From assembly GCF_026413145.1 (NCBI RefSeq), contig NZ_JAOVYZ010000008.1:1-50953 (forward strand): a stretch of 50,953 nucleotides of DNA, given 5' to 3'. This document shows, piece by piece, positions 1 to 50,953 of this stretch. This DNA is from Limosilactobacillus kribbianus. Its GTDB lineage: Bacteria; Bacillota; Bacilli; Lactobacillales; Lactobacillaceae. Below the pieces are notes generated by a model. It did no database searches. It was not told where the DNA came from and worked only from the letters and a program-made list of their open reading frames with translations. How positions within the stretch are numbered: position 1 is the first letter of the stretch; each line of letters begins with the position of its first letter. The position numbers were made by a program, and so were the translations under genes.

Positions 1-115
1 ATGATAAAATAGTGGTGCTCATCAAGGTCCTTCTTTCTAATGGATTGTACGGTAACACCATTAAAGACCTTGATGGGTTTTTCTGTCCACTTAAATGTTC
101 AACTTAAATTTTACA
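1..115 (-). mobile_element. Probable insertion-sequence end with transposase start (partial)
   Basis: On the minus strand an ATG at 61 opens a frame that runs off the window edge and begins MVLPYNPLERRT. It is preceded by an AT-rich stretch containing TTTAAGTGGACAG, which resembles the ends of IS3-type elements of lactobacilli. This is seen only as a short tail, so the family assignment is a guess from style. Its position, next to a methyltransferase gene that lacks its 5' half, fits an IS insertion or IS-mediated deletion. The element continues to the left of the window. Confidence 0.35.
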
Positions 116-135
116 ATCTGCCATTTTTATAACAA

Positions 136-178
136 GAAAGCCAGGGATAGCGGTGATTAGCCGTTATTCCTGGCTTTC
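136..178. repeat. 18-bp stem inverted repeat beside the truncated methyltransferase
   Basis: The arms 136-153 and 161-178 pair over 18 positions with two G-U pairs and a 7-base loop. The right arm is followed by few T residues, so it is not a clear terminator. The open frame of the methyltransferase fragment starts inside the right arm (a TGA lies at 154-156), so this hairpin is at or near the rearrangement junction. Confidence 0.6.
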
Positions 179-219
179 AAGTTTCAGACATTATATATAG
201 TCGTGACGACTTCTTACCA

Positions 220-1593
220 TTGGATAGCAACGACTCAATTTTTGAAGGAAATGCTTTGAGAATGGATTGGTCCGAGATTGTTGAACCATATGATGTTAAT
301 TATATTATGGGCAATCCTCCGTTTGTCGGACAATCGTATCGGAGCAACGAGCAAAAACAAGATATGATAGATATTTTTGGAAAAGGTAGTCGTGAAACTA
401 AACAGGACTATGTCATTTGCTGGTATAAGAAATCATTAGATTATGTTAGTGATTATAAGAACTCATCTGTCAAATGTGCTTTTGTATCAACAAATTCAAT
501 TTGCCAAGGTGAATGTGTTCCAACATTTTGGAAAGACATGATTAATGCTGGAGTTGAAATTCAATTTGCTAGACGAACCTTTATCTGGACAAACGAAGCT
601 AAAAATAAGGCAGCTGTTCATTGCGTAATCGTCGGATATTCGTTTCACAAAATAAACAATATTAAAGAACTATATGACGGTGGCAAGTTAACTAAATGTG
701 ATCACATCAACCCATATTTAGTACCTGAAGAAGATATTTGGATAAGCTCAAGACCAAAAAGGCCTAAAGACAAAAGTAAAATGACAACTGGAAGTCCTGC
801 AACTGATGACGGGCAACTATTCTTATCACCAGAAGAAGCCAAAACCATGTCAAAGGAATATCCAATTTTGAGCAAATATATTCGTCCATTTATAGGAGCT
901 CATGAGTTTTTGCATGACTTAAATGAAAGGACTAGGTATTGCCTTTGGTTTGCTGATGTTGGTGACGAGTTGCCGAAGATAATTAAAGCTGACCATATGA
1001 AAGATCGGTTTCAACATATTAAAGAAAAGCGACTATCAAGTAGTGCGTCACGGATTAAAAAAGCAGCTGAAACTCCTTGGTTGTTTGCACAAAACAGGCA
1101 GCCAGATACAGAGTATTTAGTAATTCCACGGCACTCATCTGAAAACAGAGAATATATACCAATTGGCTTTATGGATCCTAAAACAATCGCCGGGGATGCT
1201 ACAACAATTGTTTATGATGCAACACTTGAAGATTTTGCTATATTAGAATCATCATTGCACGTCGCTTGGATGAAAACAGTGGCCGGAAGGTTGAAGAGCG
1301 ACTACAGGTATTCATCATCCGTATATTATAATTTTCCGATGCCAAAACTAACAAATGAATTAAAAGAAAAGTTAGAGAAAAGCGCTGAAGGTATTCTCAA
1401 TGCTCGTGCTAATCATCCGTCATTATCGTTGGCAGACATGTACAAAGAGCTATTGATGCCGAGCGACTTACGTGACGCACACCGTAAAAATGACAAGCTG
1501 ATTTTACAAGCATATGGTCTTAATAAAGATGCAACAGACCAAGATATTTTAAAGGTGCTTTTTAAGATGTATAACAATAAAGACAACGACTGA
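220..1593 (+). pseudogene. 5'-truncated MmeI-like N6-adenine DNA methyltransferase
   Basis: This is the C-terminal half of a class I SAM-dependent DNA methyltransferase of the large MmeI / type IIL-like family (COG1002 type), whose full-length members are roughly 900 residues. The NPPF catalytic motif IV is near residue 32 (MGNPPFVGQ), followed by family blocks such as HFAxRTF-like QFARRTFIWTNEAKNKAAVHC, split here by position near residues 114-135, and LKSDYRYSSSVYYNFPMP near residue 360. The SAM-binding motif I and everything before it are missing. The frame stays open back to 157, and family-like sequence (SRDDFLPL) continues upstream of the TTG at 220, so 220 is only the first start-like codon, not a real start. 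There is no ribosome binding site. Without motif I it should not methylate DNA. It is AT-rich relative to the core genes to the right, fitting a mobile restriction-modification origin. Confidence 0.8.
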
Positions 1594-1902
1594 TTATCAT
1601 GTAGTTTCAGTCAATTTTCATACTGGGACTCGTCCTGTTTGCGGATCGAGGCTCTTTCGTTTGGTTGTATTGTCACGTTTTGATGACAATTCGTTTTAAG
1701 TCCGGTCCTCGAACAATTGGTGGGCCAAAAAGTGAAAATTTCGTTGGAAAGGTCAAATTGCCAATTTAGGCGTTAAGTATTACACAGTGAGAGATTGCGT
1801 TCTTCCATGATTTGAACCGCATTTTGGAAACATGCTGAATTTTGTCAAGTATGCTAATATATAGTCCATATTGGGACATTTACTATAATTTTATACGAAA
1901 TA

Positions 1903-1930
1903 AAAACCCGCAAATAATGCGGGTTCTATT
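1903..1930. terminator. Rho-independent terminator, bidirectional
   Basis: AACCCGC (1905-1911) pairs with GCGGGTT (1919-1925). It is flanked by A-rich sequence on the left and CTATTTTG on the right, so it can end transcription from either side, better on the minus strand. Confidence 0.7.
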
Positions 1931-2037
1931 TTGTGTATATATCTACACTTGGCAAATTCTCTTATGCTCTTTTGTAATTTGCCTACATTGGTGAAACGTC
2001 GACGTCTAATCGACCAACAAATAGAACTAACAAGCTA

Positions 2038-2062
2038 AAAGAAAACCCGATTTTTCGGGTTA
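2038..2062 (-). terminator. Terminator of the minus-strand small-gene cluster
   Basis: AACCCGA (2044-2050) pairs with TCGGGTT (2055-2061). Read on the minus strand it ends in a TTTTC T-rich tail, 13 bases after the stop of the 164-residue gene. Confidence 0.75.
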
Positions 2063-2074
2063 ATGTCGTGTTGG

Positions 2075-2569
2075 TTACGTTGCTGTAACTGGGTCGGTTG
2101 CGTTGGCAAAACTTGGCTCATACACGTAAGAACATGTGGCGGTATTCTCGTTGTATTGGGCTAATTGTTTGACGTAAGGAATGCCGTTGCGTTCATACTG
2201 TGACATTGCTAGATGTTTCAATTCGTCGAACGATTCGAATACTGACGTGTAACGATGTGAAAACTTATCAGAGTATGGGTAGCCTTTCGACTTCTGCAAC
2301 TCGTCTAAGTCCACGACGGCAACACGTTGCTGAATTTTGTCTGTTGCTTTAATGGAGTTGTATTTGTTGAGATAGTATCGTTTATTATCGACAACAACAT
2401 AGTTATCGTCACGATCAAAGGTGACAACAACAAAACGATCATCACTGTTAAGTACGTAGAGAGGGCAAGTTTCGCGTGGCTCAATGTAGTAATTATTACC
2501 GTACTCACCCTGACGTGTACGTTGATAGTAACGTTGGATTCCTTGTAGTTTTTCTGTTTGATTTTGCAT
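2075..2569 (-). CDS. Hypothetical protein, 164 residues, accessory region
   Basis: I do not recognise this protein. It is soluble-looking, rich in Tyr, Asn and Asp, with no signal peptide, membrane segment or known motif. The middle contains a run of short beta-like hydrophobic stretches (RFVVVTFDRDDNYVVVDNKR, near residues 45-65). The start ATG is preceded on the minus strand by AGAAAGGA at a good distance and a terminator follows the stop, so it is very likely a real gene. It is the last gene of a minus-strand cluster with the 128-residue gene 23 bases upstream. Base composition is AT-rich compared with the core genes after 3.6 kb, which fits plasmid or island origin. Confidence 0.65.
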   Translation of the reverse strand: MQNQTEKLQGIQRYYQRTRQGEYGNNYYIEPRETCPLYVLNSDDRFVVVTFDRDDNYVVVDNKRYYLNKYNSIKATDKIQQRVAVVDLDELQKSKGYPYSDKFSHRYTSVFESFDELKHLAMSQYERNGIPYVKQLAQYNENTATCSYVYEPSFANATDPVTAT

Positions 2570-2592
2570 AATGTGTTCAATCCTTTCTTATA

Positions 2593-2979
2593 TTAAAATG
2601 GAGCGATGTTGTGCTTGTCCAGTACATCGTCTATAACAGAAGGTAAGAGATATTCACGGACTAATACGTCTAAATGCTCGCCTGAAAATAACTCTGGTGA
2701 GTCGATTGACTCCATGCTGAAATCGTCAAGTGCATCTTGTACTAGATCAAAATTTCCAAGCAGCGCTCTTTCTGCTTTCAGCTCATTACACCAATAGCTA
2801 CCGGTTCTGTTTCCTGTGATATCACGATCAAATGCTAGATCTTGCAAGTCTTCGTAAGCTTCACCTCGATTTTTGCAGTTGAAAGTAATATCTGAATCTT
2901 TGAGTATGGCCTCCAATTCATCCACCATTTCCGATTTGTAATCATAAAATTTTAAGTTGTTTAATTCTTCATCACTCAT
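2593..2979 (-). CDS. Hypothetical acidic protein, 128 residues, accessory region
   Basis: No family is recognised. The protein is strongly acidic (many Asp and Glu), lacks membrane segments and a signal peptide, and has helical-looking segments. A strong ribosome binding site (AAAGAAAGGATG) precedes the ATG. It sits between the interrupted small gene upstream and the 164-residue gene downstream, apparently in one minus-strand transcript. A perfect palindrome lies at 3014-3031, 35 bases upstream of the start. Small acidic proteins in mobile islands are sometimes antidefence proteins or DNA mimics, but nothing in the sequence proves that here. Confidence 0.65.
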   Translation of the reverse strand: MSDEELNNLKFYDYKSEMVDELEAILKDSDITFNCKNRGEAYEDLQDLAFDRDITGNRTGSYWCNELKAERALLGNFDLVQDALDDFSMESIDSPELFSGEHLDVLVREYLLPSVIDDVLDKHNIAPF

Positions 2980-3013
2980 TGTTCATCATCCTTTCTTTAA
3001 CATAAGATCAGGT

Positions 3014-3031
3014 AGACCGTCTTGACGGTCT
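3014..3031. promoter_or_regulatory. Palindrome AGACCGTCttGACGGTCT, operator candidate
   Basis: A perfect 8-bp dyad with a 2-base centre, upstream of the 128-residue gene on the minus strand. A near copy lies at 3264-3281, so the motif recurs within one gene cluster. It has no T-run, which makes an operator more likely than a terminator. Confidence 0.5.
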
Positions 3032-3035
3032 TAAT

Positions 3036-3227
3036 TTAGCTATGAGACGAATTTAAACGATGGGGAGTATACGTCAAACTATTTTTCGTGTCGTCTGAGC
3101 GGCAAGCTGAGCATTAACGTAATTCATCGTCGTCACATGTTACGTATACAAGTTGTTTACCGTTAGACGATGATAAACTCAAATAAATATTAGTTGTTGA
3201 GTAGTTTAATAGTTATTGATTTGTCAT
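3036..3227 (-). pseudogene. Small 64-codon gene interrupted by two in-frame ochre codons
   Basis: On the minus strand a good ribosome binding site (AAAGGATGATCAAT) precedes ATG at 3227. The frame reads MTNQ, TAA, 32 codons, TAA, 25 codons, TAA. All three segments are in one frame and look like protein: LVYVTCDDDELR, then CSACRSDD and SLTYTPHRLN. If each internal TAA replaced a sense codon such as CAA, the result is a 63-residue protein with Cys residues arranged as in small zinc-binding proteins. The frame was read by eye. It could be a decaying gene, a sequence error, or a set of short peptides. It is too short for a usual gene finder. Confidence 0.5.
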
Positions 3228-3263
3228 ATTGATCATCCTTTCATGTATTACATAGATTCAATA

Positions 3264-3281
3264 CGACCGGCTCGACGGTCT
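3264..3281. promoter_or_regulatory. Second, imperfect copy of the GACCGTC / GACGGTC palindrome
   Basis: CGACCGGCtcGACGGTCT has the same right arm as the palindrome at 3014-3031, and two changes in the left arm. It lies about 37 bases upstream of the interrupted small gene on the minus strand, next to an AT-rich stretch that could be a promoter, which is the usual place of an operator. Confidence 0.45.
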
Positions 3282-3380
3282 TCGTGGTATAATTTAATTA
3301 AGTATTGCCTTGCGATTCTACCAATTTAGAAAATAGATGAAGTCAGAGCGTTGAGACACAAATGAGACACATGAATAAAT

Positions 3381-3418
3381 AAACACCCCGTAATCGTTGA
3401 TATTACGGGGTGTTTTAA
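3381..3418. terminator. Strong bidirectional terminator at the island / dprA junction
   Basis: AACACCCCGTAAT pairs with ATTACGGGGTGTT, followed by TTTA on the plus strand and TTTATT on the minus strand. Directly to its left are two copies of TGAGACACA. The hairpin ends exactly where dprA homology begins, so it belongs to the inserted side. Confidence 0.75.
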
Positions 3419-3584
3419 TAGTGGTAGTATTATTACTGCCAACATCGCTTTGGACGAGAATCGCAACGTCTGTGCGGTCCCGGGACGAATCGACACAATC
3501 CGCTCCCTAGGCACAAACGAACTGATTGCCGCTGGAGCCAAGCCAATTTTGCGGGCCCAGGACCTACTCGATGAATTTGTCTAG
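3417..3584 (+). pseudogene. dprA: 3' remnant of dprA (DNA processing protein)
   Basis: This frame reads NSGSIITANIALDENRN, then AVPGRIDTIRSLGTNELI, then AAGAKPILRAQDLLDEF and a TAG stop. This matches the conserved end of the Rossmann-like domain of DprA, which loads RecA on incoming single-stranded DNA in natural transformation. The order dprA-topA is normal in lactobacilli, and topA follows 105 bases later. Only about 55 codons remain; the SGS loop is the first recognisable block and sequence to its left is unrelated island DNA. The 5' part is not in the window, so the gene is either split by an insertion or deleted. Confidence 0.85.
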
Positions 3585-3617
3585 GGCAAGATATTTTCGG
3601 AAAAAAGCTTTTCGGAT

Positions 3618-3647
3618 TTGACAGATAATGGTTAAATGGGCTAATAA
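3618..3647 (+). promoter_or_regulatory. Promoter of topA
   Basis: A perfect -35 TTGACA (3618-3623) and -10 TAATAA (3642-3647) are 18 bases apart and 43 bases before the topA start. Confidence 0.6.
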
Positions 3648-3689
3648 TAGATAGAAGAAAATCATCATAAAACGTGAGGAGCCTACTTT

Positions 3690-5825
3690 ATGGCAACCAA
3701 AACAACAGCAAGTAAAACAAGTAAGAAGACGACGAAGAAGCGTACTACCCGTCGGGCCAAGCCCAAGAAGAAGCTGGTGATCGTCGAATCGCCGTCGAAG
3801 GCGAAGACGATCGGCCGCTTCTTGGGCCGGTCCTATAAGGTGGTCGCCAGTCTCGGCCACGTCCGCGACCTGCCCAAGAGCCGGATGGGGGTCGACGTTG
3901 AAAATAACTACCAACCCGACTATATCTCAATCCGGGGCAAGGGGGACGTCATCAAGGAACTGCGCAAGGACGCCAAAAATGCCAAGGCGGTCTATCTGGC
4001 ATCGGACCCCGACCGGGAAGGGGAGGCCATCGCTTGGCACGTTTCCAACATCCTTAAGCTGGATGACAAGGACAAAAACCGGGTAACCTTCAACGAAATC
4101 ACCAAGGATGCGGTCAAAGAGGCCTTTAAAGAACCCCGGACGATCAACATGGACCTGGTTGATGCCCAGCAGGCGCGGCGGGTCCTTGATCGGCTGGTGG
4201 GGTATTCCATCAGCCCGATCCTCTGGAAGAAGGTTAAGAAAGGACTCAGTGCCGGCCGGGTTCAGTCCGTGGCCCTCAACCTGATCATCAAGCGGGAAAA
4301 CGAAATCAAGAACTTCCAGCCGGAAGAATACTGGACGATCGATGCCGAATTCCAGCATGGCCGGGATAAGTTTAACGCCAGTTTCTATGGCGAAAACGGC
4401 AAAAAGCTGCCTCTTCATAACAATGCGGATGTCCAAGCGGTCTTAGGCAAGCTCGACCGGCGCAAAAACTTTGCAATTACCAAGGTGACCCGGCGTGAAC
4501 GCAAACGGCTGCCGCAACCGCCTTACACGACCTCGACCATGCAGCAGGATGCCAACCGCCGTTTGAACTTCCGGACCCGGAAGACGATGATGGCGGCCCA
4601 GATGCTCTATGAGGGGATTGATATCAAACAAGGGGCTCCGGTTGGACTGATTACCTACATGCGGACGGACTCGACCCGGATTGCCTTAATTGCTAAGCAT
4701 GAGGCCTCACAGTTTATCCATGAACAATACGGGGGCGAGTTTGCCGCTGTCAAGCCGGTCAAGGGCAAGCTGCCGGAAGGGGCCCAGGACGCCCACGAGG
4801 CGATCCGGCCAACCTCGGTTTACCGGACTCCGGCCGAAATGAAACCTTACCTGACAAACGACCAATACAAGCTCTACAGCCTGATCTGGTCCCGCTTTGT
4901 GGCTAGTCAGATGACGGCCCAAGTCGTGGACACAATGACGGTCGATTTGGAGCAGAATAAGGTCAACTTCCGGGCCAACGGTTCCAAGGTGAAGTTCCCT
5001 GGTTTTACCAAAGTTTACAAGCGGGGGGAAGAAAAGGATAACCTCCTGCCGGACTTAAACGAGGGGGACGCGGCCAAGATGGTCAGCGATAACCCAGCCC
5101 AACACTTCACCCAGCCACCGGCCCGCTACACTGAAGCGGCACTAATCAAGACTCTGGAACAAAACGGGGTGGGCCGGCCGTCAACCTACGCTCCGACCCT
5201 GGACACGATTCAGCGGCGGTACTATGTGCGCCTGGTTTCCCGTCATTTTGAACCAACGGAACTCGGTGAAATTGTCAACCAGATCATTGAAAAGCAGTTC
5301 CCAGAGATCGTCAACGCTAAGTTTACAGCCGACGTCGAAGGTGAACTGGACCAGGTTGAAGCCGGCAAGCGCAACTGGGTCAAGGTGGTCGACAGTTTCT
5401 ACCAGCCTTTCTCCAAGGAGGTCAAGGACGCCGAGGATCAGGTTGCTAAGATTCAGATGCGTGACGAGCTGGCGGGGATGGACTGTGAGATCTGCGGTGC
5501 CCCGATGGTGGTCAAGATGGGCCGTTACGGCAAGTTCTACGCCTGCTCCCGCTTCCCGAAATGTCGTAACACCAAGGCGATCGTCAAGGATACCGGCGTG
5601 ACCTGTCCGAAGTGTCACCAAGGGACCGTGGTCGAACGTAAGTCCAAGAAAAACCGGGTCTTTTACGGCTGTTCCCGCTATCCGGACTGTGACTTCGTTT
5701 CCTGGGACAAGCCGATCGGCCGGGACTGCCCAAAGGATGGGCACTTCCTGGTTGAAAAGAAGGTTAAGGGCGGCAAGCAGGTTGTCTGTCCGAACGGTGA
5801 TTATAAGGAAGAAGTTCAAAAGTAA
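3690..5825 (+). CDS. topA: DNA topoisomerase I
   Basis: Type IA topoisomerase that relaxes negative supercoils by a transient 5'-phosphotyrosine. The 711-residue protein has a Lys/Thr-rich N-terminal extension (residues 1-28), the Toprim domain starting at [14 protein letters not shown], the DxDxEG-type block [14 protein letters not shown], and the active-site Tyr at residue 323 in [10 protein letters not shown]. Two four-Cys zinc ribbons are visible at the C-terminus (CEICGAPM...CSRFPKC and CPKCHQGT...CSRYPDC), then a third degenerate one with only two Cys. The start ATG follows GTGAGGAG. Length and domain order are normal for Firmicutes. It lies directly after the dprA remnant and has its own promoter, so the dprA lesion need not affect it. 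Confidence 0.97.
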
Positions 5826-5870
5826 AAACTTTTACGTAAAATTTTACTATTTTACCAATAGAGATTGATT

Positions 5871-5916
5871 GAAAAGGCTTTCCTAATCTGCTATCGTGCA
5901 CTTAGGAGCTTTTTTA
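5871..5916 (+). terminator. Terminator of topA
   Basis: AAAAGGCTTTCCTAA pairs imperfectly with TTAGGAGCTTTT and ends in a T-run, 46 bases after the topA stop. Confidence 0.6.
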
Positions 5917-5925
5917 GCATTTAAA

Positions 5926-5941
5926 TGATAAGCGCTTAACA
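5926..5941. promoter_or_regulatory. cre-like palindrome TGATAAGCGCTTAACA
   Basis: A 16-base dyad with a single mismatched pair and a central AAGCGCTT, the style of CcpA or LacI-family operators. It lies just before the ribosome binding site of the epimerase gene, a position that would give roadblock repression. Confidence 0.4.
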
Positions 5942-5957
5942 ATGGAGGATGATCGTA

Positions 5958-6836
5958 ATGATTTCTTTGCATAATGACCAATTAACGGTAGAAATTAATG
6001 AACTTGGTGCCCAGTTGCACAGCATCAAGCGCCAGGGGGAGACAGGCGAGTACCTCTGGCAGGGAGATGCGGCCAGTTGGGGACGGCAGGCCCCGATCCT
6101 CTTTCCCTTTGTTGGTCGTTTAAAGGACGATCAGTATGTCTTTGAAGGCCAGATCTATCACCAGACCCAACACGGTTTTGCCCGGGACCGGCGCTTTGCC
6201 GTGGTAGAGCAGGAAAGTGACCGGGTGGTTTTTGAGCAGCACGACGACGAACAAACCCGGGCGGCTTTTCCCTTCGCCTTTCGTCTGTTTGTCACCATGG
6301 AATTAGTGGGTGATTCCGTTCACGTTGATTACCGGGTGGAAAATCCTGCTAGCGAGCGCACCCTGGTATACGCGATCGGTGCCCATCCGGGATTCAATAT
6401 GCCGCTGACGAGCGGGCAAGCCTTCGATCAGATTCAGCTGAGCGTTGATCCAACTGGGGAATATTCCCGGATCGTTCTAGACGGCCCTTATAATGATTCT
6501 AATCACCCGCAATTCATCGATATGACTAAGCCATTGACATTGAACCACGAGCTCTTTGCTCACGATGCCATAATCTTCAAGACCGCGGGCAGCAATTTCA
6601 CTGCGACCTTACACGACCCGGCTGGTCAGCACGGAGTCAGTGTCACCACCCGCGGAACTCAGTATGTCGGTGTTTGGTCTGCTTATCCGGCTAAGGCCAA
6701 CTTTGTCTGCGTCGAACCCTGGTGGGGAATTGCTGATAACGTCAATGCGGACGGCCAGCTGCTCCATAAGCAGGACATGCACCGGTTGGCACCGGGACAG
6801 ACGGCCGACTACCGCTTTAGCATCCGGCCATTCTAA
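5958..6836 (+). CDS. Aldose 1-epimerase family protein (LacX type)
   Basis: Galactose mutarotase-fold protein of the LacX subgroup, expected to interconvert alpha and beta anomers of a sugar or sugar phosphate. Visible family blocks are LWQGDAASWGRQAPILFPFVG near residues 30-50, split HGFARDRRF near residue 70, AIGAHPGFNMPL near 140, and FVCVEPWWGIAD near 255. At 292 residues it is the usual length. ATG at 5949 directly abuts the GGAGG, so the ATG at 5958, nine bases from it, is the better start. It sits alone between terminators, behind a cre-like palindrome. The substrate cannot be told from sequence. Confidence 0.88.
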   Translation: MISLHNDQLTVEINELGAQLHSIKRQGETGEYLWQGDAASWGRQAPILFPFVGRLKDDQYVFEGQIYHQTQHGFARDRRFAVVEQESDRVVFEQHDDEQTRAAFPFAFRLFVTMELVGDSVHVDYRVENPASERTLVYAIGAHPGFNMPLTSGQAFDQIQLSVDPTGEYSRIVLDGPYNDSNHPQFIDMTKPLTLNHELFAHDAIIFKTAGSNFTATLHDPAGQHGVSVTTRGTQYVGVWSAYPAKANFVCVEPWWGIADNVNADGQLLHKQDMHRLAPGQTADYRFSIRPF

Positions 6837-6844
6837 AGTCAGAA

Positions 6845-6893
6845 AAATAAAGAAGCCTTGATTACCATTGCGGCGATCAAGGTTTCTTTATTT
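6845..6893. terminator. Shared terminator between epimerase gene and plsY
   Basis: AAATAAAGAAGCCTTGAT pairs with ATCAAGGTTTCTTTATTT with one bulge; A- and T-runs on both sides make it work for both converging genes. Confidence 0.8.
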
Positions 6894-7514
6894 CTGGTGA
6901 TGTTCACGCAGATAGTGGCCTAGCCCGAAGCCGACCATCGACTCCGTTCCGGCAAAAATGCGTTTAATGTTGCTGCGGTGGCGATTGAGAACCACCAGGG
7001 TCAAGAAGCCGGACACCAGGGTCAGGATCCAGTCCTGTTCGCACAGGGCAATCACGAAGACGGCGCTGATACCGATGATGCTGGCACAACTAGCCATGCT
7101 GGTCAGCAGCAGGGTGGTGATGAAGATCAGGCAGGCGATCCCGAAGAGTGGCGGATTGTAGGCCAACAGGATCCCGGCACTAGTTGCCACTGCCTTGCCC
7201 CCGTGGAAGTGGTCAAAAACCGAGGCGGTATGACCTAGCGAAGCGAAAAGTCCAATCAGCAGGGGATTAACGGCTGCGCTGACGCCCCAGAAGTAGGGCT
7301 GACAGGCGGCCAGGGTCCCCTTGAGCACGTCCATGAAGAGGACGACAATTCCCGCTTTGGGGCCGAGGGTTCGAAAGGTGTTGGTGGTTCCAATATTACC
7401 GCTGCCGAGCTTGCGGATGTCCTTGTGATAGAAAATCTGGCCGATCCATAGCCCTGAGGGGATTGACCCCAGTAGGTAGGCCACGACGACCATGATGATA
7501 ATTTTGAATGTCAT
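6888..7514 (-). CDS. plsY: Acyl-phosphate:glycerol-3-phosphate acyltransferase PlsY
   Basis: Membrane enzyme that acylates glycerol-3-phosphate using acyl-phosphate, the first step of phospholipid synthesis. The 208-residue protein has the conserved loops AYLLGSIPSGLWIG near residue 12, KLGSGNIGTTNTFRTLG near residue 35-52, and the FDHFHGGKAVATSAG block near residue 100, with about five hydrophobic segments. GAGGAG precedes the ATG at 7514. It is divergent from parE, the normal neighbourhood in lactobacilli. Confidence 0.95.
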   Translation of the reverse strand: MTFKIIIMVVVAYLLGSIPSGLWIGQIFYHKDIRKLGSGNIGTTNTFRTLGPKAGIVVLFMDVLKGTLAACQPYFWGVSAAVNPLLIGLFASLGHTASVFDHFHGGKAVATSAGILLAYNPPLFGIACLIFITTLLLTSMASCASIIGISAVFVIALCEQDWILTLVSGFLTLVVLNRHRSNIKRIFAGTESMVGFGLGHYLREHHQK

Positions 7515-7664
7515 TTAATTTGCTCCTCATTGATAATTGCGTGGGTGCCCATCAAGAATAGCATGAAAGCGGCCGTTGTGCTACCGTCATTTTTGGCGGC
7601 GGTTTGCGAAATCGGCCGGTTTTGCGTATTATTTAAGATGTTGCTTTCGCAGGTTAAAAAGAAT

Positions 7665-7693
7665 TTGCGTTCGCTAAATTGCAATGCTAAAAT
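7665..7693 (+). promoter_or_regulatory. Promoter of parE
   Basis: -35 TTGCGT (7665-7670), 17-base spacer, -10 TAAAAT (7688-7693). It lies 59 bases before the parE start in the plsY-parE divergent region. Confidence 0.6.
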
Positions 7694-7752
7694 GTTTTTA
7701 TCGAACATATGTTTATGTCCAGCCAACAATGTGATAAATGGGAGGTCATTTT

Positions 7753-9735
7753 GTGACCACGAAGAAAGTAAAATATGATGACTCCTCCATTCAGGTCTTG
7801 AAGGGCCTGGAAGCGGTTCGCAAGCGGCCGGGGATGTACATCGGCTCGACCGATGCCCGGGGGCTTCATCACTTGGTATATGAAATTGTCGATAACGCGG
7901 TAGACGAGGCTCTTTCCGGCTACGGGAAGGAAATCAGCGTCACGATCGAAGCCGACAATGCAATCACGGTTCAGGACCATGGACGGGGGATGCCCGTGGG
8001 GATGCACGCCTCCGGGAAGCCAACGCCAGAGGTTATTATGACCGTCCTGCACGCCGGTGGGAAATTCGGTCAATCCGATGGTTATAAGACCTCGGGGGGG
8101 CTGCACGGTGTTGGGGCCTCGGTCGTCAACGCCTTGTCGACCCACCTGACGCTGACGATTGTCCGGGATCACCAGCGTTATCGTGAAATCTTTAAGGATG
8201 GGGGCCAGCCGGTCGGAACCCTCAAGAAACTGGGCAAGACCACGGCCGGCAACGGGACGACGGTCTCCTTTAAGCCGGACCCCAAGATCTTTACGACGAC
8301 GGTCTATGACTACAACACCCTGGCCAATCGGCTGCGCGAATCAGCCTTCCTGCTCAAGGGAATCAAGATTATCCTGACCGATAAACGGCCGGGACAAGAA
8401 AAACAGGACGTTTTCCAGTACGAGGACGGGATCCAAGAGTTTGTGTCCTATCTCAACGAAGGCAAGGACACCCTGGGCAAGGTTCTCTACTTTGATGGCA
8501 AGCAGGATGGGGTCGAAGTTGAGGTCGCGGCCCAGTATAACGATGGTTATTCCGAAAACCTGCTGTCCTTTGTCAACAACGTTCGGACGCCGGACGGAGG
8601 AACTCATGAGGCCGGTTTCCGCAACGCTTGGACCAAGACCTTCAACGAATATGCCAAGAAGGTCGGTTTGCTAAAGGCTAACGGGAAGAACCTAGAGGGA
8701 AGTGATGTCCGCGAAGGATTAACGGCCGTCGTTTCCGTTCGGATTCCGGAACGCCTGTTGCAATTTGAAGGCCAGACCAAGGACAAGCTGGGGACTCCGG
8801 AGGCCCGCAAGATCGTTGATTCGATCGTCAGCGAGCAGTTGAACTACGCCCTGATGGAAAACGGCGACTTTGCCCAGATGCTGATCAAAAAGTCTCTCAA
8901 AGCCCGTGAAGCCCGTGAAGCCGCCCGCAAGGCCCGTAACCAGGCCCGGGGCGGCAAGCGGCGCAGCAAGAAGGAACGCAATCTTTCCGGCAAGCTGACA
9001 CCGGCTCAATCGAAGAACGCTAAGAAAAACGAGCTCTTCTTAGTCGAAGGGGATTCGGCCGGCGGTTCCGCCAAACAGGGTCGCGATCGTAAGTACCAGG
9101 CAATCCTGCCGTTACGGGGTAAGGTTCTCAACACCGAAAAGGCCAAGCTCGATGACGTTTTAAAAAACGAAGAGCTCAACACGATCATCTACACAGTGGG
9201 TGCCGGGGCCGGCTCCGAATTCAACGTTGAGGATTCCAACTACGACAAGATCATTATTATGACCGATGCCGACGATGACGGGGCCCACATCCAAATCTTA
9301 CTGCTGACTTTCTTCTACAAGTACATGCGGCCGATGATCGAGGCAGGCAAGGTCTACATCGCCCTGCCGCCGCTCTACCGCCTGCAACAAGGCCGGGGAG
9401 CCAAGACAAAGATCACCTACGCCTGGACCAACGACGAATTGACTGCCCTTACTAAGTCAATGGGGAAGACTGCTTCCCTGCAACGTTTCAAGGGGCTTGG
9501 TGAGATGAACGCCGACCAGCTCTGGGAGACAACGATGAATCCGGAAACGCGAACCTTGATCCGGGTACGGATTGAGGATGCCGAGCTGGCCGAACGCCGG
9601 GTTACGACCCTGATGGGCAATAAGGTTGAACCGCGGCGGGAGTGGATCGAGGATCACGTCCAGTTCACCCTCAGCGATGATCAGGAATCGGATCAGCTGG
9701 TGGAAAGCAAGGGACGATTAAACTCGAACAAGTAA
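7753..9735 (+). CDS. parE: DNA topoisomerase IV subunit B
   Basis: ATPase subunit of topoisomerase IV, which decatenates daughter chromosomes. The GHKL ATP site is seen as EIVDNAVDEAL (Asn of the N-box) and DHGRGMP, with QTKDKLGTPEAR before the Toprim domain, which shows LVEGDSAGGSAKQGRDR and the metal-binding DADDDGAH. PPLYRL and GLGEM follow. GTG at 7753 is chosen because GGAGGT is six bases before it; the ATG at 7738 lies upstream of that site. This gives 660 residues. It has a small Lys/Arg-rich insert (ARKARNQARGGKRRSKKER, about residues 395-413) normal for this family. parC follows after 221 bases. Confidence 0.97.
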   Translation: MTTKKVKYDDSSIQVLKGLEAVRKRPGMYIGSTDARGLHHLVYEIVDNAVDEALSGYGKEISVTIEADNAITVQDHGRGMPVGMHASGKPTPEVIMTVLHAGGKFGQSDGYKTSGGLHGVGASVVNALSTHLTLTIVRDHQRYREIFKDGGQPVGTLKKLGKTTAGNGTTVSFKPDPKIFTTTVYDYNTLANRLRESAFLLKGIKIILTDKRPGQEKQDVFQYEDGIQEFVSYLNEGKDTLGKVLYFDGKQDGVEVEVAAQYNDGYSENLLSFVNNVRTPDGGTHEAGFRNAWTKTFNEYAKKVGLLKANGKNLEGSDVREGLTAVVSVRIPERLLQFEGQTKDKLGTPEARKIVDSIVSEQLNYALMENGDFAQMLIKKSLKAREAREAARKARNQARGGKRRSKKERNLSGKLTPAQSKNAKKNELFLVEGDSAGGSAKQGRDRKYQAILPLRGKVLNTEKAKLDDVLKNEELNTIIYTVGAGAGSEFNVEDSNYDKIIIMTDADDDGAHIQILLLTFFYKYMRPMIEAGKVYIALPPLYRLQQGRGAKTKITYAWTNDELTALTKSMGKTASLQRFKGLGEMNADQLWETTMNPETRTLIRVRIEDAELAERRVTTLMGNKVEPRREWIEDHVQFTLSDDQESDQLVESKGRLNSNK

Positions 9736-9744
9736 TAATCTAGA

Positions 9745-9770
9745 AGCTGGGAATTACCCCAGCCTCTTTG
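9745..9770 (+). terminator. Weak terminator-like hairpin after parE
   Basis: GCTGGG (9746-9751) pairs with CCCAGC (9758-9763), followed by CTCTTTG. The T-run is poor, so read-through to parC is likely. Confidence 0.4.
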
Positions 9771-9878
9771 CTGTTATATAGCTATGAATGCTATAGTGCG
9801 GTAGCTGGCTACAATGCAAAGCGAGTTCGAACGCTAATAAATCAACGCTCACCAGATAGGCTAGCTCCGCATCGGCGA

Positions 9879-9916
9879 GGTGGGAAGACGAACTCGCAAG
9901 CGAGTTCTGTCCCACC
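9879..9916. repeat. Long hairpin in the parE-parC spacer
   Basis: GGTGGGA, a 4-base mismatch, GAACTCGC, AA, GCGAGTTC, a 2-base mismatch, TCCCACC: two stacked perfect stems with a 2-base loop, followed by GTCAAATTTTT. It could be an attenuating terminator, an RNA-processing site or a dispersed repeat. A related GCGAGTTCGAACGC lies 60 bases upstream. Confidence 0.65.
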
Positions 9917-9956
9917 GTCAAATTTTTGAAGATACAAGAGAAAGGATGCGTTTTTT

Positions 9957-12431
9957 GTGAAAAGCGCGAAGATTGAGACCATGTCACTCGAACAGATCAT
10001 GGGTGATCGTTTTGGTCGGTATTCGAAATCAATTATTCAGGAGCGGGCCCTGCCAGACATTCGTGACGGCTTAAAGCCGGTGCAGCGGCGGATCCTTTTT
10101 GCCATGAACAAGGATGGCAACACCTACAATAAGGGCTTCCGCAAGTCTGCCAAGTCGGTTGGGAACGTCATGGGGAACTTCCACCCCCACGGCGACAGTT
10201 CGATCTATGAGGCCTTGGTGCGGCTCAGTCAGGATTGGAAGCTACGCGAGCCCCTGGTCGAGATGCACGGTAACAACGGGTCGATGGACGGCGACCCGGC
10301 TGCGGCGATGCGGTATACCGAGGCTCGGCTGAGCAAGATCGCCGGACTGATGCTGCAAGACATCGACAAGGACACGGTCGAGATGACCTTAAACTTCGAC
10401 GACACAGAAAAGGAACCGACCGTTCTGCCGGCCCGGATCCCGAACCTCCTGGTCAACGGGGCGACGGGGATTTCCGCTGGTTACGCAACCGAAATTCCAA
10501 CCCATAACCTGGCCGAGGTGTTGGACGCTCTGATTTACCTGATCGACCATCCCACGGCTGACCTGGATAAGCTGATGGAATTTATTCCCGGCCCGGATTT
10601 TCCAACCGGGGGGATTATTCAGGGTATCGATGGCATTAAAAAGGCTTACCAGACCGGTCGCGGTCGGATTGTGGTCCGGGCTAAGACGGAAATTGAGACT
10701 CTGCGCGGCGGCCGGCAACAGATCAATGTCACTGAAATTCCCTACGAGGTCAACAAGGCTCAGCTGGTCAAGCGGATCAACGACTTACGGCTGGCCAAAA
10801 AGGTGGAGGGAATCGCCGAGGCGCGTGACGAAACCGACCGCTCCGGTTTGCGGATCGCAATCGAACTCAAGCGGGGTGTCGATGCCAGCGGGGTTCTCAA
10901 TTACTTGTTAAAGAACACCGACCTGCAGATCAATTACAACTTCAATATGGTGGCCATTGATGATCAGCGTCCGATGCGGGTCGGCTTAAAACACATCCTG
11001 ACTTCTTACCTGGCCTTTCAAAAGCAGGTCGTCCGGCGGCGGACCCAGTTTAACCTGAACAAGGCCCAGCACCGTCTCCACATCGTCGAAGGACTGATCA
11101 AGGCTCTTTCAATCCTGGACCAGGTCATCAAGACGATTCGGGCCAGCAAGAATCGCCAGGACGCTAAGCGCAACCTGGTCAACCAGTACAGTTTCACGCC
11201 GGAGCAAGCGGAGGCCATCGTGACCCTTCAGCTGTACCGGCTGACCAACACTGACGTCACCGAACTTGAGGACGAGCAGGCGAAATTGAATCAGGAAATC
11301 AAGGAGTACCAGCTGATCTTAGACGATGAGCACGAGCTGGCCAAGGTCCTTAAACGTGAAATGCGGGCGATTAAGAAGGAGTTCGGCAACCCGCGGCGGA
11401 CCAAGATTGAGGACCAGGTCGAAAAACTGGAGATCGACACCACGGTCACCGTGGCCAACGAGGACGTCGTAGTCCTGGTTTCCCATGCCGGCTACATCAA
11501 GCGCAGTAGTCTGCGGTCCTTTAAAGCCTCTGCCATTGACGAAAACGGCCTGCGTGAGGATGACTACCCACTGCTGATCCAACAGACCAATACCCTGGCC
11601 CACCTCTTCATGTTCACTAACCTGGGCCACATCATCTACCGGCCGGTCCACGAGATTGCTGACGCCCGCTGGAAGGACACCGGGGAGCACATCTCGCAGA
11701 CGATTGGTTTGGCTGATGATGAGGAGATCATCAAGGCGATGCTTTTTGACAAGCTCGACCTGCCGGGAACCCTGATCATGGGGACCAGCGACGGTCAGGT
11801 CAAACAATCGGCCTTTGCGGATTACCAGCCGGGATCGCGTTACAAGAGTCACGCCAGCGTGGCAATCAAGCTCAAGGACAAGGCTGCCCGTCTGGTGAGC
11901 GTGGATTACTATGAACCAGAAGAAAAGAGCCGCTCGCTCCTGGCAATTAGCCGGGAAGGCTACGCGGTTCGCTTTGACGTGGCCGACGTTCCGGTGACCG
12001 GCGTGCGGACGGCCGGCGTGCGGGCCATCAACTTAAAGGCTGGCGACGTCATGGCCAACTTGGCTCTGGTCACAGCCGGTCAGCGGGTTGCAACGATTAC
12101 GCAGCGGGGGGCTTTCAAGCTAATGCCACTCGACGAAATTGAAGTCGGTGCCCGCGCACGGCGGGGTGAGCTTGTCTTGCGCCGGCTCAAGAATCACCCG
12201 CACCTGATTGCCGACTTTCTGGCCTACGACAGTGACTTTGCCGGTGCCTTTGAGGTGATTACCGACCGGCCACAGTTCCAAGACATCGCGGTTAGCGATC
12301 ACCACCTCGGCTCGGTTAAGTCCAACGGTTCCTTTGTGATCGACACCGATACCCAGGGAACACCGGTCGCGCTCCGAATCAAGCAAACGGCAATCTTAAA
12401 GGAAGACCAGCCAGAGCAAGCCGTCGATTGA
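9957..12431 (+). CDS. parC: DNA topoisomerase IV subunit A
   Basis: DNA-cleaving subunit of topoisomerase IV. The 824-residue protein begins with the MGDRFGRYSKSIIQERALPD block; the active-site Tyr is residue 120 in AAMRYTEARL. The quinolone-resistance region reads HPHGDSSIYEALVRL, with the Ser and Glu that are the usual drug-sensitive residues. The C-terminal half carries the beta-pinwheel repeats. The listed start is GTG after AGAAAGGATG; an internal ATG at 9981 (MSLEQIM) is possible and would only shorten the tail. Its stop overlaps the promoter of the next gene. Confidence 0.96.
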   Translation: MKSAKIETMSLEQIMGDRFGRYSKSIIQERALPDIRDGLKPVQRRILFAMNKDGNTYNKGFRKSAKSVGNVMGNFHPHGDSSIYEALVRLSQDWKLREPLVEMHGNNGSMDGDPAAAMRYTEARLSKIAGLMLQDIDKDTVEMTLNFDDTEKEPTVLPARIPNLLVNGATGISAGYATEIPTHNLAEVLDALIYLIDHPTADLDKLMEFIPGPDFPTGGIIQGIDGIKKAYQTGRGRIVVRAKTEIETLRGGRQQINVTEIPYEVNKAQLVKRINDLRLAKKVEGIAEARDETDRSGLRIAIELKRGVDASGVLNYLLKNTDLQINYNFNMVAIDDQRPMRVGLKHILTSYLAFQKQVVRRRTQFNLNKAQHRLHIVEGLIKALSILDQVIKTIRASKNRQDAKRNLVNQYSFTPEQAEAIVTLQLYRLTNTDVTELEDEQAKLNQEIKEYQLILDDEHELAKVLKREMRAIKKEFGNPRRTKIEDQVEKLEIDTTVTVANEDVVVLVSHAGYIKRSSLRSFKASAIDENGLREDDYPLLIQQTNTLAHLFMFTNLGHIIYRPVHEIADARWKDTGEHISQTIGLADDEEIIKAMLFDKLDLPGTLIMGTSDGQVKQSAFADYQPGSRYKSHASVAIKLKDKAARLVSVDYYEPEEKSRSLLAISREGYAVRFDVADVPVTGVRTAGVRAINLKAGDVMANLALVTAGQRVATITQRGAFKLMPLDEIEVGARARRGELVLRRLKNHPHLIADFLAYDSDFAGAFEVITDRPQFQDIAVSDHHLGSVKSNGSFVIDTDTQGTPVALRIKQTAILKEDQPEQAVD

Positions 12432-12457
12432 CGCCTTCTGCTGCCGGTCGTTATAAT
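12428..12457 (+). promoter_or_regulatory. Promoter overlapping the parC stop
   Basis: -35 TTGACG (12428-12433) and a consensus -10 TATAAT (12452-12457), 18 bases apart. It would drive the DUF1836 gene and the Nudix gene. Confidence 0.65.
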
Positions 12458-12479
12458 GTTTTTGAAATGAGGAATTGGA

Positions 12480-12986
12480 ATGGAAAAAACGGAACAGAAT
12501 CCAGCTGCAATGGATCTGCATCTGCCACGCTATGCTGAATTGCCAAGGCTAGGCCTTTACCTTGAGCAGGCGGTCGAGTACGTCAATGAAAATTTGGCGG
12601 CATTGGGTGATGTGCGCTTGACCAGCGCAATGGCCAGCAGCTATGTCAAACATCACCTGCTCAGCCATCCCCAAAGACGGCAATACGGGCGTGATCATCT
12701 GGCCCGCTTGGTCTTTATCGCGGCGGCTAAGAATGTCTTGCCCCTGGCCTCGCTGCGGGTGGCCGTGGAAATCCAGCAGGGGAGCCGGGAAAGCTTTGCC
12801 AGCGCCTACGACTGCTTTTGTACCGAGCTGGAGAACGCTGTTCGTGTGGCCATGCATCGGCAAATCCCCGAAGAAGTGATTGCTGTCGAAACGGACCAAC
12901 AGAAAATGCTCCATAACCTGGCTCTGGCGATTGCTTACCGGTCCGTGGTTGACCGTTATTTCCACACCATCAGTGCCGATCTTTAA
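12480..12986 (+). CDS. DUF1836 domain protein, MerR-like helical regulator candidate
   Basis: The 168-residue protein matches the DUF1836 pattern: LPRYAELPRLGLYLEQAV near residue 17, then LTSAMASSYVKHHLL near residue 45 and YGRDHLARLVFIAAAKNVLPL near residue 65. The family looks like a winged helix of the MerR type and is thought to be regulatory, but no member function is established to my knowledge. GAGGAATTGG precedes the ATG. It is followed 13 bases later by the Nudix gene, probably in one transcript. Confidence 0.8.
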   Translation: MEKTEQNPAAMDLHLPRYAELPRLGLYLEQAVEYVNENLAALGDVRLTSAMASSYVKHHLLSHPQRRQYGRDHLARLVFIAAAKNVLPLASLRVAVEIQQGSRESFASAYDCFCTELENAVRVAMHRQIPEEVIAVETDQQKMLHNLALAIAYRSVVDRYFHTISADL

Positions 12987-12999
12987 GGAGGTAATTGCA

Positions 13000-13464
13000 A
13001 TGGCATATATCAAGGAAGTTCGTCAATTGGTCGGACACCGGCCGCTGATTTTGACCAGTGCCTCTGGTGCCCTGGTCAACGAAGCCGGAGAAGCCCTGCT
13101 TCAGGAGCGAGCCGATACCGGCAACTGGAGTTTTCCGGGCGGGTACATGGAGTTTGGCGAGAGCTTTGTCCAGACGCTTGTTCGCGAGTTCAAGGAGGAC
13201 GCCGGGGTCAGTGTTGCTCCGGTGCGCCTGATCGGGATGTTTGACCACGACTTCTACACCTACCCGAACGGCGATCGGGTGCAACCGATCAACGCCTTTT
13301 ACCTGGTTCGCCGGCTGGATAATGCGACTACCTTACCGAAACCTAGCGAGACGGTGCGCCTGCAATACTTTGCCCTTGATCGACCGGCCCCGCGCTTTTT
13401 TAACCAGCAGAATGCCGAACAGTGGGCGGCACTGCAAAAAATGGTGGCGCGCGGCGAAGATTGA
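13000..13464 (+). CDS. Nudix hydrolase with a Glu-to-Asp change in the Nudix box
   Basis: Hydrolase of nucleoside-diphosphate-type substrates with a metal-binding Nudix box at residues 48-70 (GYMEFGESFVQTLVREFKED then AGV). The REUxEExGU core reads REFKEDAGV, so the second Glu is Asp67. Asp can still bind metal, so activity may be changed rather than lost. The start at 13000 follows AAGGAGG; longer readings of the frame overlap the previous gene and lack a site. The length (154 residues) is normal for the small ADP-ribose-pyrophosphatase-like Nudix group. Substrate cannot be told. Confidence 0.88.
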   Translation: MAYIKEVRQLVGHRPLILTSASGALVNEAGEALLQERADTGNWSFPGGYMEFGESFVQTLVREFKEDAGVSVAPVRLIGMFDHDFYTYPNGDRVQPINAFYLVRRLDNATTLPKPSETVRLQYFALDRPAPRFFNQQNAEQWAALQKMVARGED

Positions 13465-13493
13465 ACAAAGTCCTGCACGAGTGAAACGATTCA

Positions 13494-13502
13494 TGCTAAA
13501 AT
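13494..13502 (+). promoter_or_regulatory. Extended -10 promoter of ppaC
   Basis: TGC TAAAAT (TG at 13494-13495, -10 at 13497-13502), about 70 bases before the start; no clear -35. Confidence 0.45.
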
Positions 13503-13571
13503 GATTAATAGCGATTGGTTCACGCACGGAACTGATTGGTGCAAAATGTGAACAAACAGGAGGAATCATTT

Positions 13572-14507
13572 ATGGATAAAGAATTAGTCTTCGGACACCA
13601 GAAGCCAGATACCGATGCCATCACGGCGGCAATGGCTTTCTCATACTTCCAAAACCAACTGGGTTATGAAACGGAAGCGGTCGCACTTGGCGAACCAAAC
13701 GATGAAACCAAGTATGCCTTAAACAAGTTTGGCGTAAAGGCTCCCCGGGTTGTCAAGACGGTTGCCAACGAGGTTGATAAGGTCATGTTAGTCGACCACA
13801 ACGAACCGCAACAGAGTGTGAGCGACCTTGACAAGGTTACCGTTACCCACCTGGTTGACCACCACCGGCTGGCAAACTTTAACACTGCTCAGCCGCTGTG
13901 GGCAACCCTGCGCCCATACGGTTGTGTCAGCACGATTCTGACTGAAATGTTTCAGGAAAAGAACATCAATATTCCTGCCAACCTGGCCGGGATGATGCTT
14001 TCTGCTATCATTTCAGATACCCTGCTGCTCAACTCACCAACGACGACCGACCATGACCGTGAAGCTGTTAAGTACCTGGCCAAGGTTGCTGGCGTTGACG
14101 ACTACGAGAAGTACGGGGTTGAAATGCTGAAGGCTGGTGCCAATGTTGATGCCAAGTCCGATGCCGACATCGTTGATGGTGATGCCAAGACCTTCGAGCT
14201 CGGCGGCACTAAGATGCGGATTGGCCAGGTTAACGCCGTTGAACTGGACGACGTCTTCAAGCGTCAAGCGGACCTGGAAAAGAAGATGCATGAACTGATG
14301 GACCAAAACGGTTACCAGCTCTTTATCCTGATTGCCACCAACATTCTGAACAGCGATTCCGAACTGCTGGCAGTTGGTGACCACCTCGATAAGGTGGAAG
14401 AAGCATTTGGTCACCAGCTGGGTGATAACAAGCGGATGAACTTGCCAGGGGTTGTTTCCCGGAAGAAGCAGGTTGTTCCACCATTGACCAAGGCTTTTGA
14501 AGGCTAA
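13572..14507 (+). CDS. ppaC: Manganese-dependent inorganic pyrophosphatase (family II)
   Basis: Cytosolic enzyme that hydrolyses pyrophosphate and so pulls biosynthetic reactions forward. DHH-superfamily motifs are all seen: [10 protein letters not shown] at residues 8-17 (His and two Asp metal ligands), [10 protein letters not shown] near residue 75, VDHHRLANF near residue 97 (DHH), [10 protein letters not shown] near 150, and the C-terminal [10 protein letters not shown] with the substrate-binding Arg-Lys-Lys. ATG at 13572 follows AGGAGGAATCATTT; the frame extends upstream without a site. 311 residues is standard. It is a single-gene unit with its own promoter and terminator. Confidence 0.97.
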
Positions 14508-14520
14508 GCAAGATAGTTTT

Positions 14521-14558
14521 TAAGCGGCGCTAGCGAGTTGGCGCTGCTTTTTATTTTT
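14521..14558 (+). terminator. Terminator of ppaC
   Basis: AGCGGCGC (14523-14530) pairs with GCGCTGCT (14541-14548) with one mismatch, followed by TTTTATTTTT. Confidence 0.75.
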
Positions 14559-14654
14559 AAAAATTTGGTGACCAGTCGGCACAAATGTGTCATACTTAAA
14601 TTGAAACTGGAATAATTGATTACCGAGCAGAGTATGTACTCGAGGAGGAAAAAT

Positions 14655-15455
14655 ATGCGCAAACCATTTATCGTTGCCAACTGGAAGATGCACAAGACAG
14701 TTGACGAATCAGTCAAGTTTGTCAAAGCAATTCGGGACCAGTTACCGGACCCAGAAGAGGTCGAAGTCGGCATCGCGGCCCAGGCATTTTCGCTCTACCC
14801 GATGGCGGCGGCCGTTGGCAAGTCGGGACTGCAGATCATTGCCCAGAACGCGGCGGCGGAATACTCCGGCCCGTATACCGGCGAGATCAGTCTCCGGGGG
14901 CTGCATGATCTTGGCTCCCGTTATGCAATGCTGGGGCACATCGAGCGGCGGCGACTCTTCGGTGAGAACAACGCGGCCGTCAGCCAAAAGGTGAAGGCGG
15001 CTCTGCAAATTGGGGTGACTCCGATCATCTGTACGGACGAGACGATGGTTCAAAAGGAAGTCAATGGCGAGATCCACTATGTCTTCCAACAGCTGATGAG
15101 TGTCCTTCACGGAGTCTCCTTAGATCAGATCAGACGGGTCGTAATCTCTTACGAGCCGAGCTGGGCGGTTGGGGTTGGCCAGCACGCTAACGCCACCTTG
15201 GCCGAGGAGGGGTGCCGGATGATTCGGCGGACAATCGCGGATAACTATACCTACGAAATCGCCGATAAGATCCGGATTCTCTACGGAGGGAGCGTTAACC
15301 CGGATAACATCAAGGAGATCATGGCCAAGCCGGACATTGACGGAGCCTTGATCGGGCGGGCTAGTCTAGACGTTGACAATTTCCTCAAGATGGTCAATTA
15401 TGCCAAGAATGAGGAGGCGCAGCTTGCCAAGCAGGCGCCTTCAAAGAAGAAATAA
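14655..15455 (+). CDS. Divergent triosephosphate isomerase paralogue
   Basis: TIM-barrel protein of the triosephosphate isomerase family, which interconverts dihydroxyacetone phosphate and glyceraldehyde-3-phosphate. The catalytic set is present: Asn9 and Lys11 (ANWKMHKT), His94 and Glu166 (SYEPSWAVGVG), and the phosphate-binding LYGGSVN. Several blocks differ from the canonical enzyme: GHSERR is GHIERR (Ile95), TGE is preceded by GPY instead of GAY, and the VCVGE-type strand reads ICTDE. The C-terminal tail is Lys-rich. Canonical tpiA in lactobacilli lies with gap and pgk, so this is likely a second gene. It is coupled to a GNAT gene 9 bases downstream. ATG at 14655 follows GAGGAGG. Confidence 0.85.
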   Translation: MRKPFIVANWKMHKTVDESVKFVKAIRDQLPDPEEVEVGIAAQAFSLYPMAAAVGKSGLQIIAQNAAAEYSGPYTGEISLRGLHDLGSRYAMLGHIERRRLFGENNAAVSQKVKAALQIGVTPIICTDETMVQKEVNGEIHYVFQQLMSVLHGVSLDQIRRVVISYEPSWAVGVGQHANATLAEEGCRMIRRTIADNYTYEIADKIRILYGGSVNPDNIKEIMAKPDIDGALIGRASLDVDNFLKMVNYAKNEEAQLAKQAPSKKK

Positions 15456-15464
15456 GGTGAAAGA

Positions 15465-15986
15465 ATGCAACTGAAGAAAGCAGGAATGGCCGACCTTGCG
15501 TTGGTCTTGGAAATTTTGCGTGATGGCCGGGACCAGCTGGCTGAACGCGGGGTCGACCAGTGGCAGGGGGATTATCCGAACGCCACCCATATTAAGCAGG
15601 ACATTGAGGCCGGGAACGCCTACCTAATCCAGGCCGACGATGATCAGACGGTTGGGACGGTTGCCATCGTGGCCGCTCCGGATTCCGTCTATGATGACTT
15701 GAACGGTCAATGGTTGGCGCAGACGGATAAGTACGTGGTAATTCACCGGGTCGCCATTCATTCAGACCACGCTGGTAAGGGGTACGCCTCGGCACTCTTT
15801 GTCCACCTCTTGGATTACCTGGCCGAGCAGACGGACATTCAGTCAGTCCGGGCAAGCACCAATCAGGACAATCAAGTCATGCAGCACCTGCTGACCAAGC
15901 ATGGTTTTACTAAGGTGGGGACGCTCAAGGGCGCTTACCGGCCACAGGAACTGTCCTACGTTTACGAACGGCTTGTAAAGAACTAA
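15465..15986 (+). CDS. GNAT family N-acetyltransferase, copy 1
   Basis: The GNAT fold transfers an acetyl group from acetyl-CoA. The CoA-binding motif A is seen as VIHRVAIHSDHAGKGYASAL at about residues 89-108. Length is 173 residues. A close paralogue (174 residues) is encoded at 25844-26368; both share DGRDQLA, DQWQGDYPN, TDKYVVIHRVAIHS and HAGKGYASALF. The gene follows the triosephosphate isomerase paralogue with AAGGTGAAAG before the ATG. Substrate is unknown; the context gives only weak hints. Confidence 0.88.
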   Translation: MQLKKAGMADLALVLEILRDGRDQLAERGVDQWQGDYPNATHIKQDIEAGNAYLIQADDDQTVGTVAIVAAPDSVYDDLNGQWLAQTDKYVVIHRVAIHSDHAGKGYASALFVHLLDYLAEQTDIQSVRASTNQDNQVMQHLLTKHGFTKVGTLKGAYRPQELSYVYERLVKN

Positions 15987-15990
15987 AAAA

Positions 15991-16028
15991 TGCGGATTGC
16001 AGTTTGAAGAGATTGCAATCCGTTTTTT
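15991..16028 (+). terminator. Terminator after GNAT copy 1
   Basis: CGGATTGCA (15993-16001) pairs with TTGCAATCCG (16013-16022), then TTTTTTC. Confidence 0.8.
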
Positions 16029-16080
16029 CTTTGCTTCGTTAATTGATTGTACTTATTTACTTTAACAAAACTCAAAACAA

Positions 16081-16106
16081 AAAAGCGTGCAAATAAACTT
16101 GCACAC
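16081..16106 (-). terminator. Terminator of rqcH
   Basis: GTGCAA and TTGCAC arms, read on the minus strand followed by GCTTTTTTG, about 45 bases after the rqcH stop. Confidence 0.65.
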
Positions 16107-16148
16107 TCTTTAAGGAGTGAAAAGGGCACGATCATAAATTAACCCGCG

Positions 16149-17831
16149 CTATTTCCCCATCGGATGGGGCGTCACGTATAAGGTCTTTTGCCCCCTAAAA
16201 GTAACGAAACCAGGCTTAGCCCCGCTAGGCTTGTGGAGTCGTTTGACCGGTAGGTAATCAACGGGGACGTTGTCCGAGTCGCGGCCCTTGGAGAAGTAGG
16301 CGGCTAACTGGGCGGCCTCGAGGATTGTCTGGTCGCTGGGGTCCGTCGAGCGGATCACAACGTGGGAACCGGGGATGTCCTTGACGTGGAGCCAGACTTC
16401 ATTTTTATTGGCAATTTTAAAGCTCAGCCGGTCATTTTGCATGTTGTTTTTACCGACCAGGACCAATGTGCCATCGCTAGCGTGAAACTGTTCGGGCTTG
16501 CTGGCGCGAACTTTGCGCTGTTTCTTGCTCTTCTGGTGCTTGGCCTTGATGTAACCCTGTTGCTGAAGCTCCAGCCGAATTTCCTGGATGTCAGCTGGGG
16601 AAGCGAGGTCGATCTGGTTTTGGATGTTTTCAAAGTAGGCAATCTCGTCTTCGGTCAGTTTCATCTGCTCATTGACATGGGCAACCGAGGCTTTGAGCTT
16701 ATCGTATTTCGTAAAGTACTTCTGCGCGTTCCGCGACGGTGACAGTTCCGGTGCCAGGGCAATCTTTAGTGGCTTGTTGTCGTCGTAGAAGTTTGGCAGG
16801 GTGATCTCCTTCATCCCCGGCTTGAGTTTGCCGAGGTAAGTGGTTAAGATTTCGCCCCGAATCCGGTAACGATCAGCCGCGTCGGCATCAGCCAGCTGCT
16901 GGTGGAACTTCTTAACCTTGCGCCGGTCCTTCTTTAGTTCGTTCTTGATCACCTTGATGACCTGACCGGCCAGTTCCTTCGAGCGGTCCTGCTGTGCTTT
17001 TTGGGCATAGTAGTTATCCAGTAGCTCCGAGAGGGTCGTAAAGTGCTGGAGTGCACCTTCAGCGCTATCCTGTGGCGGGAAGGCCATGAAAGACTTCTTC
17101 TTGCCGTCGATGATCACCGGATCCGGTGCGTCAAAGTGCTGGATGAATTGCTGGTAGGTGGTTGGCAAATGATCGCTGGTCAGCAAACGCTTGGCCAGGT
17201 CGCGGGCGGTGTCGGTGCCCAGCCCCTCGTAGCCAATCTGGAGCTGGTGGGTGAGTTCGCGGGGATCCGAATACTGCCGTGTTAAGTCAGAATAGAGCTG
17301 GTTTGGCAGGTAGGGATTCCGTTTTTCCTGCTTGGGCGGCATCACAAAGGTGGCACCCGGCAGGAGGAGGCGAACCCGGTTTTGGTCGGAGCCGACGTGT
17401 TTGATCGTGTCGATAATCTTACCCGTCTTCTGATTGACCAGGGAAATGTTGCTGTGGCGGGCCATGATCTCGCTGATCAGGACCAGCTGCTGGCTGTCGC
17501 CAAGCTCGTCACGAGTATCAAAGGTCAGCTTGACGATCCGATCATTGCCGACCTGTTCAATTGAACTGAGAATGGCACCCTCCAGGTACTTGCGCAGGGT
17601 CATCGTAAAGTTGGTTGGCACCGCTGGATTGCTGTAGGGGATCGTCGTGATCTGAATCCGGGGGTAGGTGGGGTTAGCCGAAAGCAGCAGGGCGTGGTTG
17701 TGCCGGTGGGCGCGGATTGTGATGATCAGCTCGGCCGGGTAGGGCTGGCTGATTCTGGCCACACGTCCGGTGGTCAGGGTTTGGTCTAATTCATGCACCA
17801 TTGCATGGGTGAAAAAACCGTCAAAGGACAT
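16149..17831 (-). CDS. rqcH: Ribosome quality control protein RqcH (NFACT, FbpA-like)
   Basis: The bacterial Rqc2/NEMF homologue, which binds 50S subunits holding a stalled nascent chain with peptidyl-tRNA and adds alanine tails. The older name is fibronectin-binding protein FbpA. The 560-residue protein starts with the NFACT-N block MSFDGFFTHAMVHEL, has the HNHALLLSANPTYPRI block near residue 45, a central helical and coiled-coil region (about residues 270-410) and an NFACT-R domain ending with HVKDIPGSHVVIRS near residue 480 and VTPHPMGK at the end. GGAAAGGAG precedes the ATG. It is divergent from degV. Confidence 0.94.
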   Translation of the reverse strand: MSFDGFFTHAMVHELDQTLTTGRVARISQPYPAELIITIRAHRHNHALLLSANPTYPRIQITTIPYSNPAVPTNFTMTLRKYLEGAILSSIEQVGNDRIVKLTFDTRDELGDSQQLVLISEIMARHSNISLVNQKTGKIIDTIKHVGSDQNRVRLLLPGATFVMPPKQEKRNPYLPNQLYSDLTRQYSDPRELTHQLQIGYEGLGTDTARDLAKRLLTSDHLPTTYQQFIQHFDAPDPVIIDGKKKSFMAFPPQDSAEGALQHFTTLSELLDNYYAQKAQQDRSKELAGQVIKVIKNELKKDRRKVKKFHQQLADADAADRYRIRGEILTTYLGKLKPGMKEITLPNFYDDNKPLKIALAPELSPSRNAQKYFTKYDKLKASVAHVNEQMKLTEDEIAYFENIQNQIDLASPADIQEIRLELQQQGYIKAKHQKSKKQRKVRASKPEQFHASDGTLVLVGKNNMQNDRLSFKIANKNEVWLHVKDIPGSHVVIRSTDPSDQTILEAAQLAAYFSKGRDSDNVPVDYLPVKRLHKPSGAKPGFVTFRGQKTLYVTPHPMGK

Positions 17832-18012
17832 GGATAGCGCTCCTTTCCTGTATAAATACGCGTAAAATCGTGCGGTATTTATTATACCGTTTTTGTCCCA
17901 TTCTAAACAAGTTTCAGCCCTTGTGTCGACAAAGAAGGTTGGTTTATTCTAGTGGGTGTGGTATGCTTCTTGTATTATGCGAGTATTTTATACCGATTAA
18001 TTTGCACTTATC

Positions 18013-18026
18013 TTGATAATTATCAA
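18013..18026. promoter_or_regulatory. Perfect palindrome TTGATAATTATCAA (FNR-type box)
   Basis: This matches the TTGAT-N4-ATCAA consensus of FNR-family regulators at every position. It lies 23 bases before the degV start, after the likely promoter elements. FNR-like proteins exist in lactobacilli, but the factor acting here is not known. A Fur-type reading is possible but fits less well. Confidence 0.5.
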
Positions 18027-18049
18027 ATTTGAAATTGGAGGACGATATA

Positions 18050-18928
18050 ATGAAAATTGCTGTTGTGACCGACAGCACGGCCTACCTGACTCCCGAAGAA
18101 GCGGCCGCCAATCACATCCACGTTGTACCGATCCCGTTTGTGGTGGACGGCAAGAGCTATCGTGAGGGTGTTGACATTACGACCGCGGAATTTTATCACC
18201 TGTTAAAAACGTCAAGCACCTTTCCAAGCACTTCCCAGCCGTCGATTGGTGAAATGATGGAGCTCTACCAAGGCCTGGCTGATCAGGGCTACGATGCCGT
18301 CATTAGCATCCACCTGACCAGTTCAATCTCGGGCTTTTTGAACTCGATCAGCCAGCTTGCCGAAGAAATGAAGGACACGATTAAGATCGTGCCGTTCGAT
18401 AGCCACATCACTGTCAAGCTGATGGGCTACCTAGCCCTGGAAGCTTCCAAGATGGTTCAAAATGGCGATGACCTGGACACGATTGTAACGAAGCTGACCC
18501 AGCTGCGGGACACGATTAACGAAGTCTTCGTGGTCGATGACCTGCAAAACCTGGTCCGGGGTGGCCGTCTTTCCAACGCCTCAGCCTTTGTGGGCTCCAT
18601 TTTGAAGATCAAGCCGCTCCTCACCTTCCACAACGAACATCACGCCATCGAGGCCTTTGAAAAGGTTCGCTCGATGAAGAAGGCTAAGCTGCGATGCGAG
18701 GAAATCTTCAAGGAAGACCTGGCTAAGGTTGATTACCCGGTTCGGGGACTGGTTTTCCACGCTAACGCACCGGAAGCCGGGCAAAAGTGGCTGGACAAGC
18801 TTCAAGCCGAGTACCCAGACATTAACTTTGAACTAACCTACTTCGGGCCGGTTGTCGGGACGCACCTCGGTCAGGGTGCCTTGGCCCTGGCCTGGATGCA
18901 GGACACCACGAAGAAGCCTTTAGAATGA
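18050..18928 (+). CDS. DegV family fatty-acid-binding protein
   Basis: DegV proteins bind a fatty acid between two domains and some deliver it to fatty acid kinase FakA. The 292-residue protein shows VTDSTAYL at the start, the STFPSTSQPSIGE loop near residue 60, SIHLTSSISGF near residue 85, VDDLQNLVRGGRLSNASAF near 165 and GPVVGTHLGQGALAL near the end (binding and head-group residues Ser, His, Gly). ATG at 18050 follows TTGGAGGACG. The stop overlaps the start of the next gene by four bases, so they are translationally coupled. Confidence 0.93.
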   Translation: MKIAVVTDSTAYLTPEEAAANHIHVVPIPFVVDGKSYREGVDITTAEFYHLLKTSSTFPSTSQPSIGEMMELYQGLADQGYDAVISIHLTSSISGFLNSISQLAEEMKDTIKIVPFDSHITVKLMGYLALEASKMVQNGDDLDTIVTKLTQLRDTINEVFVVDDLQNLVRGGRLSNASAFVGSILKIKPLLTFHNEHHAIEAFEKVRSMKKAKLRCEEIFKEDLAKVDYPVRGLVFHANAPEAGQKWLDKLQAEYPDINFELTYFGPVVGTHLGQGALALAWMQDTTKKPLE

Positions 18929-19461
18929 GAACATCGGTGAAAAATGGGGTCATCGTGATCATCGCGGTGGCCTTAATGCTTCTGGTCACCGTCTTCAGCC
19001 CCCGGGTGGTCCTGCCGACGGGGAGTCTCGTTGCACCGCTGGCCGGGATCATCGGCATTAGTGCCTTGCTAACGGTGGGCGTTCCGTTGGCGCTTTTGAT
19101 TACAATGCTGGGCCTGGTTGGAATGTTTTTGCTGGGAGCCGCTGATGAGATTGTGATTGTGGCCGTGGTGGTCGCCTTTATTGTGGTCGCTCTCCTGCGC
19201 AGCCGCCAGACGAGGCCGGTCAGTCACCAGCAGTTGATCCTGTTTGGCCTGATGGCCGGGATATTGATGTTTGTCCTCATCGAGCTTGGTCTCCTGGTTC
19301 GCGGCTGGCTGTTTGACGGTCAGTGGTCGACTGCCCTGGCCTTTGGACAACTTGGCCTTTCACTGGGGACCCTGACTGCCCTACTCTATGCCGCCTTGGT
19401 GGCGCCGGTTACGATCGGCTGGCGCAAGGTGCTGGGCCGGTGGAGTGAAAATGGATTGTAA
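18925..19461 (+). CDS. Small multi-pass membrane protein
   Basis: A 178-residue very hydrophobic protein with about five predicted membrane segments (for example residues 8-25, 38-60, 62-90, 105-127, 142-165). No known motif is seen. It overlaps the degV stop (ATGA), which is strong evidence that it is translated with degV. A terminator follows directly. Function is unknown; a link with lipid handling through DegV is only inferred from coupling. Confidence 0.75.
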   Translation: MRTSVKNGVIVIIAVALMLLVTVFSPRVVLPTGSLVAPLAGIIGISALLTVGVPLALLITMLGLVGMFLLGAADEIVIVAVVVAFIVVALLRSRQTRPVSHQQLILFGLMAGILMFVLIELGLLVRGWLFDGQWSTALAFGQLGLSLGTLTALLYAALVAPVTIGWRKVLGRWSENGL

Positions 19462-19499
19462 AAATAAAAAGCTTCCTGTGTTGGGAAGCTTTTTATTTT
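19461..19499. terminator. Shared terminator, membrane protein gene / HD hydrolase gene
   Basis: AAAATAAAAAGCTTCC pairs with GGAAGCTTTTTATTTT. It works in both directions and overlaps the end of the minus-strand gene by two bases. Confidence 0.85.
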
Positions 19500-20154
19500 A
19501 GCGTTCTGCATTCCATTCTGCTTTAAATTCATTTAGAAAGTCATACATCATCTGCTGGCAGTGCTCAGCAATTTCTCGCGCAGTCTTGGTCTGCAGCATG
19601 TCCTTTAACTTGAGCAGCTTTTCGTAGAAGTGGTTGATGATCGTTTCATCTGCCAGGTTGCGGTATTCCTTCCGGCTCATGTTTTCCCGCGGCTTAGTGG
19701 CGGGGTCGTAGATGCGTTCGCGGTGCCGGCCCCCGTAGTAGACGGCCCGGGTGATACCGATCGCGCCAATGGCATCCAGCCAGTCGGCGTCCCGGACAAT
19801 CTTGGCGATGGGTGAAAGATGGAGCGGCTCATCGTCGAGGGTGCAGGCAAAGGAAATGTTAGCAATGACGTCCATAATGGTAGCAACTTGCTCGGCAGAA
19901 AAGTCCTGACCTAAAAGGTAGTTTTTCAGCTCGGCCTTAGCACTGTCCACGCTGTCGACCAATTTTTCGTCAATCGTGTCGTGCAGGTAGGCGGCCACTA
20001 CCGGCAGGAAGGGATCGACGCCCTCACCAATGGCTAGTCGGCGGGCCATTCTGACAACCCGGTTGATGTGATCCATGCCATGGCCAGATTTGTCAGCCCC
20101 CAGCTTACTGATGGTGTAGTTCTTGACTGCGACAATTTGCTTTTCTTGCTCCAT
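19498..20154 (-). CDS. HD domain phosphohydrolase
   Basis: Metal-dependent phosphohydrolase of the HD superfamily. The metal ligands are seen as H29 (GHGMDHINRV), H58-D59 (AYLHDTIDE) and the later Asp in RDADWLDAIG. The 218-residue length and the ADWLDAIGAIGITR block match the YedJ/PgpH-like small HD group often annotated as putative nucleotide phosphohydrolase. Substrate is not known. It is divergent from the GT8 gene, with GGAGGTTCACT upstream of the ATG. Confidence 0.9.
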   Translation of the reverse strand: MEQEKQIVAVKNYTISKLGADKSGHGMDHINRVVRMARRLAIGEGVDPFLPVVAAYLHDTIDEKLVDSVDSAKAELKNYLLGQDFSAEQVATIMDVIANISFACTLDDEPLHLSPIAKIVRDADWLDAIGAIGITRAVYYGGRHRERIYDPATKPRENMSRKEYRNLADETIINHFYEKLLKLKDMLQTKTAREIAEHCQQMMYDFLNEFKAEWNAER

Positions 20155-20201
20155 AGTGAACCTCCATTACTGAAATTAAATGCGTACCACCCGACGAAGC
20201 T

Positions 20202-20210
20202 TGTTATAAT
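20202..20210 (+). promoter_or_regulatory. Extended -10 promoter of the GT8 gene
   Basis: TGT TATAAT at 20202-20210, with consensus -10, 29 bases before the start codon. Confidence 0.5.
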
Positions 20211-20238
20211 TAGGCAGAAGAACGAGGGGAGACGCGCA

Positions 20239-21072
20239 ATGAATTTATTGTTTTCGATTGATGACCATTATACTACACAGCTTGAAACGGTGCTGCTGTC
20301 GATTCGCCTGAACACCCGGCCGACGAAGATTAACGTCTACGTGATTCAAAAGCAGCCTCTCAAGCAGGCAGCCGAGCTGAAACGGGTCTGTGCTCACCTG
20401 GGGATGACTTACCACCCGGTAATGGTCGAAGATGGGCTCTTTGCCACCGCACCGGTGACTGACCGCTACCCGACGACGATCTATTATCGTCTGCTGGCCC
20501 ATCAGTTGCTGCCAGAAAACCTGCACAAGATTCTCTACCTGGACGCCGACGTGCTCTGCATTAACGACCTGACCAGTCTCTACGACCTTGACCTCAGTGG
20601 CTACCTCTACGCCTCAGCGATCCACACTGGACTGACTAACACCACCGAGGTGATCAACAAGATTCGCCTGCAAAATTTCGACGCCGATGGCTACTACAAT
20701 TCCGGGGTTCTCCTGATGAATCTGGACGAGATCCGGCGGCGGGTGCGGGCTGAGGACATCTTTAGCTACATTCGCCAGCACGTTCTTCTTCTGCCTGATC
20801 AGGACGTCCTCAACGCCCTTTACGGCAAATACATCAAGTCGGTGCCGGACGAGCTTTATAACTTCGACACCCGCAACGGGCGCATCTACGAGACGATCTC
20901 CTTTGGTGAGTGGACTCTTGACTGGGCGGTCAAGCACACCGTGATCCTCCATTACTGCGGTCGGGAAAAGCCATGGCTGACCACCAAAAATAGCGGGCGC
21001 TACACGGCTCTGTATAAGCATTACTGGCGCTTGGCAGAACGGGTGGCGGACGACAAGCTAAGACTTAATTAA
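20239..21072 (+). CDS. Family 8 glycosyltransferase
   Basis: Retaining glycosyltransferase of the GT8 / LgtC / glycogenin type, using a UDP-sugar. The DxD metal site is D102-A-D104 in ILYLDADVLCI, YNSGVLLMNL is near residue 150, and the C-terminal HYCGREKPW near residue 240 is the usual His-Gly-Lys-Pro-Trp block. Length is 277 residues. GAGGGGAGACGCGCA precedes the ATG at 20239; the long upstream extension of the frame overlaps the HD gene and is not coding. There is no signal peptide. It likely acts in the cytoplasm on a cell-surface glycan or teichoic-type acceptor. Confidence 0.92.
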   Translation: MNLLFSIDDHYTTQLETVLLSIRLNTRPTKINVYVIQKQPLKQAAELKRVCAHLGMTYHPVMVEDGLFATAPVTDRYPTTIYYRLLAHQLLPENLHKILYLDADVLCINDLTSLYDLDLSGYLYASAIHTGLTNTTEVINKIRLQNFDADGYYNSGVLLMNLDEIRRRVRAEDIFSYIRQHVLLLPDQDVLNALYGKYIKSVPDELYNFDTRNGRIYETISFGEWTLDWAVKHTVILHYCGREKPWLTTKNSGRYTALYKHYWRLAERVADDKLRLN

Positions 21073-21115
21073 AAGCGCGTCACGGGGCCGACGAAGGCTT
21101 GCGTGACGCGCTTAC
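21072..21115. terminator. Shared terminator with a 12-bp perfect stem
   Basis: AAGCGCGTCACG (21073-21084) pairs perfectly with CGTGACGCGCTT (21102-21113), between the converging GT8 and HhH-GPD genes. Confidence 0.85.
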
Positions 21116-21756
21116 TTTAGACGGAGTTGATCGCCGGCGAGAAAGCTGTCGTTAAATTTGGTGAGGGGATGAAAGTAACGCTTGCCGAACTCATCGATCA
21201 GGCCGTGGAAGTCCTGAGCCATGGCAGCGGTGAAGTCAGTTGGCAAGCTAACCCGCTTGGCCAGCTGCTGGTAGGATATCAGACCCGTGACCCCCAGGCA
21301 GGTGAAGAGGGTCCGGGCGTACTTATCGCTGATGAAGGTGGGCACCTCGAAGACATAGGTGAGCAGCACATCGGCAGTCTCCGGACCAATCCCGTGCAGC
21401 TTGAGCAGTTGTGTGCGGAGCTGTTCTCCGAATCTTTGCCGGATCGCTGGGTAGTTGTAGTCAAACTGCTGCAGCCAGGAAAAGACACTGACCAGGGCCC
21501 GGCTTTTATTGCGGTAGAAACCGGCGGGCCGGACCAGATCGTGGAGCTTATCGGGCGTTAGTGCCAATAGCTGGTCGGGATCCAGACTGGTTTTCCCGCG
21601 CAGTAGATCCAGGGCCAGGTCGGCGTTGCGCCAGTTAGTGTTTTGGATCAGGATGGCGCCAATGATGATCTCTTCCTTGGAGTCGGCTGGCCACCAGCCG
21701 GACGGCCCCATCTGGCGACGCATCTTTTGATAAAGCGTGGTGAGGGTGAGTTGCAT
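21112..21756 (-). CDS. HhH-GPD DNA glycosylase, endonuclease III-like without Fe-S cluster
   Basis: Base-excision-repair fold protein. The helix-hairpin-helix reads LHGIGPETADVLL and the catalytic Asp is in FISDKYARTLF. The position of the EndoIII catalytic Lys (GxKTA in LPGVGRKTAN) is Glu here (GPETAD), as in the monofunctional members, so it should cleave the glycosidic bond without strong lyase activity. The four-Cys cluster loop of EndoIII and MutY is absent at the C-terminus. ATG at 21756 with GGAAAGGA before it is preferred over the TTG at 21774, giving 214 residues. The base lesion is unknown. Confidence 0.88.
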   Translation of the reverse strand: MQLTLTTLYQKMRRQMGPSGWWPADSKEEIIIGAILIQNTNWRNADLALDLLRGKTSLDPDQLLALTPDKLHDLVRPAGFYRNKSRALVSVFSWLQQFDYNYPAIRQRFGEQLRTQLLKLHGIGPETADVLLTYVFEVPTFISDKYARTLFTCLGVTGLISYQQLAKRVSLPTDFTAAMAQDFHGLIDEFGKRYFHPLTKFNDSFLAGDQLRLK

Positions 21757-21794
21757 GCAATCAGTCCTTTCCAAATTATTTTTTAACAGAAGAA

Positions 21795-21834
21795 GAGAAC
21801 GGTCAACCGATCACACTCGGCCGACCGTTCTTTT
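21795..21834. terminator. Terminator between DUF915 and HhH-GPD genes
   Basis: GAACGGTC (21797-21804) pairs with GACCGTTC (21823-21830), followed by TTTT on the plus strand and TCTTCTTC on the minus strand. It ends the DUF915 gene. Confidence 0.7.
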
Positions 21835-21845
21835 GATAGTAGGTT

Positions 21846-22688
21846 TTACTTGCCCCAGAAGAATTTGATCAGGATTTGATTGACCTGCGGGTTGTGGTGG
21901 AGCAGTTCGTGCTTGACATTGGCCCCGGTGAGCCGGATTTCGCGATACGAGCGCGGCCGGTTGTTCAAGAGGTAGCGGAAGGATTTGCTCGACAGGTTGC
22001 TGACCTGACTATCGTCGCCGGTACCGAGGTCCCCGTAAACGTTTAAAACCTGAACCTGTCGCGGGTAGAAGTGGCGCAGGGGCAGCAGCTTGCGGTAAGA
22101 GCCATTCATCGCGGATGGCTTGCCGGTCTTGGCGTTGACGGATTTCAGATCGCTTGGCTGGTTCCAGCCCATGGCACCATCGAAGGGACCACCCAGTGCA
22201 ACCTCCTTTTGCAGCTGAGGCAGTTTTTTATTGTGGGCGTTGGCCAGGAGGTAGTACATCACCGCCAGGTTGCCCATCGAATGGGCCTCGATGTTGATCT
22301 TCTTGAAGTGGTTAGTGTTTTGCAGCTTGACGATGACGTTTTTAGCCCACTTGCCCTGTTCGCTGTAATTGGTGTCCTGGTTGTTTTCGAAGTTAACCTC
22401 GACGAGCGGGTTGACGGCATTGTGGGGAATTGTGCCTTCCAGGGTGACCTGGCCAGACCCACTGACGTCGGCGACAATCGCCGTCTTGCTGACGCCAGCG
22501 GTCATGATGCCGTCAACCATGTATTGTTCTGATTTGGTTGAGCCCCCGAAGCCGTGGAAAAAGAGGGTCGGGGTGGTGGAATGGACATAGTGATCGGCCA
22601 ACTGCTGGGCGTGGCCGCTGCTGGTCGGTAGGAGAAGGATAACCAGGGCCACTATGAGGCTGCTCAATATTATAAAACGTTGTTTCAT
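21846..22688 (-). CDS. Secreted alpha/beta hydrolase, DUF915 family
   Basis: An exported serine hydrolase of unknown substrate. The N-terminus has a signal peptide (MKQRF then a hydrophobic stretch to about residue 20, with a likely cleavage after GHA near residue 27). The oxyanion loop FFHGFGGS is near residue 44, and the nucleophile is Ser137 in EAHSMGN. Length 280 residues fits the DUF915 family, common in lactobacilli and probably attached to or released from the cell surface. The ribosome binding site (GAAGGCTAAAG) is only fair. It stands alone with a terminator. Confidence 0.88.
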   Translation of the reverse strand: MKQRFIILSSLIVALVILLLPTSSGHAQQLADHYVHSTTPTLFFHGFGGSTKSEQYMVDGIMTAGVSKTAIVADVSGSGQVTLEGTIPHNAVNPLVEVNFENNQDTNYSEQGKWAKNVIVKLQNTNHFKKINIEAHSMGNLAVMYYLLANAHNKKLPQLQKEVALGGPFDGAMGWNQPSDLKSVNAKTGKPSAMNGSYRKLLPLRHFYPRQVQVLNVYGDLGTGDDSQVSNLSSKSFRYLLNNRPRSYREIRLTGANVKHELLHHNPQVNQILIKFFWGK

Positions 22689-22760
22689 GAAACTTTAGCC
22701 TTCTTTGATGTAATTATGGCTATCATAGCATTATCTGCTGGCGATGGAATGATCGAATCC

Positions 22761-23315
22761 TTAATTGCCGGTTTTCTTTAGGGAATTGAGGAAGGCAGGA
22801 CTGCTGGTGATCTTGGTGGCATAGTCGACCATTTCATCAATCCCCGGTTTCATCCCCCGTTTAAACCATTCGATCACCAGGTTATAGGCAATCCCGTTCC
22901 AGGCGGCATGGATGATGTAGTCCTGTTGGTCTGGCAAAATTTCTTGGTTTAACAGTGCGAGGATTTCCGCTTCCAATCCGGCATTGATGATGATCGTCAG
23001 CTTTTTTCGCTGCTCGTAAACGGCATTGAAAGTGTAGCGCCAGCCCTCCTGGAGGCCGGGGAAGAAGCTATTAAAGCAGTTGGTGGTGACGCTTTGGATC
23101 AGTTCTTCCAAAATGTCATTTTTGGACTTGTAATTATTGTAAAAGGCGGAGCGGGAAACACCGGCCACCTTGATTAATTCGGTAATTGTAATTTTGGCAA
23201 AATCTTTTTTCCGCATCAAAATGAAGAGGCCCTCTTGAATCGACTCCCGGACGATCTGGCGCGATTCGTGGTTGGCCTTTTTTAGTGCGGCAATCTGTTT
23301 GGCAGTTTTAGTCAT
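22761..23315 (-). CDS. TetR/AcrR family transcriptional regulator
   Basis: The N-terminal helix-turn-helix is ITITELIKVAGVSRSAFYNN, about residues 41-62, followed by a ligand-binding helical domain; length 184 residues. ATG at 23315 follows AGAAAGGATC and is preferred over the 19-codon longer frame, which lacks a site. It is divergent from the operon at 23444-25676 with a 128-base spacer. TetR-type regulators usually repress the divergent operon and respond to a small molecule, so it is the likely control gene of that operon. Confidence 0.9.
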   Translation of the reverse strand: MTKTAKQIAALKKANHESRQIVRESIQEGLFILMRKKDFAKITITELIKVAGVSRSAFYNNYKSKNDILEELIQSVTTNCFNSFFPGLQEGWRYTFNAVYEQRKKLTIIINAGLEAEILALLNQEILPDQQDYIIHAAWNGIAYNLVIEWFKRGMKPGIDEMVDYATKITSSPAFLNSLKKTGN

Positions 23316-23443
23316 GTAAAGTGATCCTTTCTGTGAAAACAAATTTTCGCTTCTGTCCACGCGGCTCTTCAAACCATTGTCATCCCCCTTATTGTAAAGT
23401 AAACTACGGATAAAACAACTGTATTATCGGAAAGGAGAACGAC

Positions 23444-24181
23444 ATGATTAAGGTTTCGATTAGAGGAAAAGAATTCACCGAGACGGATATTAAGGAATGG
23501 GAAGCCTGGCGAGTAGGAGTCTCGAAGAAATTCTTTGAAAAGAAATTAAACAAGCAGCTCGACATTAAGAATGCGGATGAGCTTGCCGCATTTAAAGCAG
23601 CGATTCCCCAAGCGGAGATGCGACGCCTGATGCAAAAACAGGTTGACTTTACGGCCACTGGCAGCAATATCGTCGTTCGAATGTCCAGGGGGAAGCGCAA
23701 GATCAGCGTGACGGAGATGGATGTGGACTTTTGTTATTCAAAAACGCTGCGCAAGATGTACGATGACATGATGCTCAACAACACGGAAGCCAACCGCCGG
23801 GCCTGCCTGCGGGCCAACCCGGATCATTACCTGCTGCAGGGCCTGAATGAGACCGATCAAGAAGTGATTGAGCTGACGGGTGGGCTGCCATGGGCCAGCA
23901 GATTCGTCATTCGTTACGGTGACTTTGCCGGTTTGCAATCGAAAAAGGATCCGGACTACCCTTATCAAGCAGCTGGGGTCTCGTACCTGCCGAGTGGCCT
24001 GGCCATCGGGGCCGTTCGTCACCAGATGAAGGATACCGCGACGGGGTGCCACATCAAGCTAATGGTTGAATTTCCAATCTTGATGCCGGATAAGAACATT
24101 CGCGCCCACGAGTACCATTTAGCGTGCGAATTCTACAATTGGTTTAGCGAAATCGAAAGAAGAATTAAGGAGGGTGAATAG
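23444..24181 (+). CDS. Unknown protein, first of two tandem paralogues
   Basis: I do not recognise the family. It is a soluble 245-residue protein with no signal peptide or membrane segment. It shares its order of blocks with the next gene: an N-terminal IxxWExxR-type helix (KEWEAWRVGVSKKF), NPDHYLLQG near residue 125, QEVIELTGG near residue 140, a DPDYPYQAAGVSYL block near residue 170, IGAVRHQMKDTATGCHIKL near residue 187, and HEYHLACEFYNWF near residue 225. The conserved His, Asp, Arg and Glu residues look like an enzyme active site. GGAAAGGAGAACGAC precedes the ATG. It starts a TetR-flanked operon. Confidence 0.8.
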   Translation: MIKVSIRGKEFTETDIKEWEAWRVGVSKKFFEKKLNKQLDIKNADELAAFKAAIPQAEMRRLMQKQVDFTATGSNIVVRMSRGKRKISVTEMDVDFCYSKTLRKMYDDMMLNNTEANRRACLRANPDHYLLQGLNETDQEVIELTGGLPWASRFVIRYGDFAGLQSKKDPDYPYQAAGVSYLPSGLAIGAVRHQMKDTATGCHIKLMVEFPILMPDKNIRAHEYHLACEFYNWFSEIERRIKEGE

Positions 24182-24182
24182 G

Positions 24183-24992
24183 ATGGAAGCCGAAGTATAC
24201 TTTAGCGGCAAAAAGGTGGCACCAAAAGAAATTGAGGAATGGGAGAAACGGCATTCGGTCGCAATGGCCAAGCGCTTGCAGAAGTTCTATCATATCGATG
24301 TCAGCCCATTCTTTGTGCGAAGCATTCCCGAAACCGACGTCTTGACCGTGCGCAAGAAGCTTGTCGATTACAAAATGCAGCTCAGCAATGAAGAGATTCG
24401 CGGGAAACTAAAGCACGTCTTTCAATTGACCAACACGGCTGAGGACTTGATGGCGACTTTAGGGCGGCACAAGCGCAAGTCCAGCGTCGTGGAAATCGTC
24501 GTTAAAAACGTGCCCGCTAATTTTGACCTGAAGAAGTTTGTTGATGAAATCCAGGCCCTGATGACCTCGTCCTCCACCAAGGACCGCCGGATTGGCTTGG
24601 CAGCCAGTCCGGACCATCTGCTTCTTGAAGGGCGACCACATAATTCCCAGGAAATCGTTGAGATTACTGGTGGGGCCCCGATGGAAGCCCACTTTATCAA
24701 CTATTACGGTGTTGAAGCGGGGATCAATTATCCACGGGATCCGGAATACCCCTACCAAATGGTCGGCATTAGCATGATGACGAATAACACCATTGCGGGG
24801 GACATTCGTCATCAGTACAAGGAAGAGGGAACAGGCTTTCGGGCCAAGCTGGCAGACGAATTCCCCGTTTTCTTCACCAGCTCCATGATCCGTGAGCACC
24901 AGTTCCACTTGGCCAACGAATTCTTAGTATGGTACAAGTATCTGCTAGATAATTGGAAGCAATCGCCCCAGCAAGTAAAAAACAGGAAGTAG
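24183..24992 (+). CDS. Unknown protein, second of two tandem paralogues
   Basis: Paralogue of the preceding gene: EEWEKRHSVAMAKRL at the start, SPDHLLLEG, QEIVEITGGAPM, DPEYPYQMVGISMM, IAGDIRHQYKEEGTGF and HQFHLANEFLVWY. Identity is clear in the C-terminal half and low in the N-terminal half, so the copies have diverged and probably do different jobs or form a heteromer. The 269-residue length assumes ATG 24183, nine bases after AAGGAGG; a GTG at 24174 would overlap the upstream stop. Function is unknown. Confidence 0.8.
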   Translation: MEAEVYFSGKKVAPKEIEEWEKRHSVAMAKRLQKFYHIDVSPFFVRSIPETDVLTVRKKLVDYKMQLSNEEIRGKLKHVFQLTNTAEDLMATLGRHKRKSSVVEIVVKNVPANFDLKKFVDEIQALMTSSSTKDRRIGLAASPDHLLLEGRPHNSQEIVEITGGAPMEAHFINYYGVEAGINYPRDPEYPYQMVGISMMTNNTIAGDIRHQYKEEGTGFRAKLADEFPVFFTSSMIREHQFHLANEFLVWYKYLLDNWKQSPQQVKNRK

Positions 24993-25001
24993 GTTATTGA
25001 A

Positions 25002-25676
25002 ATGAAGATTATGGTAATTGGCGCCTTTGGCCGGGTTGGACAAAAGGTTGTTCGATTAGCCCAAACACAGGGAATGCAAGTGACCGCGGTTAGTCATCAC
25101 GATCATCCGGAAGTCGATCTCGGTCAGGCAACTGTCTTAATCAAAGACGTCGAGGAACTGACGCAAAAAGAGATCACCGGCTATGATGCCATTCTAGATG
25201 CAACGGCCGGCTGGGATGAAGCCAGTGCAGCCAACATTTATCTTGGCCTCTGGCATCTTGCCCAATTGTTGAGTGGCTTTAAGAATCAGACGCGCCTGTT
25301 GAAGGTTGGCGGCACGAATACGCTTTATATTAATCCTGCACACACACAGACCCTTCAGAGCCTATCCAGCTATTACCCAGCAAAGTACAAGTTCATGTGT
25401 GACGCCCATCAAAAAGCACTCGATATTCTGCGGCGCTATTCTAATCTCTTGTGGACCTATGTTACCCCGGCATATAATTTTGACTCTCAGGGCCCGGCCA
25501 CCTATGCTTACCACGTCGAAGGAGAGGATTTTACGCCTAATTTAACGGGTGATGATGGCAAAGACGATTACATTAGTTACGCTGACTATGCTTATGGGAT
25601 TGTGGATTTGCTTGCTAATCACCGCTTCATTCGCCAACGGATCACCCTTGTTCATGGTGACAAGCCTGGTCAATAA
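25002..25676 (+). CDS. NAD(P)-binding oxidoreductase, atypical short-chain / NmrA-like
   Basis: A Rossmann-fold protein of 224 residues. The dinucleotide motif reads MVIGAFGRVGQKVVRL (GAxGxxG, residues 4-19). The later part has LKVGGTNTLY near residue 104 and a YADYAYGIVDLL block near residue 200, as in the YwnB/NmrA-type family. It starts 10 bases after the second paralogue with AAGTAGG before the ATG, and a strong terminator follows, so it closes the operon. The paralogues may supply or use its substrate; this is inferred from context. Confidence 0.83.
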   Translation: MKIMVIGAFGRVGQKVVRLAQTQGMQVTAVSHHDHPEVDLGQATVLIKDVEELTQKEITGYDAILDATAGWDEASAANIYLGLWHLAQLLSGFKNQTRLLKVGGTNTLYINPAHTQTLQSLSSYYPAKYKFMCDAHQKALDILRRYSNLLWTYVTPAYNFDSQGPATYAYHVEGEDFTPNLTGDDGKDDYISYADYAYGIVDLLANHRFIRQRITLVHGDKPGQ

Positions 25677-25690
25677 ACCAATTGGGAAAG

Positions 25691-25720
25691 GCAGCGCTTT
25701 GAGCAACGCTGCTTTTTTTT
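25691..25720 (+). terminator. Terminator of the TetR-flanked operon
   Basis: GCAGCG (25691-25696) pairs with CGCTGC (25707-25712), then eight T. Confidence 0.9.
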
Positions 25721-25747
25721 ACGTGCTCGCTACCGAGCCCTTATCAT

Positions 25748-25777
25748 TTGTCAGAGAAAAGCAAAGTGTGATATATT
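25748..25777 (+). promoter_or_regulatory. Promoter of GNAT copy 2
   Basis: -35 TTGTCA (25748-25753), 18-base spacer, -10 TATATT (25772-25777). Confidence 0.5.
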
Positions 25778-25843
25778 ATTATGGTTCTAATTATCAGCTG
25801 AGCGGTTTTGATAAGAAAAAAATAATGAAGGGATGATCAACAC

Positions 25844-26368
25844 ATGCAAATTAAGCAAGCAACGATGGATAATCTTGACCAAATCATTGAAATCCTGCGC
25901 GACGGCCGCGACCAGCTGGCCTCCCAAGGGATCGACCAGTGGCAAGGGGACTATCCCAACGTTGAACACGTCAAGGAAGATATCAATCACGGCTGGGCTT
26001 ACCTGGCTCAATCCGATGATGATGAAACGGTCGGCGCCCTGTCGATCGTGGAAGCACCGGATCATTCCTACGATGAGCTCGACGGTGACTGGCTCATCGA
26101 TACCGACAAGTACGTGGTGATCCACCGGGTTGCCATTCACTCTAACCACGCCGGTAAGGGCTATGCTTCAGCCCTCTTCACCAACGTGATCGACTACATT
26201 AAGACGAACCGGAAAGACATCAAGACGATCCGGATTGACACCCACGAAGATAACAAGATCATGCAGCACCTGATCACCAAGACTGGCTTTACCAAGGTTG
26301 GGATGCTCCATGGTGTTTACCGTCCAGAGGAAAATTCAATCGTTTACGCCATGCTGACTGGCAACTAA
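25844..26368 (+). CDS. GNAT family N-acetyltransferase, copy 2
   Basis: Paralogue of the gene at 15465. Both carry the motif A region HRVAIHSxHAGKGYASALF and the front block ILRDGRDQLA. By eye the two align without long gaps over their whole length with a majority of identical residues. This copy is a single-gene unit with its own promoter and terminator, while copy 1 is coupled to the triosephosphate isomerase paralogue. GAAGGGATGATCAAC precedes the ATG. The substrate is unknown. Confidence 0.88.
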   Translation: MQIKQATMDNLDQIIEILRDGRDQLASQGIDQWQGDYPNVEHVKEDINHGWAYLAQSDDDETVGALSIVEAPDHSYDELDGDWLIDTDKYVVIHRVAIHSNHAGKGYASALFTNVIDYIKTNRKDIKTIRIDTHEDNKIMQHLITKTGFTKVGMLHGVYRPEENSIVYAMLTGN

Positions 26369-26379
26369 AACACTATTGC

Positions 26380-26410
26380 GACGCCTTCTAAACGGAAGGC
26401 GCCTTTTCTT
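26380..26410 (+). terminator. Terminator of GNAT copy 2
   Basis: CGCCTTC (26382-26388) pairs with GAAGGCG (26395-26401), then CCTTTTCTTT. Confidence 0.8.
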
Positions 26411-26481
26411 TATTGGAATGGTCACGGCCCAATTGATCTGTTAAAATAAAACGTATTACGGATTTTGGGAAGTGATGAGCA

Positions 26482-27192
26482 ATGAAAAATGAACGACGGC
26501 AAAGTAATTTTCGCTTTGCCCTTCAGACCTCGAGCCCGGTTTTCTTTGGCTACGTGATCCTGGGGATTGGCTACGGACTGTACATGCATAATCTCGGTTT
26601 CTCGTTTTGGTATCCGACCCTGATGGCGCTGACGATCTACGGGGGCTCGGTCGAGTTTGTGATTGCCAACCTTCTGCTGCAGCATTTCGACCCGCTCAAC
26701 GTCTTCCTAATCACGGCCGTGGTGGGCTTTCGCCAGTTCTTCTACGGGATCTCGATGCTGACAAAGTATCCGCACCGGGGTTGGCGGAAGTGGTTTTTGC
26801 TCTTTGGGTTGACGGACGAGACCTTCGTCATCAACTACAACCTGTCCCACGTGCCGGATAACTGTGATCTGCGAACGGTCCAGCTCTGGATCACGGTCCT
26901 CGACTACTTCTACTGGGTGCTGGGCGCCTTCTTAGGGGGCTTTTTGGGCAGCGCGATGAACATCCAGATCAAGGGGCTGGACTTCGTGATGACGGCCCTC
27001 TTCATCGTTTTAGCCCTTGAACAGTTCCTCAAGGAGAAGACCCACGTCAGCTCGATCAGCGGGCTTGTGATCACCGTTACCTGTCTGTTGCTCTTTGGCA
27101 AGACCTACTTTCTGATCGCGACCCTGCTGATTTTGGTCGGCGAATACTATTACTTTTATCGGCGACGCGTGCGGGGAGGTGAGGGCCAATGA
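26482..27192 (+). CDS. azlC: Branched-chain amino acid exporter, large subunit AzlC
   Basis: Membrane protein of the LIV-E / AzlC family, which with AzlD exports branched-chain amino acids or analogues. The 236-residue sequence has several membrane segments, starting with SSPVFFGYVILGIGYGLYMH, and the family block GGSVEFVIANLL, AVVGFRQFFYGISML and GLTDETFVINY. The next gene overlaps it by four bases, the usual azlCD arrangement. Because azlD is out of frame (next entry), the pair may not work in this strain. Confidence 0.93.
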   Translation: MKNERRQSNFRFALQTSSPVFFGYVILGIGYGLYMHNLGFSFWYPTLMALTIYGGSVEFVIANLLLQHFDPLNVFLITAVVGFRQFFYGISMLTKYPHRGWRKWFLLFGLTDETFVINYNLSHVPDNCDLRTVQLWITVLDYFYWVLGAFLGGFLGSAMNIQIKGLDFVMTALFIVLALEQFLKEKTHVSSISGLVITVTCLLLFGKTYFLIATLLILVGEYYYFYRRRVRGGEGQ

Positions 27193-27528
27193 TGTTTTGG
27201 CAACGAGTGGTAACGATTGGCATCGCGGCGGTCACCAACTTTTTGACCCGCTATCTGCCATTTCGCCTTTTTACCTCCAGCAAGGACGAAGAGGATGAAC
27301 TCTCGCCCTTCATCAAGGGGCTTGGGGAGTTCCTGCCGGCGGCAATTATGAGCATGCTGGTCGTCTACTGCTACCGCAACATTAACCTGCTGGGGGGGCA
27401 ATCACGGCTTGCCGGACCTAATCGCCGGCCTGATCACCGTCCTGGTGCACCTCTGGCGGCGGAGCATGTTTCTCTCACTGATTGTCGGGACGGTTTCCTA
27501 CATTCTATTAATTAACTTTGCCTTTTAA
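27189..27528 (+). pseudogene. azlD: azlD, frameshifted at a run of seven G
   Basis: The small partner of AzlC, with about four membrane segments. The frame reads normally from ATG 27189 (MMFWQRVVTIGIAAVTNF...) to YRNINLLGG and then becomes Arg/Pro-rich and stops at 27515. Removing one base from GGGGGGG at 27392-27398 restores NHGLPDLIAGLITVLVHLW, then RRSMFLSLIVGTVSYILLI and NFAF with a TAA at 27526, a typical AzlD end and the right length (112 residues). It is a +1 frameshift in a homopolymer: real mutation, phase switch or sequencing error. Confidence 0.88.
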
Positions 27529-27532
27529 ACAA

Positions 27533-27570
27533 AAACGTCGATCGCAAATTACTGCGAGCGGCGCTTTTTA
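27533..27570. terminator. Terminator between azlD and the LysR gene
   Basis: CGTCGATCGCA and TGCGAGCGGCG arms pair with one mismatch and one G-U pair; T-run to the right, A-run to the left. It overlaps the end of the LysR gene by a few bases. Confidence 0.65.
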
Positions 27571-28446
27571 GTTGCTGTGATCGGCGACGAATTGCAGGAA
27601 GGCTTCGGCGGCCGGTGAAAGGGTGCGGTTCTTCTTCCATACCAGAACGTGGCCGGTTGAGGTTGTGGGACTGAAGGGGACAAAGGCCAGTGAGGGGTCG
27701 TGGTAGAGGTTGAGAATACCGCCGATGGCCAGGCCGTAGTATTGGCCGGAACGAATCAGCTCCATGGCGTTGTTCGGCAGGTTGTTGCTGACCTTGGCGT
27801 TGAGCTTGCGAAGATCCAATTTGAGGATGTCGCTGACTTGGTCCCTGACGATGTTGCGGTGGGGGATAATCAGTGGCAGCTTGGAGAGGTCGTCCTTGGT
27901 GAAGGATTTGCGTTGGGCCAGTGGATCGTCGGCGCGGAGGATGATTCCCCATTGCTCGTGGACGGGGAGAACCAGGTAGTTGTACTTAGCGGCCTCGACT
28001 GGTTCGATCAGGCAGGCCAGCTCGGTTTCAGCCTCGTCGATCTGGCGGCGAAGGACGTCGCCGTCACCATCAAAAAGGTTGAAAAAGACGTCGGGGTGCT
28101 GCTGCTGAAACTGGTTGACGAGCTGCATCAAAAACGCTGAGGCATTGGAGACGACGCAGCCGAGGTTGACGGTCCCGGTGAGGGCATCCCCCTTTTGGTG
28201 CAGTTCCTCTTCGGTCTGGTCGAGGAGCTGGAGGATTGTTGTTGCCCGTCGCTGAAAAAGCACGCCGGCACGGGTTAGCTGCATGCGTCGCTGGTTGCGG
28301 TCGAAGAGGGTGGCGTTCAGCTCGTGCTCCAGGTCCATGATCTGCCGGGAGAGGGTTGGCTGGGTGACGTGCAGCTGTTTGGCGGCCTTTGTGATATTAT
28401 TAGTTTGAGCAACGGTTAAAAAGTATTTCAAAACGCGGGTATCCAC
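27568..28446 (-). CDS. LysR family transcriptional regulator
   Basis: 292-residue LysR regulator: N-terminal helix-turn-helix (NNITKAAKQLHVTQPTLSRQ, about residues 16-35) and an effector-binding C-terminal domain. The start is GTG at 28446 after TAGGAGG. It is divergent from the flavodoxin-like gene with a 57-base spacer, so it most likely controls that gene and the decarboxylase-like gene behind it. LysR boxes (T-N11-A) cannot be picked out with certainty in the AT-rich spacer. Confidence 0.92.
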   Translation of the reverse strand: MDTRVLKYFLTVAQTNNITKAAKQLHVTQPTLSRQIMDLEHELNATLFDRNQRRMQLTRAGVLFQRRATTILQLLDQTEEELHQKGDALTGTVNLGCVVSNASAFLMQLVNQFQQQHPDVFFNLFDGDGDVLRRQIDEAETELACLIEPVEAAKYNYLVLPVHEQWGIILRADDPLAQRKSFTKDDLSKLPLIIPHRNIVRDQVSDILKLDLRKLNAKVSNNLPNNAMELIRSGQYYGLAIGGILNLYHDPSLAFVPFSPTTSTGHVLVWKKNRTLSPAAEAFLQFVADHSN

Positions 28447-28503
28447 AAACGTACCTCCTAAATTAGGTTAATAAATTAATTATAGCGCAAAGGGGACCTT
28501 CAC

Positions 28504-29049
28504 ATGGCAAAACAAGCACTGATTCTGTATTATTCCCAATTTGATACTACGGCCAAGGTGGCCAGCCAGATTCACCGGTTGACCGGGGCCGACATTCTAC
28601 GGGTTCGGGTGGCACCCGGAACTTTTCCGGACGACATGAACGCGACCGACAAGGTTTACCGCCAGCAGCGCGCCAGTGGTGACCTGCCGGTACTGATCAC
28701 CAAGCTGCCGGACCTCAGCTACTATGACACGATCCTTGTCGGGGGCCCGGTTTGGGGCGGCCAAATTTCGTCACCGGTTATGCGACTGCTGGTCATGCTC
28801 CAGGGTTATCATGGCACGGTGGCGCCCTTTAGCACCGGCTGGAGCGATACCGGTAATTACCAGCAGGACTTTGTTGCCCATGCTGGCAAGCTGCGGGTCG
28901 GGCCCGGCTATCACATTCTGACCCACGCCAATCCGCGTTTTGATTCGGCGAGCCTGGCATCCTGGTTCTCCCACATTGCCATCACCAAGGGAACCAGCGA
29001 ATGGCTGGAAAAGGTTGACGACGCTTACTACGACAAGCTGAGCAAGTAA
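28504..29049 (+). CDS. Flavodoxin-like protein
   Basis: FMN-binding electron carrier or NAD(P)H-quinone-type flavoprotein. The phosphate-binding loop is YYSQFDTTAKVA near residue 9, the isoalloxazine loops are VGGPVWGGQISSPV near residue 80 and FSTGWSDTGNY near residue 108. Length 181 residues matches the flavodoxin_4 group. AAAGGGGACC precedes the ATG. It is followed 26 bases later by the carboxymuconolactone-decarboxylase-like gene. Confidence 0.88.
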   Translation: MAKQALILYYSQFDTTAKVASQIHRLTGADILRVRVAPGTFPDDMNATDKVYRQQRASGDLPVLITKLPDLSYYDTILVGGPVWGGQISSPVMRLLVMLQGYHGTVAPFSTGWSDTGNYQQDFVAHAGKLRVGPGYHILTHANPRFDSASLASWFSHIAITKGTSEWLEKVDDAYYDKLSK

Positions 29050-29075
29050 TTAAGATTGAAGGGAGCTTGATTCAA

Positions 29076-29396
29076 ATGGCAAAGAAACAAACTGCAGGTC
29101 GCGACCAACTCGGTGATTTTGCCCCGAAGTTCGCAGAATTAAACGATGACGTCCTCTTTGGCCAGGTGTGGTCGCGGGAAAAGGAACTCAGTCCACGTGA
29201 CCGGAGCTTCCTGACCGTCACCGCCCTGATCACTAAGGGAGCCTTTGAACAGCTGCCTTACCACATGCAGACGGCGAAGAAGAACGGGATCACCAAGCAA
29301 GAGATTGCCGAAATGATTACCCAGTTGGCGTTCTATGTTGGCTGGCCGAATGCCTGGAGTGCTTTTGCCGTTGCCAAGAAGGTTTGGGACGATTAA
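29076..29396 (+). CDS. Carboxymuconolactone decarboxylase family protein
   Basis: A small all-helical protein (106 residues) of the CMD/AhpD superfamily: LSPRDRSFLTVTALITKG near residue 37, HMQTAKKNGITKQEIAEMI near residue 60 and GWPNAWSAFAVAKKV near the end. It has no Cys, so it is the gamma-CMD type and not an AhpD-type thiol peroxidase partner. ATG at 29076 is preferred; a TTG at 29067 is too close to GAAGGGAG. It forms a unit with the flavodoxin-like gene; the real reaction is unknown. Confidence 0.88.
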   Translation: MAKKQTAGRDQLGDFAPKFAELNDDVLFGQVWSREKELSPRDRSFLTVTALITKGAFEQLPYHMQTAKKNGITKQEIAEMITQLAFYVGWPNAWSAFAVAKKVWDD

Positions 29397-29832
29397 GCAA
29401 AATGTTCGTGGACGTTGGTATATCAACGTTTGTTAGTACTTGTTGTTCCAACAGCGTTTATCATGTGTTATGACAACACTCTTGGAAATTAAAACAAATA
29501 AGGGCCCAAACAACTTTTTGAAATATTTGTGGGCACATTGAGAGATGCCCCTATGTGTTGGCAAATTAAGCATATAGGGAATTTTAGACGACTAAAAACT
29601 TCATCAATACACTAGCAGCGGAACCGCAATCAGGAGTGATTTCCGTTGTTTTTGTTTTAAAATATAGCAAAAACAAGTCTTTAAGATTAAGACAAAGTAG
29701 GTCTGAGTTGATTATAGCCTTATTTTAGCTTAAATGGACACCTGTTGACCTTGCGACATATTGCACAATTGGTAATAATAGTAGTGGTAAATAATTATTA
29801 CTATTAAAAAATTATTTTGCAGGGGGATCATC
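29397..29832. other. AT-rich spacer with several stem-loops, no gene seen
   Basis: No coding frame is supported. Structures seen are ACGTTG-N6-CAACGT near 29412-29429, CCCTAT and ATAGGG arms near 29548-29580, and a GCGGAA / TTCCGT hairpin with a T-rich tail near 29608-29655 that may be the terminator of the flavodoxin unit. Close to the TetR start, AATAGTA and TACTATT arms (about 29776-29806) form an AT-rich dyad that could be its operator. Base composition falls here and stays low to about 32.6 kb. Confidence 0.5.
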
Positions 29833-30393
29833 ATGCGACAAAAAGAAAACCAGCGGGTGAAGTTAACTAAGCGCCTTTTGAAAGAGAGCTTGCTTAGCTT
29901 AATGGAAAAAGAAAAGGTTGAGAATATCTCTGTCTGTGAATTGTGTTCTACTGCGGGAATCAATCGGTCAACTTTTTATAAGCATTATGGAAAACCGTAT
30001 GACGTTCTTGCTGACATGGAACAGGATATGATCAATGACCTGTCGAAAATCTGGAAAGAAAAAGTTTCCGGGCAGTGGACGTTTAGTAAAGGAGTTGAAT
30101 TGCTCAGTACTTACCTGAAAGAACACGCGCGACTTACTAAATTACTCCTTCGTGACCGGCGAACTGATTTGGAATTTGCCAACAAGTTAATTGGCTCTGA
30201 ACATGTTAAGAAAATGTACGGTCGTTTACTGACAGATGTTAAAGATTCAGAAAGTCGGCGTCTAATCATGACCTTTTCAACAACTGGCGTCTATCAAATG
30301 ATTCGACAGTGGCTATTAGACGATAGCTCAAAATCTCCGCAAGAACTCGGCGAGCTTGCTGAGCAAATGGTCTCAATTATTATGAAAGATTAG
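29833..30393 (+). CDS. TetR/AcrR family transcriptional regulator
   Basis: 186-residue regulator with the helix-turn-helix ISVCELCSTAGINRSTFYKH at about residues 33-52 and a TetR_C-type helical domain. GCAGGGGGATCATC precedes the ATG. It lies 156 bases before the flavin/Fe-S reductase gene in the same direction and both share a low GC content, so it probably controls that gene, perhaps in response to its substrate. Confidence 0.9.
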   Translation: MRQKENQRVKLTKRLLKESLLSLMEKEKVENISVCELCSTAGINRSTFYKHYGKPYDVLADMEQDMINDLSKIWKEKVSGQWTFSKGVELLSTYLKEHARLTKLLLRDRRTDLEFANKLIGSEHVKKMYGRLLTDVKDSESRRLIMTFSTTGVYQMIRQWLLDDSSKSPQELGELAEQMVSIIMKD

Positions 30394-30476
30394 GGAAGAC
30401 GTCAATAAATTTTGTGAAGAATCATACATTTCGCCTGGGTTTGTTGGCTTTACACCAATTCGACTGCAACTGTTTG

Positions 30477-30505
30477 TTGCTAAATCGACAATCGTTGCCT
30501 ATATT
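30477..30505 (+). promoter_or_regulatory. Promoter of the flavin/Fe-S reductase gene
   Basis: -35 TTGCTA (30477-30482), 17-base spacer, -10 TATATT (30500-30505), 45 bases before the start. A separate promoter makes the reductase gene independent of its upstream TetR gene. Confidence 0.5.
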
Positions 30506-30549
30506 GAAGATAAGGTGTGCACATCCAACTAAACCGAGGAGGAACTATT

Positions 30550-32556
30550 ATGAATTCTCATTATCATGCGCTGTTCCAACGTGGAAAAATTGGAAATGTT
30601 GAACTAAAGAACCGGATTTTCAAGCCGGCTGCTGAAGACAGTTGTTCAGGCGACGGTTTTGTTCCTGACTATCTTTGGCAGTTCTATGCTGAAGAAGCGA
30701 AGGGTGGTGCTGGGCTGATCATTTGTGGCCTTTACATTGCTACCACAATGGAAAAGTCTGGTTTAGATCGTCACCCAGTTCTGACAGATGATACAAAGGT
30801 TCCGGGATTCAGCATGATTGCTCAAGCAATTAAGGATAACGGAGCTAAGGCCTGCTGTCAGTTAGGTCACCTTGGTTCTCATGGTGATCCTTCCGTGCCA
30901 GGTGAACACCGGTGTGTATCTTACGGGCCGCTTGAAATCCCGGGCGCCGAAGAATGGTTTACTATTTTCAATAATGCTTACTGGCATATGAAGCCACCAT
31001 ACCCATACAAGGAATACACGATTGATGAGATTCACCAACTCGTTAGTGACTATGGTGATGCGGCATTACGGGCTAAGAAGGCCGGCTTTGACATGGTCGA
31101 AGTTCATGCCGGACACCGTCACGGATTGGGCTGCTTCTTATCGCCACTGACCAACTGGCGAAACGATGAATACGGTGGCTCCGTTGAAAAGCGGGCACGA
31201 GTCCTGTACGAAATTATTGATAACATTCAGCAAAAATGTGGGAAGAATTTCCCAATTATTGTTCGGCTTAATGGTCGCGATGGTGGAGGGGCTCTTCACT
31301 ACCAGGATGGCATTAAGAAGGGCCAACAGATCGAAGATACCATTCAGATTGCAAAGCACTTGGAAAAGCAAGGGGTTGCTGCTCTGAATATCTCAATTCA
31401 AGATACCGTTATCCCAATGCAACACATTTCTTACGGAATTGCTGTTGATGGTGCTAGTCAAGTAAGAAAAGCAGTTAACATTCCGGTCTTAACCGCTGGA
31501 TCAGTCCAAGTGCCAGAATTTGGTGAAAAAGTGATTGAAAACGGCGACGCGGACTTTGTCGGAACCGCCCGGCAGATGTACGCGGATCCGGCATGGCCAA
31601 AGAAGGCAATGCGGGGATTACGAGACGATATCAAACCATGTATTCGGTGCATGGAATGTGCTAACCCAGAACGTCACTCCTGGAACGGTCCACTGGTCTG
31701 CACGGTTAACCCTGCTGTTGGTAAACCAGGAATGGAAATTAAGCCTGCTAAGGTGAAGCGAAATGTTGCCGTCGTTGGTGGTGGACCTGCCGGGATGGAG
31801 GCCGCTCGGGTTCTCTCTTTGCGGGGCCACAAGGTTACTCTCTTTGAAAAGAGAAAGCTCGGCAGGATGCTCTATGAAGCTGCTACGCCTGACTTTAAGC
31901 AGGATATCCGAAAACTGATTAAGTATTATGACCGGCAGATGAATAAGTTGGCGATCGATTGCCGTCACAAGGAAGCCACCATTGATGACTTAAGAGATTA
32001 TGATGCAATTGTTGTTGCTACCGGTTCAAATCCGGTCAAGGTACCGGTACCAGGCTCTGATGGTGATAATGTCTATTCTGCGGTTGGTCTACTGGCGGAT
32101 TGCTTCGTAAAGAAGACCGGTTTGCCAGACATCGGTGAACACGTAACGATTATTGGTGGTGGTTCCGTTGGTGTTGAAACGGCAATTTGGCTTGCTCAGC
32201 AAGGAAAGAAGCCAACAGTTATCGAAATGCGTGATAAGGTTTTGGCCGGTGAAATGCATATCACTTTAGCTGAAGATCTTGGCCTGATCAAGAAATACGG
32301 CATTGATATTTTAACCAACCGGAAGCTGAAGAGCATCCAAAAAGATTCCGTCACAATTACTGATGCAGATGGCAAGGATCAAGTATTAGATTCTGATTCG
32401 GTCGTGATGGCCGCTGGATTGCGGGCAAACGACTCGTTAAAGGATCAACTTGATCGGGAACTGGATGCAGAAATTTATCCGGTTGGTGACTGTGAAGGCC
32501 CACGAAAGATCTATGATGCCATTCACGAAGGTTACCAAGCAGCCTTAGAAATCTAA
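30550..32556 (+). CDS. Old yellow enzyme-type FMN / [4Fe-4S] / FAD reductase (2-enoate or dienoyl-CoA reductase family)
   Basis: NAD(P)H-dependent reductase of carbon-carbon double bonds. Residues 1 to about 355 form the FMN barrel, with the active-site region VEVHAGHRHGLGCFLSPLTN and EYGGSVEKRAR. The Fe-S ligands are C364, C367, C370 and C384, spaced x2, x2, x13; in E. coli 2,4-dienoyl-CoA reductase I recall x2, x3, x11, so the loop differs. A FAD motif (VVGGGPAGMEAARV) is near residue 405 and an NAD(P) motif (IIGGGSVGVETAIW) near residue 535. Length is 668 residues. GAGGAGG precedes the ATG. Similar lactobacillar enzymes include phenolic or hydroxycinnamic acid reductases; substrate not proven here. 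Confidence 0.9.
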   Translation: MNSHYHALFQRGKIGNVELKNRIFKPAAEDSCSGDGFVPDYLWQFYAEEAKGGAGLIICGLYIATTMEKSGLDRHPVLTDDTKVPGFSMIAQAIKDNGAKACCQLGHLGSHGDPSVPGEHRCVSYGPLEIPGAEEWFTIFNNAYWHMKPPYPYKEYTIDEIHQLVSDYGDAALRAKKAGFDMVEVHAGHRHGLGCFLSPLTNWRNDEYGGSVEKRARVLYEIIDNIQQKCGKNFPIIVRLNGRDGGGALHYQDGIKKGQQIEDTIQIAKHLEKQGVAALNISIQDTVIPMQHISYGIAVDGASQVRKAVNIPVLTAGSVQVPEFGEKVIENGDADFVGTARQMYADPAWPKKAMRGLRDDIKPCIRCMECANPERHSWNGPLVCTVNPAVGKPGMEIKPAKVKRNVAVVGGGPAGMEAARVLSLRGHKVTLFEKRKLGRMLYEAATPDFKQDIRKLIKYYDRQMNKLAIDCRHKEATIDDLRDYDAIVVATGSNPVKVPVPGSDGDNVYSAVGLLADCFVKKTGLPDIGEHVTIIGGGSVGVETAIWLAQQGKKPTVIEMRDKVLAGEMHITLAEDLGLIKKYGIDILTNRKLKSIQKDSVTITDADGKDQVLDSDSVVMAAGLRANDSLKDQLDRELDAEIYPVGDCEGPRKIYDAIHEGYQAALEI

Positions 32557-32617
32557 CAGTAACAGTCTATTCGTAAATTATTAGTCCTCATAAAAACAGC
32601 TAATCTTAAATAATATT

Positions 32618-32658
32618 CAGAAGGCCTGACTATCGCGCCATGACAGTCAGGCCTTCTG
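32618..32658 (+). terminator. Hairpin after the reductase gene
   Basis: CAGAAGGCCTGACT (32618-32631) pairs perfectly over 14 bp with AGTCAGGCCTTCTG (32645-32658); the T-run is short. Confidence 0.75.
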
Positions 32659-32714
32659 CTATTTCTCTGACTCATAAATATACTTCTTATGCGCCAATAT
32701 AAGAATATTTATTC

Positions 32715-32742
32715 TTGCAATCTAAAAGCCAGATGTTATAAT
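32715..32742 (+). promoter_or_regulatory. Promoter of the aminotransferase operon
   Basis: -35 TTGCAA (32715-32720), 16-base spacer, extended -10 TGT TATAAT (TATAAT at 32737-32742), 36 bases before the start codon. Confidence 0.6.
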
Positions 32743-32777
32743 TCTAATTAACTTTTAATCTAAGGGGGGGTCAAACG

Positions 32778-33935
32778 ATGGACAGCTCATTCTTAAGCCA
32801 AGCTTATCAGCACCCGGCACCTAATATTCTGGCGGATGTCTGTGAACAGGCGGCTACGATGGATAACGTAATCGACTTATCGGTCGGTGATCCGAACTTT
32901 ACGACGCCAGAACCGATCATCGACGCGGCAATGAAGGCGGCCAAGGCGGGCCATACGCACTACACCGCCGCAATGGGGATGCCGGAACTGCGCCGTGCCG
33001 TCAGTAAGGATTACAACCAGCGCTTTGGCCTCGCATACAAGCCGGAGCAGGCGATGATCACGGTGGGGGCTGAGCACGCCCTCTTCATCGCGCTGAAGGC
33101 GGTGCTGGATCCCGGCGACGAAGTGATCGTTCCCGAGCCCTGCTTCTCTCCCTACATCGAGCAGGTTGAGATGTGCGGTGCCAAGCCGGTGGTGGTCGCC
33201 ACTAAGCCAGAGGACGGCTTTGCGATCACGGCCGCGGCGGTCGCCAAGGCGGTGACGAAGAAGACGAAGGGGATCATCATCAATTCGCCGAATAACCCAA
33301 CCGGAATGGTGATGATCCCGGACCAGCTGAAGGATCTTGCCCAGGTGGCAATTGAAAATAACCTGCTGATCTTCAGCGACGAGATCTATTATGATTACGT
33401 TCTGCCGGGTCACGAATTCGTCCCGATGGCCAAGTTCGCCCCCGAGAACACGGTGACAATCAACGGCTTTTCCAAGAGCTTTGCCATGACCGGCTGGCGG
33501 CTGGGCTACATCTTGGCACCGCAGTGGCTGACCGATGCGGCGGGGATGGTTAATGACGGCGTCACCTTCTCGGCACCGACTCCATCCCAATACGCCGCCC
33601 TCTACGCCATTCAGCATCACGACGAGCTGGCAAAACCAATTACGGCGGCTTTCGCTCAGCGTCTGCACTATCTGGAAACGGTCCTCAATCAACTCGATTG
33701 GCTGCAGGTCAGTCCGGTTGGTGGCAGCATCTACGCCTTTGTCGACATCCGACCGACCGGCTTGAATTCGGTTGACTTTGCTGACGCCTTGCTGAAGAAA
33801 GCAGGGATCCTGGTGGTACCGGGACTGGCGTTCGGCGCTGCCGGTGAGGACTTTGAACGAATCGCGGCCACCCAGCCGCTGGATGTGCTGGAAGAAGCGG
33901 TTGCGAAGATGAAAGAGCTGAAGTGGGAGGCCTGA
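32778..33935 (+). CDS. PLP-dependent class I/II aminotransferase
   Basis: Aspartate/aromatic aminotransferase fold (type I). The PLP-binding Lys is K233 in NGFSKSFAMTGWRLGY; SPNNPTG near residue 175, SDEIYYDY near 205 and the C-terminal phosphate/carboxylate Arg region (FERIAAT) are all in place. Length 385 residues. AAGGGGGG precedes the ATG. The next gene, a D-2-hydroxyacid dehydrogenase, begins two bases after this stop, so the pair likely converts an amino acid to a 2-oxo acid and then to a D-2-hydroxy acid. The amino acid is unknown; aromatic or branched-chain is most likely. Confidence 0.93.
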   Translation: MDSSFLSQAYQHPAPNILADVCEQAATMDNVIDLSVGDPNFTTPEPIIDAAMKAAKAGHTHYTAAMGMPELRRAVSKDYNQRFGLAYKPEQAMITVGAEHALFIALKAVLDPGDEVIVPEPCFSPYIEQVEMCGAKPVVVATKPEDGFAITAAAVAKAVTKKTKGIIINSPNNPTGMVMIPDQLKDLAQVAIENNLLIFSDEIYYDYVLPGHEFVPMAKFAPENTVTINGFSKSFAMTGWRLGYILAPQWLTDAAGMVNDGVTFSAPTPSQYAALYAIQHHDELAKPITAAFAQRLHYLETVLNQLDWLQVSPVGGSIYAFVDIRPTGLNSVDFADALLKKAGILVVPGLAFGAAGEDFERIAATQPLDVLEEAVAKMKELKWEA

Positions 33936-33937
33936 AG

Positions 33938-34924
33938 ATGAAAATTATCATGTACGCTGTCCTGGACGTCGAACGCCCCTTTATCAAGGCGTGGGCGGAA
34001 AAACACAACGTTGAAATTAAGTGCGTTACCGAGCGACTGACGCCGGAAACCGTCAAGTGGGCAGACGGTTACGACGGCATCGACTTCCAACAGACGCACA
34101 TGCTGGATGATTCGATTTATCCGACCCTCAAGGCGATGGGTTTTAAGCAGCTGACTGCCCGGATGGTGGGCTTGGACATGGTCAACGTTCCGCTGGCCAA
34201 GCAAAACGGCCTGATCGTTACCAACGTGCCGGCCTATTCGCCGCGGGCAATCGCCGAGATGGGGCTGACCCAGGCGCTGCGTCTGGTCCGTAAGCTCGGC
34301 TATTACGACCAGCGAATGGACAAGCTGGACTTCCGTTGGACCGGCCTGGAGAGCACCGAGATCTACAACTTGACCGTGGGGATCATCGGTGCCGGCAACA
34401 TTGGCGGGGCGACCGCCCGAATCTACTCGGCCCTCGGTGCCAACGTGATCGCCACCGATCCGGTCCACCACGCCGAACTCGAAGCCTACCTGAAATATAC
34501 CGACCTGGAGACGGTCCTGACCGAGTCGGACATCGTGACCATCCACACGCCACTGGATGACACCACGGTCAACATGCTGGACGCGGCGGCCTTTAAGAAG
34601 ATGAAGCCGACCGCCTATCTGATCAATATGGCCCGGGGTGGTCTGGTCAAGACGCCGGACCTGATTGCGGCCTTGCAAAATCACGAGATCGCGGGAGCCG
34701 CACTGGATACCCTGGCCGACGAGGTCCAATTCTTTGAAAAACAGGCCGAACCAGATGAGATTCCGGAAGACTACAAGACCTTGCGGGCGATGCCAAACGT
34801 CTTGATCTCCCCACACAGTGCCTTTTACACCAACACGGCGATGAAGAACATCGTCGAAATGGGCCTGGATGACGTCCTGGCCGTGCTGGAGGGTCGTCAT
34901 CCCCAATATGAAGTACTCTACTAA
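33938..34924 (+). CDS. D-2-hydroxyacid dehydrogenase
   Basis: NAD-dependent reduction of 2-oxo acids to D-2-hydroxy acids (D-lactate / D-hydroxyisocaproate dehydrogenase group). The triad is R233 (NMARGGLV), E262 (DTLADEVQF) and H293 (SPHSAFYT), with the spacing of lactobacillar D-LDH. The Rossmann motif is GIIGAGNIGGATARI near residue 147, and the acidic ATDP end of the second strand favours NAD over NADP. Length 328 residues. ATG at 33938 follows TGGGAGGCC that overlaps the upstream gene. It is coupled to the aminotransferase. Confidence 0.93.
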   Translation: MKIIMYAVLDVERPFIKAWAEKHNVEIKCVTERLTPETVKWADGYDGIDFQQTHMLDDSIYPTLKAMGFKQLTARMVGLDMVNVPLAKQNGLIVTNVPAYSPRAIAEMGLTQALRLVRKLGYYDQRMDKLDFRWTGLESTEIYNLTVGIIGAGNIGGATARIYSALGANVIATDPVHHAELEAYLKYTDLETVLTESDIVTIHTPLDDTTVNMLDAAAFKKMKPTAYLINMARGGLVKTPDLIAALQNHEIAGAALDTLADEVQFFEKQAEPDEIPEDYKTLRAMPNVLISPHSAFYTNTAMKNIVEMGLDDVLAVLEGRHPQYEVLY

Positions 34925-34935
34925 AAGACAAATGA

Positions 34936-35058
34936 ACGGAAAGCGAGCGTGATGAAATTGGGACGTGCCAACATCTAATTGCAAAGCTGCTTGAATCCTA
35001 CCGACGAGTCCTGGCAACCGATCAGACTGTCGTGGTGCTAACGGACTTTAGAAAGTAG
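34936..35058 (+). pseudogene. Short open remnant before the PfoR-like gene
   Basis: After the dehydrogenase stop a 40-codon frame reads TESERDEIGTCQHLIAKLL, then ESYRRVLATDQTVVVLTDFRK and TAG. It looks like protein but has no start codon or ribosome binding site, and no family is recognised. It may be the end of a deleted gene or chance. Confidence 0.25.
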
Positions 35059-35066
35059 GAATGAGT

Positions 35067-36128
35067 ATGACAAGCTTAAAAGAATACACAATGGGCGACT
35101 TTTGGAACCGGATCATGTCGGCGGTTGCGATGGCAATCGTGGTGGCGGTGACGCCAAGCGCGATTGTCGGGCCGCTATTCCAAGCCTTAGCCACGCACGG
35201 CGCCTTTTGGTCGGCCCTCAATACCGCCTGCAACATGGCTACCTATGCCGTTCCGGTGCTCTGCGGGGCACTGGCGGCCGGGCAATTCAATTTTACGATG
35301 ATTGAGCGGGCCAGCGTTGCCCTGGCAACCTTCCTTGGTTCAGGGGCGGTCAACTACTCGGCGAAGGGCGGGGGTACCTTCACCCTAGTCGGGATGGGGG
35401 ACCTGATCAACACGATCATCGTTACCGCCCTGGCCGTCTTCGCCATCTTCTTGATCCGGGACTACGTCGGCTCCTTTGCCATCATTTGGGATCCGATCGT
35501 GGCGACCTGCATCGTCGGTGGGATCGGGATGTTCATCTATCCCTACGTTCACCTGGTATCGACAACCGTCGGGGGAATCCTGAATTCCTTCACTAATTTG
35601 CAGCCGGTTCTGATGTGCACCCTATTAGGGATGGCCTTTGCCGTCATCATCGCAACGCCACTGTCGACGGTTGGTCTGGCCTACGCCTTTGGCATCACCG
35701 GGATTGCCGGCGGTGCCTCCTCGGTTGGTGTTAGCGCCTGTTTCCTTGCCGTTGCCTATGCCTGTTCCAAGGTCAACGGCAAGGGGGTCGTGGTGGCAAT
35801 GGTCTTTGGCTCGGTCAAGATGATGCTGGCCAATTTCCTTAAACACCCGCAAATGCTGATCCCACTGGCCATTACCGGTGCCCTGACTGGTTTCACCGAT
35901 TCCTTCATCCAGGTCAAGAATGTGGCCGCGGATGCCGGCTTCGGGATTCCGGTTGGGCCGATCAATGCCTACACATTGATGTCCGGTAGCGTGGGCACAA
36001 AGCTTTTGACGATCGCCCTGATCTACTTTATTCTGCCGACCATCTACGGGATCCTGGCTTACTACCTATGTACGCACGTCTTTCATTTCATCAAGGATGA
36101 ATACTGGAAGGTGGATTTAGATAAATAA
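35067..36128 (+). CDS. PfoR / EIIC-like membrane transporter
   Basis: Multi-pass membrane protein of the PTS_EIIC_2 (PF13303 type) group, which includes PfoR. It has about nine hydrophobic segments and the Gly-rich loops GSGAVNYSAKGGGTFTLVG near residue 90 and GIPVGPINAYTLMSG near residue 290. No EIIA or EIIB domain is attached and none is encoded nearby, so sugar phosphotransfer is not shown; it may move an organic acid or another solute. ATG 35067 is six bases after AGGA; ATG 35061 is too close. It may export or import the product of the preceding two genes. Confidence 0.85.
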   Translation: MTSLKEYTMGDFWNRIMSAVAMAIVVAVTPSAIVGPLFQALATHGAFWSALNTACNMATYAVPVLCGALAAGQFNFTMIERASVALATFLGSGAVNYSAKGGGTFTLVGMGDLINTIIVTALAVFAIFLIRDYVGSFAIIWDPIVATCIVGGIGMFIYPYVHLVSTTVGGILNSFTNLQPVLMCTLLGMAFAVIIATPLSTVGLAYAFGITGIAGGASSVGVSACFLAVAYACSKVNGKGVVVAMVFGSVKMMLANFLKHPQMLIPLAITGALTGFTDSFIQVKNVAADAGFGIPVGPINAYTLMSGSVGTKLLTIALIYFILPTIYGILAYYLCTHVFHFIKDEYWKVDLDK

Positions 36129-36166
36129 AAAATGATCGTTGAGATTACAACTCAACGATCATTTTC
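36129..36166. terminator. Shared terminator with a 15-bp perfect stem
   Basis: AAAATGATCGTTGAG (36129-36143) pairs with CTCAACGATCATTTT (36151-36165), serving the PfoR-like gene and the feo operon on the other strand. Confidence 0.9.
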
Positions 36167-36168
36167 AT

Positions 36169-36327
36169 TTATGCGTGTTTCTTTCTGGCCAGACGCTTAA
36201 TTTCGCAGTCATACGAGCAGGCGGCGCACCGGCCAGACTTTTTGCTGCGGCGGAAATTGTTGACGATGATGCCGATTGCTAAGGCGGCAATCCCGACAAT
36301 GATCAAAACGTTAATCAAGACTTGCAC
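36169..36327 (-). CDS. FeoB-associated Cys-rich membrane protein
   Basis: A 52-residue protein starting with GTG at 36327, after TTAGGAGGAATTATTAAAA. It has one N-terminal membrane segment (VLINVLIIVGIAALAIGIIV), a basic stretch FRRSKKSG, then the Cys cluster C34-x2-C37-x3-C41 (CAACSYDC) and a basic tail. This matches the FeoB_associated family, thought to help iron delivery at the membrane. It lies 15 bases after feoB in the same direction, so the operon is feoA-feoB-this gene. It is too short for the usual gene threshold. Confidence 0.88.
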   Translation of the reverse strand: MQVLINVLIIVGIAALAIGIIVNNFRRSKKSGRCAACSYDCEIKRLARKKHA

Positions 36328-36342
36328 TTTTAATAATTCCTC

Positions 36343-38331
36343 CTAAACGATCAATAGGGCAATGTGATAGGTCAGAAAAGCGACCAGGTAGGCGATGCCA
36401 AGGCTAGAAAACATCGAATAGATCATCCACCAGGTCGAGCCGGTCTCCTGCTTAATAGTGGCCATCGTCGCAAAACACGGGGCGTAAAGCAGGATGAAAA
36501 CCAGCAGGGCGTAGGCACCGGCCGGGGACATGAAGGGTCCGAGGGCGGCGATCAGGAAGGCCTTGCTGCTGGTGTGAAACATCACCATCATGCTGGAGGT
36601 GATGACTTCCTTGGCCAGAATCCCGGTGAAGAGGGCGGAGATGACTTGCCAGTGGGCAAAACCCACGGGACGAAAAAGCGGCATTAACCATCGGCCCAGG
36701 TCGGCCGCAAAGCTGCGGGTCGAGTCGGTCACGAATCCGCTGGTGCCAAAACTAGATAAGAACCAGATTAAAACGGTCCCGGCAAAGATGATCGTGCCGG
36801 CCTTGTGAATAAAGCCCTTGCCTTTGTCCCAGGTGCCGTGCCAGATGATGTCCGGACGGGGCAAGTGGTATTCGGGTAATTCGATCACGAAGACCGAGCC
36901 CTGCCGGACGTGGAAGGCGACCTGGTAACACTTGGCAACTAAGAGGGCCACCGCAATTCCCAAGAAGTAGACCGACAAAACAATCAGGGCCTGGTGGCGC
37001 GGGAAGAAGGCGGCAACGACCAAGCTGTAAATGGGCAGCCGGGCGGAACAGCTCATGAAGGGCATGATCAGGGTGGTGACCAGCCGCTCCTTGGGTTGTT
37101 CGATCGTCCGGGCTGCCATGATCCCGGTGACGTTGCAGCCAAAGCCGATAATTAGCGGGATGAAGGCCTTGCCGTTAAGCCCAATCAGCTGCATTAACCG
37201 GTCGGTCACCAGTGCCGCCCGGGCCATGTAACCCGAGTCTTCCAGAATCGAGATGCAGGCGAAGAGCATGAAAATTTGCGGGATAAAGGCGAGCACCCCG
37301 CCGACTCCCGCGATGGTCCCGTTGACTACGAGGGACCGCAGGGCGGGCAGGGCTCCGGCCTGAATCAGGAGGTGATTGGCGGTCGTCGAGACGGGTCCTG
37401 AGAGAAAACCATCGAGCATGTCGGAAAGCGGGGTCCCGACCCAGTCGAACGAGAGCTTAAACATGATGAAGAAGATCAAGGCGAAGATCAGCGGTCCCCA
37501 GACGGGGTGGGTCACCACCCGATCGACCCGACTGGTGAGGTGGTGGTCGTGACTGTTACCCACCGGCTTCCGGGCTGCCTTGATGGTTTGCTCAATGAAG
37601 TTCTGGCGGGCGGCAAAGATCCGATCGGCGAAGCCCTGCTGGTCGTAGTAGCGTTGCTGACTGAGCAATGGCTGGAGATTTTTGTCGGTCGCATATTTCC
37701 GAATCGCCTTGTTTTGATTGATGAACTGGATCGCCAGCCAGTGAGCGGTGGTTGCAGAATAGTGATAATCGGCTACCAGCGCTTCTTCGGCCTGACGGAT
37801 TGCCTGCTCAATCATTGGTGGGTAGTTGATCGCCAGGCGCTTAGTAGGACGTTGCCGGTACTCAATCGCCGCCTTGCGAACGTCCGCCACGCCTTTCTTG
37901 CTGCGAGCATTGGTTTCGATGATTGCACAGCCGAGACGTTGCTGGAGGATTGCCAGGTCATAATCGTACCCGGTTCGCCGCAAATCGTCGACCATATTTA
38001 AGACGAGGACGGTCGGCCGGGCAAGCTCTAAGGCCTCAATCGTCAGCAAGAGGTTGCGCTGGAGCTGGCTAGCGTTAGTGATGTTCAAAATCAGGTCCGG
38101 CTGGTTCTGCATCAGGTAGGTGGCGACCACGGATTCGTCTTTGGTGAGGGGATCTAACGAGTAGACCCCCGGTAGATCAACGAGGGTGACGTCCGCATCT
38201 TTGAGCTGCCCCTGTTTCTTTTCGACGGTTACCCCAGCCCAATTGCCGACGTATTCATACTTATTAGTGAGGGAATTAAAAAGGGTCATCTTCCCCGTGT
38301 TCGGATTGCCAATTAGTGCAACGGTTGCCAT
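36343..38331 (-). CDS. feoB: Ferrous iron transporter FeoB, with Met in the P-loop
   Basis: Main ferrous iron permease with a cytosolic G-protein domain and membrane core. G1 reads GNPNTGKMT (residues 8-16): the Ser/Thr that follows the P-loop Lys and binds Mg is Met15 (codon ATG at 38289-38287; ACG would be Thr). G2 is NWAGVTVEKK, G3 DLPGVYSL, G4 LNMVDD. The gate-type motifs of the core are seen (PFMSCSARLPIY, FGCNVTGIMAARTI). Length 662 residues, normal. The P-loop change predicts weak GTP hydrolysis. Start ATG is three bases after feoA. Confidence 0.94.
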   Translation of the reverse strand: MATVALIGNPNTGKMTLFNSLTNKYEYVGNWAGVTVEKKQGQLKDADVTLVDLPGVYSLDPLTKDESVVATYLMQNQPDLILNITNASQLQRNLLLTIEALELARPTVLVLNMVDDLRRTGYDYDLAILQQRLGCAIIETNARSKKGVADVRKAAIEYRQRPTKRLAINYPPMIEQAIRQAEEALVADYHYSATTAHWLAIQFINQNKAIRKYATDKNLQPLLSQQRYYDQQGFADRIFAARQNFIEQTIKAARKPVGNSHDHHLTSRVDRVVTHPVWGPLIFALIFFIMFKLSFDWVGTPLSDMLDGFLSGPVSTTANHLLIQAGALPALRSLVVNGTIAGVGGVLAFIPQIFMLFACISILEDSGYMARAALVTDRLMQLIGLNGKAFIPLIIGFGCNVTGIMAARTIEQPKERLVTTLIMPFMSCSARLPIYSLVVAAFFPRHQALIVLSVYFLGIAVALLVAKCYQVAFHVRQGSVFVIELPEYHLPRPDIIWHGTWDKGKGFIHKAGTIIFAGTVLIWFLSSFGTSGFVTDSTRSFAADLGRWLMPLFRPVGFAHWQVISALFTGILAKEVITSSMMVMFHTSSKAFLIAALGPFMSPAGAYALLVFILLYAPCFATMATIKQETGSTWWMIYSMFSSLGIAYLVAFLTYHIALLIV

Positions 38332-38333
38332 GC

Positions 38334-38537
38334 CTATTCCTCCGCAAGTAATCGAGCAAAGACCCGGTAACGCAGGCCAATTCGCTGGTGGTGGGCCTCA
38401 ATAATTACCGGTCCGTGGAAGGGATAACGTTGAATAACCTGCATCCGACAACCGACGCAAAGGCCGAGGTTGTGAAGCCGGCTGATAGTGGGCTCGTTAA
38501 CCCCCTTAAAAGATTGAAGAATGTATTCCTGCTGCAT
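38334..38537 (-). CDS. feoA: Ferrous iron transport protein A (FeoA)
   Basis: Small SH3-like partner of FeoB (67 residues). It begins MQQEYILQSFKG and has the typical RLHNLGLCVGCRMQVIQRYPFHGPVIIE block. ATG at 38537 follows AAAGGGGTGC; the frame extends 10 codons further but has no site there. It is followed two bases later by feoB. Confidence 0.9.
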   Translation of the reverse strand: MQQEYILQSFKGVNEPTISRLHNLGLCVGCRMQVIQRYPFHGPVIIEAHHQRIGLRYRVFARLLAEE

Positions 38538-38690
38538 GCTAGCACCCCTTTGTTTAATTGTTGACAAACATTATTAAATATTCCAAAATTATATAAAGAA
38601 ATAATGCTATCTTGTATTATACGCGCGAATTTACGTCAGCGGAAGCGGTTTTAAGAATTCTGTTGAAACTATTTTAATCTCTCGATCGTT

Positions 38691-38699
38691 TGCTATAAT
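38691..38699 (+). promoter_or_regulatory. Extended -10 promoter of the suf operon
   Basis: TGC TATAAT (38691-38699), 71 bases before the sufC start; the -35 is poor, as expected for an extended -10 promoter. Confidence 0.55.
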
Positions 38700-38769
38700 A
38701 TAAAATAGCTGATTTTACTAATTTCCAATAAGTATATTTGGAATGACTATTATGCCAGGAGGAATATTG

Positions 38770-39567
38770 ATGGCAACGCTAGAAGTTAAAGATTTACACG
38801 TTTCAGTTCAGGACGAAGAAAAGAAGCAGGAAAAGGAGATCCTCAAGGGAGTCAACCTGAAGATGAGCACGGGTGAAATCCATGCCATCATGGGTCCTAA
38901 TGGTACTGGGAAGTCGACCCTTTCGCAGACAATCATGGGCCAACCGAGTTACCACGTCACTCAGGGAGATATTCTGCTGAATGGTGAGAGCATTCTGGAC
39001 ATGCCGGTAGACGAACGGGCGCGCAAGGGACTCTTCCTTGCCATGCAGTACCCGGCTGAAATTCAAGGGGTCACCAACGCCGAATTTTTGCGGGCCGCGA
39101 TCAACGCCCGTCGGCCGGAAGACGACCAGATTTCGGTAATGGACTTTCTTAAAAAGCTGGACAAGAATCTTAAGTTGCTGGACATGAGTGAATCAATGAC
39201 TGAGCGGTACCTCAACGAGGGCTTCTCCGGTGGTGAAAAGAAGCGGAACGAAATTCTTCAGTTGCTGATGATTGAACCAAGCTTTGCCCTCCTGGACGAA
39301 ATTGACTCCGGCCTGGACATCGATGCCCTGAAGGTTGTTGCCAAGGGAGTTAACTCAATGCGTGGGGACAATTTTGGTTCCTTGATCATCACCCACTACC
39401 AGCGGTTGCTGAACTACATCGTGCCGGACACGGTTCACGTCATGATGGATGGCCGGATCGTCAAGACCGGGGGCCCCGAACTGGCTAAGAAGCTGGAAGA
39501 CGAGGGGTATGCCGGCCTGCGGGACGAATTAGGGCTGAACATTAAACTCGTCGATGATGAAGACTAG
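38770..39567 (+). CDS. sufC: Fe-S cluster assembly ATPase SufC
   Basis: ABC-type ATPase of the SufBCD scaffold. Walker A is G42-T50 (GPNGTGKST), the signature FSGGEKKRNEI is near residue 152, Walker B with DEIDSGLD near 175. At residues 15-23 it carries a charged insertion (DEEKKQEKE) relative to typical SufC. ATG at 38770 follows CCAGGAGGAATATTG. Length 265 residues. First gene of sufC-D-S-U-B. Confidence 0.96.
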   Translation: MATLEVKDLHVSVQDEEKKQEKEILKGVNLKMSTGEIHAIMGPNGTGKSTLSQTIMGQPSYHVTQGDILLNGESILDMPVDERARKGLFLAMQYPAEIQGVTNAEFLRAAINARRPEDDQISVMDFLKKLDKNLKLLDMSESMTERYLNEGFSGGEKKRNEILQLLMIEPSFALLDEIDSGLDIDALKVVAKGVNSMRGDNFGSLIITHYQRLLNYIVPDTVHVMMDGRIVKTGGPELAKKLEDEGYAGLRDELGLNIKLVDDED

Positions 39568-39578
39568 GGGGCACTTTC

Positions 39579-40868
39579 ATGACTGAATTAGAACAAGCGC
39601 GAGCTCAACTCGAAGCAGCCAGCCAGGAAAACCAGGAGCCGGCTACGCTCACCCAGCATCGGCTGGCGGCCCGGGATTTAATGGAAAAGCTTCGCCTGCC
39701 GCGGATGCAGCGCTTTAATTACCAGAATTGGCCACTAATTAGCGACCAGCCACTGACCTGGCTGCGGTCCGATGAAAAGCAAGTGCCAGCTACTAACAAG
39801 GATGATGAAGTGATCAAAGTAACCCAATTTGGGCAGACCACCATTCACTTGCACATCCCTGATCAGCTGCGTGAAAAAGGGGTAATCTTAACTGATATTT
39901 TTACGGCCGCGCGGGAGCATGCCGATCTTTTTGATCGCTACTTCATGTCCGCTATTAAGCCGGAAGAAAACCTTTTGACGGCCTATCACGCTGCCTACCT
40001 CAACGCCGGTCTCTTCCTTTACGTGCCCAAGGGAGTGGTGATCGATAAGCCGATCGAGGCGGAACTGATCCAGGACAATACCCAGTCTGCACCGCTGCTT
40101 TCCCACATTTTGGTGATCGCGGACCGCAACAGCAAGGTTAAGTTTATCCAACACCTCTCTGCGGTTGGGAATGTCGACAACGCCGCTAACATGATGATTG
40201 AGCTGGTCGCAAAGGAAAACAGTGAGATTGACTTCTCCTCATTAGACGAGTTGAATGAGCATTCCCATACCTACTTCAAGCGTCGCGCGGATATCGGCAG
40301 GGATGCCCACGTCGAATGGGCGGTGGGTATTATGAACGATGGCGACACGGTTGGCGACATGGATTCCGAATTGCTCGGCGAGGGTGGCTATGCCAATTCC
40401 AAGATGATTGCTGTTACCACCGGCGAGCAGAAGGTCGGGATCAACAACCGGGTTACCAACCGGGGCAAGCACACCACCGGGTTGATCAACCAGCGGGGCG
40501 TTATTCTGGAAGATTCTGAACTGATCTTCAACGGGATCGGTCAGATCATTCACGGCGCCCACGGCTCTAAGGCCGACCAACAAAATCGGGTGCTGATCAT
40601 GTCTCCACAAGCGCGTGGGGATGCTAACCCGATCCTGTTGATTGACGAAAATGATGTTGAAGCTGGCCATGCCGCCAGCGTTGGCCCCGTTGATCCCCAC
40701 CAGATGTACTACCTGATGAGCCGGGGGATTCCGCGTCCCCAGGCCCAACGGATGGTTATCCGGGGCTTCTTGGGTGCCGTGCTCAACGCTATTCCGTCCA
40801 AGGATGTTCGTAAGCAGATGATTGATATTCTAGAAAGGAAGCTTGCTAATGGCCAACAATATCAATAA
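39579..40868 (+). CDS. sufD: Fe-S cluster assembly protein SufD
   Basis: SufD scaffold subunit, 429 residues, with the SufBD core beta-helix: LNAGLFLYVPKGVVIDKPIEA near residue 133-153, GQIIHGAHGSKADQQ near 320, VEAGHAASVGPVDPHQMYYL near 355. The C-terminal His-rich VGPVDPHQ is typical. The start follows TAGGGGGCAC. The last 20 bases overlap the sufS start, so translation is coupled. Confidence 0.94.
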   Translation: MTELEQARAQLEAASQENQEPATLTQHRLAARDLMEKLRLPRMQRFNYQNWPLISDQPLTWLRSDEKQVPATNKDDEVIKVTQFGQTTIHLHIPDQLREKGVILTDIFTAAREHADLFDRYFMSAIKPEENLLTAYHAAYLNAGLFLYVPKGVVIDKPIEAELIQDNTQSAPLLSHILVIADRNSKVKFIQHLSAVGNVDNAANMMIELVAKENSEIDFSSLDELNEHSHTYFKRRADIGRDAHVEWAVGIMNDGDTVGDMDSELLGEGGYANSKMIAVTTGEQKVGINNRVTNRGKHTTGLINQRGVILEDSELIFNGIGQIIHGAHGSKADQQNRVLIMSPQARGDANPILLIDENDVEAGHAASVGPVDPHQMYYLMSRGIPRPQAQRMVIRGFLGAVLNAIPSKDVRKQMIDILERKLANGQQYQ

Positions 40869-42087
40869 AGCGCGGGCCGACTTTCCAATTCTTGACCAGC
40901 AAGTCAACGATGAACGGCTGGCCTACCTGGATAACGCCGCAACTGTCCAGCGGCCAACTCCGGTGTTGCAGAAGCTCATGGATTTCTACCAGCATGATAA
41001 TGCCAACGTTCACCGTGGAGTTCATACCCTGGCAGAACGAGCAACGGAGGACTATGAACAAGCGCGGGTGAAGGTTCAACACTTCATCAACGCCCAGTCT
41101 TCGGACGAAATCATCTTCACTAAGGGATGCACCGACGGGTTAAACTTGGTGGCATCGACCTATGGTGAACAAAACGTCCACGCCGGTGATGAGATTGTGA
41201 TTTCGATCATGGAACACCACAGCAACCTAATCCCCTGGCAGCAACTGGCCATTAAGAAGGGGGCGACCCTGAAATACATCGGGCTGACTCCTGACGGCGA
41301 GCTCGACATGAAGGACGCCGCACGTCAGATTACTGATAAGACCAAGATCGTGGCGGTGGCTCACGCCAGCAACGTTCTCGGCGTGGTGAACCCCTTGCGG
41401 GAACTTGCCGAATTAGCTCATTCCCACGGTGCCGTTCTCGTTGGCGATGGTGCCCAGGCCGTTCCGCACATGCCGGTCGACGTGAGCGCTTTGGACGTGG
41501 ATTTCTACGCTTTCTCCGGCCATAAGATGATGAGCCCAATGGGAATCGGGGTACTTTACGGCAAGGCCGATCTCCTGCGGGCAATGCCGCCGTACCAGTA
41601 CGGGGGCGAAATGATCGGTGACGTTCACCGTCAGGAAAGCACCTGGGCGGATATCCCGTTCAAATTCGAGGCCGGCACCCAGAACATTGCTGGCGCCGTT
41701 GGCCTAGGGGCTGCGGTTGATTACTTGAAAGAATTAGGAATGGAAAATGTCCAGCGGGCCGAGCAAGATCTGGTCGACTACGTTCTGCCCCAATTGGAAG
41801 AACTGCCCTACGTGACCGTTTACGGGCCCCAGGATCCCGGCCACCATACTGGGGTGATCGCCTTTAATCTCGATGGTCTGCACCCGCATGACGTGGCCAC
41901 CGCCCTGGACATGGACGGGGTGGCCGTGCGGGCAGGTCACCATTGTGCCCAGCCACTGATGGAGGAGCTGGGACTGACGGCAACTGCCCGGGCCAGTTTC
42001 TACTTTTACAACACCAAACAGGATGCCGACCAACTAATCAAAGCAATCAAGGAAACAAAGGAGTTCTTTAACGGTGGGACTTTCTAA
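40849..42087 (+). CDS. sufS: Cysteine desulfurase SufS
   Basis: PLP enzyme that takes sulfur from cysteine for Fe-S assembly. K226 (FSGHKMMSPMGIG) is the PLP Lys and C366 (RAGHHCAQPLM) forms the persulfide. Length 412 residues. ATG at 40849 is nine bases after AAAGGA. It overlaps sufD and sufU on either side (sufU start at 42074), so all are coupled. Confidence 0.96.
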   Translation: MANNINKARADFPILDQQVNDERLAYLDNAATVQRPTPVLQKLMDFYQHDNANVHRGVHTLAERATEDYEQARVKVQHFINAQSSDEIIFTKGCTDGLNLVASTYGEQNVHAGDEIVISIMEHHSNLIPWQQLAIKKGATLKYIGLTPDGELDMKDAARQITDKTKIVAVAHASNVLGVVNPLRELAELAHSHGAVLVGDGAQAVPHMPVDVSALDVDFYAFSGHKMMSPMGIGVLYGKADLLRAMPPYQYGGEMIGDVHRQESTWADIPFKFEAGTQNIAGAVGLGAAVDYLKELGMENVQRAEQDLVDYVLPQLEELPYVTVYGPQDPGHHTGVIAFNLDGLHPHDVATALDMDGVAVRAGHHCAQPLMEELGLTATARASFYFYNTKQDADQLIKAIKETKEFFNGGTF

Positions 42088-42529
42088 ATTAAATGGATTA
42101 TACCGAGAAGTGATTCTGGATCACGCCAACCACCCCCACAACAAGGGGGAATTGTCAACGGCGACCAATGCGATGACCCTTCACAACCCGACCTGTGGTG
42201 ACACGATTAACCTGCAGGTGGACGTGGCCGATGGCAAGATCAAGGACATCGCCTATACCGGGGAGGGTTGCACCATTAGCCAAGCCTCCGCTAGCATGAT
42301 GACCGAGGCCGTCAAGGGAAAGACGGTTGATCAGGCCCTCAATATGGCCAAGACCTTTTCCGATATGGCAATTGGCAAGCAGCATTCGGATGATGATCTT
42401 CAGCAGCTGGGGGATGCCCAGATTTTGACCAGCATCATGGAATTCCCGGCCCGGATCAAGTGTGCGACCTTGTCCTGGTGGGCACTGCAGCGGGCACTTC
42501 TTAAGCAAAGTAACGAGGAGGAAGATTAA
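42074..42529 (+). CDS. sufU: Fe-S assembly sulfurtransferase SufU
   Basis: Zinc protein that accepts persulfide from SufS. Three Cys ligands are at C41 ([10 protein letters not shown]), C66 (GEGCTISQA) and C130 (RIKCATLSW), with the Asp of CGD. Length 151 residues. The start is GTG 42074 inside the sufS end, after AAAGGAGTTC. The TAATG junction at 42527-42531 joins it to sufB. Confidence 0.93.
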
Positions 42530-43938
42530 TGAGTAAGGAAACAGCAGCCAGCATTGTTGGCGACGAAAATTACGAGTACGGCTTTCACGACGATGTCCAG
42601 CCGGTCTACTCCACGGGGCGGGGCCTCACCGAAGAGGTTGTCCGCAAAATCTCGGCCGAAAAGCATGAGCCAGAGTGGATGCTTGATTATCGGCTGAAGT
42701 CTTACCGAATTTACAAGAAACTGCCGATGCCGAAGTTTGGCCCGGATCTGTCGGGACTGGATCTCGATCACATGCTCTATTACCAGAAGATGACTGATAA
42801 GAAGTTTCGCGACTGGAATGACGTGCCCGAGGACCTGAAGAAGACTTTTGACCGACTCGGGGTTCCCCAAGCGGAACGGAAGTACCTGGCTGGGGCCTCT
42901 GCCCAGTATGAGTCCGAAGTGGTTTATCACAACATGAAGAACCAATTTGAAAAGCTCGGCATCATCTTTACCGATACCGACACCGCCTTGAAGAAGTATC
43001 CAGATCTCTTTAAGAAGTGGTTCGGTAAGTTGGTTCAGCCGGCTGACAACAAGTTTGCGGCCCTAAACGGTGCGGTTTGGTCCGGTGGCTCCTTCATCTA
43101 CGTGCCAAAGGGCGTCAAGGTGAAGACGCCAATTCAGTCTTACTTCCGGTTGAACGCCGAAAATACTGGGCAATTTGAACGCACCCTGATCATTGTCGAT
43201 GAGGGTGCCAGCGTGGACTACGTGGAAGGGTGCACGGCACCAAACTACTCCTCTGACAGCCTTCACGCGGCCGTCGTTGAGGTCAACGTGGCCAAGGACG
43301 CCTACTGCCGCTACACGACGATCCAGAACTGGTCGGACAATGTCTACAGCCTGGAAACTAAGCGGGCTGCTGCCGCGGAGAACGCCACGATGGAATGGGT
43401 CGACGGGAACCTCGGCTCCAAGGTGACAATGAAGTACCCAAGTGTTTACCTGAACGGTGAAGGGGCCCGGGGGACGATGCTTTCAATCGCCGTAGCCAGC
43501 AACGGGATTCACCAGGATTCCGGTGCCCGGATGATCCACAATGCACCGAATACCTCCAGTTCGATTGTCTCTAAGTCAATCGCCAAGACCGGGGGTTCGA
43601 CCGATTACCGGGGGACCGTTCGTTTCACTAAGAATTCCACTGGCTCCAAGGGCCATGTCGAATGTGATACAATCATTATGGATGATCAGTCGTCTTCGAA
43701 TACGATTCCGTACAACGAGATTGACAATGCCCATGTTGCAATGGAACACGAAGCCAAGGTTTCCAAGATCTCGGAAGAACAACTCTACTATCTGATGAGC
43801 CGGGGGATTTCCGAGGCGAAGGCCACCGAGATGATCATCATGGGCTTCGTGGAACCATTTACCAAGCAATTACCGATGGAATACGCGGTTGAATTGAACC
43901 GTCTGATCAGCTTTGAGATGGAAGGCTCGATCGGCTAA
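42529..43938 (+). CDS. sufB: Fe-S cluster assembly protein SufB
   Basis: SufB scaffold, 469 residues. Family blocks: [11 protein letters not shown] near residue 125, [21 protein letters not shown] split near 185, [20 protein letters not shown] near 225-245 (Cys at about 231), ISKI-type region [19 protein letters not shown] near 415-433 and [19 protein letters not shown] near the end. It completes the cluster together with SufC, D, S and U. Confidence 0.95.
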
Positions 43939-43959
43939 TAGTGAAATGGAGGAATCAGA

Positions 43960-44292
43960 ATGGCAGAAGGACAGGACCAGCCTTACTCAGCAATTGAAAA
44001 TCAGGTGATGGATGCTCTGGAAAAGGTCATTGACCCCGAACTGGGCATTGATTTGGTTAATCTTGGCCTGATCTATGATGTCCGCGTCGACGATCAGGGA
44101 ACGTGCACGGTGACAATGACCCTGACTACAATGGGTTGTCCACTGGGAGATATTTTAAACCGGGACATCACGTCTGCCGTGCTCTCAGTCGACGGAGTGG
44201 ATGACTGCAAGATCAACCTGGTCTGGGAACCAGCCTGGGATATTTCCCGAATGAGCCGTTTTGCCAAGATTGCCCTCGGTATTCATGGCTAG
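43960..44292 (+). CDS. SufT-like MIP18 (DUF59) protein
   Basis: Small Fe-S maturation factor (110 residues) of the MIP18/PaaD/SufT family. VIDPELGIDLVNLGLIYDV near residue 23 carries the conserved DPE and NLG; TTMGCPLGDIL near residue 63 carries the invariant Cys. Start follows TGGAGGAATCAG, 21 bases after sufB, so it is probably the last suf operon gene. Confidence 0.9.
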   Translation: MAEGQDQPYSAIENQVMDALEKVIDPELGIDLVNLGLIYDVRVDDQGTCTVTMTLTTMGCPLGDILNRDITSAVLSVDGVDDCKINLVWEPAWDISRMSRFAKIALGIHG

Positions 44293-44302
44293 GAAGTGCA
44301 CC

Positions 44303-45196
44303 ATGGATATTCAAAAGTTTGTGCGGCAGCGCAAGAGCCTGGGTTATTCCCAGGTTGAGCTCAGTCGGGGGATCTGTACCCAATCGACTTTGAGTAAATT
44401 TGAGAACAGCGGGAAGGTCCCGTCGCTTTCAATTCTGGAACAGCTCTGCCGTCGGCTGGGGCTGACCATCGATGAGCTAAATCAAGATGATGCCTCCTCG
44501 CTGCGCTATCTACGGCGTTTGATGGATACGGCGGAGCAGCATTTGATGCTAGAACGCTTTCCTCAGGCCATTGGACAACTTAAGAAGGTGGCTCCGGAGA
44601 ATCTAGCGGCCCCGCAGGACCAGATGCAGTACTACTACCTGCAGGGGATGATTGGTGCCTTGACCAGCGCCCAGCTTTCGGCAACACTCTTCAACTTCAC
44701 AAAGATTCTGGACGAACTGGACGAGGAGCACCAGACGATCTTTTCCCAGCTGGCTTACCTGGGGTCGGGGATCCTCTATGCACGTCAGGGAGCAATGGGT
44801 CATGCTGACTTCTTTTTCGCCAAGGTGATCACTTATCTGCAAAAAAATGCCAGCGACGACTGGTCGAAGGCGGAGCGCTTACGTTATCTACGGACGATCA
44901 TGATGACTTACTATGCGGCCGAGTACCACGCCCTCAATCATCGTTTGCCGATCTCCAATAAGGTTTTGGATCAGGCGATCGGGATGTGTGCAGCTCAGCA
45001 TGTGACCTACTTTCTCCCGCGGATTAAATTGTTGCAGGCCAACAATGCAATTGAAGCGGGGGGCTCAATCGATGCGGTTCGGCGGCTATTGACTGAGGCA
45101 ATGGTTTTTGCCCGTTTCAATCACAGTGGGGTGGTTGAAGTTCAGGTTGCGACGATCAGAAAGCACTTCGAAAACGAAATTGTTAATAATGACTAA
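44303..45196 (+). CDS. XRE / Rgg-like transcriptional regulator with TPR-type C-terminus
   Basis: The N-terminal helix-turn-helix is GYSQVELSRGICTQSTLSKF (about residues 14-33), followed by a helical-repeat domain, 297 residues in total. Regulators of this build (Rgg, PlcR or MutR type) often bind a peptide. It is 10 bases downstream of the sufT-like gene and may be read with the suf operon. ATG at 44303 follows TAGGAAGTGC; an upstream in-frame ATG at 44285 is possible. No nearby peptide gene is seen. Confidence 0.85.
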   Translation: MDIQKFVRQRKSLGYSQVELSRGICTQSTLSKFENSGKVPSLSILEQLCRRLGLTIDELNQDDASSLRYLRRLMDTAEQHLMLERFPQAIGQLKKVAPENLAAPQDQMQYYYLQGMIGALTSAQLSATLFNFTKILDELDEEHQTIFSQLAYLGSGILYARQGAMGHADFFFAKVITYLQKNASDDWSKAERLRYLRTIMMTYYAAEYHALNHRLPISNKVLDQAIGMCAAQHVTYFLPRIKLLQANNAIEAGGSIDAVRRLLTEAMVFARFNHSGVVEVQVATIRKHFENEIVNND

Positions 45197-45251
45197 AAAA
45201 GCATCATCGCAGGTGAGAGATTTGATTCTCTTACCTGCGATGATGCTTTTA
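45195..45251. terminator. Shared terminator with very long stem
   Basis: AAAAGCATCATCGCAGGT pairs with ACCTGCGATGATGCTTTT, then an inner AGAG/CTCT pair. It closes both the XRE gene and the response-regulator gene. Confidence 0.9.
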
Positions 45252-45902
45252 AACTGTAATTAAGTGGTGACGAATGGCGAAGCGAATCAGTTCCGCTTGA
45301 TTGTGTAAGTCGAGCTTATGCATGATCTTTGCCTTGTGGGCTTCGACCGTTTTTGTTGAGATAAAAAGACGGCCGGCGATTTCCTTATTTGAATAGCCGA
45401 GCGCGATGAAGGGAAAGAGCTCCCGTTCCCGCTTAGAAAGGCTGCTGAAAGTTTGCAATTCCGGTCTGGCGGTGGTTGCCTGAATCTTTTGCCGGTCTTC
45501 CCCAGTGATCATAATATTGTTGTCAAGATAGAGTTCCCCGCTTGCCAGACTAGTGAGGCCGGCAACGATTTCACTTGTTGGTGAACTCTTAAAGATGTAG
45601 GAAAGGGCACCGTTGTGGAGGGCACGGTTAACTACCTCCTGCTCCTCGTGACGGGAGAGAATCATTATCCGGACTGCGGGGAAAAGGTCATGGATGCGCT
45701 GAATGGTAACAAGGCCGTTTTCTCCCGGCGGTAGCGTCAGTCCCATGATCACAACATCAATGTCGCCTTGGCCTAGCCGCATGCAGGCATCAGCACTGTC
45801 AGCAACCTGATCTGCAACCTGAAAATCCACCAGGCCGTCAATCAAAGTTGTTAACCCCAGACGAACGATCGGCTGGTCATCCGCAATCAATATCTTTTGC
45901 AC
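45249..45902 (-). CDS. NarL/LuxR-type response regulator lacking the phosphoacceptor Asp
   Basis: Receiver plus LuxR helix-turn-helix. In the receiver, D8-D9 (ADDQP), Ser (LSRHEE) and Lys (FKSS) are normal, but residue 54, where NarL-type regulators have Asp (VxMDL), is Gly (VVIMGLTL; codon GGA at 45743-45741). It cannot be phosphorylated the usual way. The C-terminal GYSNKEIAGRLFISTKTVEAHKAKIM is a normal DNA-binding helix-turn-helix. No histidine kinase lies next to it. GTG 45902 (with GAGG nine bases before) is used; GTG 45920 or ATG 45911 are alternatives. It is divergent from preT. Confidence 0.88.
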   Translation of the reverse strand: MQKILIADDQPIVRLGLTTLIDGLVDFQVADQVADSADACMRLGQGDIDVVIMGLTLPPGENGLVTIQRIHDLFPAVRIMILSRHEEQEVVNRALHNGALSYIFKSSPTSEIVAGLTSLASGELYLDNNIMITGEDRQKIQATTARPELQTFSSLSKRERELFPFIALGYSNKEIAGRLFISTKTVEAHKAKIMHKLDLHNQAELIRFAIRHHLITV

Positions 45903-46031
45903 TTCAATCATCCTCACCACTTTTTCTTTATTATACCGTATTACTTGTGGTCGCCAAATGGTTAATTTAAGGGAATATTCTGATTATATATTGAAAAATA
46001 TTACCGATAATAATAACCGGTGACGAACACC

Positions 46032-46045
46032 AAGGGAGTTCCCTA
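46032..46045. promoter_or_regulatory. Palindrome AAGGG-AGTT-CCCTA in the preT promoter region
   Basis: It agrees with the TAGGG-N4-CCCTA type site that I recall for the NreC regulator, apart from the first base. It lies between the divergent NarL-type regulator and preT, so it could be the regulator's own site. Confidence 0.4.
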
Positions 46046-46089
46046 ATTTCACTGAAAGCGGTTAAATTGTATTATTAATATTGTAGTAA

Positions 46090-46103
46090 GTGATATTAAT
46101 CAC
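46090..46103. promoter_or_regulatory. Dyad GTGAT-ATTA-ATCAC before preT
   Basis: An FNR/CRP-like half-site pair, 47 bases before the preT start and beside a probable -10. It may tie preTA to oxygen or catabolite control. It differs from the TTGAT consensus in the first base of each half. Confidence 0.35.
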
Positions 46104-46150
46104 AAAAAATGTCGCTGATATGATCCGCAATTTTGAAGGAGGAAATCCAT

Positions 46151-47389
46151 ATGACCTCAGAATATACTAAGGAACCTAAGGGCTACACGATGTCCACGGT
46201 GATGCAGGAGGCAGCGCGTTGTCTGCTCTGTGAAGATGCACCGTGCTCGAAGGCTTGCCCAGCCCACACCAACCCGGCCAAATTTATCCGCAGCGTTCGC
46301 TTCCGCAACGTCAAGGGGGCGGCAGAGACCATTCGGGAAAATAATACCCTCGGTGCGATTTGTGCTCGGGTTTGCCCGACGGAGCGTTACTGCGAGAGTG
46401 CCTGCACGCGGGCGAAGATCGACGGCCCGATTGACATCGGCGGAATTCAGCGCTACGTCACCGATATGGAGCGCAAGGAGAATATGCAAATCCTGCATCC
46501 CGGCAAAGACAACGGGATGAGCGTGGCAATCATCGGCAGCGGCCCGGCTGGACTGCAAGCCGCCACGACCTTGCGGCAAAAGGGTTACGCAGTTGACATC
46601 TACGAGAAGCAGGCTAAGGCTGGGGGCTATTTAACTTACGGGATTCCGGAGTATCGTCTGCCGGAAGCAATCGTCGACTACGAAGTTCAACGGATCGTTA
46701 ACCTTGGTGCTAAGATTCACTACAATGTTGCAGTGGGCACGGACGTTACAATGGACCAGCTGAAGCAGGAGCACGACGCTGTCATCGTGGCCATCGGTGC
46801 CAGTGCCGCCAAGACGATTCCGATGTTTGAACACAATATTTGCACCGAATCCGCGATTTCTTTCTTATCACGGGCCAAGGAAAATCAGGGCAAGATTGAC
46901 GTACCCGATAACGTCCTGGTCATTGGCGGCGGTGACGTGGCGATGGATGTGGTCACGACGCTGAAGAAACTGGGCGTCCCTCATGTCACCGATGTGGTTT
47001 ACGAAGAGTTTGCCGAATTCAAGGCCTCTAAAAAGGAACTGGCCGGAGCACAGGCGGCCGGCGTAACGATCATTGACGGCTATGCACCACAGGAAGTCCA
47101 CCAAAATCGGGTTACCTTCAAGCACCGGAAGATTAACGGTGAATTAACAATTACCACCGACAAGATTATTCTAGCGGTTGGTCAAAAGGTTGACGCTACC
47201 GGACTAGACATCGACATTCAGCACAACGAGATTCCATTCAGAGATGCGCGTTATCACACCAAGGACCCGCAAGTCTTCGCTGCCGGGGACATCGTTGATG
47301 GCGATAAGACCGTGGTATTCGCTGTTCAAAAAGGAAAAGAAGTCGCTGAAGAAATCGATCGTGTATTAGGGGGCCAGAATAATGATTAA
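46151..47389 (+). CDS. preT: NAD-dependent dihydropyrimidine dehydrogenase subunit PreT
   Basis: FAD and Fe-S subunit of the pyrimidine-reducing PreTA enzyme. The N-terminal Cys motifs [14 protein letters not shown] and [15 protein letters not shown] bind two [4Fe-4S] clusters; FAD and NAD Rossmann motifs are [13 protein letters not shown] near residue 125 and [13 protein letters not shown] near residue 257. Length 412 residues. ATG at 46151 follows GAAGGAGG. preA begins eight bases before this stop, so they are coupled. Confidence 0.92.
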
Positions 47390-48671
47390 TAAAGACCTAT
47401 CCGTTGACTTTTTAGGGGTTCATTTTGAGAACCCATTCTGCCTGTCGTCGTCACCCGTCGGCAATTGTTACGAAATGTGTGCGCGAGCCTTTGATGCTGG
47501 CTGGGGCGGGATCGTCTACAAGACCATCTCGACTGATCGTTTCGTCATTGATGAGGTTTCGCCGCGGTTTGACGAGCTGACCAAGGAGGACACGCCGTTC
47601 GTGGCCTTCAAGAACATGGAGCAGCTGTCTGAGCACACCCTGGCACAGGACCTGGCGGACATGAAACGGCTGAAGACCGAGTACCCAAACAAGGTTCTGA
47701 TTGCCTCAATCATGGGTGAGAACGATGAGGAATGGACCTACCTGGCTAAAAAGGTTGAGGAGGCCGGCGCGGACATGATTGAGATGAACCTCTCCTGTCC
47801 ACAGATGACCTCGCACAAGATGGGTTCGGACGTCGGGACTAACCCCGAGCTGTGTAAGCAAGACTGCATTGCGGTCAAGAAAGGCAGTAGCTTGCCGTTG
47901 ATGGCTAAGATGACGCCCAATATTACCACGATGGTGCCAGTCGTCAAGGCTTGCCTTGAAGGGGGCGCAGACGGCTTCTCCCTGATCAACACCGTGAAGT
48001 CAGTAGCCAACGTTGATCTCGACAAGCACGTTGGCCTGCCGAACATCGATGGCAAGTCCTCTGTCTCCGGCCTGTCTGGAAAGGGCGTTAAGCCAATTGC
48101 TTTGCGCTTTCTCCAACAGTTGCGGTCTGCATCCGGGCTGGAGCAGCTGCCAATCTCCGGGATCGGGGGAATTGAAACCTGGGAGGATGCCGCCGAGTTT
48201 ATTCTGATGGGAGCAACAACGCTCCAGGTCACGACCGCGATCATGCAATACGGTTACCGGATCGTTGAAGACATGAAGAACGGCCTGATGCACTACATGG
48301 AAGAACAGGGGGTCGACCACTTATCCGATCTGGTTGGACTGGCTAACAAGAACATCATTGCTACGAACAAGCTCAACCGGAACTACAAGGTTTACCCAGA
48401 GATCGATTGGGACAAGTGCATTGGTTGTGGGCGGTGCTTCATTTCCTGTCAGGATGGGGCTCACCAGGCCCTTGGCTGGGATGATGAGAAACGTCTGCCG
48501 ACCTTTGACAAGAGCAAGTGTGTCGGTTGCCAGCTCTGTGCCCTAGTGTGTCCGGTTGGGGCAATTAAACTGGGAATTGTAGAGATGAAGCCGGGTCGGG
48601 AAGGCAACCCGGACGAGATCGATGTCAGCTCGCAACGCCTGCACACCTACCATCCGGCACAGTCAAATTAA
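47382..48671 (+). CDS. preA: NAD-dependent dihydropyrimidine dehydrogenase subunit PreA
   Basis: FMN-containing dihydroorotate dehydrogenase-like barrel with a C-terminal two-cluster ferredoxin domain ([15 protein letters not shown] and [15 protein letters not shown]). The barrel has the pyrimidine-binding NLSCPQM block near residue 135 and [13 protein letters not shown] near residue 258. Length 429 residues. It reduces uracil or thymine to the dihydro form, or runs in reverse. PreTA of gut bacteria has been reported to inactivate 5-fluorouracil, but activity here has not been shown. Confidence 0.92.
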
Positions 48672-48683
48672 ACACTAACCAAT

Positions 48684-48717
48684 GGGGACTGGTCAGCTTT
48701 GACTGGTCCTTTTTGAA
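48684..48717 (+). terminator. Terminator of preTA
   Basis: GGACTGGTCA (48686-48695) pairs with TGACTGGTCC (48700-48709) using two G-U pairs, then TTTTT. Confidence 0.8.
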
Positions 48718-48749
48718 TTTTAAAAATGCAACTGGGGAGATTTAACGTA

Positions 48750-48755
48750 TATAAT
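48750..48755 (+). promoter_or_regulatory. -10 element of recQ
   Basis: Consensus TATAAT, 32 bases before the start; the -35 is weak. Confidence 0.45.
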
Positions 48756-48787
48756 TAGTGAGAGCAAAAATAGAGGGGTAATGTGTT

Positions 48788-50596
48788 ATGACTAATTGTC
48801 CACTAGCAGTATTGCAGAAACATTTTGGCTTCGAACACTTTCGGCCAGGACAGGAGCGGGTAATTGATCAGGTACTAGCGGGTCAGAATACCTTGGCGGT
48901 AATGCCAACTGGTGGTGGGAAATCGCTTTGCTACCAAATCCCGGCTCTGATTAGTTCCGGAGTGACGATCGTGGTATCACCGTTGATCTCATTGATGAAG
49001 GATCAAGTAGACGCCCTGCGTCAAAATGGGATTCGCGCTGGGGCCCTTAATAGCACGACCCCACGTGAAGAAGTTAATCCGCTCCTCCGCAGTGCCTACA
49101 ATGGTGAAACCAAGCTGCTTTATGTGACGCCTGAGCGACTGGCGATGGACTATTTTCAATATCAATTGAGTTTTATTAACATCAGTCTGGTGGCAATCGA
49201 TGAGGCCCATTGCATTTCCCAGTGGGGACATGATTTTCGTCCGGCCTACCGTCAGCTAAATGCAGCGGTGACCAAACTACCTTCGCACCCGGTTGCGCTT
49301 GCCCTGACGGCGACCGCCACGCCGCGGGTGCAGGAGGATATTGGTACCCAGCTCAGCATTCCGCAGCAGAATTTCGTGATTACCAGCTTCACCCGGCCCA
49401 ACATTAGTTTCCGGGTCGTCCATCCCCTGACTAGTACCCGGCAAGTAATTGCCGCCTATCTAAAAGATCATCAAGGTGAAGCTGGAATTATCTATGCTAA
49501 TACTCGTAAACGGGTTGAATCGTTGACTAAGTACCTCGCCGAACGGGGGTTTAACGTCGCGATGTACCATGCGGGAATGACCAATGAGGACCGGACACGG
49601 GTCCAGGACGATTTTCAATATGATCGAATTCCGGTGATCGTAGCCACCAATGCTTTTGGAATGGGGATTGATAAGAGTAATGTCCGCTTCGTCCTGCACG
49701 CCACCAGTGCGAAAAATTTGGAGTCGTACTATCAGGAAGCAGGCCGGGCTGGGCGGGACGGCCTGCCGAGTGAGGCAATCATGTATTACCATGCCAATGA
49801 TATTCAGCAGTACCGGCGTTTCATCGATCAGTCGACGGCCGACGACGAATACCGCGAAGTTCAGTACAAGAAACTGCAGGCGGTGACGGATTATGCCAAC
49901 ACGCCGCAGTGCCTTCAGCAGCAGATCGTTGAGTACTTTGGCCAGGAATGCGAATCTTGTGGGCACTGCAGCAATTGTACCGACTCACGGGAGGTGGAGG
50001 ACGTAACGGTAGCGGCCAAGGTATTGATCGCGGTCGTTGATGAACTTCATGGCCGCTTCGGCAAGTCATTGGTGGTTAAGGTGGCGACGGGTTCCCACGA
50101 TCAGCGGATCAAACAATTGGGGGCCGATGAATTAGAATACTTCGATGGCCTGGAAAAGTATTCTCAAGCCGCGGCCGGCAGTCTGTTGGATTATTTAGTT
50201 GCTACTGGTTTTTTGGAAATGGATGGTGGTCAGTATCCGATCGTTAAGGTTAGTCAAAAGGGCCGACAGGTGCTGGCAGGTATGGCCCAGGTTAGCCGAC
50301 GGGTTGAACCACGATCACAAAAGAAAGCCACTCAGATCGAGGAGACCCCAGAAGAAGCCGAATTGTTCCAGGCATTGCGCTTGAAGCGACGAGAATTGGC
50401 AAGCGAGCAGAAGGTTCCGCCATTCGTTGTCTTTTCTGACCGTGCCCTGCATGAGATGGCACGGCTCAAGCCTCAGACGGCAGACGATTTCCTGGCGGTT
50501 AATGGTGTCGGCCAAGTAAAATTGAAGCGTTATGGAGATGTGATGATGAAGGTGATCAAGGAGCAGTACAAAGAGAATACTTCGACAGCTGATTAA
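48788..50596 (+). CDS. recQ: ATP-dependent DNA helicase RecQ
   Basis: 3'-5' DNA helicase of recombination and repair, 602 residues. Walker A MPTGGGKSLCYQ (near residue 38), DEAHCISQWGHDFRPAY (near 138), QEAGRAGRDGLPSEA (motif VI, near 316), the zinc-binding Cys set CLQQQIVEYF...CESCGHCSNC (near 377-397), winged-helix domain and HRDC-type C-terminus with FLAVNGVGQVKLKRYGD. The ATG follows AGAGGGGTAATG. Length and domains are standard. Confidence 0.96.
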   Translation: MTNCPLAVLQKHFGFEHFRPGQERVIDQVLAGQNTLAVMPTGGGKSLCYQIPALISSGVTIVVSPLISLMKDQVDALRQNGIRAGALNSTTPREEVNPLLRSAYNGETKLLYVTPERLAMDYFQYQLSFINISLVAIDEAHCISQWGHDFRPAYRQLNAAVTKLPSHPVALALTATATPRVQEDIGTQLSIPQQNFVITSFTRPNISFRVVHPLTSTRQVIAAYLKDHQGEAGIIYANTRKRVESLTKYLAERGFNVAMYHAGMTNEDRTRVQDDFQYDRIPVIVATNAFGMGIDKSNVRFVLHATSAKNLESYYQEAGRAGRDGLPSEAIMYYHANDIQQYRRFIDQSTADDEYREVQYKKLQAVTDYANTPQCLQQQIVEYFGQECESCGHCSNCTDSREVEDVTVAAKVLIAVVDELHGRFGKSLVVKVATGSHDQRIKQLGADELEYFDGLEKYSQAAAGSLLDYLVATGFLEMDGGQYPIVKVSQKGRQVLAGMAQVSRRVEPRSQKKATQIEETPEEAELFQALRLKRRELASEQKVPPFVVFSDRALHEMARLKPQTADDFLAVNGVGQVKLKRYGDVMMKVIKEQYKENTSTAD

Positions 50597-50624
50597 AAAG
50601 TTCGCTCGTGATTCTGAACAATTT

Positions 50625-50668
50625 AAAACGACTCATCGCAGAAATTTCTCTGCGGGTGAGTCGTTTTT
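50625..50668 (+). terminator. Terminator of recQ
   Basis: AAAACGACTCATCGCAGA pairs with TCTGCGGGTGAGTCGTTTT with one G-U pair, then T-run. Confidence 0.85.
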
Positions 50669-50679
50669 AGAAACCCGGT

Positions 50680-50953
50680 TTGTAAAATTAAGTTAGAAAC
50701 ATAAAAAAGCCATCTGTGATAGACTTTTGAATAACCACAAACAAAAGCAAAGGATATCACAAATGACCTATCATCATCTTACCACACGCGAACTGACTCT
50801 CATAGCTGATTTTTGGCGTCAAGGTACTAAAGCCTATCAAACTGCTAAGCTACTTCAACGTAGCCAAGAAACAATTTACCGCGTTTATCGCTTCTTAGAT
50901 GGCGGTAAGACGATTGATCAATATTTAGCTGCTTATCAGCGGCACAAGCGTCG
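50680..50953 (+). mobile_element. IS30-family insertion sequence, left end (partial)
   Basis: Directly after the recQ terminator, AT-rich sequence with TTGTAAAATTAAGTTAGAAA leads to an IS30-type transposase gene that runs off the window. Its exact terminal inverted repeat and target duplication cannot be set because the other end is missing. Confidence 0.7.
50763..50953 (+). CDS. IS30-family transposase, N-terminal part (cut by window end)
   Basis: Starts MTYHHLTTRELTLIADFW after GCAAAGGATATCACAA. The first 63 residues carry the helix-turn-helix (KAYQTAKLLQRSQETIYRVY) typical of IS30 transposases of lactobacilli. The DDE catalytic domain lies outside the window. Codon use is more AT-rich than the neighbouring recQ. 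No internal stop is seen in the part shown. Confidence 0.9.
   Translation, partial: MTYHHLTTRELTLIADFWRQGTKAYQTAKLLQRSQETIYRVYRFLDGGKTIDQYLAAYQRHKR

Follow-up and report, generated by a model that had tools for sequence, protein, structure and literature searches.

The systems that most resemble the present locus are the 2,4-diacetylphloroglucinol hydrolase PhlG (PF18089; 3hwp), the phloretin hydrolases (Phy) of Eubacterium ramulus, Flavonifractor plautii and Mycobacterium abscessus (5xe5), and the TetR-reductase detoxification operons, which are a general kind in lactic acid bacteria. PhlG and Phy are zinc enzymes that remove acyl chains from phenolic antibiotics and from plant polyphenols. 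PhlG adopts a Bet v1-like fold; its zinc ligands we take to be H129, E160, H270 and E274, with His214 as the catalytic residue. PMC8562490 describes PhlG as coordinating zinc and hydrolyzing a C-C bond. According to PMC11878095, phlG is under repression by the TetR protein PhlH, which ligands release. Since phloretin breakdown is reported for a Lactiplantibacillus strain whose phy gene product is 43% identical to the reference (PMC10458433), lactobacilli do meet phloretin-type substrates.

The locus studied here lies in a window of 50,953 nucleotides, the whole stretch of Limosilactobacillus kribbianus DNA that was analysed, and its features are collected in Table 1. The first-pass annotation had described a divergent TetR gene, two tandem paralogues, a NAD(P)-binding gene and a terminator, and each was found where it had been placed. 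The conserved blocks that it listed occur in both paralogues, p1 and p2, which align over 249 columns (E 2e-45). The ATG of p2 is one base past the p1 stop codon, with an alternative GTG at 24174 in the ORF list, and from the gene spacing we infer that p1, p2 and the reductase gene are cotranscribed. The terminator stem has a folding energy of -14.8 kcal/mol (z -2.8), equalled by none of 200 shuffles; it was missed by the pattern scan, whose range covered loops of 3-8. Between tetR and p1 a sigma-70-like pattern was detected by scanning at 23377-23405, and a repeat search of this region for an operator with inverted-repeat arms of at least 8 found none. An identical four-gene order occurs in one further species of the genus (G1033), in which 170 of the 181 bases of the stretch 23290-23470 are the same.

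Table 1. Features of the p1-p2 locus, with positions counted from the first base of the window.
Feature	Position	Strand	Evidence or remark
TetR-family regulator, 184 aa	22761..23315	-	PF00440, 28.6 bits against a cut-off of 24; minus-strand ATG at 23315
Intergenic region shared by tetR and p1	23316..23443		Operator and promoters expected here
p1, PhlG-like putative zinc C-C hydrolase, 245 aa	23444..24181	+	hhalign to PF18089 members; invariant columns; members outside the profile
p2, paralogue of p1, 269 aa	24183..24992	+	32% identity to p1; invariant columns
NAD(P)-binding putative reductase, 224 aa	25002..25676	+	PF13460 NAD_binding_10, E 9.2e-11
Intrinsic terminator, stem-loop followed by a T run	25686..25717	+	Folding energy compared with shuffles

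The p1 and p2 frames behave as genes, since comparison with a second Limosilactobacillus species (DNA identity 97% and 95%) gave dN/dS values of about 0.04 and 0.02, indicating strong purifying selection between the two species. The best PDB relatives of the reductase are 4r01 and 3h2s (both named as putative NADH-flavin reductase) and 3ew7 (the Lmo0794 protein). Its gene shares 82% DNA identity with positions 8877-9551 of locus L096, at a dS of about 1.05. Between the same two species the dS of p1 and p2 is 0.13 and 0.26, far less than that of the NAD(P)-binding gene, and this contrast hints that the latter may have been replaced through recombination.

Within the genus, a family member was found in 3 of 50 genomes (E 0.001) and the p1-p2 pair in 2 of the 50. 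The flanking GNAT gene is near-universal (46/47 genomes), and the flanks were compared at ten fetched loci of other species, the best 10 GNAT matches of 44. No match to 22761-25676 was present in any of these ten loci, and in nine of them no more than about 250 bases separated the upstream DUF915-gene sequence from the GNAT flank; at the tenth, L108, the upstream match ends at the gene preceding DUF915. With the block missing from these genomes and its two flanks near each other, we conclude that tetR, p1, p2 and the reductase gene were gained or lost as one unit, and by this comparison of gene content the block is an accessory cassette. The window also holds two GNAT acetyltransferase paralogues (15465-15980 and 25844-26365) that are 63% identical and about 10 kb apart; two GNAT matches are found in many other genomes of the genus as well.

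Profile matches to the p1/p2 family were obtained in 36 of 301 Lactobacillaceae genomes, representing 22 of 40 genera, with those in G105, G205 and G253 short or broken. A sample of 248 other genomes of the phylum gave no family member at E 1e-4, so the distribution is patchy. A pattern scan of named genomes yielded 200 candidates, 32 of which were confirmed, including members from Enterococcus, Lactococcus, Staphylococcus, Lacticaseibacillus, clostridia, an Eggerthellaceae genome, Nocardia, Tsukamurella, Amycolatopsis and Pimelobacter. On plasmids, members turned up in 20 records (19 from Streptomyces, one from Tsukamurella), 18 of which annotate the protein as 'hypothetical protein'; the phage records gave no family match. 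The family genes of L061, L062 and L063 (Enterococcus, Lacticaseibacillus and a MAG) are broken across frames, through either decay or assembly error. A third, distant member is encoded in the same genome as the window, on contig C23 (L097, 3082-5371), with a divergent TetR gene beside it; it is adjoined on the same strand by a short-chain dehydrogenase ORF, which, read from its first possible start, would overlap it by about 46 bases. Many actinobacterial copies carry a twin-Arg motif near their start, and the Pfam Tat-signal models match weakly 5 and 2 of 36 members. No published description of the p1/p2 family was found in the open-access literature searched.

Neither p1 nor p2 gained a useful match from sequence searches in Pfam, NCBIfam (p1 and p2 only, of the whole family), PHROGs or the PDB (p1 alone and 36 members); the PHROGs hits, at E 0.14-0.32, were put down to chance. 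No Pfam model naming this family matched p1, p2, 10 relatives or the 36 members of alignment A4, which leaves out the plasmid loci L032-L034, the frame-split L061-L063, the partial frames of L035 and L058 and the split second copy of L050 (alignment A2 leaves out L022 and L024). A hand-chosen set of 33 rows (A6) has seven invariant columns, five of which are H128, E143, H193, H225 and E229 of p1. H222 of p1 is also invariant in the family, and the spacing of H222, H225 and E229 would fit one face of a helix. The equivalents of the six residues in p2 are H145, E160, H210, H239, H242 and E246. Similarity searches supplied 19 further members that do not belong to the profile; the four positions other than H193 are kept in all 19 of them, and H193 in 18 (Asn in L095). 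The order of the invariant residues pointed to PhlG, which we took to be a candidate relative.

For the comparison 17 PF18089 members were fetched, and a PDB search with 13 of these as a profile recovers PhlG (3hwp) and phloretin hydrolase (5xe5/5xey) at E of 6e-53 or below. Aligned by hhalign with a profile of 56 family sequences, the 17 members gave a probability of 89% (E 2e-6, score 47.9) over 169 columns. Under the same setting the score of this pair did not exceed 21.0 with 150 column-permuted targets or 12.3 with reversed profiles, and 13 clusters of neighbouring ORFs, some of which may be antisense frames, reached at most 17.2 against the family and 21.9 against PF18089. In the best alignment H128, E143, H193, H225 and E229 of p1 fall on positions 137, 168, 222, 278 and 282 of the 3hwp chain, which at the constant tag offset of 8 are H129, E160, H214, H270 and E274 of PhlG. 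This coincidence is no independent proof, because hhalign rewards the matching of conserved columns. The p1/p2 family thus has His, Glu and HisxxxGlu in the PhlG order, a His between the Glu and the HxxxE motif, and, as judged from sequence, homology beyond chance. It appears from profile-profile comparison to be distantly homologous to the PhlG and phloretin hydrolases, with H128, E143, H225 and E229 as the predicted metal ligands of p1 and H193 as the predicted catalytic residue.

The alternative that p1 and p2 are unrelated to PhlG, being a metal enzyme or oxidoreductase with a convergent His/Glu pattern and a profile match by chance, is quite improbable. It would explain why the link is visible to profile-profile comparison only: PF18089 did not match p1, p2, the 10 relatives or the 36 A4 members in hmmscan, 3hwp was absent from the PDB matches of the 36 members, and HMM scores between the family and PF18089 sets were not significant singly (best 10.7 bits). 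The hhalign result also varied with the input, as smaller profile sets gave probabilities of 4-77%, one of them with a best alignment of 29 columns in a different register, and an alternative column rule gave 68% with an alignment that ends ahead of the HxxxE motif. Yet with the largest sets the score is over double that of any control, and each of the catalytic positions aligns, in the same order. The first-pass annotation had been unable to assign the conserved blocks to a known family; the profile-level relation ties them to the zinc-dependent C-C hydrolases typified by PhlG and phloretin hydrolase. Being distant, this match to a known enzyme kind counts only in part against the annotation's proposal of an undescribed system.

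The residues at the five key positions of PhlG and of Phy are thus shared in identity and order, whereas in other respects p1 and p2 differ. The distance from the first His to the Glu is 15 residues in the p1 family and 31 in PhlG, and H222 has no PhlG counterpart. The WWFxWH motif, present in the 13 aligned PF18089 members (as WWM in some), is absent from the p1/p2 family, and the pocket therefore differs from that of the PF18089 enzymes. Because the Pfam model fails, this motif is missing, the spacing differs and there is an extra invariant His, we file the proteins as a new family of the PhlG superfamily, outside PF18089; this new family is best read as belonging to a kind of enzyme already known. 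Unlike PhlG, p1 and p2 have no adjoining biosynthetic cluster that we could see, and the family occurs as paralogue pairs at some loci. A plant-polyphenol setting as for Phy is plausible. The genome itself gave no PF18089 match. The clostridial PF18089 genes in L078 and L079 adjoin an ORF whose translation resembles by eye a large FAD-dependent oxidoreductase, which fits polyphenol breakdown.

The same superfamily fold and metal site might support other chemistry on a polyketide-like or quinone substrate, such as decarboxylation, isomerization, cyclization or the hydrolysis of an ester or lactone. The distance to PF18089, the missing WWFxWH motif, the altered site that H222 suggests and the reductases of three different families near some Bacillota loci would all suit this reading, which we nevertheless hold to be unlikely, since all five positions thought important for hydrolysis by PhlG are kept, His214 included. 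It is highly improbable that p1 and p2 form a non-catalytic ligand-binding or carrier pair that sequesters a small molecule. Bet v1-like folds, that of PhlG included, often bind ligands only, but the most conserved His and Glu residues are typical of a metal site, and they recur in p1, in p2 and in members from Bacillota as well as Actinomycetota.

Linkage to a regulator is a further trait shared with PhlG, whose gene has a TetR gene beside it (PhlH/PhlF), and the window resembles phlH-phlG in having the regulator adjacent to the enzyme gene. Seven duplicate loci (L005, L006, L007, L046, L097, L089 and L092) were removed ahead of counting. Of the remaining 60 family loci, 49 have a TetR (38) or MarR (11) gene no more than 400 bases away, compared with 131 of 3203 random placements (4%), although the regulator models had been seeded with genes next to family members and may favour these over a background that was drawn from long loci only. 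Leaving out the model-seeding loci gave 41/52; among eight further lactobacillar loci found later, only three had such a gene. No TetR or MarR gene was within this distance in L009, L010, L035, L040, L042, L045, L052, L057, L058, L061 and L094, with a MerR gene instead in L040. The proposal of two paralogous putative enzymes with a linked TetR gene is borne out. By analogy with PhlH, the sensor of the substrate is probably the TetR protein.

The linkage of the reductase is different. The first-pass annotation had raised the possibility that it is constant, which does not hold: a reductase gene was found at 8 of 60 loci, compared with 230 of 3203 random placements (7.2%), and general reductase linkage was dropped. 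In a closer Bacillota group, picked after the results had been seen, it was linked in 7 of 19 loci against a background of 5.6%, and without the three query-supplying loci in 4 of 16 (p about 0.01). Locus L008 has a further NAD_binding_10 gene, behind a MarR gene. The cassette resembles the TetR-reductase operons of lactic acid bacteria in its divergent TetR gene and small NAD_binding_10 protein; it differs in being centred on two metal-hydrolase-like paralogues.

Nor is pairing obligatory, as two divergent copies are present in only 9 of 35 loci examined, in records that are actinobacterial by title. In G050 and G263 two copies lie 1-2 kb apart. In the tree p1 and p2, the latter on a long branch, fall inside a 17-row clade (99/95); because this clade holds no Nocardia-type copy, pairing probably arose more than once. 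The loci L043, L044 and L048-L052, titled Nocardia, Rhodococcus and Amycolatopsis, carry a pair of divergent paralogues, of which one has a twin-arginine-like start, and in six of the seven a TetR gene is located behind that copy. The two members of such a pair may be the exported and the cytosolic version of the same kind of enzyme.

On balance we favour, with somewhat better than even confidence, a ligand-inducible cassette in which paired PhlG-like zinc hydrolases would cleave a C-C bond of a phenolic or polyketide sensed by the TetR protein; its best-reading role is inducible detoxification or catabolism. The substrate would release the divergent TetR repressor, as ligands do with PhlH at phlG. 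Zinc would be held by the four predicted ligands of p1, and by H145, E160, H242 and E246 in p2, with H193 (H210 of p2) serving in acid-base catalysis. The bond cut would be a C-C bond next to a carbonyl group, in an aryl ketone or a 1,3-diketone: zinc-bound water would attack the ketone, and the leaving carbon, aryl or enolate, would be protonated by H193. The NAD(P)-dependent protein might reduce a carbonyl or double bond of the substrate or product, before or after hydrolysis, and p1 and p2 may either form a heteromer or divide the substrates between them. A small-molecule, perhaps phenolic, substrate, as suggested earlier, is supported as likely. A wider view, possible but doubtful, is that lactic acid bacteria, clostridia and actinobacteria share a new zinc C-C hydrolase family in sensor-controlled cassettes, with duplicated subunits acting as a heteromer, a reductase in some lineages and one Nocardia-type copy with a Tat-like export signal, and that it disarms antimicrobials of the acylphenol or 1,3-diketone type from plants or competing microbes.

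C-C hydrolases are an uncommon enzyme class. With a conserved set of His and Glu residues and a sensor gene next door, the substrate can be screened for directly, since the ligand that lifts TetR repression is probably the substrate itself. If the enzymes are active on polyphenols or acylphloroglucinols, the cassette would bear on the tolerance of lactobacilli to plant material and on their transformation of dietary compounds.
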